Source of the DNA: a virus
DNA length: 54,217 bases
Virus record (IMG/VR): IMGVR_UViG_3300039448_000022
Span: 1 to 54,217 of that record
Direction: 5' to 3' (one strand)
Numbering within the stretch: the first letter of the stretch is position 1; every line of letters starts with the position of its first letter. The translations under genes were made by a program, and so were the position numbers. The notes under the pieces are model-generated. The model worked only from the letters and a program-made list of their open reading frames with translations. It was not told the origin of the DNA and did no database searches. Of this stretch, positions 1-54,217 are shown one piece after another.

Positions 1-40
1 CACCCTTAAGATCTTTTTCGTTCGGTTTAGCGATTTTCAT
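1..40 (-). CDS. Partial phage gene, 5' end only
   Basis: Read on the minus strand, an ATG at 40-38 opens a frame that stays open for 13 codons to the window edge, beginning MKIAKPNEKDLKG. The reading is short, so this is only a likely start. It is supported by its position as the next member of the leftward early operon and by a leader just upstream rich in GGA triplets. Function is unknown; the rest of the gene lies outside the window. Confidence 0.4.
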   Translation of the reverse strand, partial: MKIAKPNEKDLKG

Positions 41-163
41 AACTCGGCCCTATTTCCATTTCCATATTTTTCTACCCAGAAAGCCCCAATAAAGGGGCTG
101 AATTTGCGCGGCGTCTACCAGCATCCTGCTGATACCCGGTGCCGCAAACCGGAGGCGGGTGCC
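41..163 (-). promoter_or_regulatory. Structured leader with candidate CsrA-binding hairpin
   Basis: This gap between two leftward genes is unusually structured. On the minus strand a five-bp stem CAGCA/TGCTG (131-127 and 123-119) presents GGA (126-124) as its loop, the classic CsrA recognition form. An outer stem (GCGGC 112-108 with GCCGC 145-141) can enclose it. A second hairpin, AGCCCC/GGGGCT at 82-99, follows, and two more GGA triplets precede the ATG at 40. Because csrA itself lies 300 bp upstream in the same operon, a CsrA-controlled leader or a decoy RNA is plausible. That link is inference. Confidence 0.45.
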
Positions 164-463
164 TTATTCTTTGCCTAGCGCCTTCTCAAACACTGAGAAC
201 ATATTCTCAAGTTCTTCTGCTTCAGCTTCGATTTTTGATAATCGTTTTTCCGCAATAACTAAAAACTCACTTGGTGAAATTAGAGTTTTTAGTTCAACTC
301 TGCATTGATTGTCTCCGCATCTATCAAAAACTCTGACGTTGCTATCCATGCGTAAGCGCTCATCGCCATGATAAGCTTCAAGCCTTTCTTTTAATTTGGT
401 GAGATCTGAAATCTCATTTTTTAACTGCTTTAAGATCTCGATCTTTTTTTCTAGCGTTTTCAT
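164..463 (-). CDS. Small coiled-coil phage protein, unknown function
   Basis: A 99-residue protein of mainly charged, heptad-like sequence. An N-terminal helix (about residues 1-35, rich in K, E and L) and a C-terminal helix (about 70-98) flank a short segment containing two cysteines (about 49-54). I do not recognise a family. It starts 12 bp after csrA in the same leftward operon and is probably co-transcribed with it. A GGA-containing stretch overlaps its start (GGGAGTTCC just before csrA ends, read on the plus strand), so CsrA could act here too, but this is speculative. Confidence 0.65.
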   Translation of the reverse strand: MKTLEKKIEILKQLKNEISDLTKLKERLEAYHGDERLRMDSNVRVFDRCGDNQCRVELKTLISPSEFLVIAEKRLSKIEAEAEELENMFSVFEKALGKE

Positions 464-475
464 CTGGGAGTTCCT

Positions 476-667
476 TTATTTATTGCCCGATTCAGGACCG
501 TTTTTTTCACGCTGAATACGCTGGTAAATCTCTTCACGGTGAACTGAAGTATCCTTAGGTGCGTTGATACCAATACGCACCTGATTGCCTTTCACACCTA
601 AGACAGTGACGGTAATTTCATCGCCAATCATCAGTGTTTCGCCTACACGGCGGGTTAAAATAAGCAT
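476..667 (-). CDS. csrA: Phage-encoded carbon storage regulator CsrA
   Basis: A 63-residue protein with the full CsrA pattern: [16 protein letters not shown] at the N-terminus (beta-1 with the RNA-contacting L4, R6 and R7), [19 protein letters not shown] in the middle, and [10 protein letters not shown] with the conserved R44/E45-type residues. CsrA binds GGA in mRNA leaders and blocks or alters translation. It is normally a host regulator; in a phage it may redirect host carbon and motility genes or control phage mRNAs. It is in the leftward early operon behind the Rad52 cluster. Its own ribosome site (GGAATGGAG) contains two GGA motifs, so autoregulation is likely. Family call is secure; targets are unknown. 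Confidence 0.95.
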
Positions 668-672
668 CTTGT

Positions 673-1128
673 TTACTCCATTCCTAAGTTAGATTTAATT
701 TCTTTAACTGCGGCCCAAGCGAACCCAATATGTTCAATCTCAAACATTCCGAAGTGACACTGGTTACGATCAATTCCCATAGTCTTTGATAGCAATGTGT
801 ACGCTTCAGTACGAGTCATGTGACCGTCTTTAAATATTGCTTCGAACTTGTCCTTTACCGATCTTCGTGCTCTACGAAGCTCTTCATTTGCTAGCGTGCC
901 TAGTGGGATATTTGTGAACGGGTGCATTCCCACTCGTGCATCACAAGGCACACAACGATACAACCAAGGCCAATCTCCGTAGACCTTCCCGTAAACAACC
1001 ATGTGGTCCTGAATGCGAATTTCACCGCCGCAGTAGCGGCATTCAGTGGGGGCCGGTTGTGAATCCTTCACGCGCGCAGTGGCGCGTCGTGAAGGGTTCC
1101 ATGGGGTGACAGTTTTGCGCTCTTCCAT
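673..1128 (-). CDS. Zinc-finger-containing phage protein (DUF3268-like)
   Basis: About 151 residues from the ATG that gives [12 protein letters not shown]; a longer in-frame start exists but overlaps the upstream gene. It carries [10 protein letters not shown] (CxxC), a GDWPWLYRC segment and [11 protein letters not shown], a zinc-ribbon arrangement typical of phage DUF3268 proteins, followed by a helical C-terminus with [11 protein letters not shown]. Such proteins sit near recombination genes and their biochemical role is not known. It ends 6 bp before csrA, and its last codons supply csrA's ribosome site, which suggests translational coupling. Confidence 0.75.
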
Positions 1129-1139
1129 GAGAGAACTCC

Positions 1140-2255
1140 CTAAGCAGCTTGGTCTAAGCTGGTGTAGCCACCAACCAACACAATCAATTGATTGCACGTT
1201 GACTCATTCAATCCGCGCTCATGGCAGAACTGAGTTAGAGCATCGAACAGCGTCACTTGATCTCTACCTTGCGCAGCTGCTTTCATTGCAGCTCCGGTTG
1301 TAACTGGTATGCCCGCGAGAGGGTTGCCAGAAGCTTCACAAGCCGGAGCTTGATACTCTGTTTCTGCTGATTGTTGCACTTGACTGATATCGTCTTGATA
1401 CGATTCTGACGTGGCCGTGCTGCTTGCGGTAGAAGTCATAAACGACTCTACTTGTTCAGCTTGTTTCAGCATGGCGTCGAGTTGATTAAGCACAGTAGTT
1501 CTGGCTTGTTCTGCTTCTTGCGTAAGTTGGCCAAACTCTTCTTCATTAATTTCGGCGCAAGCAACAGAGTTGATTTTTTTAGCGATTGCGGTTGAATCTT
1601 TTCCCAGCAAGTCCATGGGAATCATTCGCAATGCATTGACACGCTCAGTCGCAATTCGCAGCTTTTCAGATTTATCAGATTCCTCTTTCAGTCGCTCAGT
1701 TTCGACTTGCTTAATGAGCATGTCTGAAAGCTTGGCTTTGACGTCGTCGATAACATCAATGACTTCGTGAACTAGATCTTTGTGAAATGATGAAGGATTG
1801 ATATTTCCGATGGCATCAATCATCCCGCTGATTTGATCTGACGTTGATTTCAATGCCTCAGCTTCATATTGCTTTATGCTTTCGATTTGACTGCGCTGTT
1901 CTGCAAGTAATTTTTCAAGTTTCAGTTTTTCTTCTTCGGCTTTTTTCTTACGCTTCGCGTCTTCTTCTTCAAAAGGCCCGACAATCACGGCGTAAATTTC
2001 TTCCACTTCTGTCATAAGACCGCCAGCGTATTCTTTGAGGTCGTTAGAAACCCCAAGGCGACGTTTATTTATCGCTTCAGTTAGCTTGTTTCGCTCGGTT
2101 CGAGTTTTGCGCGCGTCTTTAAAAGCCTGTTCGTTAGTCATGTCTACGACGAGATCCGCCGGGTATTTTTTACGCAACTCTTCGAGTCCGTCTTGTGTAA
2201 GCTGGCCCTTGAAAACAAGTTCTCTTACTTCGTTAAAGCTATCAGTCTTTGTCAT
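1140..2255 (-). CDS. Coiled-coil protein next to Rad52, DUF1351-like
   Basis: A 371-residue acidic protein. Residues about 45-70 (RKTRTERNKLTEAINKRR) and a long charged coiled coil (about 85-240) resemble the DUF1351-type proteins found beside phage annealing recombinases. A low-complexity Ser/Thr/Gln linker (about 285-325) leads to a short helical C-terminal domain. Its start overlaps the end of the Rad52-like gene by 14 bp, so the two are coupled. A role as a recombination partner is inferred from this neighbourhood; no catalytic motif is seen. Confidence 0.7.
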   Translation of the reverse strand: MTKTDSFNEVRELVFKGQLTQDGLEELRKKYPADLVVDMTNEQAFKDARKTRTERNKLTEAINKRRLGVSNDLKEYAGGLMTEVEEIYAVIVGPFEEEDAKRKKKAEEEKLKLEKLLAEQRSQIESIKQYEAEALKSTSDQISGMIDAIGNINPSSFHKDLVHEVIDVIDDVKAKLSDMLIKQVETERLKEESDKSEKLRIATERVNALRMIPMDLLGKDSTAIAKKINSVACAEINEEEFGQLTQEAEQARTTVLNQLDAMLKQAEQVESFMTSTASSTATSESYQDDISQVQQSAETEYQAPACEASGNPLAGIPVTTGAAMKAAAQGRDQVTLFDALTQFCHERGLNESTCNQLIVLVGGYTSLDQAA

Positions 2256-3171
2256 GTGGATTCTCCAGTTTATTGGTACGTTCTTTTACTGCTTTTTGCA
2301 GTGTTTCTATTAGTATGCCTTTATCAAAAAACTGACCCGCGCATCGTTCAGTTAGCTTGCTACCAATGTGCGCTCCAAGGGATTGAATTGCTCCGTTGTC
2401 AGGTACCCGGTCTAAGTTTTTGATCTGCTCATCAAGCCATTCTTTAGTATCATTGAAGTTTTTATTTACAGAATCTCGAGCCTCATCCTCCAGACGATCC
2501 AAGGTCGCTTGCTTGCTTGCTTCAAAAGCCTTCAGCTCATTTGTTTTTCCAAATGAACTTGCCCAGCGGTAAGCGTCATTAAACGCGTCTTTAAGCTCCG
2601 GTAAGCTTTTAGCTGCAATAATTGCGTTATCAAATCGATCTGAATTCATGTTGGGTAGCGCCCACTCAGGTAGTTTTGGCGCTTGCCAGTCCACACCGAA
2701 TTTTTGATTGCTTGATTTGTCTGTAACCTTTGCAAAATTATGAAATGCGTTCGCTCGGCTATTGCATAAAACACAAGATGCAAATACAGCTTCTAAGTGA
2801 TACAGGTAGCGTCCGATTCCCAAAAGGGCACCGGCTCGCTTTAAAGCACCTGAGGCACCGCCCTTAAGAGGTTCAATATCCGTCTTTGGCGCAACGTCTT
2901 GTTTTTTAATCCAGCGGCCATCGACGAATATTGATAGGGTGCATATAAAGCCGTCTAAGTTTTTAGTTTCTTCTTGAGCTACTTCCCAACCGAACGGAGT
3001 GAAGACCTCATCAAGGCGCTGCTGAATAGCGCGGCTAGTGATATACGGGATAACGATCATCCACGGCTTGCCGTTGGTAATTCCCGCTTGCTGTGTGCGC
3101 CATTCAATATCATTGGGATCAAATGGCTCTTGAAGACGCAACATAAGTTCTTTGTTGGTGCCAGAATTCAT
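2242..3171 (-). CDS. Rad52/Rad22-family single-strand annealing protein
   Basis: A 309-residue protein whose N-terminal half matches the Rad52/Rad22 annealing domain: YITSRAIQQRLDEVFTPFGW (about 43-62), then a beta-rich stretch with a predicted KKQD turn, and the signature KGGASGALKRAGALLGIGRY (about 103-122). These proteins form rings that anneal complementary DNA in phage recombination (Sak-like). The C-terminal half is less conserved and helical, probably for SSB or nuclease contact. It is translationally coupled to the small gene upstream through an ATGA overlap and to the coiled-coil gene downstream. Confidence 0.88.
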   Translation of the reverse strand: MNSGTNKELMLRLQEPFDPNDIEWRTQQAGITNGKPWMIVIPYITSRAIQQRLDEVFTPFGWEVAQEETKNLDGFICTLSIFVDGRWIKKQDVAPKTDIEPLKGGASGALKRAGALLGIGRYLYHLEAVFASCVLCNSRANAFHNFAKVTDKSSNQKFGVDWQAPKLPEWALPNMNSDRFDNAIIAAKSLPELKDAFNDAYRWASSFGKTNELKAFEASKQATLDRLEDEARDSVNKNFNDTKEWLDEQIKNLDRVPDNGAIQSLGAHIGSKLTERCAGQFFDKGILIETLQKAVKERTNKLENPHDKD

Positions 3172-3434
3172 GCCGCTACCTCAGTCTTCGCAGTTGCTGT
3201 TTCGAATCGGCGCTGTATTAATCCGCTCAATCCAGTGTGAGTTTTTGCGCACAGCTCTTCGACCTGACCGTTTTTGTGACGAATTTTTGTCACCCATAAT
3301 TTCAGCTTGGGCTGATACTTCGACGGAGAAGCTAGAACCATCGGCCATAGTCCGCTTGGGTTTGCTTTTGTTGGCGCTAGCTTCACTATCCGAGTTAGAG
3401 ACTTGCTGCGGAAATATTCGATTGAATTGTTCAT
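3168..3434 (-). CDS. Small basic phage protein upstream of Rad52
   Basis: An 88-residue basic protein (contains LWVTKIRHKNGQVEELCAKT). I chose this frame over an overlapping one (minus, 3181-3453) because it has a well-placed AAGGA ribosome site, its stop overlaps the Rad52 start as ATGA, and its composition looks like folded protein rather than a Ser/Arg-rich shadow. Function unknown; likely part of the recombination operon. Confidence 0.6.
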   Translation of the reverse strand: MNNSIEYFRSKSLTRIVKLAPTKANPSGLWPMVLASPSKYQPKLKLWVTKIRHKNGQVEELCAKTHTGLSGLIQRRFETATAKTEVAA

Positions 3435-3449
3435 TGAAAATATCCTTTT

Positions 3450-3827
3450 TCACAGGTGGTAATCTCGGTCCATTTCGCGTTGCTGAAGCAGGTAATCAGC
3501 ATGCTGCTCAGCCCGGTTTTGATGCTCTGCTTCAATCACAGATTCGAGATTTTTAGCCGCGTATTTCAACAAATGCGGATAAATAACATCGTCAGAAATT
3601 TGCGTGGCACGATTTTGAAAAGGGCCGCCAATCGCAACAAGTTTTGAGAGTTCAGTCATGGCATCGCAAAACTCAACGCTGTAACCCGCTGCCCAATTTG
3701 CGAAAGCCTCGTAGTTGATTTGGGATATAACATCACCGTTAATAGCGGGGATGAACTCGTTGCTTTCTAGCTCTAGGATTTCCTGAGCTAGCGATTCTGC
3801 GCTTGCTTGGCTGAGTATTAATGGCAT
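3450..3827 (-). CDS. First gene of the leftward early operon, unknown function
   Basis: A 125-residue, mostly helical acidic protein with no family I recognise. It is the promoter-proximal gene of the leftward operon: a GGAGACGGAC ribosome site precedes its ATG, and the predicted operator-controlled promoter lies 50-75 bp upstream. Expression should therefore be shut off by the CI-like repressor in a lysogen. Position suggests an early accessory or anti-host role; that is inference only. Confidence 0.65.
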   Translation of the reverse strand: MPLILSQASAESLAQEILELESNEFIPAINGDVISQINYEAFANWAAGYSVEFCDAMTELSKLVAIGGPFQNRATQISDDVIYPHLLKYAAKNLESVIEAEHQNRAEQHADYLLQQREMDRDYHL

Positions 3828-3854
3828 GTCCGTCTCCGTTCCTGAGTCGTTGTT

Positions 3855-3927
3855 AAGTTATCTTGATTTGATGAATGTAAGATAACTTGATTTGATCGTC
3901 AAGTATGAAATCAAGAAAAATTGATTT
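3855..3927. promoter_or_regulatory. Left operator and leftward early promoter
   Basis: On the minus strand TTGACG (3902-3897), a 17-bp spacer and TACATT (3879-3874) form a good sigma-70 promoter aimed at the gene starting at 3827. Around it are repeated repressor-like words: AAGTTATCTT (3855-3864) inverted as AAGATAACTT (3879-3888), two direct copies of CTTGATTTGAT, and a palindrome AAATCAA-N6-TTGATTT (3908-3927). The same word occurs at the right operator near 4.74 kb, so both are probably bound by the CI and Cro-like proteins. Confidence 0.65.
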
Positions 3928-4011
3928 TATTTTTGCAGGTAGGACTTAAAGGACTTGGTGCTTTGCTGAAGCGGAGGTATCAGATAGCGGGGAAGTAGGG
4001 AGGAACGTGTA

Positions 4012-4668
4012 TTAAGGTAGCAGCCAGGACATTACTATGCCTACGACTTTACCGATGCAGATCGCGTCAGACAAAGGTATCGACTCCCAACCAGGTGATT
4101 GGTTGGCAAACTGCAGCATCCTGCCTCTTATGGTCTCAGTTACGCGAGCAAGTGTTACTTCGCCATTGACTTCAAAAAGCCAAACGCTTTGCCCAGGTGT
4201 GCAGTTGCGCTCTGCAGGATCAATGATCACGACATCGCCGGGGCTAACCATTGGAGCCATACCTGTTGTTGTCTCTGTATAGATAATAGAGCCGGGCGGG
4301 GCACGAAAGCCTAGCGCTGCTTGCGCAAGTGACAATTCAGCACTTGGGTAATCATCTAAATTACCGCTCGCCAATGCTGCTGCAAGTTGAGTTTTCTCTA
4401 ACATTGGGTATTGAGGTGCCAGAACGTCAGTATTGTTTTTTGGTGAGTTCTTGCCGGTGAGTATGTAATCAGGCGAGACACGCAAAGCCTTGGCGACGGA
4501 GTGTAAGTTTTGCCCCTTGGGCGCTGTAGATCCTTTCTCCCATAGTGATATGGTCGCTTTTGAGACGCCGCAAAGCTTGGCTACGCCGTCTTGGGTCAGT
4601 TTTAACAGCATCCGTTGTTCTTTTAGCCGATCTCCAATCATACCGCTCACATTGGCCTTGTTTTTCAT
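4012..4668 (-). CDS. CI-like repressor with degenerate S24 peptidase domain
   Basis: 218 residues. An N-terminal XRE helix-turn-helix (about 10-70, with LTQDGVAKLCGVSKATISLW) is followed by a LexA/CI-type S24 domain (about 120-215, with MVSPGDVVIIDP and GKVVGIV). It would hold lysogeny by binding the palindromes on both sides of the gene. Oddly, the catalytic Ser position aligns with Gly136 (TTGMAP in place of xSMxP) and the catalytic Lys with Ala174 (VTLAR in place of VTVKR), so self-cleavage looks impossible. Another mode of induction, such as an antirepressor, is implied. Divergent from the Cro-like gene. Confidence 0.85.
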   Translation of the reverse strand: MKNKANVSGMIGDRLKEQRMLLKLTQDGVAKLCGVSKATISLWEKGSTAPKGQNLHSVAKALRVSPDYILTGKNSPKNNTDVLAPQYPMLEKTQLAAALASGNLDDYPSAELSLAQAALGFRAPPGSIIYTETTTGMAPMVSPGDVVIIDPAERNCTPGQSVWLFEVNGEVTLARVTETIRGRMLQFANQSPGWESIPLSDAICIGKVVGIVMSWLLP

Positions 4669-4701
4669 ATCTTATTTTACCCCGTCACAGGTAAAGATAT
4701 G

Positions 4702-4751
4702 TTGACAAAGGGTTTTGCATGATCTAACTTTCGAATCAAGAAAACTTGATT
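4702..4751 (+). promoter_or_regulatory. Right early promoter and operator
   Basis: A perfect -35 TTGACA (4702-4707), a 17-bp spacer and a weak -10 TAACTT (4725-4730) point right toward the Cro-like gene. Immediately downstream is the palindrome AATCAAG-AAAA-CTTGATT (4734-4751), the same word as in the left operator, placed to block initiation. The reverse direction should serve the repressor gene, but I do not see a strong promoter for it. Confidence 0.6.
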
Positions 4752-4769
4752 TGTCGAATAGGCGAAACT

Positions 4770-4976
4770 TTGAAAACAACAGACGTAATTAAACATTTTC
4801 GTACTGCCGTCGCTGCCGCTGCTGCGATGAACGATGACGATCCGGAGTGGACGATTAGTACGCAAGCGATTAGTCAGTGGGGCGAGTTTCCGCCTCGTGG
4901 TCGTCAGCTTCAGTTGCAAGAAATTACTGAAGGCGCTCTTAAAGTCGAAAAGAAAAAGGTTCGCGCTCATGGTTGA
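4770..4976 (+). CDS. Cro-like repressor with TTG start
   Basis: A 68-residue protein beginning at a TTG codon with an AGGCG ribosome site. From that start it reads like the P22 Cro family: DVIKHFRTAVAAAAAM, then STQAISQWGEFPP (recognition helix region), then QLQLQEITEGALK. Such proteins bind the same operators as CI and favour lytic growth. Unlike typical members it has a 7-8 residue acidic insertion (NDDDPEWT) between the first helices. It is the first gene after the right operator. Confidence 0.8.
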   Translation: MKTTDVIKHFRTAVAAAAAMNDDDPEWTISTQAISQWGEFPPRGRQLQLQEITEGALKVEKKKVRAHG

Positions 4977-5221
4977 TTTATCTCAACGCCAGAGCGTGTC
5001 GGCAGACGGGCGGAGAGTACGTTCCGCACGTTTCTCGCGTGAAAACGGAACTGAGCTTTTTCGTCGTCACTTGCCTTTTTTGTCGTCCAGCCTGATGCCA
5101 GTGCATCGAAGTGCGTTAGCGCTGCACCCGGTTTTTCAAATTCAGCAACGGTATGAACCAGCGCGTGAAGCGCGCATTTCAATGCCGCTTGTTCAGCAAG
5201 TAATTCAGTCAGTTCACTCAT
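4967..5221 (-). CDS. Possible small antisense-strand gene between cro and cII
   Basis: An 84-residue frame starting at ATG 5221 with a GGCGGA element four bases upstream. It has a convincing amphipathic helix (ELLAEQAALKCALHALVHTV) and a charged C-terminus. The plus-strand frame over the same bases is Arg/Ser-rich and looks like its shadow. The orientation is opposite to its neighbours and its end overlaps the end of the Cro-like gene by 10 bp. No family is recognised, and it may not be a gene. Confidence 0.45.
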   Translation of the reverse strand: MSELTELLAEQAALKCALHALVHTVAEFEKPGAALTHFDALASGWTTKKASDDEKAQFRFHARNVRNVLSARLPTRSGVEINQP

Positions 5222-5303
5222 ATCGTCCGCCTTTGTTGATTTGTAATCACTTTCGCAAAGGTTTGGGAAAAAAGATAAACGAAAAAAATGGAGTATTCGC
5301 TTA

Positions 5304-5768
5304 ATGGCCTCTTTAACCAAACTTTGTAAGGGTCAGCATAGACGCCTTTTTCTTGCTGCGCAGGCTGATTCAAAGACTTTTCCGGGTGGAATTACAGGAC
5401 TATCCGAACAGTTGGGGATTAATAACACAACACTGGCAAATCAATTAAATCCTGATCACGAATCAACGCCACCGACACTGGCAACGGTGTTGGAAATTAT
5501 CGTGATAACGGGGGGAGCAAGAATGTTAATCGCTCTTTGCTCACTCGGTAGTTGTGTACCAATTTCGATGATTGTTGAGCAGCGATCAAGGGAAGAAGCA
5601 ATTGTCTTGTTTCTGAAATTCGTTGGCACTGCGTCTAAAGCATTAGGCAATGGTAGTGAATTTGCGTCTGATGGGAAATTCAATAGTGAGGAATGCGCAA
5701 AGTTAGAAGTATTCCTCATGAGCTTGATTAAGAGTTCGTTTGAATTGCTCAATTCGTTAAAAAATTAG
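5304..5768 (+). CDS. CII-like phage regulator (CP76 family)
   Basis: A 154-residue protein. Residues about 25-75 (GLSEQLGINNTTLANQLNPD, then TLATVLEIIVITG) fit the phage regulatory CII/CP76 family, in which a helix-turn-helix is followed by a conserved NQLNPD-type motif. The C-terminal 70 residues are helical and probably mediate oligomerisation. It follows the Cro-like gene in the rightward transcript, as CII does in lambdoid phages, and is closed by a strong terminator. It likely activates the repressor promoter, but this is by analogy. Confidence 0.7.
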   Translation: MASLTKLCKGQHRRLFLAAQADSKTFPGGITGLSEQLGINNTTLANQLNPDHESTPPTLATVLEIIVITGGARMLIALCSLGSCVPISMIVEQRSREEAIVLFLKFVGTASKALGNGSEFASDGKFNSEECAKLEVFLMSLIKSSFELLNSLKN

Positions 5769-5787
5769 GTTTTAGTAGGGGACTTTG

Positions 5788-5810
5788 CCCCGCTTCGGCG
5801 GGGACTTTTT
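5788..5810 (+). terminator. Intrinsic terminator after the CII-like gene
   Basis: CCCCGC (5788-5793), a stable TTCG tetraloop and GCGGGG (5798-5803) are followed by ACTTTTT. This is a textbook rightward terminator 20 bp after the stop codon. Genes further right need another promoter or antitermination. Confidence 0.85.
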
Positions 5811-5833
5811 ATTCGTAGATAAGGGTTGTAAGA

Positions 5834-5995
5834 ATGTTTTTATTTTTACTGATCCTCAAGTTCTTCATGGGGTTGCCAGAGCCTCAGGAAGGTGGAGAAA
5901 GATCGAAAGCGGTGATTGATGTGGTTCATCGTATTTTGACCTTGAAAGAGGGTGGAGCGCGAATTTTTGGGGTTCGTTTGCTCATTCTGGCTTAG
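5834..5995 (+). CDS. Possible 53-residue membrane peptide
   Basis: An ATG at 5834 opens a 53-codon frame ending at TAG 5993-5995. The first 14 residues (MFLFLLILKFFMGL) are strongly hydrophobic, then a charged segment, then a hydrophobic end. It lies between a terminator and a hairpin, with an AAGGG element ten bases upstream of the ATG. Size and position fit a small phage membrane peptide, but the coding evidence is thin. Confidence 0.4.
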   Translation: MFLFLLILKFFMGLPEPQEGGERSKAVIDVVHRILTLKEGGARIFGVRLLILA

Positions 5996-6001
5996 AAGGT
6001 T

Positions 6002-6022
6002 CCCTCCGATTTAATCGGAGGG
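6002..6022 (+). terminator. Hairpin after the small ORF
   Basis: CCCTCCGAT (6002-6010), loop TTA and ATCGGAGGG (6014-6022) form a perfect nine-bp stem directly after the stop at 5995. The following sequence is CGCATTTG, so the T-tract is weak. It may be a terminator or a structured RNA end. Confidence 0.5.
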
Positions 6023-6112
6023 CGCATTTGACTGGTGACTGGCGTGACTGAACGAAACTCAGATACGGGAATTTTAAAGCCCGTTATGCAATTTAGTCAC
6101 CAGCCAAATGCG
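6023..6112. repeat. 90-bp inverted repeat with nested hairpin
   Basis: CGCATTTGACTGGTGACT (6023-6040) is inverted at 6095-6112 with a single mismatch, which becomes a G-U pair in a minus-strand transcript. Inside, ACGGG (6065-6069) pairs with CCCGT (6080-6084). It holds no credible gene. It could be a small RNA, a recombination site or an operator. The remaining gap to the tRNA (6113-6323) shows nothing I can name; the minus-strand frame there runs through the tRNA and is a shadow. Confidence 0.55.
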
Positions 6113-6323
6113 TGTACACAACAGATTGTCGTAGGTTTTTTGAACCGCGCGCAGATTTATTAAATGCTCTGGCAGATGGCCGCTTTAATTTTTTAGAGCG
6201 ATGTAGCAATAAGTAGCGCTTGAACGATTCTCCATGTCGTGATGCACCTATTGCCGAATGAATCTGCAAGCCAGTTCCGTTGGAGTGGTAGCCGCGCCAT
6301 GGGCGACAGAGCGGTATTAATAA

Positions 6324-6400
6324 GCGCCCGTAGCTCAACTGGATAGAGCATGAGTTTTCTAGTCTCAGGGTTGAAGGTTCAAGTCCTTCCGGGTGCGCCA
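6324..6400 (+). tRNA. tRNA-Arg(TCT)
   Basis: 77 nt that fold fully: acceptor GCGCCCG with CGGGTGC (one G-T pair), D-stem GCTC/GAGC, anticodon stem TGAGT/TCTCA (one T-T mismatch at its top) with loop TTTCTAG giving anticodon TCT, T-stem GAAGG/CCTTC with loop TTCAAGT, and an encoded CCA. It would read AGA/AGG codons. It lies inside the phage early region, so it is probably phage-carried, possibly captured at an attachment site. Confidence 0.9.
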
Positions 6401-6434
6401 TTAAAAATTTAATCGCTGGAGTTCGGACGTAGTA

Positions 6435-6818
6435 ATGCAGAAACGTAAAATAACAATAACTCAACAGGATCGGTTTCTGGCAAAAGAAAGAACCGGTGGT
6501 GCCTGTGGTTACTGTTCAGTAGCTATGGTTTTTGATTCTGTCTTGAGTCCAGAACAGGCAACGTTAGAGCATATCAATCCGACAATCAGGGGTGGTGACA
6601 ATAGCCCTGATAATCTTATTTATATTTGCAGAACCTGTAATTCAACTAAGCAAGGCAAGACGCTTGAAGAATATCGAATATATCTAGCCTGGTCTGAGAT
6701 CATCGAAAATCTTGGGTTTAACGTAACGCAAATTCAATGGTTGATTGAGAATACTAATATTCTTAATTCTGTGACTCCTAAAGCTGTTGTTTTTGAGTTT
6801 GAGAGGTGTGGCCGGTGA
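6435..6818 (+). CDS. HNH endonuclease
   Basis: 127 residues. A zinc-ligand pair CGYC (about 24-27), the catalytic LEHINPTIRGGDNSPDNL (about 44-61) and a second CRTCNSTK pair (about 66-73) make a complete HNH nuclease fold. Phage HNH proteins are either free homing nucleases or packaging partners. The early-region position, right after a tRNA and overlapping the replication gene, favours a homing or replication-linked nuclease. Its stop overlaps the next start as GTGA. Confidence 0.88.
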   Translation: MQKRKITITQQDRFLAKERTGGACGYCSVAMVFDSVLSPEQATLEHINPTIRGGDNSPDNLIYICRTCNSTKQGKTLEEYRIYLAWSEIIENLGFNVTQIQWLIENTNILNSVTPKAVVFEFERCGR

Positions 6819-7708
6819 GTATTATTCGCAGGGGCGCTCCGCTAAATAGAAATTTCTATATTCTGGATAAAGCTATCTCTGAAGATTCTCGCCTGTCGTT
6901 TGAAGCTCGCGGATTGCTTATTTTTTTACTCGGCAAGCCAGACACTTGGCAGGTAAGTATTCAGCATTTGGTCAATGAAAGTCCTGCAGGCAAAGATAAA
7001 ATTGCTCGCATGCTGAAAGAATTACGCACGGTTGGTTATATAACTTGTGAACGTCAGCATGGTGAAAAAGGGAAGATTGCAGGATTTATTTATACAGTTT
7101 TTGAATTCGCACAGCCACAACCGGAAAACCCGGATATGGACAAACCACAACCGGAAAAACCGGTTATGGATAAGCCACAACCGGAAAAACCGGATGCGGA
7201 AAACCCGGAGCCGGTTAAGCCAGCTACGGCTAATCCGCTACTAGTAAGTACTGATATTAATCAAGAACTGAGTTTAGTAAATACAAACACAAAGGCTTCG
7301 CCTTCTCTGTCTGGTTCGAAAAAAACAAATATCAGCTTCAATCGCGAAGACCACGATTTTTCGGCGTGGTCTGACGCAGGTATCACGGATCAAGTTATTG
7401 ACCGCTGGTTACTTAATCGACAAACAAAAAACAACCCTGTGTCACCTTTGGATATTTCTAAAAATCTTAAGGAAGTTGTTATTGCGAAAGATCAATTTCC
7501 AGATTTATCAATCAACTCTCTGATGACTGAATGTGTGATAGCCGGTTGGGCCTTGATTAAATCTGAATGGATCTTTGAACGACTAAAAATTCATGAGAAT
7601 AAGAATAAAGAACAGGATCATTACTTAACTGCTGAAGCATCTATGCAGCGATTGACGGACACGTCATGGGGTGAAGACGCTCCGAGGGATGGCCATGCTC
7701 AAAATTAA
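6815..7708 (+). CDS. Phage replication initiator-like protein
   Basis: 297 residues from the GTG at 6815, chosen because GAGAGG lies eight bases upstream and the start overlaps the HNH stop. Residues about 1-95 form a winged-helix domain (RGLLIFLLGKPDTWQVSIQH, then AGKDKIARMLKELRTVGYI) typical of phage replication proteins. A Pro/Lys repeat region follows (about 100-140, ten-residue units PQPEKPVMDK), then a helical C-terminal domain that may contact a helicase. The DNA encoding the repeats carries three 30-bp direct repeats that could be the origin, as in lambda O. Confidence 0.65.
   Translation: MSIIRRGAPLNRNFYILDKAISEDSRLSFEARGLLIFLLGKPDTWQVSIQHLVNESPAGKDKIARMLKELRTVGYITCERQHGEKGKIAGFIYTVFEFAQPQPENPDMDKPQPEKPVMDKPQPEKPDAENPEPVKPATANPLLVSTDINQELSLVNTNTKASPSLSGSKKTNISFNREDHDFSAWSDAGITDQVIDRWLLNRQTKNNPVSPLDISKNLKEVVIAKDQFPDLSINSLMTECVIAGWALIKSEWIFERLKIHENKNKEQDHYLTAEASMQRLTDTSWGEDAPRDGHAQN
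7115..7204 (+). repeat. Three 30-bp direct repeats, candidate origin iterons
   Basis: Units begin at 7115, 7145 and 7175 with CCACAACCGGAAAA and differ at a few positions; each contains two CCGG boxes. In unit 2 they form AACCGG-AAAAA-CCGGTT, a perfect inverted repeat. Lambda O carries its own iterons inside the gene, so an origin here is plausible but not shown. The alternative is a simple repeat encoding a Pro-rich linker. Confidence 0.55.
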
Positions 7709-8231
7709 AGTTAACGACATCGTAAAAACCAATATTGGCACACTGGCCACCGTGGTCAGTGACCTTGAAGCTGGAATGTTTTTAATTCGCTCCGAAGCGG
7801 GTGAGGTTCAAGCGTGGGACGGCTACATGCTAACCGTAGTTCATTCGGCAGTATCGATGACTAAACACTATTCGCTTCATGAGTGGATTGGTTTAACGAC
7901 CTTGCAGCGCATGGCAGTTATGTCGATCACTGTTGATAGCAAAACTGAGCAATTTAGTGACGAATTTGCATATTACGTTATGAAAAAAATTAACCAAGCC
8001 TGTTTTACCGCATTTGTGCGCGAATCCTACTCACGACTAAAAACACACAAGGTCTTCGGTAGTAAGGCAATTTTCGAAGCTCTGCGCTGGGATCGTCATC
8101 GTATCGGTGACGCTGGTGAAGAATACAAAATAAACAATAAATTTACTGCTGATGTTGCGCGTCTGGCCATGGTGATTTTTGCACCCGACTTAGACGGATT
8201 TTTCGTAACACGACATCGCAAGGTTGCTTAA
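7695..8231 (+). CDS. Unknown phage protein in the replication operon
   Basis: 178 residues from the ATG at 7695, chosen because GAGGG lies eight bases upstream; an ATG at 7689 is also possible. The first 50 residues are beta-rich (VNDIVKTNIGTLATVVSD) and could be a small SH3-like fold. The rest is helical, with RLKTHKVFGSKAIFEALRWD. I recognise no family. It overlaps the replication gene by 14 bp and precedes the methyltransferase, so it is in the same transcript. Confidence 0.6.
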   Translation: MLKIKVNDIVKTNIGTLATVVSDLEAGMFLIRSEAGEVQAWDGYMLTVVHSAVSMTKHYSLHEWIGLTTLQRMAVMSITVDSKTEQFSDEFAYYVMKKINQACFTAFVRESYSRLKTHKVFGSKAIFEALRWDRHRIGDAGEEYKINNKFTADVARLAMVIFAPDLDGFFVTRHRKVA

Positions 8232-8241
8232 AGGGATTTAT

Positions 8242-9633
8242 ATGATCGCATTCAATAACAACTCTGGGCAGTTATCACTACACCTACCGAAGAAGATACG
8301 TGTTGATAATTTCTCTGGCGGGGGTGGTGCAAGTACGGGGATTGAAATGGGGACTGGTGAGCCGGTGGATATTGCTGTTAATCACAATAACAAAGCGCTG
8401 GGTATGCACTGCATGAACCATCCTTATGCTCGACATTACAGCGAGTCGGTCTGGGATATTGACCCGGTTAAGGCATGCTCTGGGCGTGAGGTTGAAATTG
8501 CATGGTTCTCACCTGACTGCACTCACCACTCAAAAGCGAAAGGGAGCGCACCTAAAAGTAAGGACGTTCGTGGCTTGGCATGGGTTGCTGTTAATTGGAT
8601 GCTGAGGGTAAGACCTGAAATAGTTCCGCTTGAAAACGTTGAAGAGTTCAAGAAGTGGGGACCGCTTGATAGCTCTGGCAATGTGATCGATGAGCGTGTT
8701 GGTGAAACCTTTGAAGCTTTCGTGAAAATCATTACTACCGGGATTAATGAAGATCATCCAGGTTACTTGGAATGTCTTGAGTTCTTAAAAATAGACCTTG
8801 GTGCTCCTGATGCAAAGCGTTTGGCTCGTGGCCTTGGCTACATAACTGATTACAAAGAACTTAAAGCTTGTGATTTTGGCGCTCCGACAACGCGCAACCG
8901 ATTTTTCCAAGTTTCTCGCTGCGATGGATTTCCAGTTGCTTGGCCAGAGCCTACACATGGTGGCGGTTTATTACCTTATCGCACGGCGGCAGAATGTATT
9001 GATTGGAGCATACCAGTAAAGTCAATTTTTGACCGCCGTAAGCCTTTAGTTGAAAACACGTTGGTTCGTATAGCCCGTGGCATTAAGCGTTTTGTAGTTG
9101 AGACTGATAATCCATTTTTCGTGGAAACTCCGCCTCCAGGAATGTCACTAGATAACCGCGTGAAGGTGGCAGCGTTTATTGCAAAAAATTACGGTGGTAA
9201 TTACACCGGTCCCGGTTTGGACGTTCGCCAGCCATTAAGCACGATTACAACGGTTGATCATCATTCAATAGTTTATGCATTTTTTATTAAGTATTACTCC
9301 AAGGGAGGGCAGTGGGCATCGCTACATGACCCAATGCACACTATTCCCACTAAGGACCGGTTTGGCTTGGTTCTTATCAAGGTTGATGGTGAAACATATC
9401 AGATGGTTGATATTGCAACGAGGGGTATGCAGCCGAAAGAACTCTATAAGGCTCAAGGCTTTCCAGAAGGTTATATCCATGACAAATGGGTGGATCAAGA
9501 TGGCGTTGTTCGTCCTTTGTCAAAAGCTGATCAAGTTTATATGTGCGGGAATAGCGTCTCTCCTTTGGTTGCTAAGGCCGTAATACAGGCAAATATCAAT
9601 ATTAAAAAAACACGTTCTCGGAGTGCGGCATGA
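8242..9633 (+). CDS. DNA (cytosine-5) methyltransferase
   Basis: 463 residues from ATG 8242 (AAAGGG ribosome site). Motif I is FSGGGGASTGIE (24-35). The catalytic Cys is C93 in FSPDCTHHSKAKG, a PDC variant of the usual PCQ. Motif VI is ENVEEF (131-136), motif VIII is APTTRNRFF and motif X is MCGNSVSP near the end. It transfers methyl groups to C5 of cytosine, probably hiding phage DNA from host restriction or marking replication sites. No cognate nuclease lies beside it, so it looks like an orphan enzyme. Confidence 0.92.
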   Translation: MIAFNNNSGQLSLHLPKKIRVDNFSGGGGASTGIEMGTGEPVDIAVNHNNKALGMHCMNHPYARHYSESVWDIDPVKACSGREVEIAWFSPDCTHHSKAKGSAPKSKDVRGLAWVAVNWMLRVRPEIVPLENVEEFKKWGPLDSSGNVIDERVGETFEAFVKIITTGINEDHPGYLECLEFLKIDLGAPDAKRLARGLGYITDYKELKACDFGAPTTRNRFFQVSRCDGFPVAWPEPTHGGGLLPYRTAAECIDWSIPVKSIFDRRKPLVENTLVRIARGIKRFVVETDNPFFVETPPPGMSLDNRVKVAAFIAKNYGGNYTGPGLDVRQPLSTITTVDHHSIVYAFFIKYYSKGGQWASLHDPMHTIPTKDRFGLVLIKVDGETYQMVDIATRGMQPKELYKAQGFPEGYIHDKWVDQDGVVRPLSKADQVYMCGNSVSPLVAKAVIQANINIKKTRSRSAA

Positions 9634-10316
9634 TCAATATGAAATCACGAGTGTTGGAAGTCATTAAAGAGCTGAAAGAAACCAAGCTTGTAGGTCTCTC
9701 CATGGCGCTTGCAGTCAACATCAAAAATAAAGAGCTAAAACAGTCACTTGATGACCTTCTTCAAGAAGGTTTGATTACTTGCGACAACATGAATCGTTAT
9801 CGGTTAGCTCGTGTTGTTCCAAAGCCAGCGGTTATAAAAGCGCCGAAAAAAGTACCAGAGCCAAAGCCAGAGCCAAAGCCAAAGCCAGAGCCAAAGCCAG
9901 AGCCAAAGCCAGAGCCAGAGCCAGAGCCAGAGCCGGAGGTTCCATACGTCGCTGTAACGGAGCCACTAAAGAACACGTTGAATACGTTGAAAGATGGTTT
10001 TTCTTCTTCTGAAGCGACAAGTGAAACAGCGACTTTAGTGCCAGTGATTCCAGCAATAAAGTCAGACGATATTGAAATTCCAGTTTTTATTAAACCTAAA
10101 ACAGTGGTGCAAGTTATGCCTAAATTTGAAAGCTGCAATGACCTTGAAACAGTTATTCAGCGCATGGAACGCCGTTTGAATATGAGTGGCGTAGATCGTT
10201 ATGAAGATAAAGTGACGGTTCTTACACGCTTGGCGTCATCGAGTCCAGCGCCGGTTAGGCAGCTACTGGATGACATCGCGGAAGATCTTCGCGAGCGTGA
10301 GAACTCTCATGGATAA
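9630..10316 (+). CDS. Winged-helix protein with PEPKP repeat linker
   Basis: 228 residues. An N-terminal winged-helix-like domain (about 5-58, with LSMALAVNIKNKELKQSLDD and LLQEGLITCD) is joined by a long Pro/Glu/Lys linker (about 75-103, PEPKP units) to an unknown C-terminal domain (about 150-228). The start overlaps the methyltransferase stop as ATGA. A DNA-binding protein of the replication module is likely. The linker encodes a hexanucleotide repeat prone to slippage. Confidence 0.6.
   Translation: MINMKSRVLEVIKELKETKLVGLSMALAVNIKNKELKQSLDDLLQEGLITCDNMNRYRLARVVPKPAVIKAPKKVPEPKPEPKPKPEPKPEPKPEPEPEPEPEVPYVAVTEPLKNTLNTLKDGFSSSEATSETATLVPVIPAIKSDDIEIPVFIKPKTVVQVMPKFESCNDLETVIQRMERRLNMSGVDRYEDKVTVLTRLASSSPAPVRQLLDDIAEDLRERENSHG
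9857..9935 (+). repeat. Hexanucleotide repeat in coding sequence
   Basis: About thirteen tandem copies of GAGCCA or AAGCCA encode the Glu/Lys-Pro linker of the preceding gene. Because the unit is six bases, copy-number change lengthens or shortens the linker without a frameshift. Confidence 0.8.
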
Positions 10317-10557
10317 AGTAATTGTTCCTCTGTTTTATTTTTCTCGGGTTCGTCGATCAGACCGTGCCGAGATAATTAGGCGGATGGCAGTTATACCTCA
10401 GGACAGGCAGCAAGAGGTCGCAAACGAGTATTCACGAATTTACAACAGGGTTCGTCAAGATTCTGGGATTTGGGAGGCGAGGGCAGAAGCAAATAAATAT
10501 CTTTCGTCTGTAGCTAATCCGTATCGAGACGAATTGAAAAAGATGAGGTCTGCGTAA
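10309..10557 (+). CDS. Small phage protein, unknown function
   Basis: 82 residues from ATG 10309, which overlaps the upstream gene's end by eight bases; a longer in-frame start is less likely. It is basic and helical (RVRRSDRAEIIRRMAVIPQD, then EARAEANKYLSSVANPYR). I recognise no family. Its stop overlaps the NinB start as TAATG, so it is translated together with it. Confidence 0.6.
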   Translation: MDKVIVPLFYFSRVRRSDRAEIIRRMAVIPQDRQQEVANEYSRIYNRVRQDSGIWEARAEANKYLSSVANPYRDELKKMRSA

Positions 10558-11042
10558 TGGCAAAAGAAATTATTATTCGCCCCGACTCAAGCGCAGCGGA
10601 AAAGTTTTCTATCTTGAAAGGTTTGCTTATTGAAGGGCTTAAGGGCGGTCCTATTTCGGTTGTTATCAGTCGATTAAGCAAAACACGGGCACAAGAGAAA
10701 AAATTTAACGCAATGATTGTCGACATACAGAAACAGGTGTTGGTCTATGGCAAGTCGTTTGAATTTGATACTTGGAAGGCAAAGCTAGTCTTTCAGTTTG
10801 AACAAGAGCTTCACGGAATGGGACTGAAGCTGAGACATCCTGGTCGGATAACGACTTCAATAGATGGTCAGCACATGATTTCCATAAGGCCAAGTACGAA
10901 AAAATTCAGTATTGAAGAAGGCTCTATGTTTATTGAATTTTTGTACATGCAGGGTGTTGAAATGAATGTTAATTGGCCTGCTAAGCAAGTGCAGATTGCA
11001 GCTGCTGAACGACAGAGGCTTGAGAACCGGAGGGCAGCATGA
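10557..11042 (+). CDS. ninB: NinB/Orf-like recombination protein
   Basis: 161 residues with the NinB pattern: KTRAQEKKFNAMIVDIQKQV (about 42-61), then FDTWKAKLVFQF, and the C-terminal STKKFSIEEGSMFIEFLYMQ (about 113-132). Lambda Orf (NinB) binds single-stranded DNA and SSB and replaces host RecFOR in loading a recombinase. It lies upstream of the RuvC-like and SSB genes and complements the Rad52-like protein of the leftward operon. Identification is from motif shape; the N-terminal 35 residues are less typical. Confidence 0.75.
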   Translation: MAKEIIIRPDSSAAEKFSILKGLLIEGLKGGPISVVISRLSKTRAQEKKFNAMIVDIQKQVLVYGKSFEFDTWKAKLVFQFEQELHGMGLKLRHPGRITTSIDGQHMISIRPSTKKFSIEEGSMFIEFLYMQGVEMNVNWPAKQVQIAAAERQRLENRRAA

Positions 11043-11428
11043 CGTTACCAACAGAACTTGTCGGGGCATTTATATGTGCTGTGGTTGAGGTTGCTGTCTC
11101 ATGGAGCCTTGTTAAGGACACTATTTTGTATGCGGGGTCTTTTAAAAAAAGCACTGAAGATTATCAGGGTCGCTCACTTGATCCAGAACGACTTAGGTCT
11201 GCATTCGTTAATTATGAAACTTTACTTTCTGACTTTTCCTTTAGTCATGAGGAGAGGATTATTTTTTTGAAGATCGTTCCTGAGATTGAATGGTACCCCG
11301 AACATAGGGCTGCAATTATCGATAAGGTTAATGACTTGGTAACTCAGGAAAAGTGGAAGGGGGTGCCGACTGAAACATTATTCCGTGCAGCTTTCAATGA
11401 ACTCGTTGAAGGCGGAACTATTCAATGA
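11039..11428 (+). CDS. Unknown middle-operon protein
   Basis: 129 residues with an N-terminal hydrophobic stretch (VGAFICAVVEVAVSWSLV, about 8-25) and a helical acidic remainder (EERIIFLKIVPEIEWYPEHR). The start overlaps the NinB stop as ATGA and its stop overlaps the next start as ATGA. I recognise no family; the hydrophobic part may be a buried helix or a membrane anchor. Confidence 0.55.
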   Translation: MTLPTELVGAFICAVVEVAVSWSLVKDTILYAGSFKKSTEDYQGRSLDPERLRSAFVNYETLLSDFSFSHEERIIFLKIVPEIEWYPEHRAAIIDKVNDLVTQEKWKGVPTETLFRAAFNELVEGGTIQ

Positions 11429-11685
11429 AAGAACACGCAGAACTCACAGACATGCAGCGCAATGTGTATGACTTCATGGTGCGAGGTTTGATAGCAGATC
11501 AGCGAATTCCGACGATTCAGGATATTCAAGCTAGGTTTGGTTTTGCTTCGGGTAATGCAGCTTCAGCACATTTAAAAGCACTGGTTAAAAAAGGCTATCT
11601 AGTATCTAGGAAGAAGGGCGGGCGCTCACCCTACAAAATAGCCGGTGCAATCATTAACGTCAGCATAAACGGGAATTCAATATGA
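11425..11685 (+). CDS. Stand-alone LexA-type DNA-binding domain
   Basis: 86 residues matching the LexA N-terminal winged helix along its length: LTDMQRNVYDFMVRGL, then IPTIQDIQARFGFASGNAAS, then AHLKALVKKGYL. There is no S24 peptidase part, so it cannot be cleaved through RecA. It could occupy LexA-like boxes permanently or act as a dedicated phage regulator. It is coupled to both neighbours by ATGA overlaps in the recombination part of the operon. Confidence 0.75.
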   Translation: MKEHAELTDMQRNVYDFMVRGLIADQRIPTIQDIQARFGFASGNAASAHLKALVKKGYLVSRKKGGRSPYKIAGAIINVSINGNSI

Positions 11686-12329
11686 GATCCATACAGACGA
11701 CTGTAAATGGCCGTCCTTCGACCATGGCAGTTAAAGAGCCATTTGTTCACAACCGAACGTTGATTGCCATTGATCCCGATAGCGAAAAGTCAGGCGTTGC
11801 ACTAATTAAGCAGGGCCACATTGAAAGCCTAACCTCGCAAGACCTCTTTGCGCTGATGGTGTCAGCAAGAGAGTGGAAGGAAAGCGGTTTTTTAGTGTTG
11901 CTTGAAGATATCGACAATAACAAGCCTACGTTCAAGAAAGGGCAAAAAGAGAAAGTATCAAATGCTATTTCGCGTTGCGTTGGACGTGCTCAGGACGCAG
12001 CTAGAAATATCCGAAAAATACTTGAACGTGAATCTGTTGAGTATGTGCTCGTTGAACCGCTGCGGATTCCTGAAAAACGCCGCGCTAAGGATGACGCCAC
12101 TTTCTTCAATGATTTAACAGGGTGGGAAGGGCGCACAAACCAAGACAAGCGTGATGCTGCACTGCTGGGGCTGTATGGCCTTCCAAATAACTACAAAACG
12201 TGTGATGTGAATCATGTTTTTACTGGTGGTGTATGCCGAACCTGTGCGATGCAAGAGAACAAGAAGCGCGCTCAAAAAGCCCGAAGAGATATGAAAAAGA
12301 AGAAAAAAGAGGCACTTAAGAATGCTTGA
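11682..12329 (+). CDS. RuvC-like Holliday junction resolvase
   Basis: 215 residues. An RNase H-like fold is indicated by LIAIDPDSEKSGVALI (about 27-42, first acidic residue), LLEDIDN (about 72-78, second) and KRDAALLGL (about 156-164, third). This is the acidic trio of RuvC-type nucleases, with a conserved GRAQDAARNIRKIL helix. It would cut four-way junctions before packaging. The basic Lys/Arg-rich tail (about 195-215) probably adds DNA binding, and a CDVNH/CRTC cysteine cluster (about 175-192) may hold zinc. Confidence 0.65.
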   Translation: MRSIQTTVNGRPSTMAVKEPFVHNRTLIAIDPDSEKSGVALIKQGHIESLTSQDLFALMVSAREWKESGFLVLLEDIDNNKPTFKKGQKEKVSNAISRCVGRAQDAARNIRKILERESVEYVLVEPLRIPEKRRAKDDATFFNDLTGWEGRTNQDKRDAALLGLYGLPNNYKTCDVNHVFTGGVCRTCAMQENKKRAQKARRDMKKKKKEALKNA

Positions 12330-12585
12330 GGCTGCATATTCCGGCGCGACAGACTTGTTTATTTCACCAAGCAGTGTTCCTGCATTTGATTTTGATGATA
12401 CGGACGCTGTTCGTGTTGGCACGTTGAATCTAGGTGATGAATTCATCGCGATGTACACGGGTAAACATAAGGTTGTCGGGTTTACTTGTGGTCTGATTGA
12501 TGCCGAAGATTCAGAGGGGCGTGTCATGCACTTTGGCGCTACCGCTCCCGTTAAAATCATTAAAGAAGGCGTTCAGCATGATTGA
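12322..12585 (+). CDS. Unknown small protein
   Basis: 87 residues, acidic and beta-rich (VRVGTLNLGDEFIAMYTGKH and GRVMHFGATAPVKII). It overlaps the resolvase by eight bases. No family recognised. The pattern suggests a compact beta-barrel. Confidence 0.55.
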   Translation: MLEAAYSGATDLFISPSSVPAFDFDDTDAVRVGTLNLGDEFIAMYTGKHKVVGFTCGLIDAEDSEGRVMHFGATAPVKIIKEGVQHD

Positions 12586-12877
12586 ACTAACTCAGATAGA
12601 AATTGATGAAGCTTTTAAAGAAATAAAGACTGAGTGGGATCGGAATGTTGAAGCCAGTGGACAGACGGATGCAATCTTTATAGCTCTGGACACGACTGGC
12701 TTTGCTTCTGCGTTTCTGCATTCGTACCAGGTTGCAAAAGAAGTAGCTGAAAGTCACGGACTGGTGATGCCTGAGCTTGTTAAGGGGTTGGAAGTAACAA
12801 TAAGTGAGTCTGAATGCAGCTTTGAATCTGTTCAGGACGCTGAAGTTTTGAGCACTAAGACTATTGATCAGGATTGA
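12578..12877 (+). CDS. Unknown small acidic protein
   Basis: 99 residues from ATG 12578, chosen over an upstream start because GAAGG lies nine bases before it and it overlaps the previous stop by eight bases. Highly acidic and helical (IELTQIEIDEAFKEI). No family recognised. Confidence 0.55.
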   Translation: MIELTQIEIDEAFKEIKTEWDRNVEASGQTDAIFIALDTTGFASAFLHSYQVAKEVAESHGLVMPELVKGLEVTISESECSFESVQDAEVLSTKTIDQD

Positions 12878-12888
12878 GTGGGATATTT

Positions 12889-13140
12889 ATGTCTTTGTTT
12901 CAATGTTCTGAATGTGGCTGTTGTGAGAATACAGCTCTTTGCAATTACTGGATGACTAAGAAGGATCATATTTGTTCTTTCTGTGATCCGGCGATTCAAA
13001 AATGGCACGGCCAGTTTGATCGGATTTTTCTGCCAAAAGGTGAGTTTAAAACTAACAACAAGGGAAACCTTGAACACATAAGCACTGGGTCTGAAGACTT
13101 TAGGGCTTATGAAATTTCACCAGGTGAGCGCGGTAATTAG
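12889..13140 (+). CDS. Small zinc-ribbon protein
   Basis: 83 residues. CSECGCCENTALC followed by CSFCD gives two CxxC pairs, a zinc ribbon, with a short basic tail. Start at ATG 12889 after GAGTGGGA. Its role is unknown; small zinc-ribbon proteins are common in phage early regions. Confidence 0.55.
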   Translation: MSLFQCSECGCCENTALCNYWMTKKDHICSFCDPAIQKWHGQFDRIFLPKGEFKTNNKGNLEHISTGSEDFRAYEISPGERGN

Positions 13141-13148
13141 GAGGATTT

Positions 13149-13676
13149 ATGGAGACGATTTATTGGAGTACTGAAGTAGCACATGCGGACAACTCAGAAA
13201 CCATGGTCGACTTCATGGAAAACGTCAACATGCTCGACATTACTCTTGTTGATGGCACCTACGCTGAGGGCGTTAATTGCAATGGGGAAGCTTACGGCAT
13301 TCATGTGAGTGGTGATGGTGACTGTTTTAACCACAAGGCTGAATTTGAATTATTGAACGTAAAAGAAGAGGTTGCTGTTATGAGAAATGCAGATTTTGGA
13401 CAGGCGCTTGAGCATCTTAAAGCCGGTATTGGCAATAAAGCTTGGAGAGCGGATTGGGAGGCTAAGGGTATGTGGATGCTTCTCACTCCGGGGCGGGTTA
13501 TCGAGTCCTGCAAGCCGGATAGCTTTTACGACAAATGTGGGTTTGAAGCTCCGGTTAATATCTCTGGCCACTTTGATATGAGAGCAGAGAACGGGTCAAT
13601 GATTGTTGGTTGCCAGCTACAGCACGACGACTTGCTTGCGGAAGATTGGTGCTTTGAAGTTTTAGATAACGCCTGA
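13149..13676 (+). CDS. Tad2-like (DUF2829) protein with extra N-terminal domain
   Basis: 175 residues. The C-terminal 95 (about 82-173) match the DUF2829/Tad2 family: DFGQALEHLKAG, then WRADWEAKGMWMLL, then DLLAEDW at the end. Tad2 proteins bind and sequester cyclic-ADP-ribose signals made by Thoeris defence. Here an unrelated 75-residue N-terminal region precedes it, containing VNMLDITLVDGTYAEG. Anti-defence function is inferred from the family and is not visible in the sequence. A ribosome site (TTAGGAGG) precedes the start. Confidence 0.7.
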   Translation: METIYWSTEVAHADNSETMVDFMENVNMLDITLVDGTYAEGVNCNGEAYGIHVSGDGDCFNHKAEFELLNVKEEVAVMRNADFGQALEHLKAGIGNKAWRADWEAKGMWMLLTPGRVIESCKPDSFYDKCGFEAPVNISGHFDMRAENGSMIVGCQLQHDDLLAEDWCFEVLDNA

Positions 13677-13748
13677 TTAAGCGTTTTAAGTTTGATTATC
13701 AACCGCCTTGGCAGAGCCTTGGCAAACTTAAGAAAGAGGTAGTGCGAA

Positions 13749-14384
13749 ATGTCCAGATCAGTAAACAAAGTCACATTAATAGGTACTCTCGGACGCGATC
13801 CGGAAGTCCGTTATATGCCGAATGGCAACGCAGTAGCAAATATCAGCCTTGCAACCGATGAAAGCTACATGGATAAGACAACGAACCAAAAAGTCGAGCA
13901 GGCGGAATGGCACCGCATTACCGTTTATGGTCGTTTGGCAGAAATATGCCAGCAGTATTTAAAGAAAGGCGCTCGTGCGTATTTTGAAGGTAAATTGCGC
14001 ACTCGTGAGTGGGAAAAAGACGGGGTTAAGCGTTACACGACTGAAATTGTCTGTAACGACATGATGATGCTGGATAGTAGACCGCAGAGCGGTGGACAGC
14101 AGGCCGGTGGTTATCAGCAAGCACCTCAACAGCAGGCGCCTCAGCAACCGGCCGGTGGTTATCAGCAGGGCGGTTATCAGCAACAAGCCCCACAACAAGC
14201 CCCACAGCCTAGACAAGCACCTCAACAGCAAGCACCTGTTCAGCAGCCGGCCGGTGGTTATCAGCAAGCACCTCAACAGCAGGCACAAGGCGGCTATCAG
14301 CAACCAGCACCTGTTCAGCGCCCTAATGTAATGCCGACACCTAGTAACCAGTTTGATGACTTTGATGACGATATCCCCTTTTAA
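13749..14384 (+). CDS. ssb: Single-stranded DNA-binding protein
   Basis: 211 residues. The OB fold is clear: [20 protein letters not shown] at the start, then [13 protein letters not shown] and [15 protein letters not shown] Gln/Pro/Gly-rich linker of QQAPQQ units (about 115-185) leads to the acidic tail DFDDDIPF that binds replication and recombination partners. It protects single strands for the phage replisome and works with Rad52 and NinB. Confidence 0.96.
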
Positions 14385-14446
14385 CCAAGGGGAGTTTGAA
14401 GGTTTGTATTTTTTGTTAGTGGTTATTGGTGGAGCAGGATGAAAAT

Positions 14447-15076
14447 ATGACTCATGGCATTCCGAATGATAAAGCATCGCTAAATCACGAAAAGGCGGAG
14501 CTAGCAAATATGATCGGCAGGCGCATGGAAGCCGCAAGAAGATTAAGTCATTTAACTCAGGACGTGGCGGCTCACCGTCTTGGTTATAACAATAGCTCTA
14601 AACTAAGCAAGATTGAAAAATCGTCAGACACTATGAGTGTGCCTAATTACATAATTTGTCGTGCGGCCAAGCTTTATGATGTGACAACTGATTATCTTTA
14701 TGGGCTATCGGATGATTGGGAACCCAGTACGCCTCGCGATGTAAATATGTTTATTGCTCAGCTTATGGAAAAGACCACAAAGCAGAACATACAAGCCATG
14801 GCACAATTGAGTAATAAGGTTCGACTGGTTACCGAATTGGTGGAACTCATAGGTTCTGAGACATTAGAAGTTAAGGAAGCTCTTGATAGCTTCTGTGCCA
14901 TGCACCCTGAAATTGAGGATATGAGGGCCAGCAGGCTTATTAGCAGTATCAATCGGGCATACCACTCAGGCAAGGAGGCCAATAACCGCCTAGCTAGATT
15001 TAAGAAAGAGTGTAGGGAGCACTCTGTAAGTGATGAGAACCAGCTAAAACTTGAATTAACTGAAGAACGAGGGTGA
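14447..15076 (+). CDS. XRE-family transcriptional regulator
   Basis: 209 residues from ATG 14447 with an AGGATG element upstream; a GTG at 14426 is an alternative. An XRE helix-turn-helix spans about 20-85 (LTQDVAAHRLGYNNSSKLSK, then AKLYDVTTDYLYGL). The C-terminal 110 residues are helical and lack a peptidase fold. It lies between ssb and the terminase genes, so it may control the late operon. Confidence 0.8.
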   Translation: MTHGIPNDKASLNHEKAELANMIGRRMEAARRLSHLTQDVAAHRLGYNNSSKLSKIEKSSDTMSVPNYIICRAAKLYDVTTDYLYGLSDDWEPSTPRDVNMFIAQLMEKTTKQNIQAMAQLSNKVRLVTELVELIGSETLEVKEALDSFCAMHPEIEDMRASRLISSINRAYHSGKEANNRLARFKKECREHSVSDENQLKLELTEERG

Positions 15077-15077
15077 T

Positions 15078-15950
15078 GTGAGCAATAAATCGATTACCCC
15101 TGAACAGTGGAAAGTAATTCAAGCTAAATGGGAGGGTGACCCACGCCCCGGTTATAAGTGGTTAGAGGAAGAACTTGAATTACCAGTTACGCGTCAAGCG
15201 ATTGGTAAGCGGTCACGTAAGGAAGAATGGAAGAAGGTTTCTGTACGCAAAGAAGAAGCGGAGTTTCGCAAAGAAAGAATCCGGGCAGGCGTCGGGAAAC
15301 CGGAAACCAAGGGAAACAACTCAGGTGGCAGTGGTAATGGCCCACCGACTGGTAAAAACTCAAACATACCAGGCACTGGCGATGATGATTCGAACCTTCC
15401 GATAACTGAAGAAGATGCCAATAACGTTGGTCGACCAACCAAGTACAGGTCTGAGTATGCACATCAAGCGTATAAGTTGTGTCTGCTTGGCTATACAGAT
15501 AAAGGCTTGGCAGATTTCTTCATGGTTGCTGAAAGCACGCTCAACTTATGGAAGAAAGAACACCCTGAATTTTCGGAGTCTTTGCGCTCGGGTAAGTGTA
15601 TAGCTGATGCTGAGGTTGCTAATTCGGTGTACGTGAGAGCGACTGGCTACACTCATGATGCGGTTCATGTGAGCGTGTTTATGGGGGATGTAACGTTAAC
15701 CGATATACAGAAGCACCATCCGCCTGACATCGCTGCCGCCAAAATGTGGCTATACAACCGACAGCCTCACCTTTGGAAAGCCAAGGTTGAAGTGGCTGAT
15801 GAAGTTGATGACAAGGATATCGTTACAGATGATGAGCTGGAGAGAATCTATCTTGAGTCTATGGAAAAATCCCGTCTTGCAGCCGAGAAGGTTATAGGTC
15901 GAGGCGAGCGCCTTGGTATTACCATAGAGCAAGTGTCTGATGCCGATTAA
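15078..15950 (+). CDS. Terminase small subunit
   Basis: 290 residues, GTG start. The N-terminal part (about 1-70) is a helix-turn-helix (LELPVTRQAIGKRSRKEEWK). A Gly/Asn linker (about 80-115) and then a second DNA-binding core (about 118-195: YRSEYAHQAYKLCLLGYTDK, then ADFFMVAESTLNLWK) are typical of TerS, which recognises the packaging site. An overlap of 11 bp with the large subunit start supports the pairing. Confidence 0.8.
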   Translation: MSNKSITPEQWKVIQAKWEGDPRPGYKWLEEELELPVTRQAIGKRSRKEEWKKVSVRKEEAEFRKERIRAGVGKPETKGNNSGGSGNGPPTGKNSNIPGTGDDDSNLPITEEDANNVGRPTKYRSEYAHQAYKLCLLGYTDKGLADFFMVAESTLNLWKKEHPEFSESLRSGKCIADAEVANSVYVRATGYTHDAVHVSVFMGDVTLTDIQKHHPPDIAAAKMWLYNRQPHLWKAKVEVADEVDDKDIVTDDELERIYLESMEKSRLAAEKVIGRGERLGITIEQVSDAD

Positions 15951-18480
15951 GCGTGTTCTGCTTCAGAACGATAAAAGGTGGAAGCCGTTCATTGCTCGAT
16001 ACGCGAGTGACCCGGAAAGGTTCGCTCGCGAGGTTCAAGGTATCTTTCTTTCTGAACAGCAAACCGACCTTGCAGCGTTAGTCGCCTCTCCTGATTCACG
16101 TACCGCCGTCCCCTCTGGTCATGGCTGTTTTGCGAAAGGCACCGAGATTATGTTGGCGTCTGGTGACGTAATTCCGGTTGAAGAAATACTACCTGGTCAA
16201 CGAGTTATGGCTGCCAACGGTCAGTCTTCACGCCTTGTGTGCGAACTGCGTCGCGGTCGCGAAAACATGTACCGTTTCACATACAACGATGGTACTTCTC
16301 ACGTTTTCAATGAGTCACACATATTGTGTTTAGTGGCCACAAACACCAAAGGCCGACGTACTGCTGGCGATAAAATAACCGTTACGGTTCGTGAGTGGCT
16401 TACGTGGGGCGAAGACAAAAAGCGCTGCCATGCCATCTATCGCAGCTCAGTAAAAAGTTTTGATCAGGCTGAGACTTCGCTGCCGTTACCTGCCTACGTT
16501 TTGGGGGTGTGGCTTGGTGATGGTCATACGTCTGCTGCAAGGGTAACGACCGCCGATCCAGAGATAAAGCAGGCGCTGCAAACGTATGTCGATAGCACGG
16601 GTACTTTGTGCCTGAAGCATGTAGCAAAGTGTGGTAATGCTGAAACGCTGTCACTGTCGACAACAAAGTGGCAAGACAATGCTTTTATCAATGGTCTTCG
16701 TGATGCGGGAGTGTTTGCTGATAAGCACATCCCCGATAAATACCTGTTTGCTCCATTGGTTGATCGGCTGGAATTGCTTGCTGGCCTCATTGATACAGAC
16801 GGAAGTCGGGATGCTTATGGTTATGATTTTATTCAGAAGTCAGAGCGCTTGGCTCGGCAGGTGGCGTGGCTTGCCCGGTCGGTCGGTTGTCACTCGACCA
16901 TAAAACAGACGACAAAAGTGTGTGGTAACACTGGCGTGTCCGGTACTTATTGGCGGGTAACCATTGGCCGCAATACAGATACGATACCTGTGCGCGTGGA
17001 ACGGAAGAAGGTCAATAATCCGAATAGCCAGCGGCGTAACCTGCATTTCGGAATCAAGTCGTGCGAGCCACTGGGCGAGGGTGATTATTTCGGTTTTGTG
17101 CTTGATGGTGATCACCGATTCCTTGGTGGCGACTTCACTGTTCTTCATAACACCGGTAAAACCACCTCAATTGCGAATCTTTGTGTCTGGCACCTTCTTT
17201 GTTTCGCATTTTCAAACACTTTGATGACCGCCAACGACATGGACCAGATGAAGGTAACTATCTGGAAAGAAATCGGTTTGGCGGTTGGGAGAATAAAGAA
17301 GGGGCCACACGCTTGGATCGCTGACCATATCGAAATCTTGGCAGACGGTAAGGCGCGTATTGTTGGGTATGAAGACACTTGGTTTATTGAGGCTAAGACA
17401 GCAAACGCTAAAAATGCGAACAAGATGGCAGGTCGTCACGCTGACTATCTGTTGATTATTGCTGACGAAGCCTCAACGGTGCCTGATGAAGTCCTAACGA
17501 CACTTTCAGGTGCGCTATCGTCCGGTGCCGGCAATAGAATGTTGATGACCAGTCAGCCAACAAGAACGGCTGGGTTCTTTTACCGTGCCTGTCACGAGCT
17601 TAGTATTTTCAATGGCGGCAAATGGACTCCGCTTACTCTTAGCTCTGTTGATTCGCCGTGGGTGTCTGAAGAAGCCCTTGAAGAATGGTGGAATACCTAC
17701 GATGAAGATGAGCGTTTAATTCGAATTCTGGGTGTGTTCCCTCAGAATTCGAATAAGTTCATGATGGGTCGCCGTGACGCTGAGAAAATGTACAACTTTG
17801 ACACGCCTATTATCGGTGAGGATGATGACTGGGGGTGGATGGTTCTCACTGACGTGGCGTTAGGTGAAGGACTTAGGGATAAGTCTGCATGTATTGCTGT
17901 TCGTGTATATGGCCATGGTGAGCAGCGTAAAGTAGAAGTGATGGAGATCCCATTCTTTACGAATGGCATACGCTCCAATAAATTGCCGTTCCATATTGTT
18001 GAGGCTGGCAATGATCTTGATAACGTAACGTATGGCGTAGATGCAGGCGGGATAGGTGGGACTACGTGCCAAAACCTAGAAGACATGTCGGTGCCGGTTA
18101 AACGTATTCACTGGGGCAACCCGTGTTTCCGTAAACGAAATAAAGAGCGTTACTTAAATCTCCGTGCTCAAGCAATGCACCAGGCAGCGCTCGCAGCTAA
18201 GCAAGGCCGTCTAATTGTTCGTACTACTAAGTTTAAGAAGTTTGTCATTGAACAAGCCTCTCGCATACCTAAAGACTGGACGGGCAAAGCATTAATTAAA
18301 GTGCCAGAAAAAGGCTCAACCGCTTGGGAGGGCATGAAGTCTCCCGATTTATGGGATGCTATTTGTTTCGCGTTCTTAGAAGGTCTGGACTATGCGCAGT
18401 CTTCGGATGCTGCAAATGATACCGGCGCGGTGAAGTCGCTAGAAGATTTAGCCGATGATGCGTTCGCAGACATCGCATAA
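15940..18480 (+). CDS. Terminase large subunit, interrupted by an intein
   Basis: 846 residues as translated. Removal of residues 63-404 (the intein) leaves about 504 residues, the normal TerL length. The joined sequence restores the Walker A loop SGHG-TGKTTS; the Walker B is LLIIADEAS. The C-terminal half carries the RNase H-like nuclease (VLTDVALGEG, then YGVDAGGIGGTTC and the DLWDAICFAF end). It packages DNA into the prohead by ATP hydrolysis. Before splicing the ATP site is broken, so packaging depends on intein excision. Confidence 0.9.
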   Translation: MPIKRVLLQNDKRWKPFIARYASDPERFAREVQGIFLSEQQTDLAALVASPDSRTAVPSGHGCFAKGTEIMLASGDVIPVEEILPGQRVMAANGQSSRLVCELRRGRENMYRFTYNDGTSHVFNESHILCLVATNTKGRRTAGDKITVTVREWLTWGEDKKRCHAIYRSSVKSFDQAETSLPLPAYVLGVWLGDGHTSAARVTTADPEIKQALQTYVDSTGTLCLKHVAKCGNAETLSLSTTKWQDNAFINGLRDAGVFADKHIPDKYLFAPLVDRLELLAGLIDTDGSRDAYGYDFIQKSERLARQVAWLARSVGCHSTIKQTTKVCGNTGVSGTYWRVTIGRNTDTIPVRVERKKVNNPNSQRRNLHFGIKSCEPLGEGDYFGFVLDGDHRFLGGDFTVLHNTGKTTSIANLCVWHLLCFAFSNTLMTANDMDQMKVTIWKEIGLAVGRIKKGPHAWIADHIEILADGKARIVGYEDTWFIEAKTANAKNANKMAGRHADYLLIIADEASTVPDEVLTTLSGALSSGAGNRMLMTSQPTRTAGFFYRACHELSIFNGGKWTPLTLSSVDSPWVSEEALEEWWNTYDEDERLIRILGVFPQNSNKFMMGRRDAEKMYNFDTPIIGEDDDWGWMVLTDVALGEGLRDKSACIAVRVYGHGEQRKVEVMEIPFFTNGIRSNKLPFHIVEAGNDLDNVTYGVDAGGIGGTTCQNLEDMSVPVKRIHWGNPCFRKRNKERYLNLRAQAMHQAALAAKQGRLIVRTTKFKKFVIEQASRIPKDWTGKALIKVPEKGSTAWEGMKSPDLWDAICFAFLEGLDYAQSSDAANDTGAVKSLEDLADDAFADIA
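16126..17151 (+). mobile_element. Mini-gene intein with LAGLIDADG homing endonuclease
   Basis: 342 residues. The N-terminal splice block is CFAKGTEIMLASGDVIPVEE with Cys at position 1. The C-terminal block is GDYFGFVLDGDHRFLGG... ending in HN, followed by Thr in the host protein. Two LAGLIDADG motifs lie between: YVLGVWLGDGH and LELLAGLIDTDGS, as in DOD homing nucleases. The block B histidine is present (NESHILCL), though the usual Thr is replaced. The frame is open and all key residues are intact, so it is probably active. It sits between Gly62 and Thr405 in the P-loop. Confidence 0.93.
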
Positions 18481-18548
18481 GGAAACCCACGAAAATTCCC
18501 CTCCTGCTTAGCTGGATAATTAACGAAAGTTTATAACGTTGGTTATCT

Positions 18549-19274
18549 ATGAGTATTACAACAGTTCGTCTTAAGCGATTTACCGCCCACTTGCGAGAGT
18601 TGAAAGTGGGTGAGTGCATGACACTTGCCAAGATGGCGCCGGAGCGAGATCACGTATCAACGAGTACGTTACTTAAATACATTGTTGATGATGCTAGTGG
18701 CTTGGTAACAGATCCGCTCGAGTGGACGGTAGAAGAACGACTGATGGTCAAGGCCATGTATATGTCGGGTACGTTGGAAGATGGCCCGGATTTTAGCGTC
18801 GGCGATGACGCTAAGTTCACTGATTATGCGATGGGTGATAAGGATTATATTGCTGATAGCGTAGATGTTGACGGCTTTAGCGTTATTAACATGACTGGTC
18901 GATTGGCAGAATCAATAGAGCGTCTTGAGGGCGAAATAGAAGTGTCAGAGTACGGGCACTGGTTAATGGGGTCGATAGCCGCCCGCCTTCATTCTGGCGT
19001 TGTAAACATCCCTGATAACGATTCTGACTTGGATGCATGGGCATTTGAGAGAATTAAAGAATTATTGTCACTTGATCAATCAGAATTCTCTAAGCGCTGC
19101 ATGATACTTGCCACCGGTAACGAAAAAACCAATCACTTATTTAACCTGACGATTGCCCAAGCTGGGGGCTATGCCGTCGCACCCAGGGAGGGAGAGTCTG
19201 AACTGCCTCTCGCCCGATTTCCAGTGGATGCCGTCATCCAGGGAGTCACGAAAGCAATGGGTGGGAAATCTTGA
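18549..19274 (+). CDS. Probable tail-assembly or baseplate-linked protein
   Basis: 241 residues, helical and acidic (RLKRFTAHLRELKVGECMTL near the start; TNHLFNLTIAQAGGYAVAP near the end). No secure family. Its size, its place between the terminase and lysis genes, and the downstream overlapping gene in the +1 frame resemble phage tail-assembly chaperone pairs or baseplate hub proteins of Mu/T4-like phages. That comparison rests on gene layout only. Confidence 0.55.
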   Translation: MSITTVRLKRFTAHLRELKVGECMTLAKMAPERDHVSTSTLLKYIVDDASGLVTDPLEWTVEERLMVKAMYMSGTLEDGPDFSVGDDAKFTDYAMGDKDYIADSVDVDGFSVINMTGRLAESIERLEGEIEVSEYGHWLMGSIAARLHSGVVNIPDNDSDLDAWAFERIKELLSLDQSEFSKRCMILATGNEKTNHLFNLTIAQAGGYAVAPREGESELPLARFPVDAVIQGVTKAMGGKS

Positions 19275-19476
19275 GAATTACACCCACCATCTTGCGTTAT
19301 ATTTTGGATCATCATTATCCGATGCTGAGAATACAACGCTAAGCAGTATGGAGCGCTTCTTTGAGGGCGATGCATACAAAGGTTGGATTAAAGAGCGGGA
19401 AGCAAAAGCAAAGTTTAATAACTTGCTTTTGGGGCGAATAGACAATCTAACAAAAGCCGTTAGTTCGAGAAGGTAG
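19261..19476 (+). CDS. Small overlapping gene, possibly a frameshift extension
   Basis: 71 residues from a GTG at 19261, overlapping the end of the previous gene by 14 bases in the +1 frame. It reads GNLENYTHHLALYFGSSLSD and ends in a helical, basic tail with GDAYKGWIKEREAKAKFNNL. The start has no close ribosome site, so translation could be by coupling or by a programmed +1 or -2 frameshift at the end of the preceding gene. Function unknown. Confidence 0.5.
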   Translation: MGNLENYTHHLALYFGSSLSDAENTTLSSMERFFEGDAYKGWIKEREAKAKFNNLLLGRIDNLTKAVSSRR

Positions 19477-19481
19477 GGTTT

Positions 19482-19832
19482 GTGGCAGACGTGAATACTT
19501 TGGCTCTAGGGGCCACGACGATAGTAATACCTGTCGGCGCTTCGCTAATTGGGCTGGATGCTGAGAGGGCGATTGGTGCCCTTGCTGGAGCGACGGTATT
19601 TATTACAAGCGCTAAAGACATACCACCAATTTCCAAAGTCTTATATTTACTGGTAAGCGTTGTGATTGGTTACGGGGTCACGGCTGAAATTATTAGTAAC
19701 ACGATTATCGAGTCAAAAGTGTTTGCTGGATTTGTCGGCGGCTTATCGGTTGTTACTGTGAGCCTTGGCATTTTAGAAGCAGTTAAGAATGGCGACATTC
19801 TTAAGCACTTTCGGGGCGGTGGTAGAAAATGA
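19482..19832 (+). CDS. Putative holin
   Basis: 116 residues with three membrane segments (about 12-40, 49-70, 83-105), a GTG start with AAGGTAGGG upstream, and a short basic C-terminus (KHFRGGGRK). This fits the phage holin families that sit next to a lysozyme. It would form inner-membrane holes for lysis timing. It overlaps the next membrane gene by four bases. Confidence 0.65.
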   Translation: MADVNTLALGATTIVIPVGASLIGLDAERAIGALAGATVFITSAKDIPPISKVLYLLVSVVIGYGVTAEIISNTIIESKVFAGFVGGLSVVTVSLGILEAVKNGDILKHFRGGGRK

Positions 19833-20122
19833 GCAGCGCTGATCTTATTTTGATATTTCTCTGTGTGGCTATTGTTATTCGTCTTGTGACGTTCAATCGA
19901 ACGAAAGAACGGGCGCAATTTAAGCGTCGTTATAGCGTCTTGGCTTGGCTTATGACCATGGCGTTTGGGTCTATCGCTATTTCGGTTCTATCGCGCGACG
20001 TGTGTGTCTCTGGCCCCGCATTGCTACTAATCCCCCCTGTTTTTATTGTCTGTTTGTTTGTCTTTTACGAGCGCGGCAATGTCGCTTCGCTTGTTCGGCT
20101 GATACGAGGTGAGAAAGTATGA
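19829..20122 (+). CDS. Second holin-like membrane protein
   Basis: 97 residues with three hydrophobic segments (about 4-20, 35-55, 61-80) separated by basic loops, resembling 3-TM phage holins. The ATGA overlap with the preceding gene and with the lysozyme shows a compact lysis operon. It may be a second holin, an antiholin or a regulator; two holin-like genes in tandem are common. Confidence 0.6.
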   Translation: MSSADLILIFLCVAIVIRLVTFNRTKERAQFKRRYSVLAWLMTMAFGSIAISVLSRDVCVSGPALLLIPPVFIVCLFVFYERGNVASLVRLIRGEKV

Positions 20123-20550
20123 CTATTGTCGATCTAATTGCACGCTATGAAGGGTTCCGCGAAGAAGCTTATTACTGTTCTGAAGGTTATCCCACTATCG
20201 CTTACGGCAAGAAAATCGGGCCGAAGGGAGCACCTTTAGAAAATTATATTTTCACCGTCCCTCAGATTGTTGCTACCCGCTGGCTAAAAGTTGATATTGA
20301 GCAAATTGCTCCTCAGGTGAATGACTTGTGTCCTGGGCTGGATGGTGTTCGTCATGGAGCGCTTGTCAGCATGGTGTACCAAATGGGCCTTAATGGCGTT
20401 AAAAACTTCCGCAATATGATTGCAGCGCTTAAAGATGGTGATTGGCAGCGCGCACATGATGAAGCTCTTGATAGCCGGTGGGCAGAACAAACGCCTAAGC
20501 GCGCATTGCAGACGGCAAATATGTTACTCACTGGTCAGTGGCCAGCGTAA
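20119..20550 (+). CDS. T4-type lysozyme (GH24) with Cys at the aspartate site
   Basis: 143 residues, cleaving peptidoglycan. The catalytic residues line up with T4 lysozyme in both spacing and number: Glu11 (RYEGF), Cys20 (YYCSEGY) in place of Asp20, and Thr26 (PTIAYG). The E-8-C/D-5-T pattern is known in this family. The C-terminal lobe (NMIAALKDGDWQRAHDEALD) is intact. It has no signal peptide, so it needs the holin for export. Confidence 0.9.
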   Translation: MTIVDLIARYEGFREEAYYCSEGYPTIAYGKKIGPKGAPLENYIFTVPQIVATRWLKVDIEQIAPQVNDLCPGLDGVRHGALVSMVYQMGLNGVKNFRNMIAALKDGDWQRAHDEALDSRWAEQTPKRALQTANMLLTGQWPA

Positions 20551-20565
20551 ACCGAGGCAATGCTT

Positions 20566-21072
20566 ATGCTAGGTAAAAAGGTAATTGCTGGTATCGTACT
20601 GGCGCTTTTTTTGGCTGGATTTGGTGCTGGCTATGCGTGGGCAAAGAAAGCTCAGGCAGAAAAGGAAACAGTTCAAGCGGAAGCCGATACCAAAGAAGTC
20701 GAGCGACAAAAGGAAGTTGTTGTTGAAACTGTCATTAAATACGTTGACCGGGTACGGACTATTGAAGTCAAAGGCGACGACATTTTAAAAGAGGTGTTTA
20801 AGTATGTCCCGAATGATGATTGCGTTGTTACCCCTGATGCTGTGCGCTTGCTCAACGTCGCAGCCGAAAATCTGCCACTACCCGGAACCCCCGGAGATAT
20901 TAATGGCAGCCCCGGTCCCGCTAGAAACGATTTAATTAAATGCGCAACCTTGGCGCACGCGGTTAGCGTTACGGTTAAAAACTATGAGCAGTATCATAAG
21001 CTAGCCGCTCAGACTGAAGCGCTCCAGTCGTTTATTCGTGATACCGGAAAACACGAACTAAAGCCGCCTTAG
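20566..21072 (+). CDS. Inner-membrane spanin (Rz-like)
   Basis: 168 residues from ATG 20566, which has a well-spaced GAGG (eight bases upstream); ATG 20560 is possible. The N-terminal anchor (VIAGIVLALFLAGFGAGYAW) is followed by a periplasmic coiled coil (about 28-75) and a FKYVPNDDCVVTPDAVRLLN segment typical of Rz. It pairs with the outer-membrane spanin encoded within it to fuse the membranes at lysis. Confidence 0.75.
   Translation: MLGKKVIAGIVLALFLAGFGAGYAWAKKAQAEKETVQAEADTKEVERQKEVVVETVIKYVDRVRTIEVKGDDILKEVFKYVPNDDCVVTPDAVRLLNVAAENLPLPGTPGDINGSPGPARNDLIKCATLAHAVSVTVKNYEQYHKLAAQTEALQSFIRDTGKHELKPP
20804..20935 (+). CDS. Outer-membrane spanin lipoprotein (Rz1-like), nested in Rz
   Basis: A 43-codon gene in the +1 frame inside the Rz-like gene. 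It begins MSRMMIALLPLMLCACSTSQ, a signal peptide with a lipobox (LCAC, lipidated Cys16), followed by a short Pro-rich tail (HYPEPPEI, then VPLETI). The nested position, lipobox and Pro content are the hallmarks of Rz1. A GAGGTG element lies nine bases before the ATG. Confidence 0.82.
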   Translation: MSRMMIALLPLMLCACSTSQPKICHYPEPPEILMAAPVPLETI

Positions 21073-21112
21073 TCTCTAGCAAAATGTCCTTATTGAAATC
21101 GAGGACGTTAAA

Positions 21113-21616
21113 ATGGCAGTTTCTAATGCAGGTTTATTAAAAGACATTCATAGCAAGACCGGCGCACTCGCCCCAAAAGCAATTGCGTCAGATTTTATGG
21201 CCGTAATTAAGGGGTTTGAAAATCATAAATTCCTTATTCGTCAAATCCCATGGCCTGTACTCGCAACAGGCGAAGCAATGGAAGTTCCCGGCCCTCTTGG
21301 GCTTGTTGAATGGCAGCCGACTCAGGCAAAAACACACCAGCAAGGCGCGCTCGTATTAATGGAGACCGTGGATGGCATGGTCGACAATATGCTTATCGCG
21401 TTGCTTTTGCAGGGGGGCACTTTTGAAATGACGGCTTATGAAGGCACTGACGAAGTATTTACTCGTGCTAAGCGTTATCACAAATGCAGCTTAAGTGCGG
21501 AGCCTGTTGATCGTGACTGGGAAAGTCGTCAGCAACCCATGCAAATTAACGGCACTTTGTTCTATCACTACTACGGTGATGACATCGACGGTAATACTGA
21601 GACATTAAATGGCTAA
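21113..21616 (+). CDS. Tail tube-like structural protein
   Basis: 167 residues with a beta-rich pattern (LIRQIPWPVLATGEAMEVPG, then WQPTQAKTHQQGALVLMETV, and a C-terminal INGTLFYHYYGDD) that resembles phage tail-tube or baseplate tube proteins. It leads the baseplate block (hub, spike). The exact role is not certain; a virion tube protein is the best guess. GAGG lies 12 bases before the start. Confidence 0.5.
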   Translation: MAVSNAGLLKDIHSKTGALAPKAIASDFMAVIKGFENHKFLIRQIPWPVLATGEAMEVPGPLGLVEWQPTQAKTHQQGALVLMETVDGMVDNMLIALLLQGGTFEMTAYEGTDEVFTRAKRYHKCSLSAEPVDRDWESRQQPMQINGTLFYHYYGDDIDGNTETLNG

Positions 21617-21980
21617 TATTTCAGAGCTGGTTCAAAGCTATATCGATAACCACGACAGTTGTATGTTGGAGCTAGACGACGTTCTAGGTTTGGCTGTCAA
21701 TGCGGTTCAGTACTATGCCGGGTGGAAATCGCTAGAAGAAGCTGAAGATGAGACTTATGAAATATCGGTTAATACTGTCTTGACCGCTGGGGAGTGGACG
21801 TTAATTAATCCACTCTTTTTGCTGTATGTCGAAAAAGAGCAGGCTACACAGATGGAGTCTGCCCAAGTGATGGGGATTACTCAGTACGGTCGCACATCGA
21901 GCGAAGTGCAATCTGATATAGCTGCAATACAAGAGTCGTTACCACGGCTTTCGTTTTCCAGTGAAATCATTACCGTATGA
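21609..21980 (+). CDS. Small baseplate-region protein, unknown function
   Basis: 123 residues, acidic, overlapping the upstream gene by eight bases and the hub gene by four (ATGA). Sequence such as NAVQYYAGWKSLEEAEDETY gives no family. The place between tube-like and hub genes suggests a tail completion or adaptor protein. Confidence 0.5.
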   Translation: MANISELVQSYIDNHDSCMLELDDVLGLAVNAVQYYAGWKSLEEAEDETYEISVNTVLTAGEWTLINPLFLLYVEKEQATQMESAQVMGITQYGRTSSEVQSDIAAIQESLPRLSFSSEIITV

Positions 21981-22864
21981 TCCTCTTTTTTGGCAATGGC
22001 AATCAGGTGCGAGGCGATACGTTACTGTATTCGTCATTGCGCTCTGATTTGTCGCCAGTGCCGATGACGCTTGAAGCGGATATTAGTTCTGATGGTGAAA
22101 CGTCAGTGTTTCTTCAAGAGGGTAAGACACTTACTCTTGGTAGTGGTGAAGTCTTCCAGATCATAAAAAGCGAGCCTACCGCTGTAAATGCCGTGCAGGG
22201 TGATAGGATTATTTCTGCTGTACGTGTTACCTGTCTTTTGCAAAGCACTATGCAAGTTGCTTTTGTTCAGCCTCGTCCCATTATTCTTGAAAAAACTACG
22301 TTGTCAGCGGTATATCGTGCGGCGGGTGCTAGCGTGTCTGGTGTTAAGTCTGACATCGACATTGACCGGTTTTATTGCTTTGTTGGGCAGACGCCAAGCT
22401 ATGCCATTCGTCAGGTGATGCATGAGCAGGGTGGCTCTATTCGTTGGAGTGGGCGACGGTTGGAGTTCTTGAGGTATCGAGATCTATTGGCCCAGAAGCC
22501 TGAACTAACATTGTCTGATATTGGCGTGATTAATATCGAGAGTGACTTTTTAAAGCGTCACCAAGTTCCGAATTATTTTACCGTTACGGAATCAGGCGAA
22601 ATAAAAAAAGGAAGTTGGCCAGAAGAGCGAACGGTTCAGTTTGCACCTGGTAAGCGCACCCTTCAGCTAAACAATATGGCTCAGTCACTGGTTCAGAGAG
22701 CCACAACAAAACTAGCGTACAACCAGAGCCTTACCGCTGGCATGACAGTGCTTATGGCGGGGCGTAAAAAACCTTTAGTTGTTATTACCGCGGTACACGT
22801 CAACGATCCGCGCGCTACGCCAGCGCAGTACACAAAAATATTTTTAGCCAGCCTAGAGGAATAG
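21977..22864 (+). CDS. Baseplate hub protein (gp27/gpD-like)
   Basis: 295 residues. The segment VYRAAGASVSGVKSDIDIDR followed by FVGQTPSYAIRQVMHEQGGS and IRWSGRRLEFLRY is the pattern of hub proteins of contractile tails (T4 gp27, P2 gpD), where a small domain with this signature joins two barrel domains. It sits immediately before the spike gene, as in many myoviruses. It would form the trimeric platform on which the spike sits. Confidence 0.72.
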   Translation: MILFFGNGNQVRGDTLLYSSLRSDLSPVPMTLEADISSDGETSVFLQEGKTLTLGSGEVFQIIKSEPTAVNAVQGDRIISAVRVTCLLQSTMQVAFVQPRPIILEKTTLSAVYRAAGASVSGVKSDIDIDRFYCFVGQTPSYAIRQVMHEQGGSIRWSGRRLEFLRYRDLLAQKPELTLSDIGVINIESDFLKRHQVPNYFTVTESGEIKKGSWPEERTVQFAPGKRTLQLNNMAQSLVQRATTKLAYNQSLTAGMTVLMAGRKKPLVVITAVHVNDPRATPAQYTKIFLASLEE

Positions 22865-22866
22865 CT

Positions 22867-23448
22867 ATGCAAGTGCTTCCTGGTCGATACCCTGCCACTG
22901 TTGCTGAATACCTGCCTGAGTCGAGACAGGCGCGAATAACCATTCCTAACGTGACGACGGGCGGCAAGTTGCAGCCACTTGCTGAAATTGAATACCCGGT
23001 AGGTGATCGCTCACGCGGTGATAATTCCACCGAGATTGAAATAGTCGAAGGGGACAGTGTTTGGATTGCATTTATCGGCGGTGATTCTCGCTATCCAATC
23101 ATTACCGGGTTTCGTAACCCTAATTCAGGCAATGACATCGAGTGGCGCCGGTTTCACCATGCCAATATTGAATTGTTGGCTGATGATGCGATCAACATTA
23201 TTGCCACCGATGGTGATACGTCGGTAAAAATGGGTGCCAATGGCATTGAGATTAAAACCGATAAAGATGTGACCGTTGATGTAGGAGGTAATGTTTCTGT
23301 TGATGCCGGTGGTGATGCAACAGTGAAGGCCGCAAGCATTACGATGAATGACGGAACGCTTGGCGGTTGCGTCGGAGAGTTAACGCCCTGTCAATTTACG
23401 GGTGCTCCCCATGCCGGCGCCTCAGTAAGCGTTAAGATAGGCTTGTAA
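22867..23448 (+). CDS. Baseplate spike protein (gpV/gp5-like)
   Basis: 193 residues. An OB-fold part (about 8-85, with EGDSVWIAFIGGDSRYPIIT) is followed by a repetitive beta-helix (about 95-165: NIELLADDAINIIATDGDTS, then KDVTVDVGGNVSVDAGGD). This is the structure of the membrane-piercing spike of P2/T4-like tails. A ribosome site AGAGGAATAGCT precedes the ATG. The hub gene is adjacent, supporting a contractile tail. Confidence 0.85.
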   Translation: MQVLPGRYPATVAEYLPESRQARITIPNVTTGGKLQPLAEIEYPVGDRSRGDNSTEIEIVEGDSVWIAFIGGDSRYPIITGFRNPNSGNDIEWRRFHHANIELLADDAINIIATDGDTSVKMGANGIEIKTDKDVTVDVGGNVSVDAGGDATVKAASITMNDGTLGGCVGELTPCQFTGAPHAGASVSVKIGL

Positions 23449-23909
23449 TGCCAAGCCCCGGTGCCAGCGATATTAAAGATGCTTTGAATGCCGCGACATT
23501 CTCAGTCACGCAAACCGTTGCCGGCGAAACAAAAACGATTGATTGCGGCTTTGCTGATGACGCTCCTGTTGTCGTTGGATTAGCCGCGGCAATAGATGCG
23601 GGGTGGACCAGTTCTAGCCCCGCGACAACAACCACGATGACCGCGACTATAACCGCGCAATTCCCCAATCTTGCTTCAGCTCCCGGTCTGGCTTACTTGG
23701 TGGCCATAGGAATCGCTATTGATGCTGAGACGGCGCTTTGGGTGGCTTCATGGAATTCAACGTCAGCAAAGCATATGTATGCGCCAAGCAAAGCAACAAC
23801 ATACGCAAAGTATCTTGCCGCGGTAACTAACCAATACCCAGGCGTAAACGCTTTGGCGAATGCTGCGATTGATACGTTTATTGCTGAGTTTGACCCTGCA
23901 GCCGGATAA
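23448..23909 (+). CDS. Unknown Ala/Thr-rich protein after the spike
   Basis: 153 residues, rich in Ala and Thr, with no family I can name. Its ATG overlaps the spike stop as TAATG. A likely minor virion protein or assembly factor of the baseplate block, inferred from position only. Confidence 0.5.
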   Translation: MPSPGASDIKDALNAATFSVTQTVAGETKTIDCGFADDAPVVVGLAAAIDAGWTSSSPATTTTMTATITAQFPNLASAPGLAYLVAIGIAIDAETALWVASWNSTSAKHMYAPSKATTYAKYLAAVTNQYPGVNALANAAIDTFIAEFDPAAG

Positions 23910-23975
23910 CGGAAAGCTCAGCATATTCATACCCCTCAATCCCACAAAATAGTGGGTAAATACTGGGGGTTCTCT

Positions 23976-24764
23976 ATGAAATCAAACCACATCTTATTTC
24001 CATTCGATAAAAGCCAAATTAATGCGACTCAAAAGCGAAAGATTGCTCAGCTCTTTAAAAAGGGTGGGGCTGAAGTGCTTGAGGTCGAGGTGGATTCTAA
24101 AACCTCCACAACGGCAGGCATTAAAAACCGACAAATCAATATCAGCTTTACTGATTCCCAGTCGGTAACGATGTTTGTTAAAGAGTCGGGTGACGTTTAT
24201 CAGGTGATGGTGAATAAGCGTCGTGTGCCGATGAAAGAACAAGACGATCATGAAGGCGCCATTAAGGAAATTGCAGCCCGTCTTGAAGCCGGCCGTACCG
24301 CTTTTCAGAAGCGACTTTCAAAAATCAAAGCCCCAAAGCCGCGCGGCGTAAAGGCGACCTCCCGTAAAAAAGTGACTTACATACAAGAGCGCAAAAAGGC
24401 GCTAGTGGAAGAGCTTCACGTTGTCCGCAATAAAATCGACGTGCTAAAAGCCGCAGCTGAAGGTGGCAGCAACGACGATGTAGCTGGCTCAGAGCCTGAA
24501 GCAGCTACAGAGTCACCAATTGATAATGTTGTGACTTATCAGCTGGTCAAGAAAAATGAATATCAGTATCAAATAAAACAGGGCCGGAAAGTTGTAGACA
24601 AAATCATAAGCGTCACTGGTGGCTGGGCTGTAAAGAGCAAGATATTTGATTCCGTTTCAGAGGCGGTTGAATGGTTCAAGGTCATGCAGAAAAATACATT
24701 GATGGCGTTTTCTGATCGCGAAGTAGACGTGCGTGTCGATGGTTTGATTCAGGAGGCAGCATGA
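23976..24764 (+). CDS. Unknown protein preceding the polyvalent genes
   Basis: 262 residues from ATG 23976 (GGGGG upstream). An N-terminal domain (about 1-110) with alternating beta strands, a Lys/Arg-rich helix (about 112-155) and a C-terminal beta segment (QLVKKNEYQYQIKQGRKVVD). It precedes the two large polyvalent-type genes and ends in an ATGA overlap with the first, suggesting they form one module. In P1, DarA-type proteins are co-injected with DarB, so a similar head-linked role is possible but not shown. Confidence 0.5.
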   Translation: MKSNHILFPFDKSQINATQKRKIAQLFKKGGAEVLEVEVDSKTSTTAGIKNRQINISFTDSQSVTMFVKESGDVYQVMVNKRRVPMKEQDDHEGAIKEIAARLEAGRTAFQKRLSKIKAPKPRGVKATSRKKVTYIQERKKALVEELHVVRNKIDVLKAAAEGGSNDDVAGSEPEAATESPIDNVVTYQLVKKNEYQYQIKQGRKVVDKIISVTGGWAVKSKIFDSVSEAVEWFKVMQKNTLMAFSDREVDVRVDGLIQEAA

Positions 24765-27700
24765 GTCAGTTACTAGCGGAAATTGAAGAGGCTGCGCAAT
24801 CAGGTGCCCATGGCCTTTGTGGTACTTGTCCTAGCGATGCTCAACACGTTGCCGGCAATTATAAAAAAGGTCGTGTCACCATTTTAGGTATGCCCATTGT
24901 TATTGAGCAGCCTCGGTACAGCATTCGCTCTGGTGTCAGTAGTCAGGGCAAAGAATGGTCTACCCGCATGTTTGCCCATTACGGCTATTTTAGCGGCGTA
25001 ATGGGTGCTGATGGTGATGAACTTGATGTGTTTATTGGCCCGGCACCAGAAGCGGACACCCTGTACGTCGTTAACCAGGTATTTGGTAATAAATTCGATG
25101 AGCACAAGGTCATGCTTGGCTTTCTTGATGAGCAAGACGCACGCACGGCATACCTGAATTCTTACGCACGAGACTGGGATGGCCTTGGCAGTATCGTGGC
25201 TATTTCTTTGGATGATTTTAAACGCTGGATCGCTCAGGGAGTGCCAGCGCGCCCCTTGTCGTCAGCAACAGACATTAAGCGCAAGGGTAATTTAATGAAT
25301 AAAAAAATCGCATGGGACTCGGCTGCAATGCCAGTAGGCGCAACTCTGGACCAGATCCTATATGGATTGCGCCTTGATGATGACGACGGCGCCATTTATG
25401 AGCCAGTCAGCCTTGATGATGTGATGGGTGATTCAGACGATGAAGCCGTCTTTGATTCGCTGGTGATGCCATTCAGTCAAATGCAGCACAAGATGAATAC
25501 CGTCAAGCGTGTTCTTGATCGCTCTGGCAAAGATTTGACCATTAATCAGCTGGATATATCAGAACCATTCACGAGCGCCGGCAGCGCCAACGTAGCGGCT
25601 GTATTTGGCTTGTCTGATGGGCAGTCTATTACGGTGTACATGCACAACCCCGACACCGACCCTAAAAAGATCCTGCCGACTGATTCTCTGGTTAGCTGGA
25701 AATGGTTGCTCAATCGTAAGGACATTACGATTGCTGTGGCGCCAGAAAAGGGAGCCGACTTAAATATTCGCGAAGTTGCCCGCCGTATCATGCAATTAGC
25801 TGAAAAAAATTCAGCGCGATTCACCAAAAATAAGGCACGAGTTCAGGCGAACGCCGCAATCATTGAAGCGGCTGAGAAAGAGAACCAAGCACTTGAAACA
25901 GAGCTTGAGTCAGCACGTCAGGAGCTGGCTGAGCTTGAAGCTAAAGCGGGTGATGCCTTAGTTGTGTCATTGTCCGGTACCGGTGAGCGTCGTTTGGTGA
26001 AGGTGGCAAATATGAGAGAAGCAAGCAAGGTTGTCTCTGAATACGTCACTGAAAACAATCTTGATGCCGACTCTTTCACGGGTGGGCAGTTGTATAAGGC
26101 GGGTGAGCAAGTAAGCGATATCACTTCTGTAGGTAATGCTTTTGATTTGGAAGGCGGTGCAATTGATATACCGGCTCCAAGCGTGGTTGAGCAGGTTGCC
26201 GAAGCGTTATTGTCTTCCGGCTGGGAAAAGTCAGAAGATGGATCATTTAAAAATACGCTCAGTTCAGAGGGCGAGGTGCTAAACGTCCGCTTAACCTACG
26301 ACGGTGAAGAACTTCATGCTTACGAAGGTGATGAGGTTGGTGAGTTGGCATTCTTAGCGTTTCCAAACGGAGACCTAACCGCTGAATCTGCGGTGAATGA
26401 GATCTACGGTCTTCTTGATGATGAGCTAGAAGCACGTATTGCGTCCAAAACAATTGATGTGGACCCTGATGCGCTGGGTGAGTTCACTGATGACGAAGAA
26501 GGTAAAAAGGCCCGAAGAGCAGCGACTAAGGAATATCTTGAGACCTTACGGGGCGTAATGGTTAACGTACCGGCGCTTAACGCTGATGTTGAGATCCGTA
26601 AGCGTGGTATTAAGAAAACCATGGCCATGACTGCTAACCCAGTTAAGTTGAAGATGCTGGCCGACATTAAGCAGATCATAGCCACGGCTAAGAATCCAAT
26701 TGTGGAGAAGAACTACAAAGTTGCTGAAAAGCGAAACGTAGAGCTGTATTACCGACTTAGCAACAAGGTATCAATTGACGGTGATAGCCATCATGTGACG
26801 GTTTTGATCGAGAAGGACACCGATGGGATGCTGCATTACGACCTTCTGCTGGAAGCGAAAACAAAAACGGCGCTAGATAGCGCCGTTGATGTGGACCAAT
26901 CGATCCCTGATCACAATTCAGGGGATGAGTCCGTTGAAAATAATGGCACAGCCTTAGATTCTGGTCAAGTTTTAGACAGTGATGAGCCTGAGCAGTCTTT
27001 TGATGATGCCGGGGCATCGCTGAAGCCTGGGGTTATGTTAAACCTATTTATTGAAGGTGAAGAACCTGAGGTTCTGGAGGCAGAAGAAAACGAGCTTATA
27101 GCCTCCGAAGAAGCTGAAGTCCCTGAACAATACTACCAGTTTGCCAATATCACACCTGAATTTGAGCAGTGGCTAGTTGATAGAAGTGACGACGTTTTCT
27201 CACCACTTGAAACCGCTAAGGCCATGGATGCCGAAGCCAAAAATCACGGCCTGACAATTGAATGGGGCTTCTTTGGTGGCTCCCTTGATTCAGTCCTATT
27301 GGATAGCATTGATGACGAAGGATATCAGGGTAAGGTTAAGCGCGGCAGTACAGTCGTTGGGCGCATCGAACTTGGCGGCGACGGTAAGGCCATGGTTTAT
27401 ATCGGTGATAAAGGTGAAGATCGAATAAGACTGCTATCTGGAGTTGTTGCTCGCTACTCTGATTACGAAGGCGATGCTGGTGAAATGATTACAGCGCTTG
27501 CTCAGTCACTTCCTGCTGAGGTTAGCCAGCCTGAAGAAGCCCCGGCGCCTCAGGCACCTAAAACACTCGAAGAAATAGACCCGGCTCTATATCGTGATTT
27601 CAAAAGTAGCCTTAATGTTATTCGCAATATTGATGCGGGTACCGAGAAAGGTTATGACCGCTCTCTGTTTGTTAATAGCATTGCCGGCAAGCTAAAAACC

Positions 27701-28885
27701 CGCGCTAAAAACGGCGAAAACGACTTGGTTGATGCAGCGTTGAACTTCATTGCGACTGAAAATTCTAAAGTTCCTAAAGCGTTGATTACCTCTCGTAATG
27801 CAATCTGGCGCTTAACGGGTAAGGACTATATCGATTACCCAATTGTAGCCTCTGAACCGGCATTACCTACCACTCAGGACGAACCAGCCGCAAGCGCCGG
27901 GGTGCCTGATCTTTATTACAGTAAAGTTGATGAGCTTTTCACCTCCTTCACTCCAAACACCCCTAGCGGTGAAGAAGCATGGCGACAAATGGCCGATAAA
28001 ACAGATGGCACAGGTAAGGTTTTACACGCTCAAGTTGAAGGCACCATCGCACAACTTCAAGAAGCTGGTTACACCGTCGCTGAAGGAAGTGCGTCGAATG
28101 ATATGCCATCTGTTTCAGATGATGAGCTTCTAGCGGAACTTACCGGGGCTAGCTCTGATGGCCCTGAACAAACTGAAGAGCCGCCAATGGCTGGCGGTAA
28201 AGATTTCGATGCACAGTTGAAAGGTCGCGCGCTTGATCAACTGGAGGGGATTAGCAAGTTCATTCCTGTTGCTCAGAAAAAAATTATTGTCGACATGATT
28301 AGAAATAGCCAGGAGTGGCGTTTCTTTGCAGATAAGGTCTTAGAACTTACCTCAATTATCGATGGCATGGCCAAAACCTATGAGCAAGATGGCAAAGGCA
28401 TGGATGCCACTGCTTACCTTCACTACTTTGGCGGTGCCGCTGATTGGTATATCACCGAGAAAGACATGGATGGTGGTGTAAAGCAGGCATTTGGCTGGGC
28501 TGATTTAGGTCAGGGCGGTGGTGAGCTTGGCTATATCAGCATAGAAGAAATAACTTCTATTTCTTCTATTGAGCTTGACCTTCACTTTGATCCTAAAACT
28601 GTTAATCAGGCTATTGGCCGCTCAGAAGAGCCAGAGCAGGAGCCGACCGAATCACCCGAGGCCGTACCGGAAATCACGCAAGAAGAGGCGGCAGCCACAC
28701 CGGATAATGACTACCTAAATAAAGTTATTTCTGGTGGCTTGGATTTGCTAGACCCTGCGGTTGCGGAAGAGCTGGAAGCTATTTACGAGCGTAATCAAGG
28801 GGATGAAGGTGTCATGAGCTTATTTAATCAGGCAATTGATGCGCTTCAAGAAGCAATGATGAATGCAACCGGCGACCTGTCTTAA
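24761..28885 (+). CDS. Giant polyvalent protein with N-terminal pyrophosphatase-like domain
   Basis: 1374 residues. The first 160 residues (SDAQHVAGNYKKGRVTILGM, then MFAHYGYFSGVMGADGDELD, then VFIGPAP) match the inorganic-pyrophosphatase-type domain found at the N-terminus of many phage polyvalent proteins. The remaining 1200 residues are acidic, partly low complexity, with small repeated alpha-beta modules, including SFTPNTPSGEEAWRQMADKT (about 1065-1085) and a coiled coil (about 370-400). Polyvalent proteins are thought to be delivered with DNA and to blunt host defence. The function of this one is inferred from that family. Confidence 0.65.
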   Translation: MSQLLAEIEEAAQSGAHGLCGTCPSDAQHVAGNYKKGRVTILGMPIVIEQPRYSIRSGVSSQGKEWSTRMFAHYGYFSGVMGADGDELDVFIGPAPEADTLYVVNQVFGNKFDEHKVMLGFLDEQDARTAYLNSYARDWDGLGSIVAISLDDFKRWIAQGVPARPLSSATDIKRKGNLMNKKIAWDSAAMPVGATLDQILYGLRLDDDDGAIYEPVSLDDVMGDSDDEAVFDSLVMPFSQMQHKMNTVKRVLDRSGKDLTINQLDISEPFTSAGSANVAAVFGLSDGQSITVYMHNPDTDPKKILPTDSLVSWKWLLNRKDITIAVAPEKGADLNIREVARRIMQLAEKNSARFTKNKARVQANAAIIEAAEKENQALETELESARQELAELEAKAGDALVVSLSGTGERRLVKVANMREASKVVSEYVTENNLDADSFTGGQLYKAGEQVSDITSVGNAFDLEGGAIDIPAPSVVEQVAEALLSSGWEKSEDGSFKNTLSSEGEVLNVRLTYDGEELHAYEGDEVGELAFLAFPNGDLTAESAVNEIYGLLDDELEARIASKTIDVDPDALGEFTDDEEGKKARRAATKEYLETLRGVMVNVPALNADVEIRKRGIKKTMAMTANPVKLKMLADIKQIIATAKNPIVEKNYKVAEKRNVELYYRLSNKVSIDGDSHHVTVLIEKDTDGMLHYDLLLEAKTKTALDSAVDVDQSIPDHNSGDESVENNGTALDSGQVLDSDEPEQSFDDAGASLKPGVMLNLFIEGEEPEVLEAEENELIASEEAEVPEQYYQFANITPEFEQWLVDRSDDVFSPLETAKAMDAEAKNHGLTIEWGFFGGSLDSVLLDSIDDEGYQGKVKRGSTVVGRIELGGDGKAMVYIGDKGEDRIRLLSGVVARYSDYEGDAGEMITALAQSLPAEVSQPEEAPAPQAPKTLEEIDPALYRDFKSSLNVIRNIDAGTEKGYDRSLFVNSIAGKLKTRAKNGENDLVDAALNFIATENSKVPKALITSRNAIWRLTGKDYIDYPIVASEPALPTTQDEPAASAGVPDLYYSKVDELFTSFTPNTPSGEEAWRQMADKTDGTGKVLHAQVEGTIAQLQEAGYTVAEGSASNDMPSVSDDELLAELTGASSDGPEQTEEPPMAGGKDFDAQLKGRALDQLEGISKFIPVAQKKIIVDMIRNSQEWRFFADKVLELTSIIDGMAKTYEQDGKGMDATAYLHYFGGAADWYITEKDMDGGVKQAFGWADLGQGGGELGYISIEEITSISSIELDLHFDPKTVNQAIGRSEEPEQEPTESPEAVPEITQEEAAATPDNDYLNKVISGGLDLLDPAVAEELEAIYERNQGDEGVMSLFNQAIDALQEAMMNATGDLS

Positions 28886-28897
28886 GGAGTAGTAGCA

Positions 28898-31800
28898 GTG
28901 ATTTTAGACAAAGCGGGTGCAACCCCAAACCCAATGATACGCCTGAAGCTGATCAAGGAACTTGGCCAGCTTCGCCGGGACATTATCGTCACACAAGAAA
29001 ATGGCGGCCCTCTGGCCGCTATCAATCGCCTTAAGCTGTTAAAGCAAATGAACCAAATCCGTACCGAGTTAGGTGCGGGTGAGGTTGCTAAGCTAACCGA
29101 TAATATGAACCCCGATGATGCGGATGTTCGTCCGCGTCCTGAAACCGCCGCTCTGTATGAGTTCGATGAGCGTATGACCAAGGGTAAGCGCCAAAAGGCC
29201 AATAACACGGCTATCGACTTGGTGGCTAAAATTAAAGCCGGTGATGTTAGTGCGGACGAATTAACCGACGAACAGAAAAAGACGCTTGCGTCATATACCG
29301 GTAACGGTGGCGGTCTTATTGGTCAGGATGGCAAAAAGGGTTCAGCCTACGAATATTACACGCCGGTACCGGTTGCGGCGGGTATCTGGGATGCCATGGC
29401 TGAGATGGGCTTTAGCGGTGGTAAGGTGCTTGATCCTTCTGCCGGCACGGGTATTTTTGGCTCTACGGCTCCGCGTACCGCTGCGGTTGATGCGGTGGAA
29501 CTAGACGAAACCTCCGGCGCCATTAATCAGCTATTGAACGATGGCCAAGGTTACAGCACGACCGTTGCCCCCTTTGAAAAGGTGGCAGCGGCAACGGATG
29601 ACGAAATTTATGATGCGGTAGTTACCAATGTTCCATTCGGCACCGTTGCCGATCGTGGTGGCAATCAGTTACATGACCCGCGCTATCAGAAAGAAACGCT
29701 TGAGACCTATTTTATTCTGCGATCGCTGGAAAAGTTAAAGCCTGGTGGCTTGGCTGCGTTTATCGTTCCGCCAAGATGCACCAGTGGGCGCGGTGCCAAT
29801 GAAGTTCGTTTACGTGAGCGCGCAAGTTACTTGGGTGAGTTCTTAGGTGCCTACCGCTTGCCAAATAAGGTGTTTGGTGAGGCGGCAGCCGATACCATTA
29901 CCGATGTTATTTTTCTTCGGAAGCACAGCACTGAAGCCCGCCAAAAAATCGAAGAACTGCAGCAAGATAACGCTGAGTCGCTGAGTACGTTTAATGTGCT
30001 CTGGGATGACTATATTGAAGGTCGTTATTTTGAAAGTGAGGAAGGCCGAATTCGCGTACTGGGCGAGTTTAAAGCGAAAGATCCTGATAAGTTCCGCGAC
30101 GTCGACCGCGTAGAGAGTCCTAATTCCGTGCCTGAAATTGCCAAGATGCTGCGCAAATTACCAGGTACGCGCATTGACTGGGTAGGGTTGGACGCGGCTG
30201 AAACCATGCCGGTTGAATATTCTGAAGGCGACACGATCCACCATGGTGGCCAAACGCTTGAGTGGCGTGATGGCAAATGGAGCGCACTGAAGCAGCGCGG
30301 CGAATCTGAAATAGCAGCCAAAGTACTGTCACAAGTGAAGGACGCCTATACGGCTTACCATGCCGGCATTGTTCTTGATAGCGTATTACCTACGGTTAAT
30401 TACCTCCGTCAGGCGTCTAAGGCGCTGGATATTCCTGATTGGCTAACTCAAACCATTGCCTCGCTAAATAAACTGCCTGAGGGTGGTCGTGCTGATGCGT
30501 GGCTACCGTGCGTAACGGCGGCGGCTATGGTCCAGGTGCTGAATGAAAATGGCCGTGATAGCGGCATGAATTTCCGTGAAGAGTTCCGATCGCTCAGTGA
30601 TTCCATGCAGAAGTACGCCGCACGCGCGAAAAAATTGCGCTCTAAAGTGGGCGGTTACGCTAAATCAGCACTCAGTGAAATGGCCGTGCATTACCAGCCT
30701 AAAAAAGGCTTCAGTAATTTATGGCTTGGTGAAGTTGCTCAAACTACGGCGTTTGAGATTTCTTCGGATGCGGGCTTTGAAGGGCTGAAGTACAAAGCAC
30801 AAGGGCATTTTGTCGATATTGAAGGTGCGCGCGCACTCTATAGCGATGGCTTTGACCCTATGTCGTCCGATGACTGGTGTGTTTCTGCCGATGGCAAGCA
30901 AGTAGCCAAGGCTGATGATTATTACACCGGCAATTACGCGCAATTCTTATCTGTTATTGATTTGCAGATTGAGCAAGCAGCGAGTGAAGAATTAAAAAAT
31001 AAATTAATTCGCCAGAAACTGTTAGCCGAAGAACGCGTGGACCGCCTTGACCCCGGCTCGATTACGCACAATCTGTTTTCTCCTTACGTGACCATCGAAG
31101 AGAAAGTGGATTTTCTTCGAAGCTATGTTCACCCGACTGCTTTTGTCGATTATGACGCTAATGGCAAGAAGCAAATCGGTTTCGATATTCCAAACTCTGA
31201 ATTATCGGATCGCACCAAGCTAATTAAGCGCATGTCGCACTATATGAATCATCGCAGTATCACGCTTGGCGGCGTGAAGTTGAGCATAAGCGATGAAACG
31301 GCGATTAAAGAGCTTCAGGGAATGGTTCGTAAGGCGAACGAGCAATTTAGCGGCTGGGCGAAAGCGAACAGAAGCATTAAAGACCGCATGGCATCGCGCC
31401 TTAATGAGCCTGAGCGCTTGTACTTCCGCCAAGTTGAAGACGAAGCACCACTTAGCGTTCCCGGCTTGAATCCTGACTTCCAGCCTCACGGTTACCAAAA
31501 TGGCTTTGCTCGTTCAATGGGGCGTGATTTCTCGGGCATTAACGGCTTTGGTACCGGACTAGGGAAAACATTTTCGGCGCTTCTTTCTGTGCAGTACGTG
31601 CAGAGTATTGGCGTTAAGAATAAAACCCTATTCGTTGTGCCCGGTTCAGTGCTATCTAACTGGCGAAAAGAAACCGCTGCAGCGTATGCAAATATCGATG
31701 ATTGCCTATTCGTCGGATTGCGCGAAGATGCTAACGGTGGTTTTACGGTCGATAGTAAGAATTATGATGAAGACCTTTTCTCTGTCATGGAGAACAAACA

Positions 31801-34800
31801 TCGTAAAATCTTCATGACGATGGAAGCATTTGAGCGCCTGCGCTTGAAAGAACCCACGATAGAAAATTTCGAGAAGTACATGCGGTCTGTGGATGCGTCG
31901 TTTGGCGAATCCGAAGACAAGAAAAAGGATGAGAAGTCTAAGAGCAAAGCAAAGGCTTTAGTCTCTGTGCTCGCTTCGAAAACCGGAGCGGCCCCTTACA
32001 TTGAGGACATGGGCATTGATTCCATCGTCATTGATGAGGCGCATGCTTTTAAAAACTCCGCTGAAACGGTCGAGTTTACCGGCGCTAAGTATTTGTCAGT
32101 GTCGGAGTCTTCAAAACGTGGGATGGATGCACAGGCTAAGTGTTGGTTTATCCGTGGATTAACGCCCCGGGGCGATGGTGTTCTATCGCTATCCGCAACG
32201 CCATTGACCAACTCGCCGTTAGAAATTTACTCGATGCTGTCACTGGCTTCTGGTCACCAAAGAGTAAATGACATGTTGGGCGGCATTCAAGGTGCTGATG
32301 CCTTCATGAACGCCGTATGTGAGATTGAAGACGAAGAAGATTTGACGCTGGACGGTAAGTCTGTGTCGATGTCTGTGTTCAAAGGTCTTAATAATTCAGC
32401 CATGTTGCGCCGTGCGCTACACCAAGTTGCAACCATTAAGGATGCTGATGATGTGGGCGCTCAAATTTTTGTGCCTGAAGCCGACGAAAAGCCAACCCCG
32501 GTATCGTTGACTAACGAATCATTTAAGCGTTTGGAAACGTACAAGGATGCTTATCGTTATGCGATGGACACGCTTCGAGATAAGTCAGACCCGGGTGGTT
32601 CGCCTGAAGCCCTTGAGGCGGTTAAGAATTTGTTTGGTGAAACCGATGAGTTGGTAGGGCACCCGTTCAACTTGATTAATAAGATGAACTACCTGATCGC
32701 GGACCCTGATCTTGATAAGCGTCAAACTCGCTATACGGTGGCACTTGAGGCTGACAGAGAGAAGTTGATCACTGCATGGAATGCTAAAAAGCATAGCGAA
32801 GAACGTGCTTACAAAGGCCCGAACTCAACAGATGCTGATGTGCTTTCTTCCAAGGTTAAGAAAAACAAGGACGGTGACACTGACGGCATGACCTTCAAAA
32901 TGATGGTCAGAGCATGGAGCGAAGGCAACCAGGTGTGCCTAGATACTATGGACGTTGGTTTGCAAGACAAGTTTGAAGCCATCGCAGATAAAGCCGGTAT
33001 TGAGCTTGGCGTAGAGATCCCGCCAAAACTGGCAGCGATGCTAAAGAATTTCCAGACTGAACAGTCACGCCCTCGCGGCAAGGTTGCTGGAAAGCCCGTT
33101 AAGTACACCAAGCAGATTATCTTTTGTGACATTCTCTCATGGCATAACAAGATCAAGCGTTTGCTAATGCAGCGTGCTGGCCTACGTGCTGATCAAATCG
33201 TTATTGTCACCGGCAAAAAGAATAACGCGCCTGAAGATATTCTTGATGTTCAGAATGAGTTCAATGCAGAGGATGGTAAGTACCGCGTTGTTATTGCGAA
33301 CAAAAAGGCTGAGGTTGGCATTAACTTGCAGTTGGGTACTCAGGCTATTCACCATTTGACGATTGGCTGGACGCCGGATTCGCTGAAACAGCGTAATGGT
33401 CGCGGTGTGCGCCAAGGGAACTCAACTGGCAAGGTGAGTATTTATCACTATGACGCCAACGGTACATTCGATGAAGCTAAGCGCACCCTAGTGGCCAGCA
33501 AGGCGGATTGGATTGATAGCCTAATGGATGACAATGGTGGTGACCGCATTGAGATTTCAGGCGGTATGAGTCGTGAGAAAATGGAAGCCTTGATTGATGT
33601 GTTTGGCGACGATGATGGCGTGGCCAAAATGCAGGCGGCCATGGCTGAAAAAGAAGCGGAGGCGCGTATTAAGGCGTCTCGTGATAAGCAGCAAATTGCG
33701 ATTGATACGATTGAAACTCAGAATGGTTTTTTAAGTCGTTACGGCGAAATGCAAGGCTGGATAGGCCGATACCTTGGTGACTACTTGACGCTGCGACAAT
33801 CTATTTCAGATATCCGCAAACGTTTAGAAAAAACTAAATCTGCGAATCGTGCCGCTCAATTAGAAATGCGGATTGCTGAAACCCAAGCTTCTATGGAAGG
33901 TATTAAATCGCGTATTGAAGCCGCTGGTTCGATTCAAGAGGCCAGAGACTACAGTAAACAAGATTGGGATGATGTGTCTGTTGAAAGTGTCATTGCTTCC
34001 TTTACAAGTCGCGCCAAGCGCGGTGAGTCGAGCGGTGACCATTTGGCTAGACAGTTTGCCAACGGCAATATTTCTTACAAATACCTCCGCTTTATCTCTA
34101 ACGATGACTCTGAATTACTGAACGAATGGATGAGTGAAGTGGATATGGCGAAAGAGCTACGCCAGAATGCTGTTGATGCTTATGAAGTTCGGGCTAAGGA
34201 AGATGGCCGGACACCGGCAGGGGCCGCTGTGGCTATCGCTGATGGTCGTGGCACGGTGTATGGCGACATACCATTGTTTGATGGTGTGCTAGTGACCTTG
34301 CCGCAGCGAACCAGCGACGATTTGTCTGTTGTTATCTATAAAGACAATAGGCTCTTTGGGTTGTGGAGTGGTGCAACTGCCATTCGTGGATTCACTCTCG
34401 GTAATATAATGACGAATTCCGATGCGCGCGTGGTTTATCCTGGCACCTCTGAATATGACGATTTGATTGCGGCGATGGCGGCTCATGATGATGAGTGGGC
34501 GACGAAAGGTGAAGTTGATAGCGTATTCACCGACCTTGTGCCTGAAGTCAGTGAGCTGCGCACAACCTCTACGCCTGTGGCTTATACTGATAGCCGATTC
34601 CATGGTGGTGCTCATTACTACTTGCCCGCCCCATACTTCCCGGTACCCATTAATTCAGATTTTAAAGGCACCTCTGACTTCTTAGATTCAATTATTGAGA
34701 AGCAAAGTGAAGTTATTATCCGTTGGGAGCGAACTAAATTCATTGTGCCTCAGGATCTCACTGTAAAAGAAAGCGAGTCAGTGCAGCCGCTGTCTGTATT

Positions 34801-35317
34801 TATTGCTTACGCGCAAGCAAATAATCTTAAGTTGAAAAACGTGGACTTTGGGCCGTTTAGATCAACAGTGGATAGTTATATTTCTTCGAAGATTGATAAC
34901 GCCAATTTAAAAGAAATTCTCGCTGAAGCGGATCGCACGAAAGAGGCCATCATTGAAGCCGCTAAGCGGTTTATTCGTGAGACTGCTGACTGGTATGACG
35001 CTGAAGGCAACGAGTTTGACGCGCTGACTTATCAGGAATCACTTATTGATCGTGAAATTTCTTCGTTAAGTGATGGTGCGCCAAGCGAAGGTGAGCCAAG
35101 TGAGGTTACGGAAGATCTTAATGCTCTTGTATCTGTGACCGGTGAGACTCGTCGCTGGAAAGATGAGATTAAAGAGTACGCGCGTAAATACGAAGCCAGT
35201 GGCTATGCTAAATGGAATCGTCGCGAAGTTGCGTGGAAAATGAAGATCGGAGCGTTTAAGCTGTTAGAAAAGGAATTACCTCAGGCAGCCGCCCAACTTG
35301 AATACAAACTCGTTTAA
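28898..35317 (+). CDS. DarB-like methylase-helicase polyvalent protein
   Basis: 2139 residues, GTG start with AAGGAG eight bases upstream. An N6-adenine methylase domain lies near residues 150-340 (DPSAGTGIFG at 179-188 and NVPFG at 244-248, an NPPF variant). An SF2 helicase core follows (GTGLGKT at 885-891, DEAH at 1046-1049, QRNGRGVRQGN near 1498), then a long helical C-terminal part. This is the layout and length of P1 DarB (about 2255 residues), which protects incoming phage DNA from type I restriction. A virion-delivered antirestriction role is the best inference; no capsid-targeting signal is seen. Confidence 0.8.
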   Translation: MILDKAGATPNPMIRLKLIKELGQLRRDIIVTQENGGPLAAINRLKLLKQMNQIRTELGAGEVAKLTDNMNPDDADVRPRPETAALYEFDERMTKGKRQKANNTAIDLVAKIKAGDVSADELTDEQKKTLASYTGNGGGLIGQDGKKGSAYEYYTPVPVAAGIWDAMAEMGFSGGKVLDPSAGTGIFGSTAPRTAAVDAVELDETSGAINQLLNDGQGYSTTVAPFEKVAAATDDEIYDAVVTNVPFGTVADRGGNQLHDPRYQKETLETYFILRSLEKLKPGGLAAFIVPPRCTSGRGANEVRLRERASYLGEFLGAYRLPNKVFGEAAADTITDVIFLRKHSTEARQKIEELQQDNAESLSTFNVLWDDYIEGRYFESEEGRIRVLGEFKAKDPDKFRDVDRVESPNSVPEIAKMLRKLPGTRIDWVGLDAAETMPVEYSEGDTIHHGGQTLEWRDGKWSALKQRGESEIAAKVLSQVKDAYTAYHAGIVLDSVLPTVNYLRQASKALDIPDWLTQTIASLNKLPEGGRADAWLPCVTAAAMVQVLNENGRDSGMNFREEFRSLSDSMQKYAARAKKLRSKVGGYAKSALSEMAVHYQPKKGFSNLWLGEVAQTTAFEISSDAGFEGLKYKAQGHFVDIEGARALYSDGFDPMSSDDWCVSADGKQVAKADDYYTGNYAQFLSVIDLQIEQAASEELKNKLIRQKLLAEERVDRLDPGSITHNLFSPYVTIEEKVDFLRSYVHPTAFVDYDANGKKQIGFDIPNSELSDRTKLIKRMSHYMNHRSITLGGVKLSISDETAIKELQGMVRKANEQFSGWAKANRSIKDRMASRLNEPERLYFRQVEDEAPLSVPGLNPDFQPHGYQNGFARSMGRDFSGINGFGTGLGKTFSALLSVQYVQSIGVKNKTLFVVPGSVLSNWRKETAAAYANIDDCLFVGLREDANGGFTVDSKNYDEDLFSVMENKHRKIFMTMEAFERLRLKEPTIENFEKYMRSVDASFGESEDKKKDEKSKSKAKALVSVLASKTGAAPYIEDMGIDSIVIDEAHAFKNSAETVEFTGAKYLSVSESSKRGMDAQAKCWFIRGLTPRGDGVLSLSATPLTNSPLEIYSMLSLASGHQRVNDMLGGIQGADAFMNAVCEIEDEEDLTLDGKSVSMSVFKGLNNSAMLRRALHQVATIKDADDVGAQIFVPEADEKPTPVSLTNESFKRLETYKDAYRYAMDTLRDKSDPGGSPEALEAVKNLFGETDELVGHPFNLINKMNYLIADPDLDKRQTRYTVALEADREKLITAWNAKKHSEERAYKGPNSTDADVLSSKVKKNKDGDTDGMTFKMMVRAWSEGNQVCLDTMDVGLQDKFEAIADKAGIELGVEIPPKLAAMLKNFQTEQSRPRGKVAGKPVKYTKQIIFCDILSWHNKIKRLLMQRAGLRADQIVIVTGKKNNAPEDILDVQNEFNAEDGKYRVVIANKKAEVGINLQLGTQAIHHLTIGWTPDSLKQRNGRGVRQGNSTGKVSIYHYDANGTFDEAKRTLVASKADWIDSLMDDNGGDRIEISGGMSREKMEALIDVFGDDDGVAKMQAAMAEKEAEARIKASRDKQQIAIDTIETQNGFLSRYGEMQGWIGRYLGDYLTLRQSISDIRKRLEKTKSANRAAQLEMRIAETQASMEGIKSRIEAAGSIQEARDYSKQDWDDVSVESVIASFTSRAKRGESSGDHLARQFANGNISYKYLRFISNDDSELLNEWMSEVDMAKELRQNAVDAYEVRAKEDGRTPAGAAVAIADGRGTVYGDIPLFDGVLVTLPQRTSDDLSVVIYKDNRLFGLWSGATAIRGFTLGNIMTNSDARVVYPGTSEYDDLIAAMAAHDDEWATKGEVDSVFTDLVPEVSELRTTSTPVAYTDSRFHGGAHYYLPAPYFPVPINSDFKGTSDFLDSIIEKQSEVIIRWERTKFIVPQDLTVKESESVQPLSVFIAYAQANNLKLKNVDFGPFRSTVDSYISSKIDNANLKEILAEADRTKEAIIEAAKRFIRETADWYDAEGNEFDALTYQESLIDREISSLSDGAPSEGEPSEVTEDLNALVSVTGETRRWKDEIKEYARKYEASGYAKWNRREVAWKMKIGAFKLLEKELPQAAAQLEYKLV

Positions 35318-35748
35318 TGGAAATTACTATGTTTACTGAATTTCGATACGACAGTGATGGGATCAAGACGCTTGTAGCTGAAAATGCTGCAACAGTCCGT
35401 AGTGAACGTGGACTGTCAGACTACACAGGTTTTGCTATTAGCGTATTTCGTAAGCGCTTAAAGCAAAACGGTCCTATTCGCTATCTGGATTACGGCCCAT
35501 ATTGGTGGGCTGTTAAAGATGTGCTCAATCGAGCAGGTGAAGACCTTGGCAGTGATGATGATGCTGAATTACGTGAAGCCTATCGCGGCGAAACGGACGC
35601 AGAGACATTAGCTATGGCAGATCTATATCGTGAGCAATACTTGAAGACTCAGTTCCTGGGTTCTCGGCAAGTGGTGCTGACTGATACGGGTGAGCTATGG
35701 ACCATCATGGATGATGACATGGAAGAGAAAGCGATGGCGTCCGCTTAG
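35317..35748 (+). CDS. Small protein following the DarB-like gene
   Basis: 143 residues (start 35317, overlapping the DarB-like stop as TAATG; ATG 35329 is equally possible). Helical and acidic, with RKRLKQNGPIRYLDYGPYWW as its most distinctive part. No family recognised. It is the last gene of this operon, closed by two terminators. Confidence 0.55.
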   Translation: MEITMFTEFRYDSDGIKTLVAENAATVRSERGLSDYTGFAISVFRKRLKQNGPIRYLDYGPYWWAVKDVLNRAGEDLGSDDDAELREAYRGETDAETLAMADLYREQYLKTQFLGSRQVVLTDTGELWTIMDDDMEEKAMASA

Positions 35749-35760
35749 CACCTTTGAACC

Positions 35761-35789
35761 AACTACTAATTTATTAAAAATTAGTAGTT
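35761..35789. terminator. Bidirectional A/T-rich hairpin
   Basis: AACTACTAATTT (35761-35772) is inverted as AAATTAGTAGTT (35778-35789), a perfect 12-bp stem with a 5-base loop, flanked by A/T tracts. It acts as a transcription boundary after the DarB operon. Confidence 0.6.
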
Positions 35790-35793
35790 AATT

Positions 35794-35824
35794 AAAAAAA
35801 CCGGCCTAGAGTCGGTTTTTTTAC
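35794..35824 (+). terminator. Intrinsic terminator
   Basis: AAAAAAACCGGC and GTCGGTTTTTTT enclose a short loop, giving a short stem (one G-U pair) and a run of seven Ts. Together with the preceding hairpin it closes the polyvalent operon. Confidence 0.8.
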
Positions 35825-35872
35825 ACCTATATTTCTTGTTTTTGTTGAAAGTGCGCAATATAGGTGTATATT
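35823..35872 (+). promoter_or_regulatory. Promoter inside an inverted repeat for the accessory cluster
   Basis: TTGAAA (35845-35850), a 16-bp spacer and TATATT (35867-35872) form a good promoter for the genes starting at 35941. ACACCTATATT (35823-35833) is inverted as AATATAGGTGT (35857-35867), overlapping the -10, so a dedicated repressor probably controls it. Confidence 0.6.
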
Positions 35873-35940
35873 TAAGAAATGAAGTGCAGCAATGTTTGCC
35901 GCTGAAAATTGAAATCATTAGCAGAGCTTGGAGAAAAAGA

Positions 35941-36210
35941 ATGACGGATAGAATCGCCATTAATGGTCAAGGTGACTTTCTGAATCTTCTTAATAGTGAT
36001 TTAGATAAGCTCGACATGGAGCAAGATGAAATGTTGACTCATATAATCAAAGCCTATTTTTCAAAATTTAGAGAGCGGAGCACTACAGGCAATGGAAATA
36101 TAGATGTTGCCGATCTTCTTGAGGTTCGCAATTCTTTATTTGCTTCTTTGAATGATATTACAGCTTTGATCAATGAAGATTACGAGCAAAGAGCGAAAAC
36201 CAAATATTAA
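35941..36210 (+). CDS. First gene of the accessory cluster, unknown function
   Basis: 89 residues from ATG 35941 (GGAG seven bases upstream). Acidic and helical (LNLLNSDLDKLDMEQDEMLT). It is the first gene after the inverted-repeat promoter, so it could be the cluster's own regulator, but no DNA-binding motif is visible. Confidence 0.55.
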   Translation: MTDRIAINGQGDFLNLLNSDLDKLDMEQDEMLTHIIKAYFSKFRERSTTGNGNIDVADLLEVRNSLFASLNDITALINEDYEQRAKTKY

Positions 36211-36223
36211 AAAGGATGTTGAA

Positions 36224-36733
36224 ATGCAGATTGCAACGATACACACAGACGATCATAAGGCGGTTGAGTTTTATAAATCTGCCCTGATTCACAATTGTGC
36301 TGAAAAAATGATATTCCTTATTGAGACAAAGGACATCCCGGAAGACGAAAGCTTTATCTTCTCTGATGGTGCCAAGCTGCAAGTTATCTATGGAGGCGGT
36401 GAGGATGTGCGCGGTGAAGAGATTGAATCATTCTTCTTCACCCATGAGTTGGCCGGTGCCTCAACGCTTGAGATTTATAAGAAAACAGAAGGTAAGTCGC
36501 AAATTGCAAGTTTTCTTAGAGATCTTGCCGAAAGGATTGAGTTTGGTGTGGTTGTAAGCGGAAATATTGATCAATATTTTGAGCTTGAAGATAAATGCGT
36601 TTCTATGGGAGAAGCAATACAAGAATACAGCGGCAAAAGAACGGTAAAGATAGATTTAACGTATCGAACACCGCTAGATGATATGCCTTTAATTTTACCA
36701 AAGACAAATGAAATAGGATGGACCCTAACATGA
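36224..36733 (+). CDS. Unknown accessory protein
   Basis: 169 residues from ATG 36224 (AAAGGATG upstream). An alpha/beta protein (MQIATIHTDDHKAVEFYKSA, then MIFLIETKDIPEDESFIF). No family recognised. It overlaps the next gene as ATGA, so both are made together. Confidence 0.55.
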   Translation: MQIATIHTDDHKAVEFYKSALIHNCAEKMIFLIETKDIPEDESFIFSDGAKLQVIYGGGEDVRGEEIESFFFTHELAGASTLEIYKKTEGKSQIASFLRDLAERIEFGVVVSGNIDQYFELEDKCVSMGEAIQEYSGKRTVKIDLTYRTPLDDMPLILPKTNEIGWTLT

Positions 36734-37047
36734 AAACTAATTCAATTGCTTGCGCCTCTGACGTGCTCAATCTGAATGATAAAATCGCCAACCGTGCTGC
36801 TGCTGACGCATGGCTAAATAGCCTAGTTGATAGCGGTTTATATTTTCACTTGGAAAGTGAACCAAGTGAAATCGTTAATGATTCATGTGAGCGATTTTTC
36901 ACCGATGAAGAAGCTGAGCTGATATCGCAACGAGTAGATGAGCTATATGAACTGGACTGGTCTGATAGCGATGGTTGTCCTATTGGTTACATGCTTGATC
37001 GCATTCAGACTGTGATAACAACAGAGCAGAGAAATTTAAATACTTAA
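36730..37047 (+). CDS. Unknown acidic accessory protein
   Basis: 105 residues from ATG 36730. Acidic with Trp and Tyr near the C-terminus (ELYELDWSDSDGCPIGYML). No family recognised. Part of the accessory cluster. Confidence 0.55.
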   Translation: MKTNSIACASDVLNLNDKIANRAAADAWLNSLVDSGLYFHLESEPSEIVNDSCERFFTDEEAELISQRVDELYELDWSDSDGCPIGYMLDRIQTVITTEQRNLNT

Positions 37048-37059
37048 AACGGGTGAGTA

Positions 37060-37257
37060 ATGACGGCAAGCGAGCAGTGTAAAGAGGCGGGTTTAAAAAG
37101 TCTCACCGAGTTATCTACAATCACAGGGAAGTCGGTTAGGACGCTACAGAATTGGCATAGGGATGATTCTAACTTTTTCAGCATAGTACTGTGTGGTGCC
37201 GTCATGATTAAAAAGGGTTTACTGGTGCCCCCTGCGGGCTTGGGTGGCAATCAATGA
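37060..37257 (+). CDS. Small helix-turn-helix protein
   Basis: 65 residues. LTELSTITGKSVRTLQNWHR has the shape of a short DNA-binding helix-turn-helix, as in phage YdaS-like or excisionase-type regulators. The ribosome site is GGGTGAG. It may regulate the inverted-repeat promoter upstream; target unknown. Confidence 0.55.
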   Translation: MTASEQCKEAGLKSLTELSTITGKSVRTLQNWHRDDSNFFSIVLCGAVMIKKGLLVPPAGLGGNQ

Positions 37258-37302
37258 AAGTCTGCCTAGTTGTTGAAGCGTTGTAATTGATTGGAGTTAA
37301 GT

Positions 37303-37470
37303 ATGGAAGAAGAATGGGGCGAAGAAGGAACGTGTGATATTTGCGGAGAAGAAGATGTTCAAGTGTGCTTGACAAATAACCCGTTTCTTCGCGATGTATA
37401 TCCAGATAGTGATAATCCTGATGAATATTGGTGTCGCGAATGTTACGACGTAAGAGCAGGTGATATATGA
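37303..37470 (+). CDS. Small zinc-finger protein
   Basis: 55 residues, rich in acidic residues. CDICGEED and a later CRECYD give two CxxC pairs, a treble-clef or zinc-ribbon form. Preceded by GGAG at a good distance and coupled to the next gene by an ATGA overlap. Role unknown. Confidence 0.65.
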   Translation: MEEEWGEEGTCDICGEEDVQVCLTNNPFLRDVYPDSDNPDEYWCRECYDVRAGDI

Positions 37471-37778
37471 AAGGCTTTGATTGTGACATGCCCAGTATTT
37501 TAAACGTCCCAACGTATGCAACCTTACTTGATTGTATTGGTGATGCTTTTGAAATGGATGCTGATATAGCAAAAATTGCGGTTGTTAAAATTAATGCTTT
37601 AGGCCCATTTGAACGTGGTGACTTTGAGGTTTGTGATGTGATCGCGATGATTGGCCATCTTTTTATTCATGACCTTATCCAGCGAGACCTTAAGGAAAGG
37701 GTTGCTGCCTATGGTGGCTCTGTATTTTATGACCACTACTTTTCTCGAAAAACTGAAGTGCAGCCAGAGCTATTTTAG
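37467..37778 (+). CDS. Unknown accessory protein
   Basis: 103 residues, alpha/beta, with FEVCDVIAMIGHLFIHDLIQ as a helical core. ATGA overlap with the zinc-finger gene. No family recognised. Confidence 0.5.
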   Translation: MKGFDCDMPSILNVPTYATLLDCIGDAFEMDADIAKIAVVKINALGPFERGDFEVCDVIAMIGHLFIHDLIQRDLKERVAAYGGSVFYDHYFSRKTEVQPELF

Positions 37779-37929
37779 TTGGTGTCGTAGGAAAGGCTTT
37801 AAAAGCTCAAAGAGATTATTCGCATGGTGATTGCTCCGGACAGGGCCAGCAGAAATGCACAACCCACGGTGGTACCCCGTGGCCGATGAGTAGTCGCCAG
37901 CCGAATGATTTAGCGAAGGAGTGAACAGC

Positions 37930-38106
37930 GTGGAAGATGAAAAAATCATTGCTCTTCTCGATACCAAAATAGGGGAGGAGCCGGACTTTGTAACGCCTAT
38001 TCCTATTAGTGTTTTCAATAATGCAGCGAGTATTGAACAGCGAGTGAATAGAGCGCGCGACCGAGTTGACCAGCAACGATCAATAGCGAGAAAGTCTGAT
38101 GAGTGA
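37930..38106 (+). CDS. Small phage protein, unknown
   Basis: 58 residues from GTG 37930, with GGAG placed eight bases upstream; a GTG nine bases earlier is less well placed. The sequence VTPIPISVFNNAASIEQRVN and a basic end give no family. The 37779-37929 gap holds a CCACG/CGTGG hairpin and no convincing gene. Confidence 0.5.
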   Translation: MEDEKIIALLDTKIGEEPDFVTPIPISVFNNAASIEQRVNRARDRVDQQRSIARKSDE

Positions 38107-38293
38107 AGTGAATGAAGTTGAACGTATTGTTATGCATGAATGTTTAGAGGCTGTAGCAAGCGAGTGTGAGACAGAGACAGAGTATGACGGCCAAATGCTA
38201 ACGCACTGTTTCTATTGTGGATCATGGCTCGATGAAAATGATCATGAAGACGATTGTTTGCATATTAAAGCTAAGAAAATATTAAACGCATAA
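38099..38293 (+). CDS. Small zinc-finger protein before a palindromic spacer
   Basis: 64 residues, acidic. CFYCGSWLDENDHEDDCLHI has a CxxC...C/H arrangement that fits a small zinc finger. It overlaps the previous gene by eight bases, and its stop codon forms part of the attC-like spacer that follows. Confidence 0.55.
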   Translation: MSEVNEVERIVMHECLEAVASECETETEYDGQMLTHCFYCGSWLDENDHEDDCLHIKAKKILNA

Positions 38294-38318
38294 CCCACGG
38301 CTTAGCCGTTTGTTATAC
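38288..38318. repeat. attC-like palindromic spacer A
   Basis: GCATAAC-CC-ACGGC-TTA-GCCGT-TT-GTTATAC. The arms pair in two blocks (GCATAAC/GTTATAC with one mismatch, ACGGC/GCCGT) separated by a 2x2 internal loop. The layout matches R''-L''-L'-R' of integron attC sites, but the element is only 31 bp, shorter than typical attC. Confidence 0.5.
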
Positions 38319-38342
38319 GGCTGCTGATACGGAGTAAATATA

Positions 38343-38519
38343 GTGACAGAGAAAAGAATTGTAAAAGGTAGCGAGTTGGAGCTTGGAATGACCGTTCAAC
38401 GACTATTGAATGGTTCACCTATTCATCATCCAATGATTATTTTTTCTGACGGCCCATATTACAAAAATCCTCTGTACATAGAGGATGATTTTGAGGTGCT
38501 GATTGATAACGCCGTATAA
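38343..38519 (+). CDS. Small cassette-like gene
   Basis: 58 residues, GTG start with GGAG seven bases before it, ending in TAA within a further ATAACCC word (38516-38522). Beta-rich: MTVQRLLNGSPIHHPMIIFS. Function unknown. It lies between palindromic spacers, like an integron cassette gene. Confidence 0.6.
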   Translation: MTEKRIVKGSELELGMTVQRLLNGSPIHHPMIIFSDGPYYKNPLYIEDDFEVLIDNAV

Positions 38520-38550
38520 CCCTCGATTGTATTCACGAACGGAGATTCAC

Positions 38551-38904
38551 ATGGAAAGAACTTATACGGTTTACAAAGGCGAACAGAACGGGAAGCTTGT
38601 TTATATCGGGACTACGATTCAAGAGCCAAGCGCGCGGTTTAGATGGCACAAGGCAAACGGTAAGCCTTTGCAATTTACAGTGCTTTCTCAATTCGACAAT
38701 GCTGATGCTATGCTTGATGAGGAATACCGACTGATTAAACAGCACAGACCAAAGATGAATAAAATAACGCACCGGAAGCAAAACCTAAATGTTGCGCTAA
38801 CGCAAGAAGAACTGGACGCTCGAAAAGGCGACAAGCAGTGGTGTCAATGCTGTCTGAAGCGCAGAGTGAGCAAAGGCTATTCTCTATGTATGCGGTGCGG
38901 ATGA
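38551..38904 (+). CDS. GIY-YIG endonuclease-like protein with zinc finger
   Basis: 117 residues from ATG 38551 (GGAG upstream). The N-terminus TYTVYKGEQNGKLVYIGTT carries a VYIG motif with the preceding aromatic residue, and RFRWHK follows, as in GIY-YIG nucleases. EEYRLIKQHRPKMN contains a likely catalytic Glu and the C-terminus has CQCC and CMRC zinc ligands. A homing or repair nuclease is likely; the first motif (VYK instead of GIY) is diverged, so activity is uncertain. Confidence 0.65.
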   Translation: MERTYTVYKGEQNGKLVYIGTTIQEPSARFRWHKANGKPLQFTVLSQFDNADAMLDEEYRLIKQHRPKMNKITHRKQNLNVALTQEELDARKGDKQWCQCCLKRRVSKGYSLCMRCG

Positions 38905-38908
38905 GCGA

Positions 38909-38959
38909 ATATAACCCGGCGCTTACGTGCCGAAGGTCAATTACAGCGTCTTGTTATTT
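38909..38959. repeat. attC-like palindromic spacer C
   Basis: ATATAAC-CC-GGCGC, a 23-base loop, GCGTC-TT-GTTATTT. ATAAC pairs with GTTAT, GGCGC pairs with GCGTC (one G-U), with CC opposite TT between blocks: the same spacing as spacer A. The loop word GTGCCGAAGGTCA recurs in the next spacer. Confidence 0.5.
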
Positions 38960-38973
38960 ACCATAGGTGATTT

Positions 38974-39201
38974 ATGACAACTGTTCTGGTTACTGATGGA
39001 CGCAGCATAGATGATATTTCAGAGCTGCTTTCAGAATTAGACGATATAGAGGTTCGAGAGGCGAGCCGACACGACTTGAAGTTGATTTGCCGCGAGTTCG
39101 GACATGAGTACTTCAGGGTTCCAACTCTTCGTATAGAACCTTTGAAAAATAACGAAACATGGCGCGGCAGTGGAAAGCGCCGAAAGCCTATGTGTAAATA
39201 A
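38974..39201 (+). CDS. Small cassette-like gene, unknown product
   Basis: 75 residues, acidic N-terminal half (IDDISELLSELDDIEVREAS) and basic C-terminal tail. Its start follows spacer C by 14 bases with a GGTG element and its stop codon begins the next palindromic spacer. No family recognised. Confidence 0.55.
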   Translation: MTTVLVTDGRSIDDISELLSELDDIEVREASRHDLKLICREFGHEYFRVPTLRIEPLKNNETWRGSGKRRKPMCK

Positions 39202-39247
39202 CATGCCTGAACGTGTGCCGAAGGTCACACGATTTGGGGTGTTATAA
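39196..39247. repeat. attC-like spacer D
   Basis: AAATAAC at 39196-39202 (containing the stop codon) and GTTATAA at 39241-39247 are inverted. Between them CGTGTG and CACACG form a stem around CCGAAGGT. It shares GTGCCGAAGGTCA with spacer C but its inner blocks are less regular. Confidence 0.4.
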
Positions 39248-39248
39248 T
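39240..39248 (+). promoter_or_regulatory. Extended -10 promoter for the structural genes
   Basis: TGT-TATAAT (39240-39248) has the TGn extension and a perfect -10. No good -35 is present at 17 bp. It would transcribe the portal operon starting at 39368. It overlaps the end of spacer D. Confidence 0.45.
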
Positions 39249-39367
39249 CAGCCCCGATAGCTACCTTCCTATCCCTGCCTCCATAAGTCCGCCATACCGG
39301 AAAAACCCCGCTAATCAATGCCGCCGCACCTCTACTATGGTGTCTAAATACTGCGGCATGTTTTGAC

Positions 39368-40912
39368 ATGAAGAAACAGAGAAGCAGCTTTTGGGGTTTT
39401 GGAAAGCCATCCCAAAAAGCTACAGAAACATTCAAGGCTGCCGAAAGTGGCGGCATGAAGGATATGAATCAGAGTCAAGCTATGACTCTGGGCGCTATGC
39501 CTTCGTCTATAACCTCACTTCTTAGATCAGGTCGTCGCGAGGCGCGAGACCGTATTACGATCTATGACAAGTGGTCAGAAATGGAGAGCAACCCATTTGT
39601 GAGCACGGCACTTTGGCTGCAAACTACAGCAGCCCTTGGTGGTCATGAGAGCACAGGCCAGCTTGTTTTTATTGAGCAGAATGGTACTGAACAAGATAAG
39701 CAAAAGCTGAAAATAGTCGATGACATCGTTGATTCACTTTCCGATATGCTTAACTCCGTAGCGTTCCCTATGTGCTACAACGGCGCAGCCTTCGGTGATG
39801 CGTTTGCTCGTATCTACTCTGAAGACAAAGTAGGTGTAACGGACATCTACACGGAAGAGCTTGTGCGTGCCAGCCTGGTTCAACCCTTCGAGCAAGGGTC
39901 TAGGACTGTCGGTTATGCCTTGACGACGGGTAACGATCAATTTGAGCGATTAAACATTGCTCAAATGGCCCGTATGAAGATGCCGCGCGTGACGTGGGTG
40001 CCTCAGATGGGTGTCTTTGAAAAATCCCTTCTCGACAATTTAACGAATGACGATGTGAGCGATCATCAATTAACACCGTCTTCGGTTGGTGGTTCGTTTT
40101 TGTATGCAGCGGAAGAATCTTACGATCACCTAAATTCGTCCATGGCTGGTATTGTTGGTCAGCGTTGGCTTGATAGTATTGATGAGCAGATTATCACTAT
40201 CAATATGTCGGACATGACTGACGATCAACAAAAAAAGTACAGTAAGTCTGCGCTAGCAATGTTTCAGCGTTCGAAGCAGATTGCAGAAGACGCTGTTAAA
40301 AACGGAAGACCATTTCTGGAGCGCATCAAACACATCATCCCTGTCTGGTCGGAAAAGCAAGTCCAGAACGTTTCTGCCATGAACGGCGGTCAATCTGGTC
40401 GTAATGGAACGATAAGTATTGAAGATGTAATGCTTCACGCTAGATCTTTAGCTGGTGCTCTAGGTACCGACTTGTCGATGATTGGTTTTGCCGATCAATT
40501 ATCCGGCGGCCTTGGTGATGGTGGTTTTTTTAGAATTAGCACTCAAAGTGCTGAACGTTCACGTATCGCACGAATTGCGCTTACTAATTGTTTTAATCAA
40601 ATCATTGATATTCACACCATGAAAAAGTTCGGAGTGGTGTTTTCACCTTCTGAACGCCCTTGGAAAATTACTTTTTATAGCACTATTTCTGCTTTGGCTG
40701 CTGAGCAAGCCCGCACCCAATTGGATTCAGCCAACGGTAGCTTAGTAATTCTACAGGCAATCCAGCAATTAAAAGACAACGGCGCAGATGAAAATACCGC
40801 CGTTGCATTTATGCGTGATGAACTGCAAATAGATGAAGACAAAGCTAAAATCTACGCTGCGATGGTTAAAAAGCCAGAGGGTGAGGGTAACGAAGTAGGA
40901 GGCGGCTTTTAA
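39368..40912 (+). CDS. Portal protein
   Basis: 514 residues. The early part (RITIYDKWSEMESNPFVSTA, then LWLQTTAALGG) and a long helical core (WLDSIDEQIITINMSDMTDD, then HARSLAGALGTDLSMIGFAD) fit phage portal proteins, which form the ring through which DNA enters. Length is usual. It overlaps the next gene as TAATG. Confidence is moderate because portals are poorly conserved. Confidence 0.65.
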   Translation: MKKQRSSFWGFGKPSQKATETFKAAESGGMKDMNQSQAMTLGAMPSSITSLLRSGRREARDRITIYDKWSEMESNPFVSTALWLQTTAALGGHESTGQLVFIEQNGTEQDKQKLKIVDDIVDSLSDMLNSVAFPMCYNGAAFGDAFARIYSEDKVGVTDIYTEELVRASLVQPFEQGSRTVGYALTTGNDQFERLNIAQMARMKMPRVTWVPQMGVFEKSLLDNLTNDDVSDHQLTPSSVGGSFLYAAEESYDHLNSSMAGIVGQRWLDSIDEQIITINMSDMTDDQQKKYSKSALAMFQRSKQIAEDAVKNGRPFLERIKHIIPVWSEKQVQNVSAMNGGQSGRNGTISIEDVMLHARSLAGALGTDLSMIGFADQLSGGLGDGGFFRISTQSAERSRIARIALTNCFNQIIDIHTMKKFGVVFSPSERPWKITFYSTISALAAEQARTQLDSANGSLVILQAIQQLKDNGADENTAVAFMRDELQIDEDKAKIYAAMVKKPEGEGNEVGGGF

Positions 40913-41682
40913 TGTCTCTCTTCAATAACGTTTCAGCGGCGACAATGCAGGCTATTAAAGAGCAGGCACCCAGATTACTGTCTGATGCTGGCGAACGTTA
41001 CCTCCCACCTCACCTAAGAGCGCCACTTGAAGAAATTGTGTCACTGTATGAGAGCGGCTTTGCACTTGATGAGGTGAAGCAAGCCGGTGTGAGAGCGTTA
41101 GTGAATAATGGGCAGTCTCGTGCCGTTAGAGAAATCTACCTAAATTCTAAAAACCCATTGCTGGGTGGTGTCACTCCATTGGCCGCCATCGATTATATGT
41201 CCTCATCGCCACGCCGCGCTCAGGCGAATTTATTTTTAGTGGCCGTGTCGCCAATTGATTCTAAAGCCGCGAACCAATCCGAAGCATTCAATATGATGGT
41301 GCGATCCTTGGATTACTCACCGTTTACCATAAGTGGTGATTACCATCGCGTAGGTGGTGCTCTGGTTGACGGTATTACGGGCAACGAAGCGGTTGAATTA
41401 AACATGACCACCATGGATGACGAATCGGGCACATTAAAGCGCTGGTTTGCACAAATGCTAGCACGAGTGTCAGCGTCTGATGGCACAGTTGGGGTGCCTG
41501 CGAGTTATGGAATAAAGATTGAAGTAACTCATGCTTTTGGCGGTGGGGATATTCCTGAGGCCGCGTATAAAGATAAAGGGCTATTTCGAGCTGGCAACCT
41601 GTCTATGTCGCTATCTCGTGGGGAAAATGCGCTTGAAGATCTTCAGATGACGTTCAACCAACTTGATACATTCTGGGGCTGA
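40912..41682 (+). CDS. Tail tube (gp19-like) or related structural protein
   Basis: 256 residues. SSPRRAQANLFLVAVSP followed by LNMTTMDDESGTLKRWFAQM and VGVPASYGIKIEVTHAF resembles the T4 gp19-like tube/baseplate family, where a similar TxDDxxGxxKRWF segment recurs. The location beside a tape-measure-like gene supports a tail protein. The family call is tentative. Confidence 0.5.
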   Translation: MSLFNNVSAATMQAIKEQAPRLLSDAGERYLPPHLRAPLEEIVSLYESGFALDEVKQAGVRALVNNGQSRAVREIYLNSKNPLLGGVTPLAAIDYMSSSPRRAQANLFLVAVSPIDSKAANQSEAFNMMVRSLDYSPFTISGDYHRVGGALVDGITGNEAVELNMTTMDDESGTLKRWFAQMLARVSASDGTVGVPASYGIKIEVTHAFGGGDIPEAAYKDKGLFRAGNLSMSLSRGENALEDLQMTFNQLDTFWG

Positions 41683-43310
41683 TGATGTTAAAGCATGATG
41701 AAAGTGGCTTTTTAGTCGGCCAGTCAATGGATCTTGGTGGCGAGGCTAATTTACTGCAGGCAATTCACGGTGATGTGCGAGCTATTCGAAACGCCCTAAC
41801 AGGTAATGCGACCAGGGAAAGACGAACTCGAAAAATATCGACAGCGTCGTCAATAAATTCTGATTTAGAGCGCTCACCGTCGACCACTACTAGAAATAGT
41901 GTCGTTAGCTTACCAAAGTCGAAGATTTCTGCCGTCTCGGTACCTTCTATTGTTTCTGAACCGGGAGAAGCTAAAGCGCCGTTGAACTCAATGGTAACTC
42001 CGACAGCTTCGCCTGTTGCTATACCAAAACAGATAGCCCCGCCCGTAGGCAACACCGGTAAACGAGATGCAAATGGACGATTTGTTTCACGCGGGAGTAA
42101 TGGAGCCTCTAGTGACGAAAATGAAGATGGAAGCGAGAACACTAGAATATCGGGAGCGCTTCGATTCCTTGGTGAGAACATTGAGTCCATATCAAATATA
42201 AACGCTGAAGGCGCTGACCCGATGGTCAAAGCGTACAACGAAATAGCTCAGCCGGTATCTGGTTTGGTGGGTGGCCTTAACTCTCTGTCTGGAATGGCTG
42301 ATGGCGAAGGACGTTTTTATACGCGCTGGTTTCGTAAAATCACCGGATTGATGATTCGTTCAAAGAAAGCGGATGAAGAGTCATCAAAAATCACAAACGA
42401 CTTGCTTGAAGACATCAAAGATAAATCAACAGCGTCAGGTGCGAGCGACTCTAAGACATCCAATTTACCAAATATTATACCGTCAGTACTTTTACCTTTG
42501 ATGAAAAAAGGGTCAGGGCTTTTCAAGCTATTAAAAAAGATCCCTGTATTGGGCGCGCTTCTTGGTTCGGGCGCGGCTCTAATGAGTATATTTGACTCTG
42601 AAAATAATCATGATCTGAGTCGTCGCGAAAAAGATGCTAGTGCTGGTAAGGCTGTTGGTGGAATCGGAGGAATGTTTACAGGTATGGCGACGGGCGCGCT
42701 GCTAGGGACAGTGATAGGGCCAATAGGTACAGTCATTGGCGGTATATTAGGTGCTTTCTTAGGTGACTCCGCTGGTCAAATCATTGGCGAAAAAGTGGGG
42801 CTGTGGGTTAATGACTTGCGCGCCTACGACATCCCCGGCAAGGTTGTTGCTGTCTGGAAAAAAGTGACCGATCCAATAATGTCCGTCGCGTCGGGTATCG
42901 CCTCATGGTGGGGTGAGAACGTTCCTTCTTTGGCTGTCATGAAAGACGGCGTCGGTGGGTTTTTATCTGATAAATTAGGAATCAATCTGCCCTCGGTTTC
43001 TGAGCTTCAAAATACTGCGGCGTCTGCAATTAGTGATACGGTTGTTGGTAAAGCCGCATACAACCTGTTTGGCTTAGGCTCTCCGACTGTTAGCAATCAG
43101 CAAAACGGAGTTGTTAACGTCGTTAAAAACATTCCTTCGTTGCCGGCAATGGCTCCAGTTAAGCCTCCATCGCCAGCCCCTGACACCTCAAGCCCGAAAC
43201 AAGTAAATACAGCGAAGGCTACCATCAAAGCCGTTGTGGCTCCGTCAGATGCGGGGCAGGATGTGCGTGATCGTCAAATCTCACACATTGCAACTGGCGG
43301 AATGAATTGA
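41682..43310 (+). CDS. Tape-measure-like tail protein
   Basis: 542 residues. An N-terminal helical part with DVRAIRNALTG, a Ser/Thr-rich linker (about 45-165), and a strongly hydrophobic Gly-rich stretch (about 315-370, GKAVGGIGGMFTGMATGALL and GTVIGGILGAFLGDSAG) that could cross the host membrane. A C-terminal low-complexity Pro/Thr part ends in SHIATGGMN. This is typical for a short tape measure or internal tail protein. Its last 26 bases recur 2.7 kb downstream, marking an insertion. Confidence 0.6.
   Translation: MMLKHDESGFLVGQSMDLGGEANLLQAIHGDVRAIRNALTGNATRERRTRKISTASSINSDLERSPSTTTRNSVVSLPKSKISAVSVPSIVSEPGEAKAPLNSMVTPTASPVAIPKQIAPPVGNTGKRDANGRFVSRGSNGASSDENEDGSENTRISGALRFLGENIESISNINAEGADPMVKAYNEIAQPVSGLVGGLNSLSGMADGEGRFYTRWFRKITGLMIRSKKADEESSKITNDLLEDIKDKSTASGASDSKTSNLPNIIPSVLLPLMKKGSGLFKLLKKIPVLGALLGSGAALMSIFDSENNHDLSRREKDASAGKAVGGIGGMFTGMATGALLGTVIGPIGTVIGGILGAFLGDSAGQIIGEKVGLWVNDLRAYDIPGKVVAVWKKVTDPIMSVASGIASWWGENVPSLAVMKDGVGGFLSDKLGINLPSVSELQNTAASAISDTVVGKAAYNLFGLGSPTVSNQQNGVVNVVKNIPSLPAMAPVKPPSPAPDTSSPKQVNTAKATIKAVVAPSDAGQDVRDRQISHIATGGMN
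43285..43310 (+). repeat. Left copy of 26-bp cassette-flanking repeat
   Basis: The last codons of the tape-measure gene, from ACATTGCAACTGGCGG to its stop, recur at 46028-46053 with 23 of 26 bases identical. The 2.7 kb between them holds unrelated accessory genes. Confidence 0.75.
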
Positions 43311-43477
43311 TTTAAAGTCGTCTTAATATCCGAACGTAAAACCCCGGCACAAAGCGAACTCTTCTGCAGCTCGACTTAAAACGCTTTTACCTGTTACCCT
43401 CACGACGCTTACAGCGTTAGACAGGGATGATTGGACGAATAGCCGGAAAATTTCGCTCTAAATTTTGTTCTCATTGC

Positions 43478-43486
43478 TGATATATT
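43478..43486 (+). promoter_or_regulatory. Possible extended -10 promoter for the lipoprotein gene
   Basis: TGA-TATATT lies 31 bp before the GTG at 43517 and has no clear -35. It could give the lipoprotein gene its own expression in a lysogen. The rest of 43311-43516 holds no gene. Confidence 0.35.
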
Positions 43487-43516
43487 AAAGGAATCGGTTC
43501 TATCAAGGAGAACTCT

Positions 43517-44350
43517 GTGAAGTTATTTATCTCGGCCATGTTGGCCTCTTTTTTGTGCGCTTGCACCGTCATGGATAATGCCGTTACCCATATGGGGTAT
43601 GGCCCTCAGTCTGATATACAGAATGATTGCAAGTTGGCAGCTTTAGAAGATAACTGCATGAGGGAGAAGCTAAGGTTGTTCGCGCGCAAAGGGGTTGTTG
43701 GGGCGTATGAATCGGAAGGCGAAGATGCGGCAGGAGACTACTGCAGCACGAAATATCAATCGGAATATGGTGGTTACGGACGATCTCGCGGACGAAAACT
43801 GATAGACCTTTACCCAGTTTCTGCATGTGAAGCAATAGCAACGCAGATTATTAGCGAGCAGAATGAAAAACGTGATCAAGCAGAAGCTCAAAGAAAAAAA
43901 GAGGAAGAGCGGCTAGCAAGAATTGCCAAGCAGGAAGAGCAAGAGAGCCTTGCGCAAGAGCAAGACAATGCGAGAATGGCGGCAATTGTCGATAAGGCCC
44001 GATCTTTAGTGTCAGCGGCGGATGCGCAAGAGATTGCGATACATGTTGAAGCCTATTATAAATACCGATGGTATTCACGGCTTTACGATGAAGAAGTGAC
44101 TTGCTGGAATAGAGCAAAAACAAAACAAGCGGTGGCAAAGTGCGGAATTTTTGCTTATTCAGGAGCGCTGGCTGCCGGTATGCTCAGTAACGGTGAGTTG
44201 CCGGCCATACACTATATGCCGAACAGTTCTGGCCCGAGAATACTAGAAAAAACAAGTGCCAGACTATCAATAACGGAGGAGCAAGCGCGGGTCTTTATCC
44301 GTGATTACGTGATCCCTCATCAAGATTTAATCATTGCTAGCATGATTTAA
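43517..44350 (+). CDS. Phage-carried lipoprotein (moron)
   Basis: 277 residues, GTG start with AAGGAG nine bases before it. The N-terminus MKLFISAMLASFLCACTV is a signal peptide with lipobox LCAC (lipidated Cys16). A coiled coil with Glu/Lys/Gln repeats (about 112-155) and two regions with paired cysteines follow. No family recognised. As a lone lipoprotein in an inserted cassette with its own promoter, it fits a lysogenic-conversion or superinfection-exclusion gene. Confidence 0.65.
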   Translation: MKLFISAMLASFLCACTVMDNAVTHMGYGPQSDIQNDCKLAALEDNCMREKLRLFARKGVVGAYESEGEDAAGDYCSTKYQSEYGGYGRSRGRKLIDLYPVSACEAIATQIISEQNEKRDQAEAQRKKEEERLARIAKQEEQESLAQEQDNARMAAIVDKARSLVSAADAQEIAIHVEAYYKYRWYSRLYDEEVTCWNRAKTKQAVAKCGIFAYSGALAAGMLSNGELPAIHYMPNSSGPRILEKTSARLSITEEQARVFIRDYVIPHQDLIIASMI

Positions 44351-44365
44351 ATGGAAAAAGCCAAA

Positions 44366-44387
44366 GCTTGGTATGGTCATACCAAGC
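44366..44387. terminator. Perfect hairpin after the lipoprotein gene
   Basis: GCTTGGTATG (44366-44375), GT and CATACCAAGC (44378-44387) form a 10-bp stem 16 bp after the stop codon. A short AATTTT follows. It may be a weak terminator or an mRNA stabiliser. Confidence 0.5.
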
Positions 44388-44421
44388 CACCAATTTTCGA
44401 CAGTCCCTCAATGAAAGCTGA

Positions 44422-44450
44422 TTGACTTTCTCAAAATACACCGATAGAGT
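44422..44450 (+). promoter_or_regulatory. Promoter of the antirepressor cassette
   Basis: TTGACT (44422-44427), 17-bp spacer, TAGAGT (44445-44450). GAAAG and CTTTC (44413-44430) form a short inverted repeat over the -35, a possible operator. It reads into a leader of about 250 bases before the gene at 44711. Confidence 0.55.
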
Positions 44451-44482
44451 CATTTATACGAGGCGTGAGAACCTTAATATAA

Positions 44483-44518
44483 GCGGACATCCGCACCCGA
44501 CAGCATTGCGGTTTTTTT
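44483..44518 (+). promoter_or_regulatory. Attenuator-like leader structure
   Basis: GCGGA-CA-TCCGC (44483-44494) and CCGCA...TGCGG (44491-44495 with 44507-44511) followed by seven Ts use the same CCGC bases and are mutually exclusive. The second is an intrinsic terminator and the first would block it. The 250-base gap to 44711 holds no gene; it also contains a further nested hairpin (44648-44691). Confidence 0.5.
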
Positions 44519-44647
44519 GTGCCTAAAAAATGGATGGATTTGAACTCCAGTCATTTAATAAGGTACAGCCCCTGCCAGTTTATGGCCGGGAGTCTTGCCG
44601 AATAAAAGACCCGAAAGGGGAATAGGCAGGGCGGTCTCTTATAGCCG

Positions 44648-44691
44648 TTCTCACCCTCCCGGCCGCCCAGCAGGGCGATTTTCTGTGAGAA
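44648..44691 (+). other. Nested hairpin just before a ribosome site
   Basis: TTCTCAC (44648-44654) pairs with GTGAGAA (44685-44691), enclosing CGCCC-AGCA-GGGCG (44664-44677). It ends about ten bases before the AAGGAGG of the next gene and could control its translation. Confidence 0.45.
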
Positions 44692-44710
44692 GAAATATAA
44701 GGAGGCCATC

Positions 44711-45220
44711 ATGGTCGCTCAATCCACTGTTACTAAGCTCTCAGTTGAGCTTGTGCGCAAACCTGCTACCTCTGCGCTTAAGTTTAAAAACCGCAAGAGA
44801 ATCCCGTTCCACCGTCTTCCATTCGTTGATGCTGTACTAGGAAAAATCGGCCTGTCCTTCTGGGCGGTGCCAAAGACGGGTAATTACTTCGGCGGTTTTG
44901 AGACCGGCAATAATCTGGCTCGCATTTATCTGAAATACCTTCGAGAGAATGGCTCTAGTGGCGGTGGAACTCTTCCGTGTATGGTGTTGGATATGTTCGA
45001 CTGCGAAAACACCGACGACCCATCCATGAGCGCTTTGCGCGGGCAGGTGGTCGGCTTCTTCTCGGAGCTTGAATCTTGGGTTGCAATAGCATCACGTCAC
45101 TCTGGTGATAGTTTGGATCATCTGAGCAATACGCGATTACTCGAAGTGGCTAATAACGGTCTAAATTTCGATAACGAGTCGTATTTCACTGCTCAATCAG
45201 ACGAAGATGAGAAGGAGTGA
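44711..45220 (+). CDS. Unknown gene paired with the antirepressor
   Basis: 169 residues with a strong AAGGAGG ribosome site. A basic N-terminal part (KFKNRKRIPFHRL) and GNYFGGFETGNNLARIYLKY are the most distinctive parts; the tail is acidic. No family recognised. It is three bases before the Rha/ANT gene, so both are made together after the leader is read through. Confidence 0.6.
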   Translation: MVAQSTVTKLSVELVRKPATSALKFKNRKRIPFHRLPFVDAVLGKIGLSFWAVPKTGNYFGGFETGNNLARIYLKYLRENGSSGGGTLPCMVLDMFDCENTDDPSMSALRGQVVGFFSELESWVAIASRHSGDSLDHLSNTRLLEVANNGLNFDNESYFTAQSDEDEKE

Positions 45221-45223
45221 GCC

Positions 45224-45979
45224 ATGAACAGCATTGTTAACCTAAACAACACCGGTTGCCCAGTCACTACCTCACTAGCCATTGCCGAAGGCGTGGGAAA
45301 CCCGCACAAGTCCGTTATCCAACTGATCCGCCAGAACACCAGCGATATGGAGGAATTTGGCCCACTCGCATTTGAAATGCGGAAGGGTGAAGCCCTGCCA
45401 CAGGGCGGTTTTGCCAAGTCAACCGAATACGCCATACTCAACGAACAGCAATCCACCCTTTTGCTCACATATATGCGCAACAACGACGTGGTGCGCGAGT
45501 TCAAAAAGCGACTAGTCAAAGCCTTCTTTGAGCTAGCCCAGCAGCGGCAATCTCCGGCAGTTAATAATCTGTCCCGTCTAGATATACTGCAGATGGCGAT
45601 TCAGTCCGAAGAAGAGCGATTGCGTCTGGAGTATGAAAAACGCCAATTAGAACACCAACTGGAAGAGGAAGCGCCACTTGTAGCTTTCGCCAAACAAGTG
45701 GAAATAGCCCCAGACGCAATTAGCGTTGCGCAAGCCGCAAAGGTACTAGGTACCGGCCAACGTCGCTTGTTCGATTTCCTTCGCCAAATTGGCTGGGTTT
45801 CGCGGCGCAACGAGCCATACCAGACCAAGATTGAAGCTGGTTACTTAAACGTTAAATTGGGAAGCTTTCATCACCCTAGTCACGGCCTGCAACAGTCAGT
45901 CACTGCACTGGTGACCGGAAAGGGGCTGACCAAGCTTCAGAAGCTATGGGTGCAGCGCCATAAGGAGAGCGCAGCATAA
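45224..45979 (+). CDS. Rha/ANT antirepressor protein
   Basis: 251 residues. An N-terminal Rha domain (about 14-107: SLAIAEGVGNPHKSVIQLIR, then EYAILNEQQSTLLLTYMRNN, then VREFKKRLVKAFFELAQ), a helical linker, and a C-terminal ANT domain (about 140-235: DAISVAQAAKVLGTGQRRLF, then DFLRQIGWVSRRNEPYQ). Such proteins displace or disable phage repressors. A natural partner for the non-cleavable CI of this phage. Overlap and spacing couple it to the gene at 44711. Confidence 0.85.
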   Translation: MNSIVNLNNTGCPVTTSLAIAEGVGNPHKSVIQLIRQNTSDMEEFGPLAFEMRKGEALPQGGFAKSTEYAILNEQQSTLLLTYMRNNDVVREFKKRLVKAFFELAQQRQSPAVNNLSRLDILQMAIQSEEERLRLEYEKRQLEHQLEEEAPLVAFAKQVEIAPDAISVAQAAKVLGTGQRRLFDFLRQIGWVSRRNEPYQTKIEAGYLNVKLGSFHHPSHGLQQSVTALVTGKGLTKLQKLWVQRHKESAA

Positions 45980-46002
45980 CTAAACCGTCTGAGATCAGCC
46001 TA

Positions 46003-46053
46003 AGTGTAGCTACGGGGAATTTCCGGGACATTGCGACTGGCGGTATGAATTAA
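46003..46053 (+). pseudogene. Remnant of a tape-measure 3' end
   Basis: In frame with its own stop, it reads SVATGNFRDIATGGMN, matching the last residues (ISHIATGGMN) of the tape-measure-like protein. It has no start and lies right after the Rha/ANT gene. Together with the copy at 43285-43310 it marks the ends of the inserted cassette. The 45980-46127 gap holds nothing else. Confidence 0.7.
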
Positions 46054-46127
46054 ATTAATCGGAAAGCCTGAAAAAAAAAGTACTCTTTCAGTGCGAATAT
46101 TCATGTGATCAATCATGAGTGATGAGC

Positions 46128-46958
46128 ATGAAAACCGAAATTATTACTTACAACCTTCAAGACCGTGGCCGTCAATTTCGTGGTTCGCCTCGCAATTTCG
46201 ATATTAAGAAAATTGCGGAGAGCATTAATTCCTCGGCAATGCAAGAGCGCGTTAAAAATCGCGACCTTCTGGGTTACTACGGCCATTGGCCACGCAAACA
46301 ATTTGGCATAGAGCCAACCGAGGGAGGTCTCGCCAAAGGCCGCCCTTCAATTGTCGAGCCTGCTATTTGTACGACGATGCTTGAAGCCGATGAGAATGGA
46401 ACCATTCGCCATCAAGCTGAGTTTCTACAGACTGATGCTGGAAAGGTTGCGGCAAAGCTTTATGAAAGTCGTACCGGTGGGTTTTCGTCAGCCATTAGTG
46501 ATCGCCTCGGTGTTTTTCACGGCTTTGATTATGTTCTTGAACCAAACTTCACCCACAACCGAGGCTATGCGTTGGATTCTGTCGATGACATGACAGAAGA
46601 CGACATGATGGCCGCGATGATTGAAGAGCAGCTGCACGGAATGCAACTGGTACTAGATTCAGTAGAGCAACGCGCAGAAATTGAACGTCAAACCGCTGAG
46701 TTAGCTGCGCAGACATTAGCGGCAGTGCAAGCTGAGAATGCCGAACTGTATTCTATGTTGGTAAAAGCCGGTGTTAGCTTTGATTCGGTCAATGCCAGTG
46801 CTCAAGCCCCCTCAATGCTATCTGTAGATGCGACTGATAAATTCATGTTGGATTGCGCTAATTTTGATACTGAGCTGCTTCACTTTCGCAAAGTAGATAA
46901 AGAAGACCAGCCGAAAAGGAAGCAACGCACGGCAGGCAACTTCTTTAATTGGGGTTGA
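46128..46958 (+). CDS. Prohead protease or core protein
   Basis: 276 residues (ATG 46128; other starts 6-9 bases upstream). The pattern LLGYYGHWPRKQFG, then IRHQAEFLQTDAGKVAAKLY and SRTGGFSSAI resembles the T4 gp21-like head maturation protease family. A helical C-terminal part (about 155-230), perhaps scaffold, follows. It would cut scaffold and capsid during head maturation. Catalytic residues are not certain from sequence alone. Confidence 0.55.
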   Translation: MKTEIITYNLQDRGRQFRGSPRNFDIKKIAESINSSAMQERVKNRDLLGYYGHWPRKQFGIEPTEGGLAKGRPSIVEPAICTTMLEADENGTIRHQAEFLQTDAGKVAAKLYESRTGGFSSAISDRLGVFHGFDYVLEPNFTHNRGYALDSVDDMTEDDMMAAMIEEQLHGMQLVLDSVEQRAEIERQTAELAAQTLAAVQAENAELYSMLVKAGVSFDSVNASAQAPSMLSVDATDKFMLDCANFDTELLHFRKVDKEDQPKRKQRTAGNFFNWG

Positions 46959-46960
46959 TC

Positions 46961-47683
46961 ATGGTGGATAAGTTTCTACAGCCGCTACAGCAAGGATTTG
47001 GTGAATATCTTGGTGAATTTTATGCCGGAATTTTGCCCCTCACAAAACAGATTGAAGAGTTTTCTAAGCGCGGGCAGGAATCCGCAATGGGCTGGGCTAG
47101 CGGTCGAATGGTCGACGACGCTGAAAAAATGTTAGCGCAGTGGGGTGAAGACTCAGGGGATGGATCGACACCAGGTACTCGGTTGCCTGCCATCCTAGTT
47201 GCACTGGATGGCGACATGGTTCTAACCGGTCGCGATTACATTCGTCAAGTGAGTGATCCGATATATGTGCGTTTGTCTGATGAAGATGCTCGAATATTTA
47301 AGCTGCGGACAATAACAAACGATCAGCGTGCCCAGGTGGTCATCGCTGCACACGATATGACAACCGCAAAAGCAATTGCGGGTCAGTTGCTGCTTTTTAT
47401 GGATTCCAAGCGTCGTTTTAATTCAGTGCATTCTTTTGCCGGTCATGACCTGAATTTTGAAGTGTTGATTGAAACGCCTGACTCACCCGCTTCTAAAATT
47501 GAAACAGAAAGCAAGAACCTAACGTTACTTGCCGTAGATCTCGCATTAAAAGCGACCATTCCACTGTTTAGCGCCCCTGCCGAAGGCGAGCCTAACGACG
47601 GCTCCGGGCTAACACCTCCGGGCTATCCCGTTGTGCTTGAAGTTGCTGATGCTAATTCACCACCACCTCAGATATTGGGTTAA
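46961..47683 (+). CDS. Structural protein of the head or neck, unknown
   Basis: 240 residues from ATG 46961. Alpha/beta, with MVLTGRDYIRQVSDPIYVRL and a Pro-rich end (LTPPGYPVV). No family recognised. Its place between the protease-like gene and small structural genes suggests a head, neck or tail completion protein. Confidence 0.5.
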   Translation: MVDKFLQPLQQGFGEYLGEFYAGILPLTKQIEEFSKRGQESAMGWASGRMVDDAEKMLAQWGEDSGDGSTPGTRLPAILVALDGDMVLTGRDYIRQVSDPIYVRLSDEDARIFKLRTITNDQRAQVVIAAHDMTTAKAIAGQLLLFMDSKRRFNSVHSFAGHDLNFEVLIETPDSPASKIETESKNLTLLAVDLALKATIPLFSAPAEGEPNDGSGLTPPGYPVVLEVADANSPPPQILG

Positions 47684-47687
47684 GCAC

Positions 47688-48200
47688 ATGAATGAGAATA
47701 AGAATTTAAAGATACAAACCAATATTGTTGGTTTTGGTGGTAAGCCTGTAAGCCTGCTGAGCCTCTATATCCCAAGTACGGGTGCTCTAATGGTTTCCGA
47801 ATTAAAGCGACACTCTAAAGAACGTTTAATTGATTCTATTGATGTATTGATAACGAACGAACAAGGGGAAAATCACGATTCTTTTTTTAATGAAGATGAT
47901 TTTCAAGAGGCTATCTCTGCGTATTTTTATTTAGCGGGTAAGACCTTTGGTGATGCTGCTTCATCATGCTTGCAGTTCCACAAAAAAGTTAATAACGGCT
48001 GCAACCCTGATAGTTATATCGAACAGGATGGCATGGACGTAAACGGTTGGCGTTATCGAGTACAGGAAATTCCAAGCAGCGCAGTCGCGGTGCTTGCAAC
48101 TGCAATGTACGTACGAAAATCACAGAATATAAGCAGAACCGTTGATTTTGCTGAAGAAATGGCAGCCTTAGTTAATGACGGTTTTGGAGTAACTATTTAA
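47688..48200 (+). CDS. Structural-region protein, unknown
   Basis: 170 residues from ATG 47688, four bases after the upstream stop. Alpha/beta with GKTFGDAASSCLQFHKKVNN and an Ala-rich helix. No family recognised. Confidence 0.5.
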   Translation: MNENKNLKIQTNIVGFGGKPVSLLSLYIPSTGALMVSELKRHSKERLIDSIDVLITNEQGENHDSFFNEDDFQEAISAYFYLAGKTFGDAASSCLQFHKKVNNGCNPDSYIEQDGMDVNGWRYRVQEIPSSAVAVLATAMYVRKSQNISRTVDFAEEMAALVNDGFGVTI

Positions 48201-48412
48201 TGAATGCAGATCAGAACTTAGAAGCTGAAGCTGAGCTTCAAGAGCGTATGCGAGTGTTGGAAATTGAACGTATTCAGCGTCAAGTCGCGCAAATGCCAGT
48301 TGGTTTCTCTGGCGACTGTGAAAGCTGTGGCTTTGAGTCTAAACGCTTGGTCGGAGGTGAGTGCGCTCCTTGTCGAGACATTAAAGAAAAGAGAGGGTTT
48401 CGACGTGGATAA
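48200..48412 (+). CDS. DksA/TraR-like zinc-finger protein
   Basis: 70 residues. A helical N-terminus (ELQERMRVLEIERIQRQV) and CESCGF...CAPCRD give the four-cysteine zinc finger of short phage DksA/TraR proteins, which bind RNA polymerase and change promoter use without ppGpp. It starts at TAATG after the upstream stop. It may help express late genes; a virion role cannot be excluded. Confidence 0.7.
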   Translation: MNADQNLEAEAELQERMRVLEIERIQRQVAQMPVGFSGDCESCGFESKRLVGGECAPCRDIKEKRGFRRG

Positions 48413-48740
48413 CAACCCTCAGGCCGCTAGGGATTTTTACTCTCGTGTTCGAAAGTTGTGCGCGGGAGCCACTGTTGTTACTGAGGGGGTTGTTTTTCAC
48501 CAAGTTACACCTGATGAGGCTTATGACTTAAGCCTTGTCTCTGAGCGTGTGTATGGGCGTCGTGATGAATATTTAGCAGTAATGGCGGCGGCGGGTATCG
48601 ATACACCGGAAACACCACTCGCTCAAGCTGTTATTGCACTGCCTACGCCTGCGAGTCTTTTGGAGTTAAAACGAGCTTCTGGCTTTGAATCAATTGCCGA
48701 ATTTAGAGATAACGGCTCACCTACGTGGATTAACCAGTAA
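48405..48740 (+). CDS. Structural-region protein, unknown
   Basis: 111 residues from GTG 48405, overlapping the zinc-finger gene by eight bases. Alpha/beta, with VFHQVTPDEAYDLSLVSERV. Its stop overlaps the next start as TAATG. No family recognised. Confidence 0.5.
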   Translation: MDNNPQAARDFYSRVRKLCAGATVVTEGVVFHQVTPDEAYDLSLVSERVYGRRDEYLAVMAAAGIDTPETPLAQAVIALPTPASLLELKRASGFESIAEFRDNGSPTWINQ

Positions 48741-49801
48741 TGGTTGGTAAGGTTCGCGGACACGTTGCAGACGCGCAACGACTTGAAAGAGAAGAGAGAT
48801 CACAAAGAAAAGCGGTTGATCAGAATTCGAGTAATCGTCTTTTATCAAAGCGTGAACTTCAGGGTGAGTGGGATGCTTCACGCGTTCTTTATACAACGCT
48901 GAACGGCGAATTAAGAACAATTACGGCGTCTGATTTAGATGCCTTTCGCAAGAACATGGAGGTTGCGCAAAAGTCGTTTAAGGGTGGCGGTATCACTGCA
49001 CGTCAGGTACTCGATCTTGCAGCATCAAAACCACTTAAATACAAAAACCCTCAAAAAGAGAACGCTATTAGCGACCTCGACAAGGCGAAAAGGGAAATTA
49101 AGACGGCGATCGCTGCGTCAGCCAAAAATAATGATATTCGCTTTATCACGTCAGCCGGTACGGGATCAAAAGTAACACGTCACTACGTGACTATCCGAAT
49201 GAACGGTATGGATGGCGCTATTCGCCAGCTTTCGCTGATTAAATCAGGTGATAAGGCAGAATTAAAAAAGGTGGCACGCTGGCTCAGAAAGCAAAAGCTA
49301 GCATTTGACTGTGACTGTGAACGCCACAAGTACTTTTTTCGCTACGTTGCCACGATTGGTGGATTTGCAGCGGGCAGGCCAGAGACTGCCTACCCGAAAA
49401 TAACGAACCCGAAGCTACAGGGTGTTGCTTGTAAGCATGTGCTACGTGCGATGAATGAATTTGATTCATCGACCGTGGTTCTTAGTTTTATTGAGCGTTT
49501 ATTGGCTGGTGTGCATTCCAGTAAAAACAACCGTGCAAATGTTCGCCTAAGTGAAGCTGAAGCGAAGAAACAGCAGAAGGCACGGAAGCGAGTTATTAAA
49601 ACCAGTGACGACCGCAAAGAAGAAGCTAGACGACGACGAAGCATCAATGCAGCTCATCGCGCAGTAAAACAAGCGGAACGCCTACAGGGGCGTCAGCCAG
49701 CGGCCACGAAGCGATACAAGGAAGCGCTTGAGCGTGGCGAACTGACGACAGATGACCTAATTGCAATGCTCGTTAATAACGGCATTAATCCGGGGAAATA
49801 A
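48740..49801 (+). CDS. Phage protein with SWIM-like zinc motif
   Basis: 353 residues. The segment FDCDCERHKYFFRYVATIGG followed by VACKHVLRAMNEF gives a CxC...CxH arrangement like SWIM zinc fingers found in phage neck proteins. A basic helical C-terminus (about 250-330) would suit DNA contact. It lies in the head/neck part and is probably structural. Confidence 0.55.
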   Translation: MVGKVRGHVADAQRLEREERSQRKAVDQNSSNRLLSKRELQGEWDASRVLYTTLNGELRTITASDLDAFRKNMEVAQKSFKGGGITARQVLDLAASKPLKYKNPQKENAISDLDKAKREIKTAIAASAKNNDIRFITSAGTGSKVTRHYVTIRMNGMDGAIRQLSLIKSGDKAELKKVARWLRKQKLAFDCDCERHKYFFRYVATIGGFAAGRPETAYPKITNPKLQGVACKHVLRAMNEFDSSTVVLSFIERLLAGVHSSKNNRANVRLSEAEAKKQQKARKRVIKTSDDRKEEARRRRSINAAHRAVKQAERLQGRQPAATKRYKEALERGELTTDDLIAMLVNNGINPGK

Positions 49802-49808
49802 ATAAGAC

Positions 49809-51056
49809 ATGCTTAATAATATCCCGCAAGGCGTTATTAGAAATCTGCGTAACGTTATTACCAAGCACCCAAACACTTTTGAATGTCAGGTAATTCGAAA
49901 GGAAGTCGTTCGCTCTGGCGCGGGCGAGCTTGGTGGAATGAGAGTTCTAAGCTCCGAAGATGAGCATGATACTCAATACTCCTCCGTGGGCGTTGGTTAC
50001 GCATTGCCGTCAGATCAGTTTCAGGGTGGTGGTTTGTACGATAGCGGCGATGCTGTTTATGGCGATGAACAAGAATATAGTTTTTTAATTGAGCCTGATG
50101 CGGCATCTGGACAAGAGGGGCATTGGTCCCCTCAGAAACGCGACATTATGTACATCGTAATTAGCGATACAGTAAAAGTGGCTTATGAATTAGTTGGCCA
50201 TCGTACACCGCTTAACATGGCACCATTTCCCGTGGTTTGGATTGCTAATAGAGTCAGTGAAATGGACGTGCTAGGCACAGATCCTGTTGATGATTTACCT
50301 AGCGCAAGCTTTGGGGGGTTATCTCAATTTGAAACTGAAATAACACCTGCGCTACCCGGTGAATTTAGTCATGATTTAGGTTTTACTGTAACTCCGCTAT
50401 CGTTTGTTTTGGATATTCCAGATGAGGGCGGAACAACATATTCAAAAGCTGCCGGGGTTGATGTGGTAGGAATTGAAGAACCTGTTTATTTTGAAGTTAA
50501 GAATACCCCCATTCCTGGCAACATCTTAACTGCTGGAACAGATGTGGCATCGATCATTCTATTGTTCGGGATGACACCAGCCGATTTTGCTTCTCTAATG
50601 ATTGCTCCTTCACCTGTTGATAACCCACAGTCTCTGGGGTTGTTCTTGCTTGCAGCGAATGCTTATTCAGATATTTATACTCAAGCTGTAGTAATTGATC
50701 CGGCAACAAATTCAAATAGCGGCTGTAATTTTTATGAAGGTATCAATGGCCGAGTTGGAATTAGTTACAACCCTGAGACACTTGAGCTATCGATGTCTTA
50801 TTTCCCAGAGGTGGTTAATGCATTTTCAGATGGTAAAGAGATAGTTGGACCGTTTACGGTAACCCTGCCTTTTGAAGCAGGAAGAATTCCAATATCCGGA
50901 CTTGTGCTTGGAGAAATATTAGACAATTTCTCTATTGAGTTGGTTGTGAATCAAAATGAATTTGAAGGAGCTATTCCTGCTGGGTTCGCCGCGCTTGGTG
51001 ATACCACCTACGGAACAGACACCTATTCATTACCTGATGGACTTGGATTGGAATAG
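49809..51056 (+). CDS. Structural protein, unknown
   Basis: 415 residues. The first 150 residues (ending in YIVISDTVKVAYELVGHRTP) look like a neck or tail completion domain. The later part is beta-rich and Gly/Asn-rich, as in decoration or fibre proteins. No family recognised. It begins eight bases after the preceding stop. Confidence 0.5.
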   Translation: MLNNIPQGVIRNLRNVITKHPNTFECQVIRKEVVRSGAGELGGMRVLSSEDEHDTQYSSVGVGYALPSDQFQGGGLYDSGDAVYGDEQEYSFLIEPDAASGQEGHWSPQKRDIMYIVISDTVKVAYELVGHRTPLNMAPFPVVWIANRVSEMDVLGTDPVDDLPSASFGGLSQFETEITPALPGEFSHDLGFTVTPLSFVLDIPDEGGTTYSKAAGVDVVGIEEPVYFEVKNTPIPGNILTAGTDVASIILLFGMTPADFASLMIAPSPVDNPQSLGLFLLAANAYSDIYTQAVVIDPATNSNSGCNFYEGINGRVGISYNPETLELSMSYFPEVVNAFSDGKEIVGPFTVTLPFEAGRIPISGLVLGEILDNFSIELVVNQNEFEGAIPAGFAALGDTTYGTDTYSLPDGLGLE

Positions 51057-51084
51057 AAATACATTTTAGTTTTAGGAATAGATT

Positions 51085-51366
51085 ATGGGCACGGTCGTAG
51101 ATCTTGATAACAGCACTACTGTCGCGGTAGTTGGTTCGGATAATATTACTCTTGCTGAAGAGTACACTCATCACAAAATCACAGTACGCGGCCCATCCGG
51201 TATTCATATTGCGTTTAAGCCCTTTGGTGCGGATGACTATGATGACAGCGCAGGCGAAATTGAAGAAAACGGATCAGAGCTTTTCTTTGTTGGCCCGTCA
51301 ATAGAACTTGAAGTGACCACCGTCGTACCAGGTGCGAACGTCACCGTCATGATTTTAAGCTGGTGA
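51085..51366 (+). CDS. Small beta-rich structural protein, first paralogue
   Basis: 93 residues with a beta-sandwich pattern: EEYTHHKITVRG, then VTTVVPGANVTVMILSW. Closely related to the gene at 52884-53180, sharing YTHHKITVRG and the end ILSW/VLSW. Small size and pairing suggest a capsid or tail decoration protein. Function unknown. Confidence 0.6.
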   Translation: MGTVVDLDNSTTVAVVGSDNITLAEEYTHHKITVRGPSGIHIAFKPFGADDYDDSAGEIEENGSELFFVGPSIELEVTTVVPGANVTVMILSW

Positions 51367-51373
51367 TAAATTT

Positions 51374-51742
51374 ATGAAAATTGGTGGGAAGGTTCAGAGA
51401 ATTCAGCCATGTGCGATTAAGCAGCATAGAAAGGGCGGCTATAAGGTTTTGCCGCCTGTACTAGTTTTGGCCTCCCAAACTCTACCGCAGCCTTTAATTA
51501 CGAAAATTTATAGTCACGTCAGTGCAGTATCAGGTCTGGATGTCGGTAAAACAATATCAAGCGGTAATGGACTTATCGTTAAGGCGCAAGATCCTCAGGT
51601 CGGCAGTGTGATTTTTATTAATGCGGCGACCGCAATTTATAACAACGGAAGTGGACGTGGATCAGTCACGATAACTGCCTCTGATGGTTTTAAGTTAGTC
51701 ACTACTGAAATACAACCAACAATTATCAAGCTAGGAGATTAG
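51374..51742 (+). CDS. Unknown beta-rich structural-region protein
   Basis: 122 residues, seven bases after the first paralogue. Basic N-terminus (KVQRIQPCAIKQHRKGG) followed by beta-rich sequence. No family recognised. Confidence 0.5.
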   Translation: MKIGGKVQRIQPCAIKQHRKGGYKVLPPVLVLASQTLPQPLITKIYSHVSAVSGLDVGKTISSGNGLIVKAQDPQVGSVIFINAATAIYNNGSGRGSVTITASDGFKLVTTEIQPTIIKLGD

Positions 51743-51745
51743 CAA

Positions 51746-52759
51746 ATGTTTGCACAAGTTTATTTTGATGGCGTTACAAGTGGCGCATTATCGTATGAAG
51801 ATATGATGGACGATATCGTGGCACTTATGACGGGAGAGACTGACGTTAATAATCTTTCTGTGGCTACGTTAGGAGATTCTGGACATATCAATACAACACT
51901 TCCAGCGGGATGGGCACTGGAGAGTAAAGATTCCACGACCACCGCTGGATATATTTACTATATTTTGAGTGCGTTAGTAGAAGGTTCAAGCACTCGAAAG
52001 AAATTCATTATGATTTATTTGCAATTAAGCAATGGACGATATTATTTTAGTAGTGGTGATGCTGTTAGTACGGCAAGCCCTACAACTAGGCTCTATTTTA
52101 CCTTGACTGAAAAGGTAGTCCCACCAATCACAAATTCTGGAGATCAATACTTATCCCAGACATCAGCTTATTATGTTTACCTTCAATGCCAGCGAGAAGG
52201 TTATATGATGATGTTCGGAGAAGGTGCCCGGTACACTTTTAGCTCATTTGAGCGTGAGCGGAATAGTGACTACCCAGGTGATTTGCCTGACTCAGATATG
52301 CCATGCATGGCACTGTTTAGGGGGCCAGCTAATACCTTCAATAACTACCATAATAACTACCCAGTCCCTAACCCTTATACCGACGATCCAGATTCTTTTC
52401 TTACTGTATATTCATCAGGGGAGTTTACCACAGGGTCACCAACCATCGGTCTAGTGAGTGCGTATCACAATTGGTTTGTTTCTAATGGAGCTGCACCTGC
52501 TTTGAGAGTAGAGCAAAGTGACGGATCAACTCCGATGATATTCACACAGCCTCTGATGGTGAGTGGGCGCGTTATTCTCGGTAAATTGTTACCTAATTTT
52601 AAAGTGTATAGATACCAACCCGACAACACTATTAGTAACATCCCCGGCCAAGAAGTCGTCTTGCAAGATAGCGGAGGTGAGACTCTTGGAGTTTACTGTG
52701 TGTTTGCACCGCAATGGGGGGTGACTACGGCGACACCATTTCTGGTCGAAAAGAGATAA
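51746..52759 (+). CDS. Probable tail fibre or decoration protein
   Basis: 337 residues with many Tyr, Ser, Thr and Asn. Beta-rich sequence such as KFIMIYLQLSNGRYYFSSGD and GRVILGKLLPNFKVYRYQP fits surface or receptor-binding proteins. No specific family recognised. It starts four bases after the previous stop. Confidence 0.5.
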   Translation: MFAQVYFDGVTSGALSYEDMMDDIVALMTGETDVNNLSVATLGDSGHINTTLPAGWALESKDSTTTAGYIYYILSALVEGSSTRKKFIMIYLQLSNGRYYFSSGDAVSTASPTTRLYFTLTEKVVPPITNSGDQYLSQTSAYYVYLQCQREGYMMMFGEGARYTFSSFERERNSDYPGDLPDSDMPCMALFRGPANTFNNYHNNYPVPNPYTDDPDSFLTVYSSGEFTTGSPTIGLVSAYHNWFVSNGAAPALRVEQSDGSTPMIFTQPLMVSGRVILGKLLPNFKVYRYQPDNTISNIPGQEVVLQDSGGETLGVYCVFAPQWGVTTATPFLVEKR

Positions 52760-52789
52760 TCGAGTAAAATTTAGCTCTCACCTCCATAT

Positions 52790-52822
52790 CTCTGGGCTTT
52801 CTACTCCATAGGAAACCCAGAG
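52790..52822. other. Hairpin between structural genes
   Basis: CTCTGGG (52790-52796) pairs with CCCAGAG (52816-52822), extended inward by TTTC/GAAA. It lacks a T-tract, so it is more likely an mRNA processing or stabilising structure than a terminator. Confidence 0.4.
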
Positions 52823-52883
52823 AAAGACCTTGCTGTATCACCAATATAATCAGTGGAAGATTTTGATTTTATAGGAATGCAGC

Positions 52884-53180
52884 ATGGCTTCTGTCACTGG
52901 TTTAAACCAAAGCGCACCACCAACTTCTGTCATTGGCTCTGGTGAAATTGACCTAGTTGAATCGTATACCCACCACAAAATCACCGTGCGCGGCTCCTCG
53001 GCTATTAATATCAAGTTTATGCCCCATGGTCAGGAAGACTACGACGAATGGTCTGACGAAAGCGAAGGCTTGATTGCTCAGAACAGTTCTGATGTTTTCT
53101 TAACGGGTCCCGCTAAAAAAATGAGCGTCACTACTGCAGTGCCGGGCGAAACAGTTCAAGTAAAGGTGTTGAGCTGGTGA
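52884..53180 (+). CDS. Small beta-rich structural protein, second paralogue
   Basis: 98 residues, related throughout to the gene at 51085-51366: VESYTHHKITVRG, then VTTAVPGETVQVKVLSW. Fewer than half of its residues match, so the duplication is old. It precedes the LamG-like gene and overlaps its possible GTG start. Function unknown. Confidence 0.6.
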   Translation: MASVTGLNQSAPPTSVIGSGEIDLVESYTHHKITVRGSSAINIKFMPHGQEDYDEWSDESEGLIAQNSSDVFLTGPAKKMSVTTAVPGETVQVKVLSW

Positions 53181-53182
53181 GT

Positions 53183-54217
53183 ATGAGGCTACCAGTCAGG
53201 CAGGGAGGCCGCCTACCTTCTCATGCGAAGGAGAAACGCCTTGCTGAGATGATTAGGCGCAGTGTGTTTGAGCTTAACGGCACTCAATGGGGTGGGTTGA
53301 GTGAGCGGGTTGTACTGGATGGTGATGTTGAGATCGAGTGGTTTGGTACGTGGCCTTCTGTGACAGGTGGTTGGTTTTTTGCGGATACTTCTGACGATGA
53401 TGAAAACGAATCGCGGTTCCTAACGAACGGCGGCGCTATTTCGGGTTTTGGATTTCCGTCCGCAACTGCACTATCTACAATTCCAGCCGCATCGGTAATT
53501 CATCGTTATCAGTATATAAGAACCGGTAATTCTGTTGGTTTCTATGTCAACGGTAATTTGCTAGCAACTACGAGTTATAGCGGACAGCTATCGTTTAATT
53601 CGTTGTTTACTAAATGGGCGTCGTCGAGCGGTATACCTAAATTTTCTGGTATTTTTTATGATCTCAAAATCTGGACTAACGGCGACCGGAATACCGGTGA
53701 TTTAATCGACATTCCATTTAACGAGCGCGACACGGATTATCAGCGTGATTTAACGTCAACAATTACAGACAAAAACGACCCAAATTGGCGCGGCGTCATA
53801 CTGCAAAACGCACGGCCTGAAGACTGGACGCAGGTTGAGAGAAAGCGGTGGTGGAATTATTGGTTGGATGGTGGCTCTCAAGCAGAAACCCGCTGGTTTA
53901 GAAAAAATAGATTGCTATCCGGATATAAATTTCCTTTAACAGAAATCGGCGGCGATTTTGAGATGACGTTCGATGCGACATTGCCGCTACCCTCGTCGAA
54001 CGGGGGTTATATTTTTGCGACGAATGAGTTAGTAGAAGATAGATTTTTAATCGACAACGACAGAGTTGTGCGTGATGATCTTGGACTAGCCGCGGTTGGC
54101 ACTATGAGCGGCGGATCAATCCCTCAAAGTTTATATATCGCAAATTTGCTCTATAATTTTAAGATTTCGCGCATCGGGAATAATATTGAGTTTAAAATTA
54201 ATAATATATTTACTGCA
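53183..54217 (+). CDS. Partial LamG-like surface protein
   Basis: The frame is open from ATG 53183 (or GTG 53177) to the window edge, at least 345 residues. Two repeats of a concanavalin/LamG-like beta-sandwich can be seen: VVLDGDVEIEWFGTW...YIRTGNSVGFYVNGN, and a second with YKFPLTEIGGDFEMTFDAT...ISRIGNNIEFKINN. Such domains bind host glycans, so this is probably a tail fibre or capsid surface protein. The 3' end is outside the window. Confidence 0.6.
   Translation, partial: MRLPVRQGGRLPSHAKEKRLAEMIRRSVFELNGTQWGGLSERVVLDGDVEIEWFGTWPSVTGGWFFADTSDDDENESRFLTNGGAISGFGFPSATALSTIPAASVIHRYQYIRTGNSVGFYVNGNLLATTSYSGQLSFNSLFTKWASSSGIPKFSGIFYDLKIWTNGDRNTGDLIDIPFNERDTDYQRDLTSTITDKNDPNWRGVILQNARPEDWTQVERKRWWNYWLDGGSQAETRWFRKNRLLSGYKFPLTEIGGDFEMTFDATLPLPSSNGGYIFATNELVEDRFLIDNDRVVRDDLGLAAVGTMSGGSIPQSLYIANLLYNFKISRIGNNIEFKINNIFTA

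Follow-up and report, generated by a model that had tools for sequence, protein, structure and literature searches.

The window analysed here, an entire IMG/VR virus record 54,217 bases long, encodes a CI/C2-type repressor whose S24-like domain, judged from alignments, has lost both catalytic residues and the scissile dipeptide of self-cleaving repressors. We consider it probable, at about three chances in four, that this protein is a functional, non-cleavable repressor in which the S24 fold acts as an oligomerisation module, and that the phage is either non-SOS-inducible or induced by an antirepressor.

Active site and hinge of the repressor

The open reading frame, its coordinates and both of its domains are genuine (Table 1). 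The N-terminal helix-turn-helix (HTH) and the S24-fold C-terminal domain of self-cleaving S24 (LexA/CI/C2) repressors are both present, with Pfam matches to HTH_3 (E=2e-14) and Peptidase_S24 (26.6 bits against a cut-off of 23.3, E=5e-6), and residues 6–213 match the phrog_4 transcriptional repressor in PHROG (1e-32). An AlphaFold model, for which a 65-sequence alignment was the input, has a mean pLDDT of 83.2, exceeding 90 over most of the S24 domain. Its fold matches include a lambda-186 hybrid repressor, lambda CI, LexA and the N-domain of P22 C2.

The first-pass annotation had placed Gly136 and Ala174 at the two S24 catalytic positions, and alignments of 14 and 65 sequences bear this out. 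Met137, the M of the GDSM motif, is invariant in the 14-sequence alignment, where Gly136 lies under the serine and Ala174 under the lysine. In the independent alignment of 65 sequences the near-invariant S and K columns correspond to positions 136 and 174 of the window repressor, and the hinge A and G columns to Leu95 and Ala96; Met137 is again invariant or nearly so. A nine-sequence MAFFT alignment that included lambda CI also gave K to A at 174, with the Ser column displaced because the loop of lambda and P22 is longer there; the ungapped match GDSMEPMLYDGGLVVID / TTGMAPMVSPGDVVIID, together with the larger alignments, fixes this column at Gly136. Alignment with LexA and lambda CI had been suggested as a check on the annotation, and the larger sets place neither a serine nor a lysine at the active site. 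One alignment offered S127 as an alternative nucleophile, which is ruled out by the invariant Met137 match and the absence of a nearby lysine. The sole lysine past residue 92, K207, lies in the conserved IGKVVG strand near the end of the protein and outside the active site, and realignment therefore cannot restore the dyad.

The loss is, as read from these alignments, a triple one, since the hinge dipeptide, Ala-Gly or Cys-Gly in self-cleaving repressors and overlooked in the first-pass annotation, is missing as well. Because nucleophile, general base and scissile Ala-Gly are all gone, the failure of RecA-assisted self-cleavage predicted in that annotation is well supported at the level of sequence.

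Table 1. Positions of the repressor, its active-site codons, the flanking immunity elements and the Rha/ANT gene in the window
Feature	Position	Strand	Basis or remark
CI/C2-type repressor, 218 aa	4012..4668	-	HTH residues 10-72, hinge, S24-like domain about 85-218, no catalytic dyad
Gly136 codon (GGT), catalytic Ser position	4261..4263	-	alignments and codon read
Ala174 codon (GCT), catalytic Lys position	4147..4149	-	alignments and codon read
Leu95-Ala96, scissile Ala-Gly position of cleavable repressors	4381..4386	-	alignments
Left operator-like site TGTTAAGTTATCTTGATT	3851..3868		9/10 of P22 consensus
Left operator-like site ATGTAAGATAACTTGATT	3875..3892		9/10 of P22 consensus
Left operator-like site AATCAAGAAAAATTGATT	3909..3926		9/10 of P22 consensus
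Right operator-like site AATCAAGAAAACTTGATT	4734..4751		10/10; perfect palindrome, adjoins cro
Cro, divergent from CI	4770..4976	+	P22_Cro family, E=8.7e-14; probable TTG start 4770, ORF listed from 4746
CII-like activator	5304..5768	+	family match, CP76 (phage 186 CII) family
Rha + ANT/KilAC protein, putative antirepressor	45224..45979	+	domain matches; in the late region, some 40 kb away from CI

Operators and early region

The operators of P22 follow the pattern ANTNAAG-N4-CTTNANT. As a control, the P22 record was scanned with this pattern; its annotated OR contained three 10/10 matches and its annotated OL one. In the 54 kb of the window there are seven sites matching at 9/10 or better, four of which fall in the short gaps between CI and its two neighbouring genes; the three left-hand sites precede the left operon. 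Putative 18-bp P22-type operators around the gene and a divergently transcribed Cro are features of a P22 C2-type immunity region, and both the DNA-binding half of the repressor and its putative targets appear to have been maintained. The sites flanking CI may also be used by Cro.

P22 C2 is the nearest solved relative of the DNA-binding part of the window repressor (43% identity over 69 aa), and the two systems also share the operator pattern, the P22-type Cro, the S24 domain and a similar repressor length (216 aa for C2). C2 is cleaved, however, and has the serine, the lysine and the hinge Ala-Gly, all three of which the window repressor has lost.

The prophage could instead be defective and its repressor gene in the course of decay. 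The protein lies on a long branch of the repressor tree described below and no tyrosine integrase was found in the window record, which may be incomplete or come from a prophage that integrates otherwise. The frame is nevertheless full-length, its fold is well predicted and its HTH is conserved; the operator-like sites have been kept, and the neighbouring early and late genes are intact. Decay is therefore very improbable.

Close relatives of the repressor were not recovered, the best in our survey being about 31% identical. Scans of viral and genome contigs with the window repressor gave only an HTH match from Marisediminitalea that has no S24 domain, and a search of 296 genomes at order level and 369 at class level gave distant repressors only. 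A terminase scan of viral contigs gave no matches.

Several other genes were observed in the window. The early region carries a tRNA-Arg(TCT) gene (6324–6400, + strand) between CII and an HNH gene, and a phage-borne CsrA (E=4e-27) is encoded at 476–667 on the minus strand. A second XRE-type HTH regulator, which has no S24 domain, lies directly before the terminase small subunit (14426–15076, +) and is a possible late-gene regulator. The large terminase, which is P1 PacB-like (15940–18480, +), contains an intein of about 350 aa interrupting the Walker A motif (SGHG/TGKTT).

Dyad loss among related repressors

To place the triple loss among other phage repressors, 126 distinct HTH-S24 repressors were surveyed. 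The sample is not random, consisting of the best matches to the window query and of one search with the C-terminal domain. The Ser and Lys dyad was intact in 116 and missing in 10, and this rate of 8% is only indicative because of the way the sample was drawn. The hinge Ala-Gly was missing in 8 of the 10 dyad-broken repressors but in only 1 of the 116 with an intact dyad. When loci fetched by the Ala-Gly pattern (VQAG) were left out, the hinge Ala-Gly was present in 46/47 intact and 2/10 broken repressors (p=2e-7). The other dyad-broken repressors came from bacterial genomes (L028, L030, L036, L041, L047, L048, L051 and L052) and from Ruegeria phage RpAliso (L009), and most of these also lack the hinge Ala-Gly. 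These counts suggest that the serine, the lysine and the cleavage site tend to disappear jointly in HTH-S24 phage repressors, and that a noticeable minority of such repressors (10/126, in a biased sample) are unable to self-cleave.

On a tree built with the trait columns removed, the state of the dyad changes six times by parsimony, and at least three of these changes are forced by well-supported branches. The rows nearest to the window repressor are dyad-intact. The loss in L041 looks recent, because the intact L037 is a close relative.

Automated labels such as 'LexA family' or 'S24 peptidase' imply SOS induction even for repressors without a dyad; a check of three residues would predict which prophages are unresponsive to the usual inducers.

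The CI repressor of phage 186 is, by analogy, the proper mechanistic precedent for the window repressor. It too combines an HTH with a LexA-like C-terminal domain lacking the dyad, a CP76-type CII adjoins it, and its solved structures are among the best fold matches of the window model. The dyad positions of 186 CI are Gly118 and Arg152, and among 59 distinct sequences of its family the Lys position is Arg in all 59 and the Ser position is Ser in none. The two phages differ in that 186 has a LexA-controlled Tum, whereas neither a promoter LexA box nor Tum was found in the window. A pairwise score of 71, where shuffled sequences reached at most 48, had pointed to a special kinship with 186 CI. 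With a smaller 186 CI profile, the window C-terminal domain ranked next after 186 itself, but with a fuller profile it did not stand out from other S24 repressors in closeness to 186: it scored 10.3 bits, 186 and one further survey repressor ranking above it and shuffles staying at 3.8 or below.

Gifsy-type prophages, which the first-pass annotation had put forward as the known parallel, make a poor one. Their repressors GfoR and GtgR resemble the window repressor in not being cleavable, but they are only about 136 aa long and have no C-terminal cleavage domain at all (PMC3121763), and they are countered by LexA-controlled small antirepressors. The 218-aa window repressor instead retains a dyad-less S24 domain, as does 186 CI.

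Routes to induction

If the reading preferred here is correct, the product of 4012–4668 would be a working lysogeny repressor in a lambdoid (P22-type) immunity region. Its HTH would bind the P22-type operators on either side of its own gene, and the S24-like domain, in which nucleophile, general base and cleavage site are gone, would now serve only for dimer and higher-order contacts. With dyad and cleavage site lost, RecA-stimulated self-cleavage would be unable to remove the repressor, and the prophage would be either not SOS-inducible, as for P2, or induced by a repressor-binding protein, as 186 is by Tum. The failure to find an integrase in the record weighs against this reading, in which lysogeny is presumed.

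The promoter regions of the window contain no match to CTGT-N8-ACAG, the sole match (35413) lying within an ORF, although the LexA motif of the host may differ. A scan with LexA boxes of the E. coli type and several others, which may likewise not be those of the host, gave matches in coding sequence only. No Tum- or DinI-like gene was found among the window ORFs searched.

The P2 prophage is not SOS-inducible, and that the window phage simply behaves in the same way, with spontaneous excision only, is a serious possibility, if somewhat short of an even chance. The missing promoter boxes, the missing Tum- and DinI-like genes and the loss of all three cleavage determinants are as this would predict, but negative findings from a single, perhaps incomplete record of a phage whose host may have another LexA motif are weak evidence. 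Induction by a small antirepressor, for example the left-operon product of 3450–3827 or that of 3168–3434, is only a little less probable. Phages 186, N15 and Gifsy have all made up for missing cleavage with LexA-controlled antirepressors (PMC3121763), those of 186 and N15 being Tum and AntC (PMC3121763, PMC7708051), and neither of the two window ORFs has a Pfam or PHROG match. Both ORFs lie behind the putative left operators, however, and would thus be repressed in the lysogen, and no window promoter region has a LexA box, with the proviso that the box consensus may not be that of the host.

The phage does carry a Rha/ANT protein, as first annotated, but the suggestion that it replaces self-cleavage is unsupported. 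In favour of a dedicated antirepressor are its ANT/KilAC domain and its PHROG match to 'anti-repressor Ant' (E=3e-51), and proteins with related domains, such as P1 Ant, antagonise repressors. Two related phages argue against it. IMG/VR 3300009428_000011 and 3300045790_003108 have CI in the same place and a related early region. Both encode counterparts of the window's Rad52/Erf-like (37%) and DUF1351-like proteins, SSB, replication protein, Cro and Rha/ANT (74–75% identical); one of the two also has Dcm in common with the window. Unlike the window CI, theirs is fully cleavable (GDSM, ATLKQ, VQAG), and they have no P22-pattern operator of at least 9/10 around CI. The S24 repressors in other Rha-bearing viral contigs were intact in 15 of 15 cases, and 447 phage records contain a Rha-type protein, the Roi of HK620 and that of CUS-3 among them. 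Neither a LexA box nor a good CI-type operator was found upstream of the late-region Rha gene. Since Rha co-occurs with a cleavable CI and has no promoter LexA box, Rha/ANT neither marks nor evidences compensation for lost cleavage, and a role as dedicated substitute is unlikely. The protein might still act on the window CI, but is a weak candidate for an inducing factor. More generally, these comparisons suggest that non-cleavable repressors are not to be recognised by the presence of an antirepressor gene elsewhere in the genome. The Rha/ANT gene belongs to a two-gene unit (44711–45979, +) in which a phrog_12849 protein ends 3 bases before it, a pair that is kept in L056 and L058.

A further idea, which we regard as improbable, is that in the window lineage and others without a dyad the S24 domain has been repurposed as a docking receptor for phage-specific induction signals, such as an antirepressor or a small ligand; if so, the phage would have swapped the SOS network for another trigger. 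An 86-aa protein encoded at 11425–11685 (+) was noted that consists of a stand-alone LexA DNA-binding domain (LexA_DNA_bind, Pfam E=1e-12) with no protease domain. Similar proteins were found in only 5 phage records. Competition between this one and the host LexA for SOS boxes is conceivable, and the analysis gave no evidence for or against it as the inducer. The window also encodes a Tad2-like protein of the Thoeris anti-defence family (13149–13676, +; E=2.6e-12) and, within the tail gene block, an Hdf-like antirestriction protein (23952–24764, +; PHROG).
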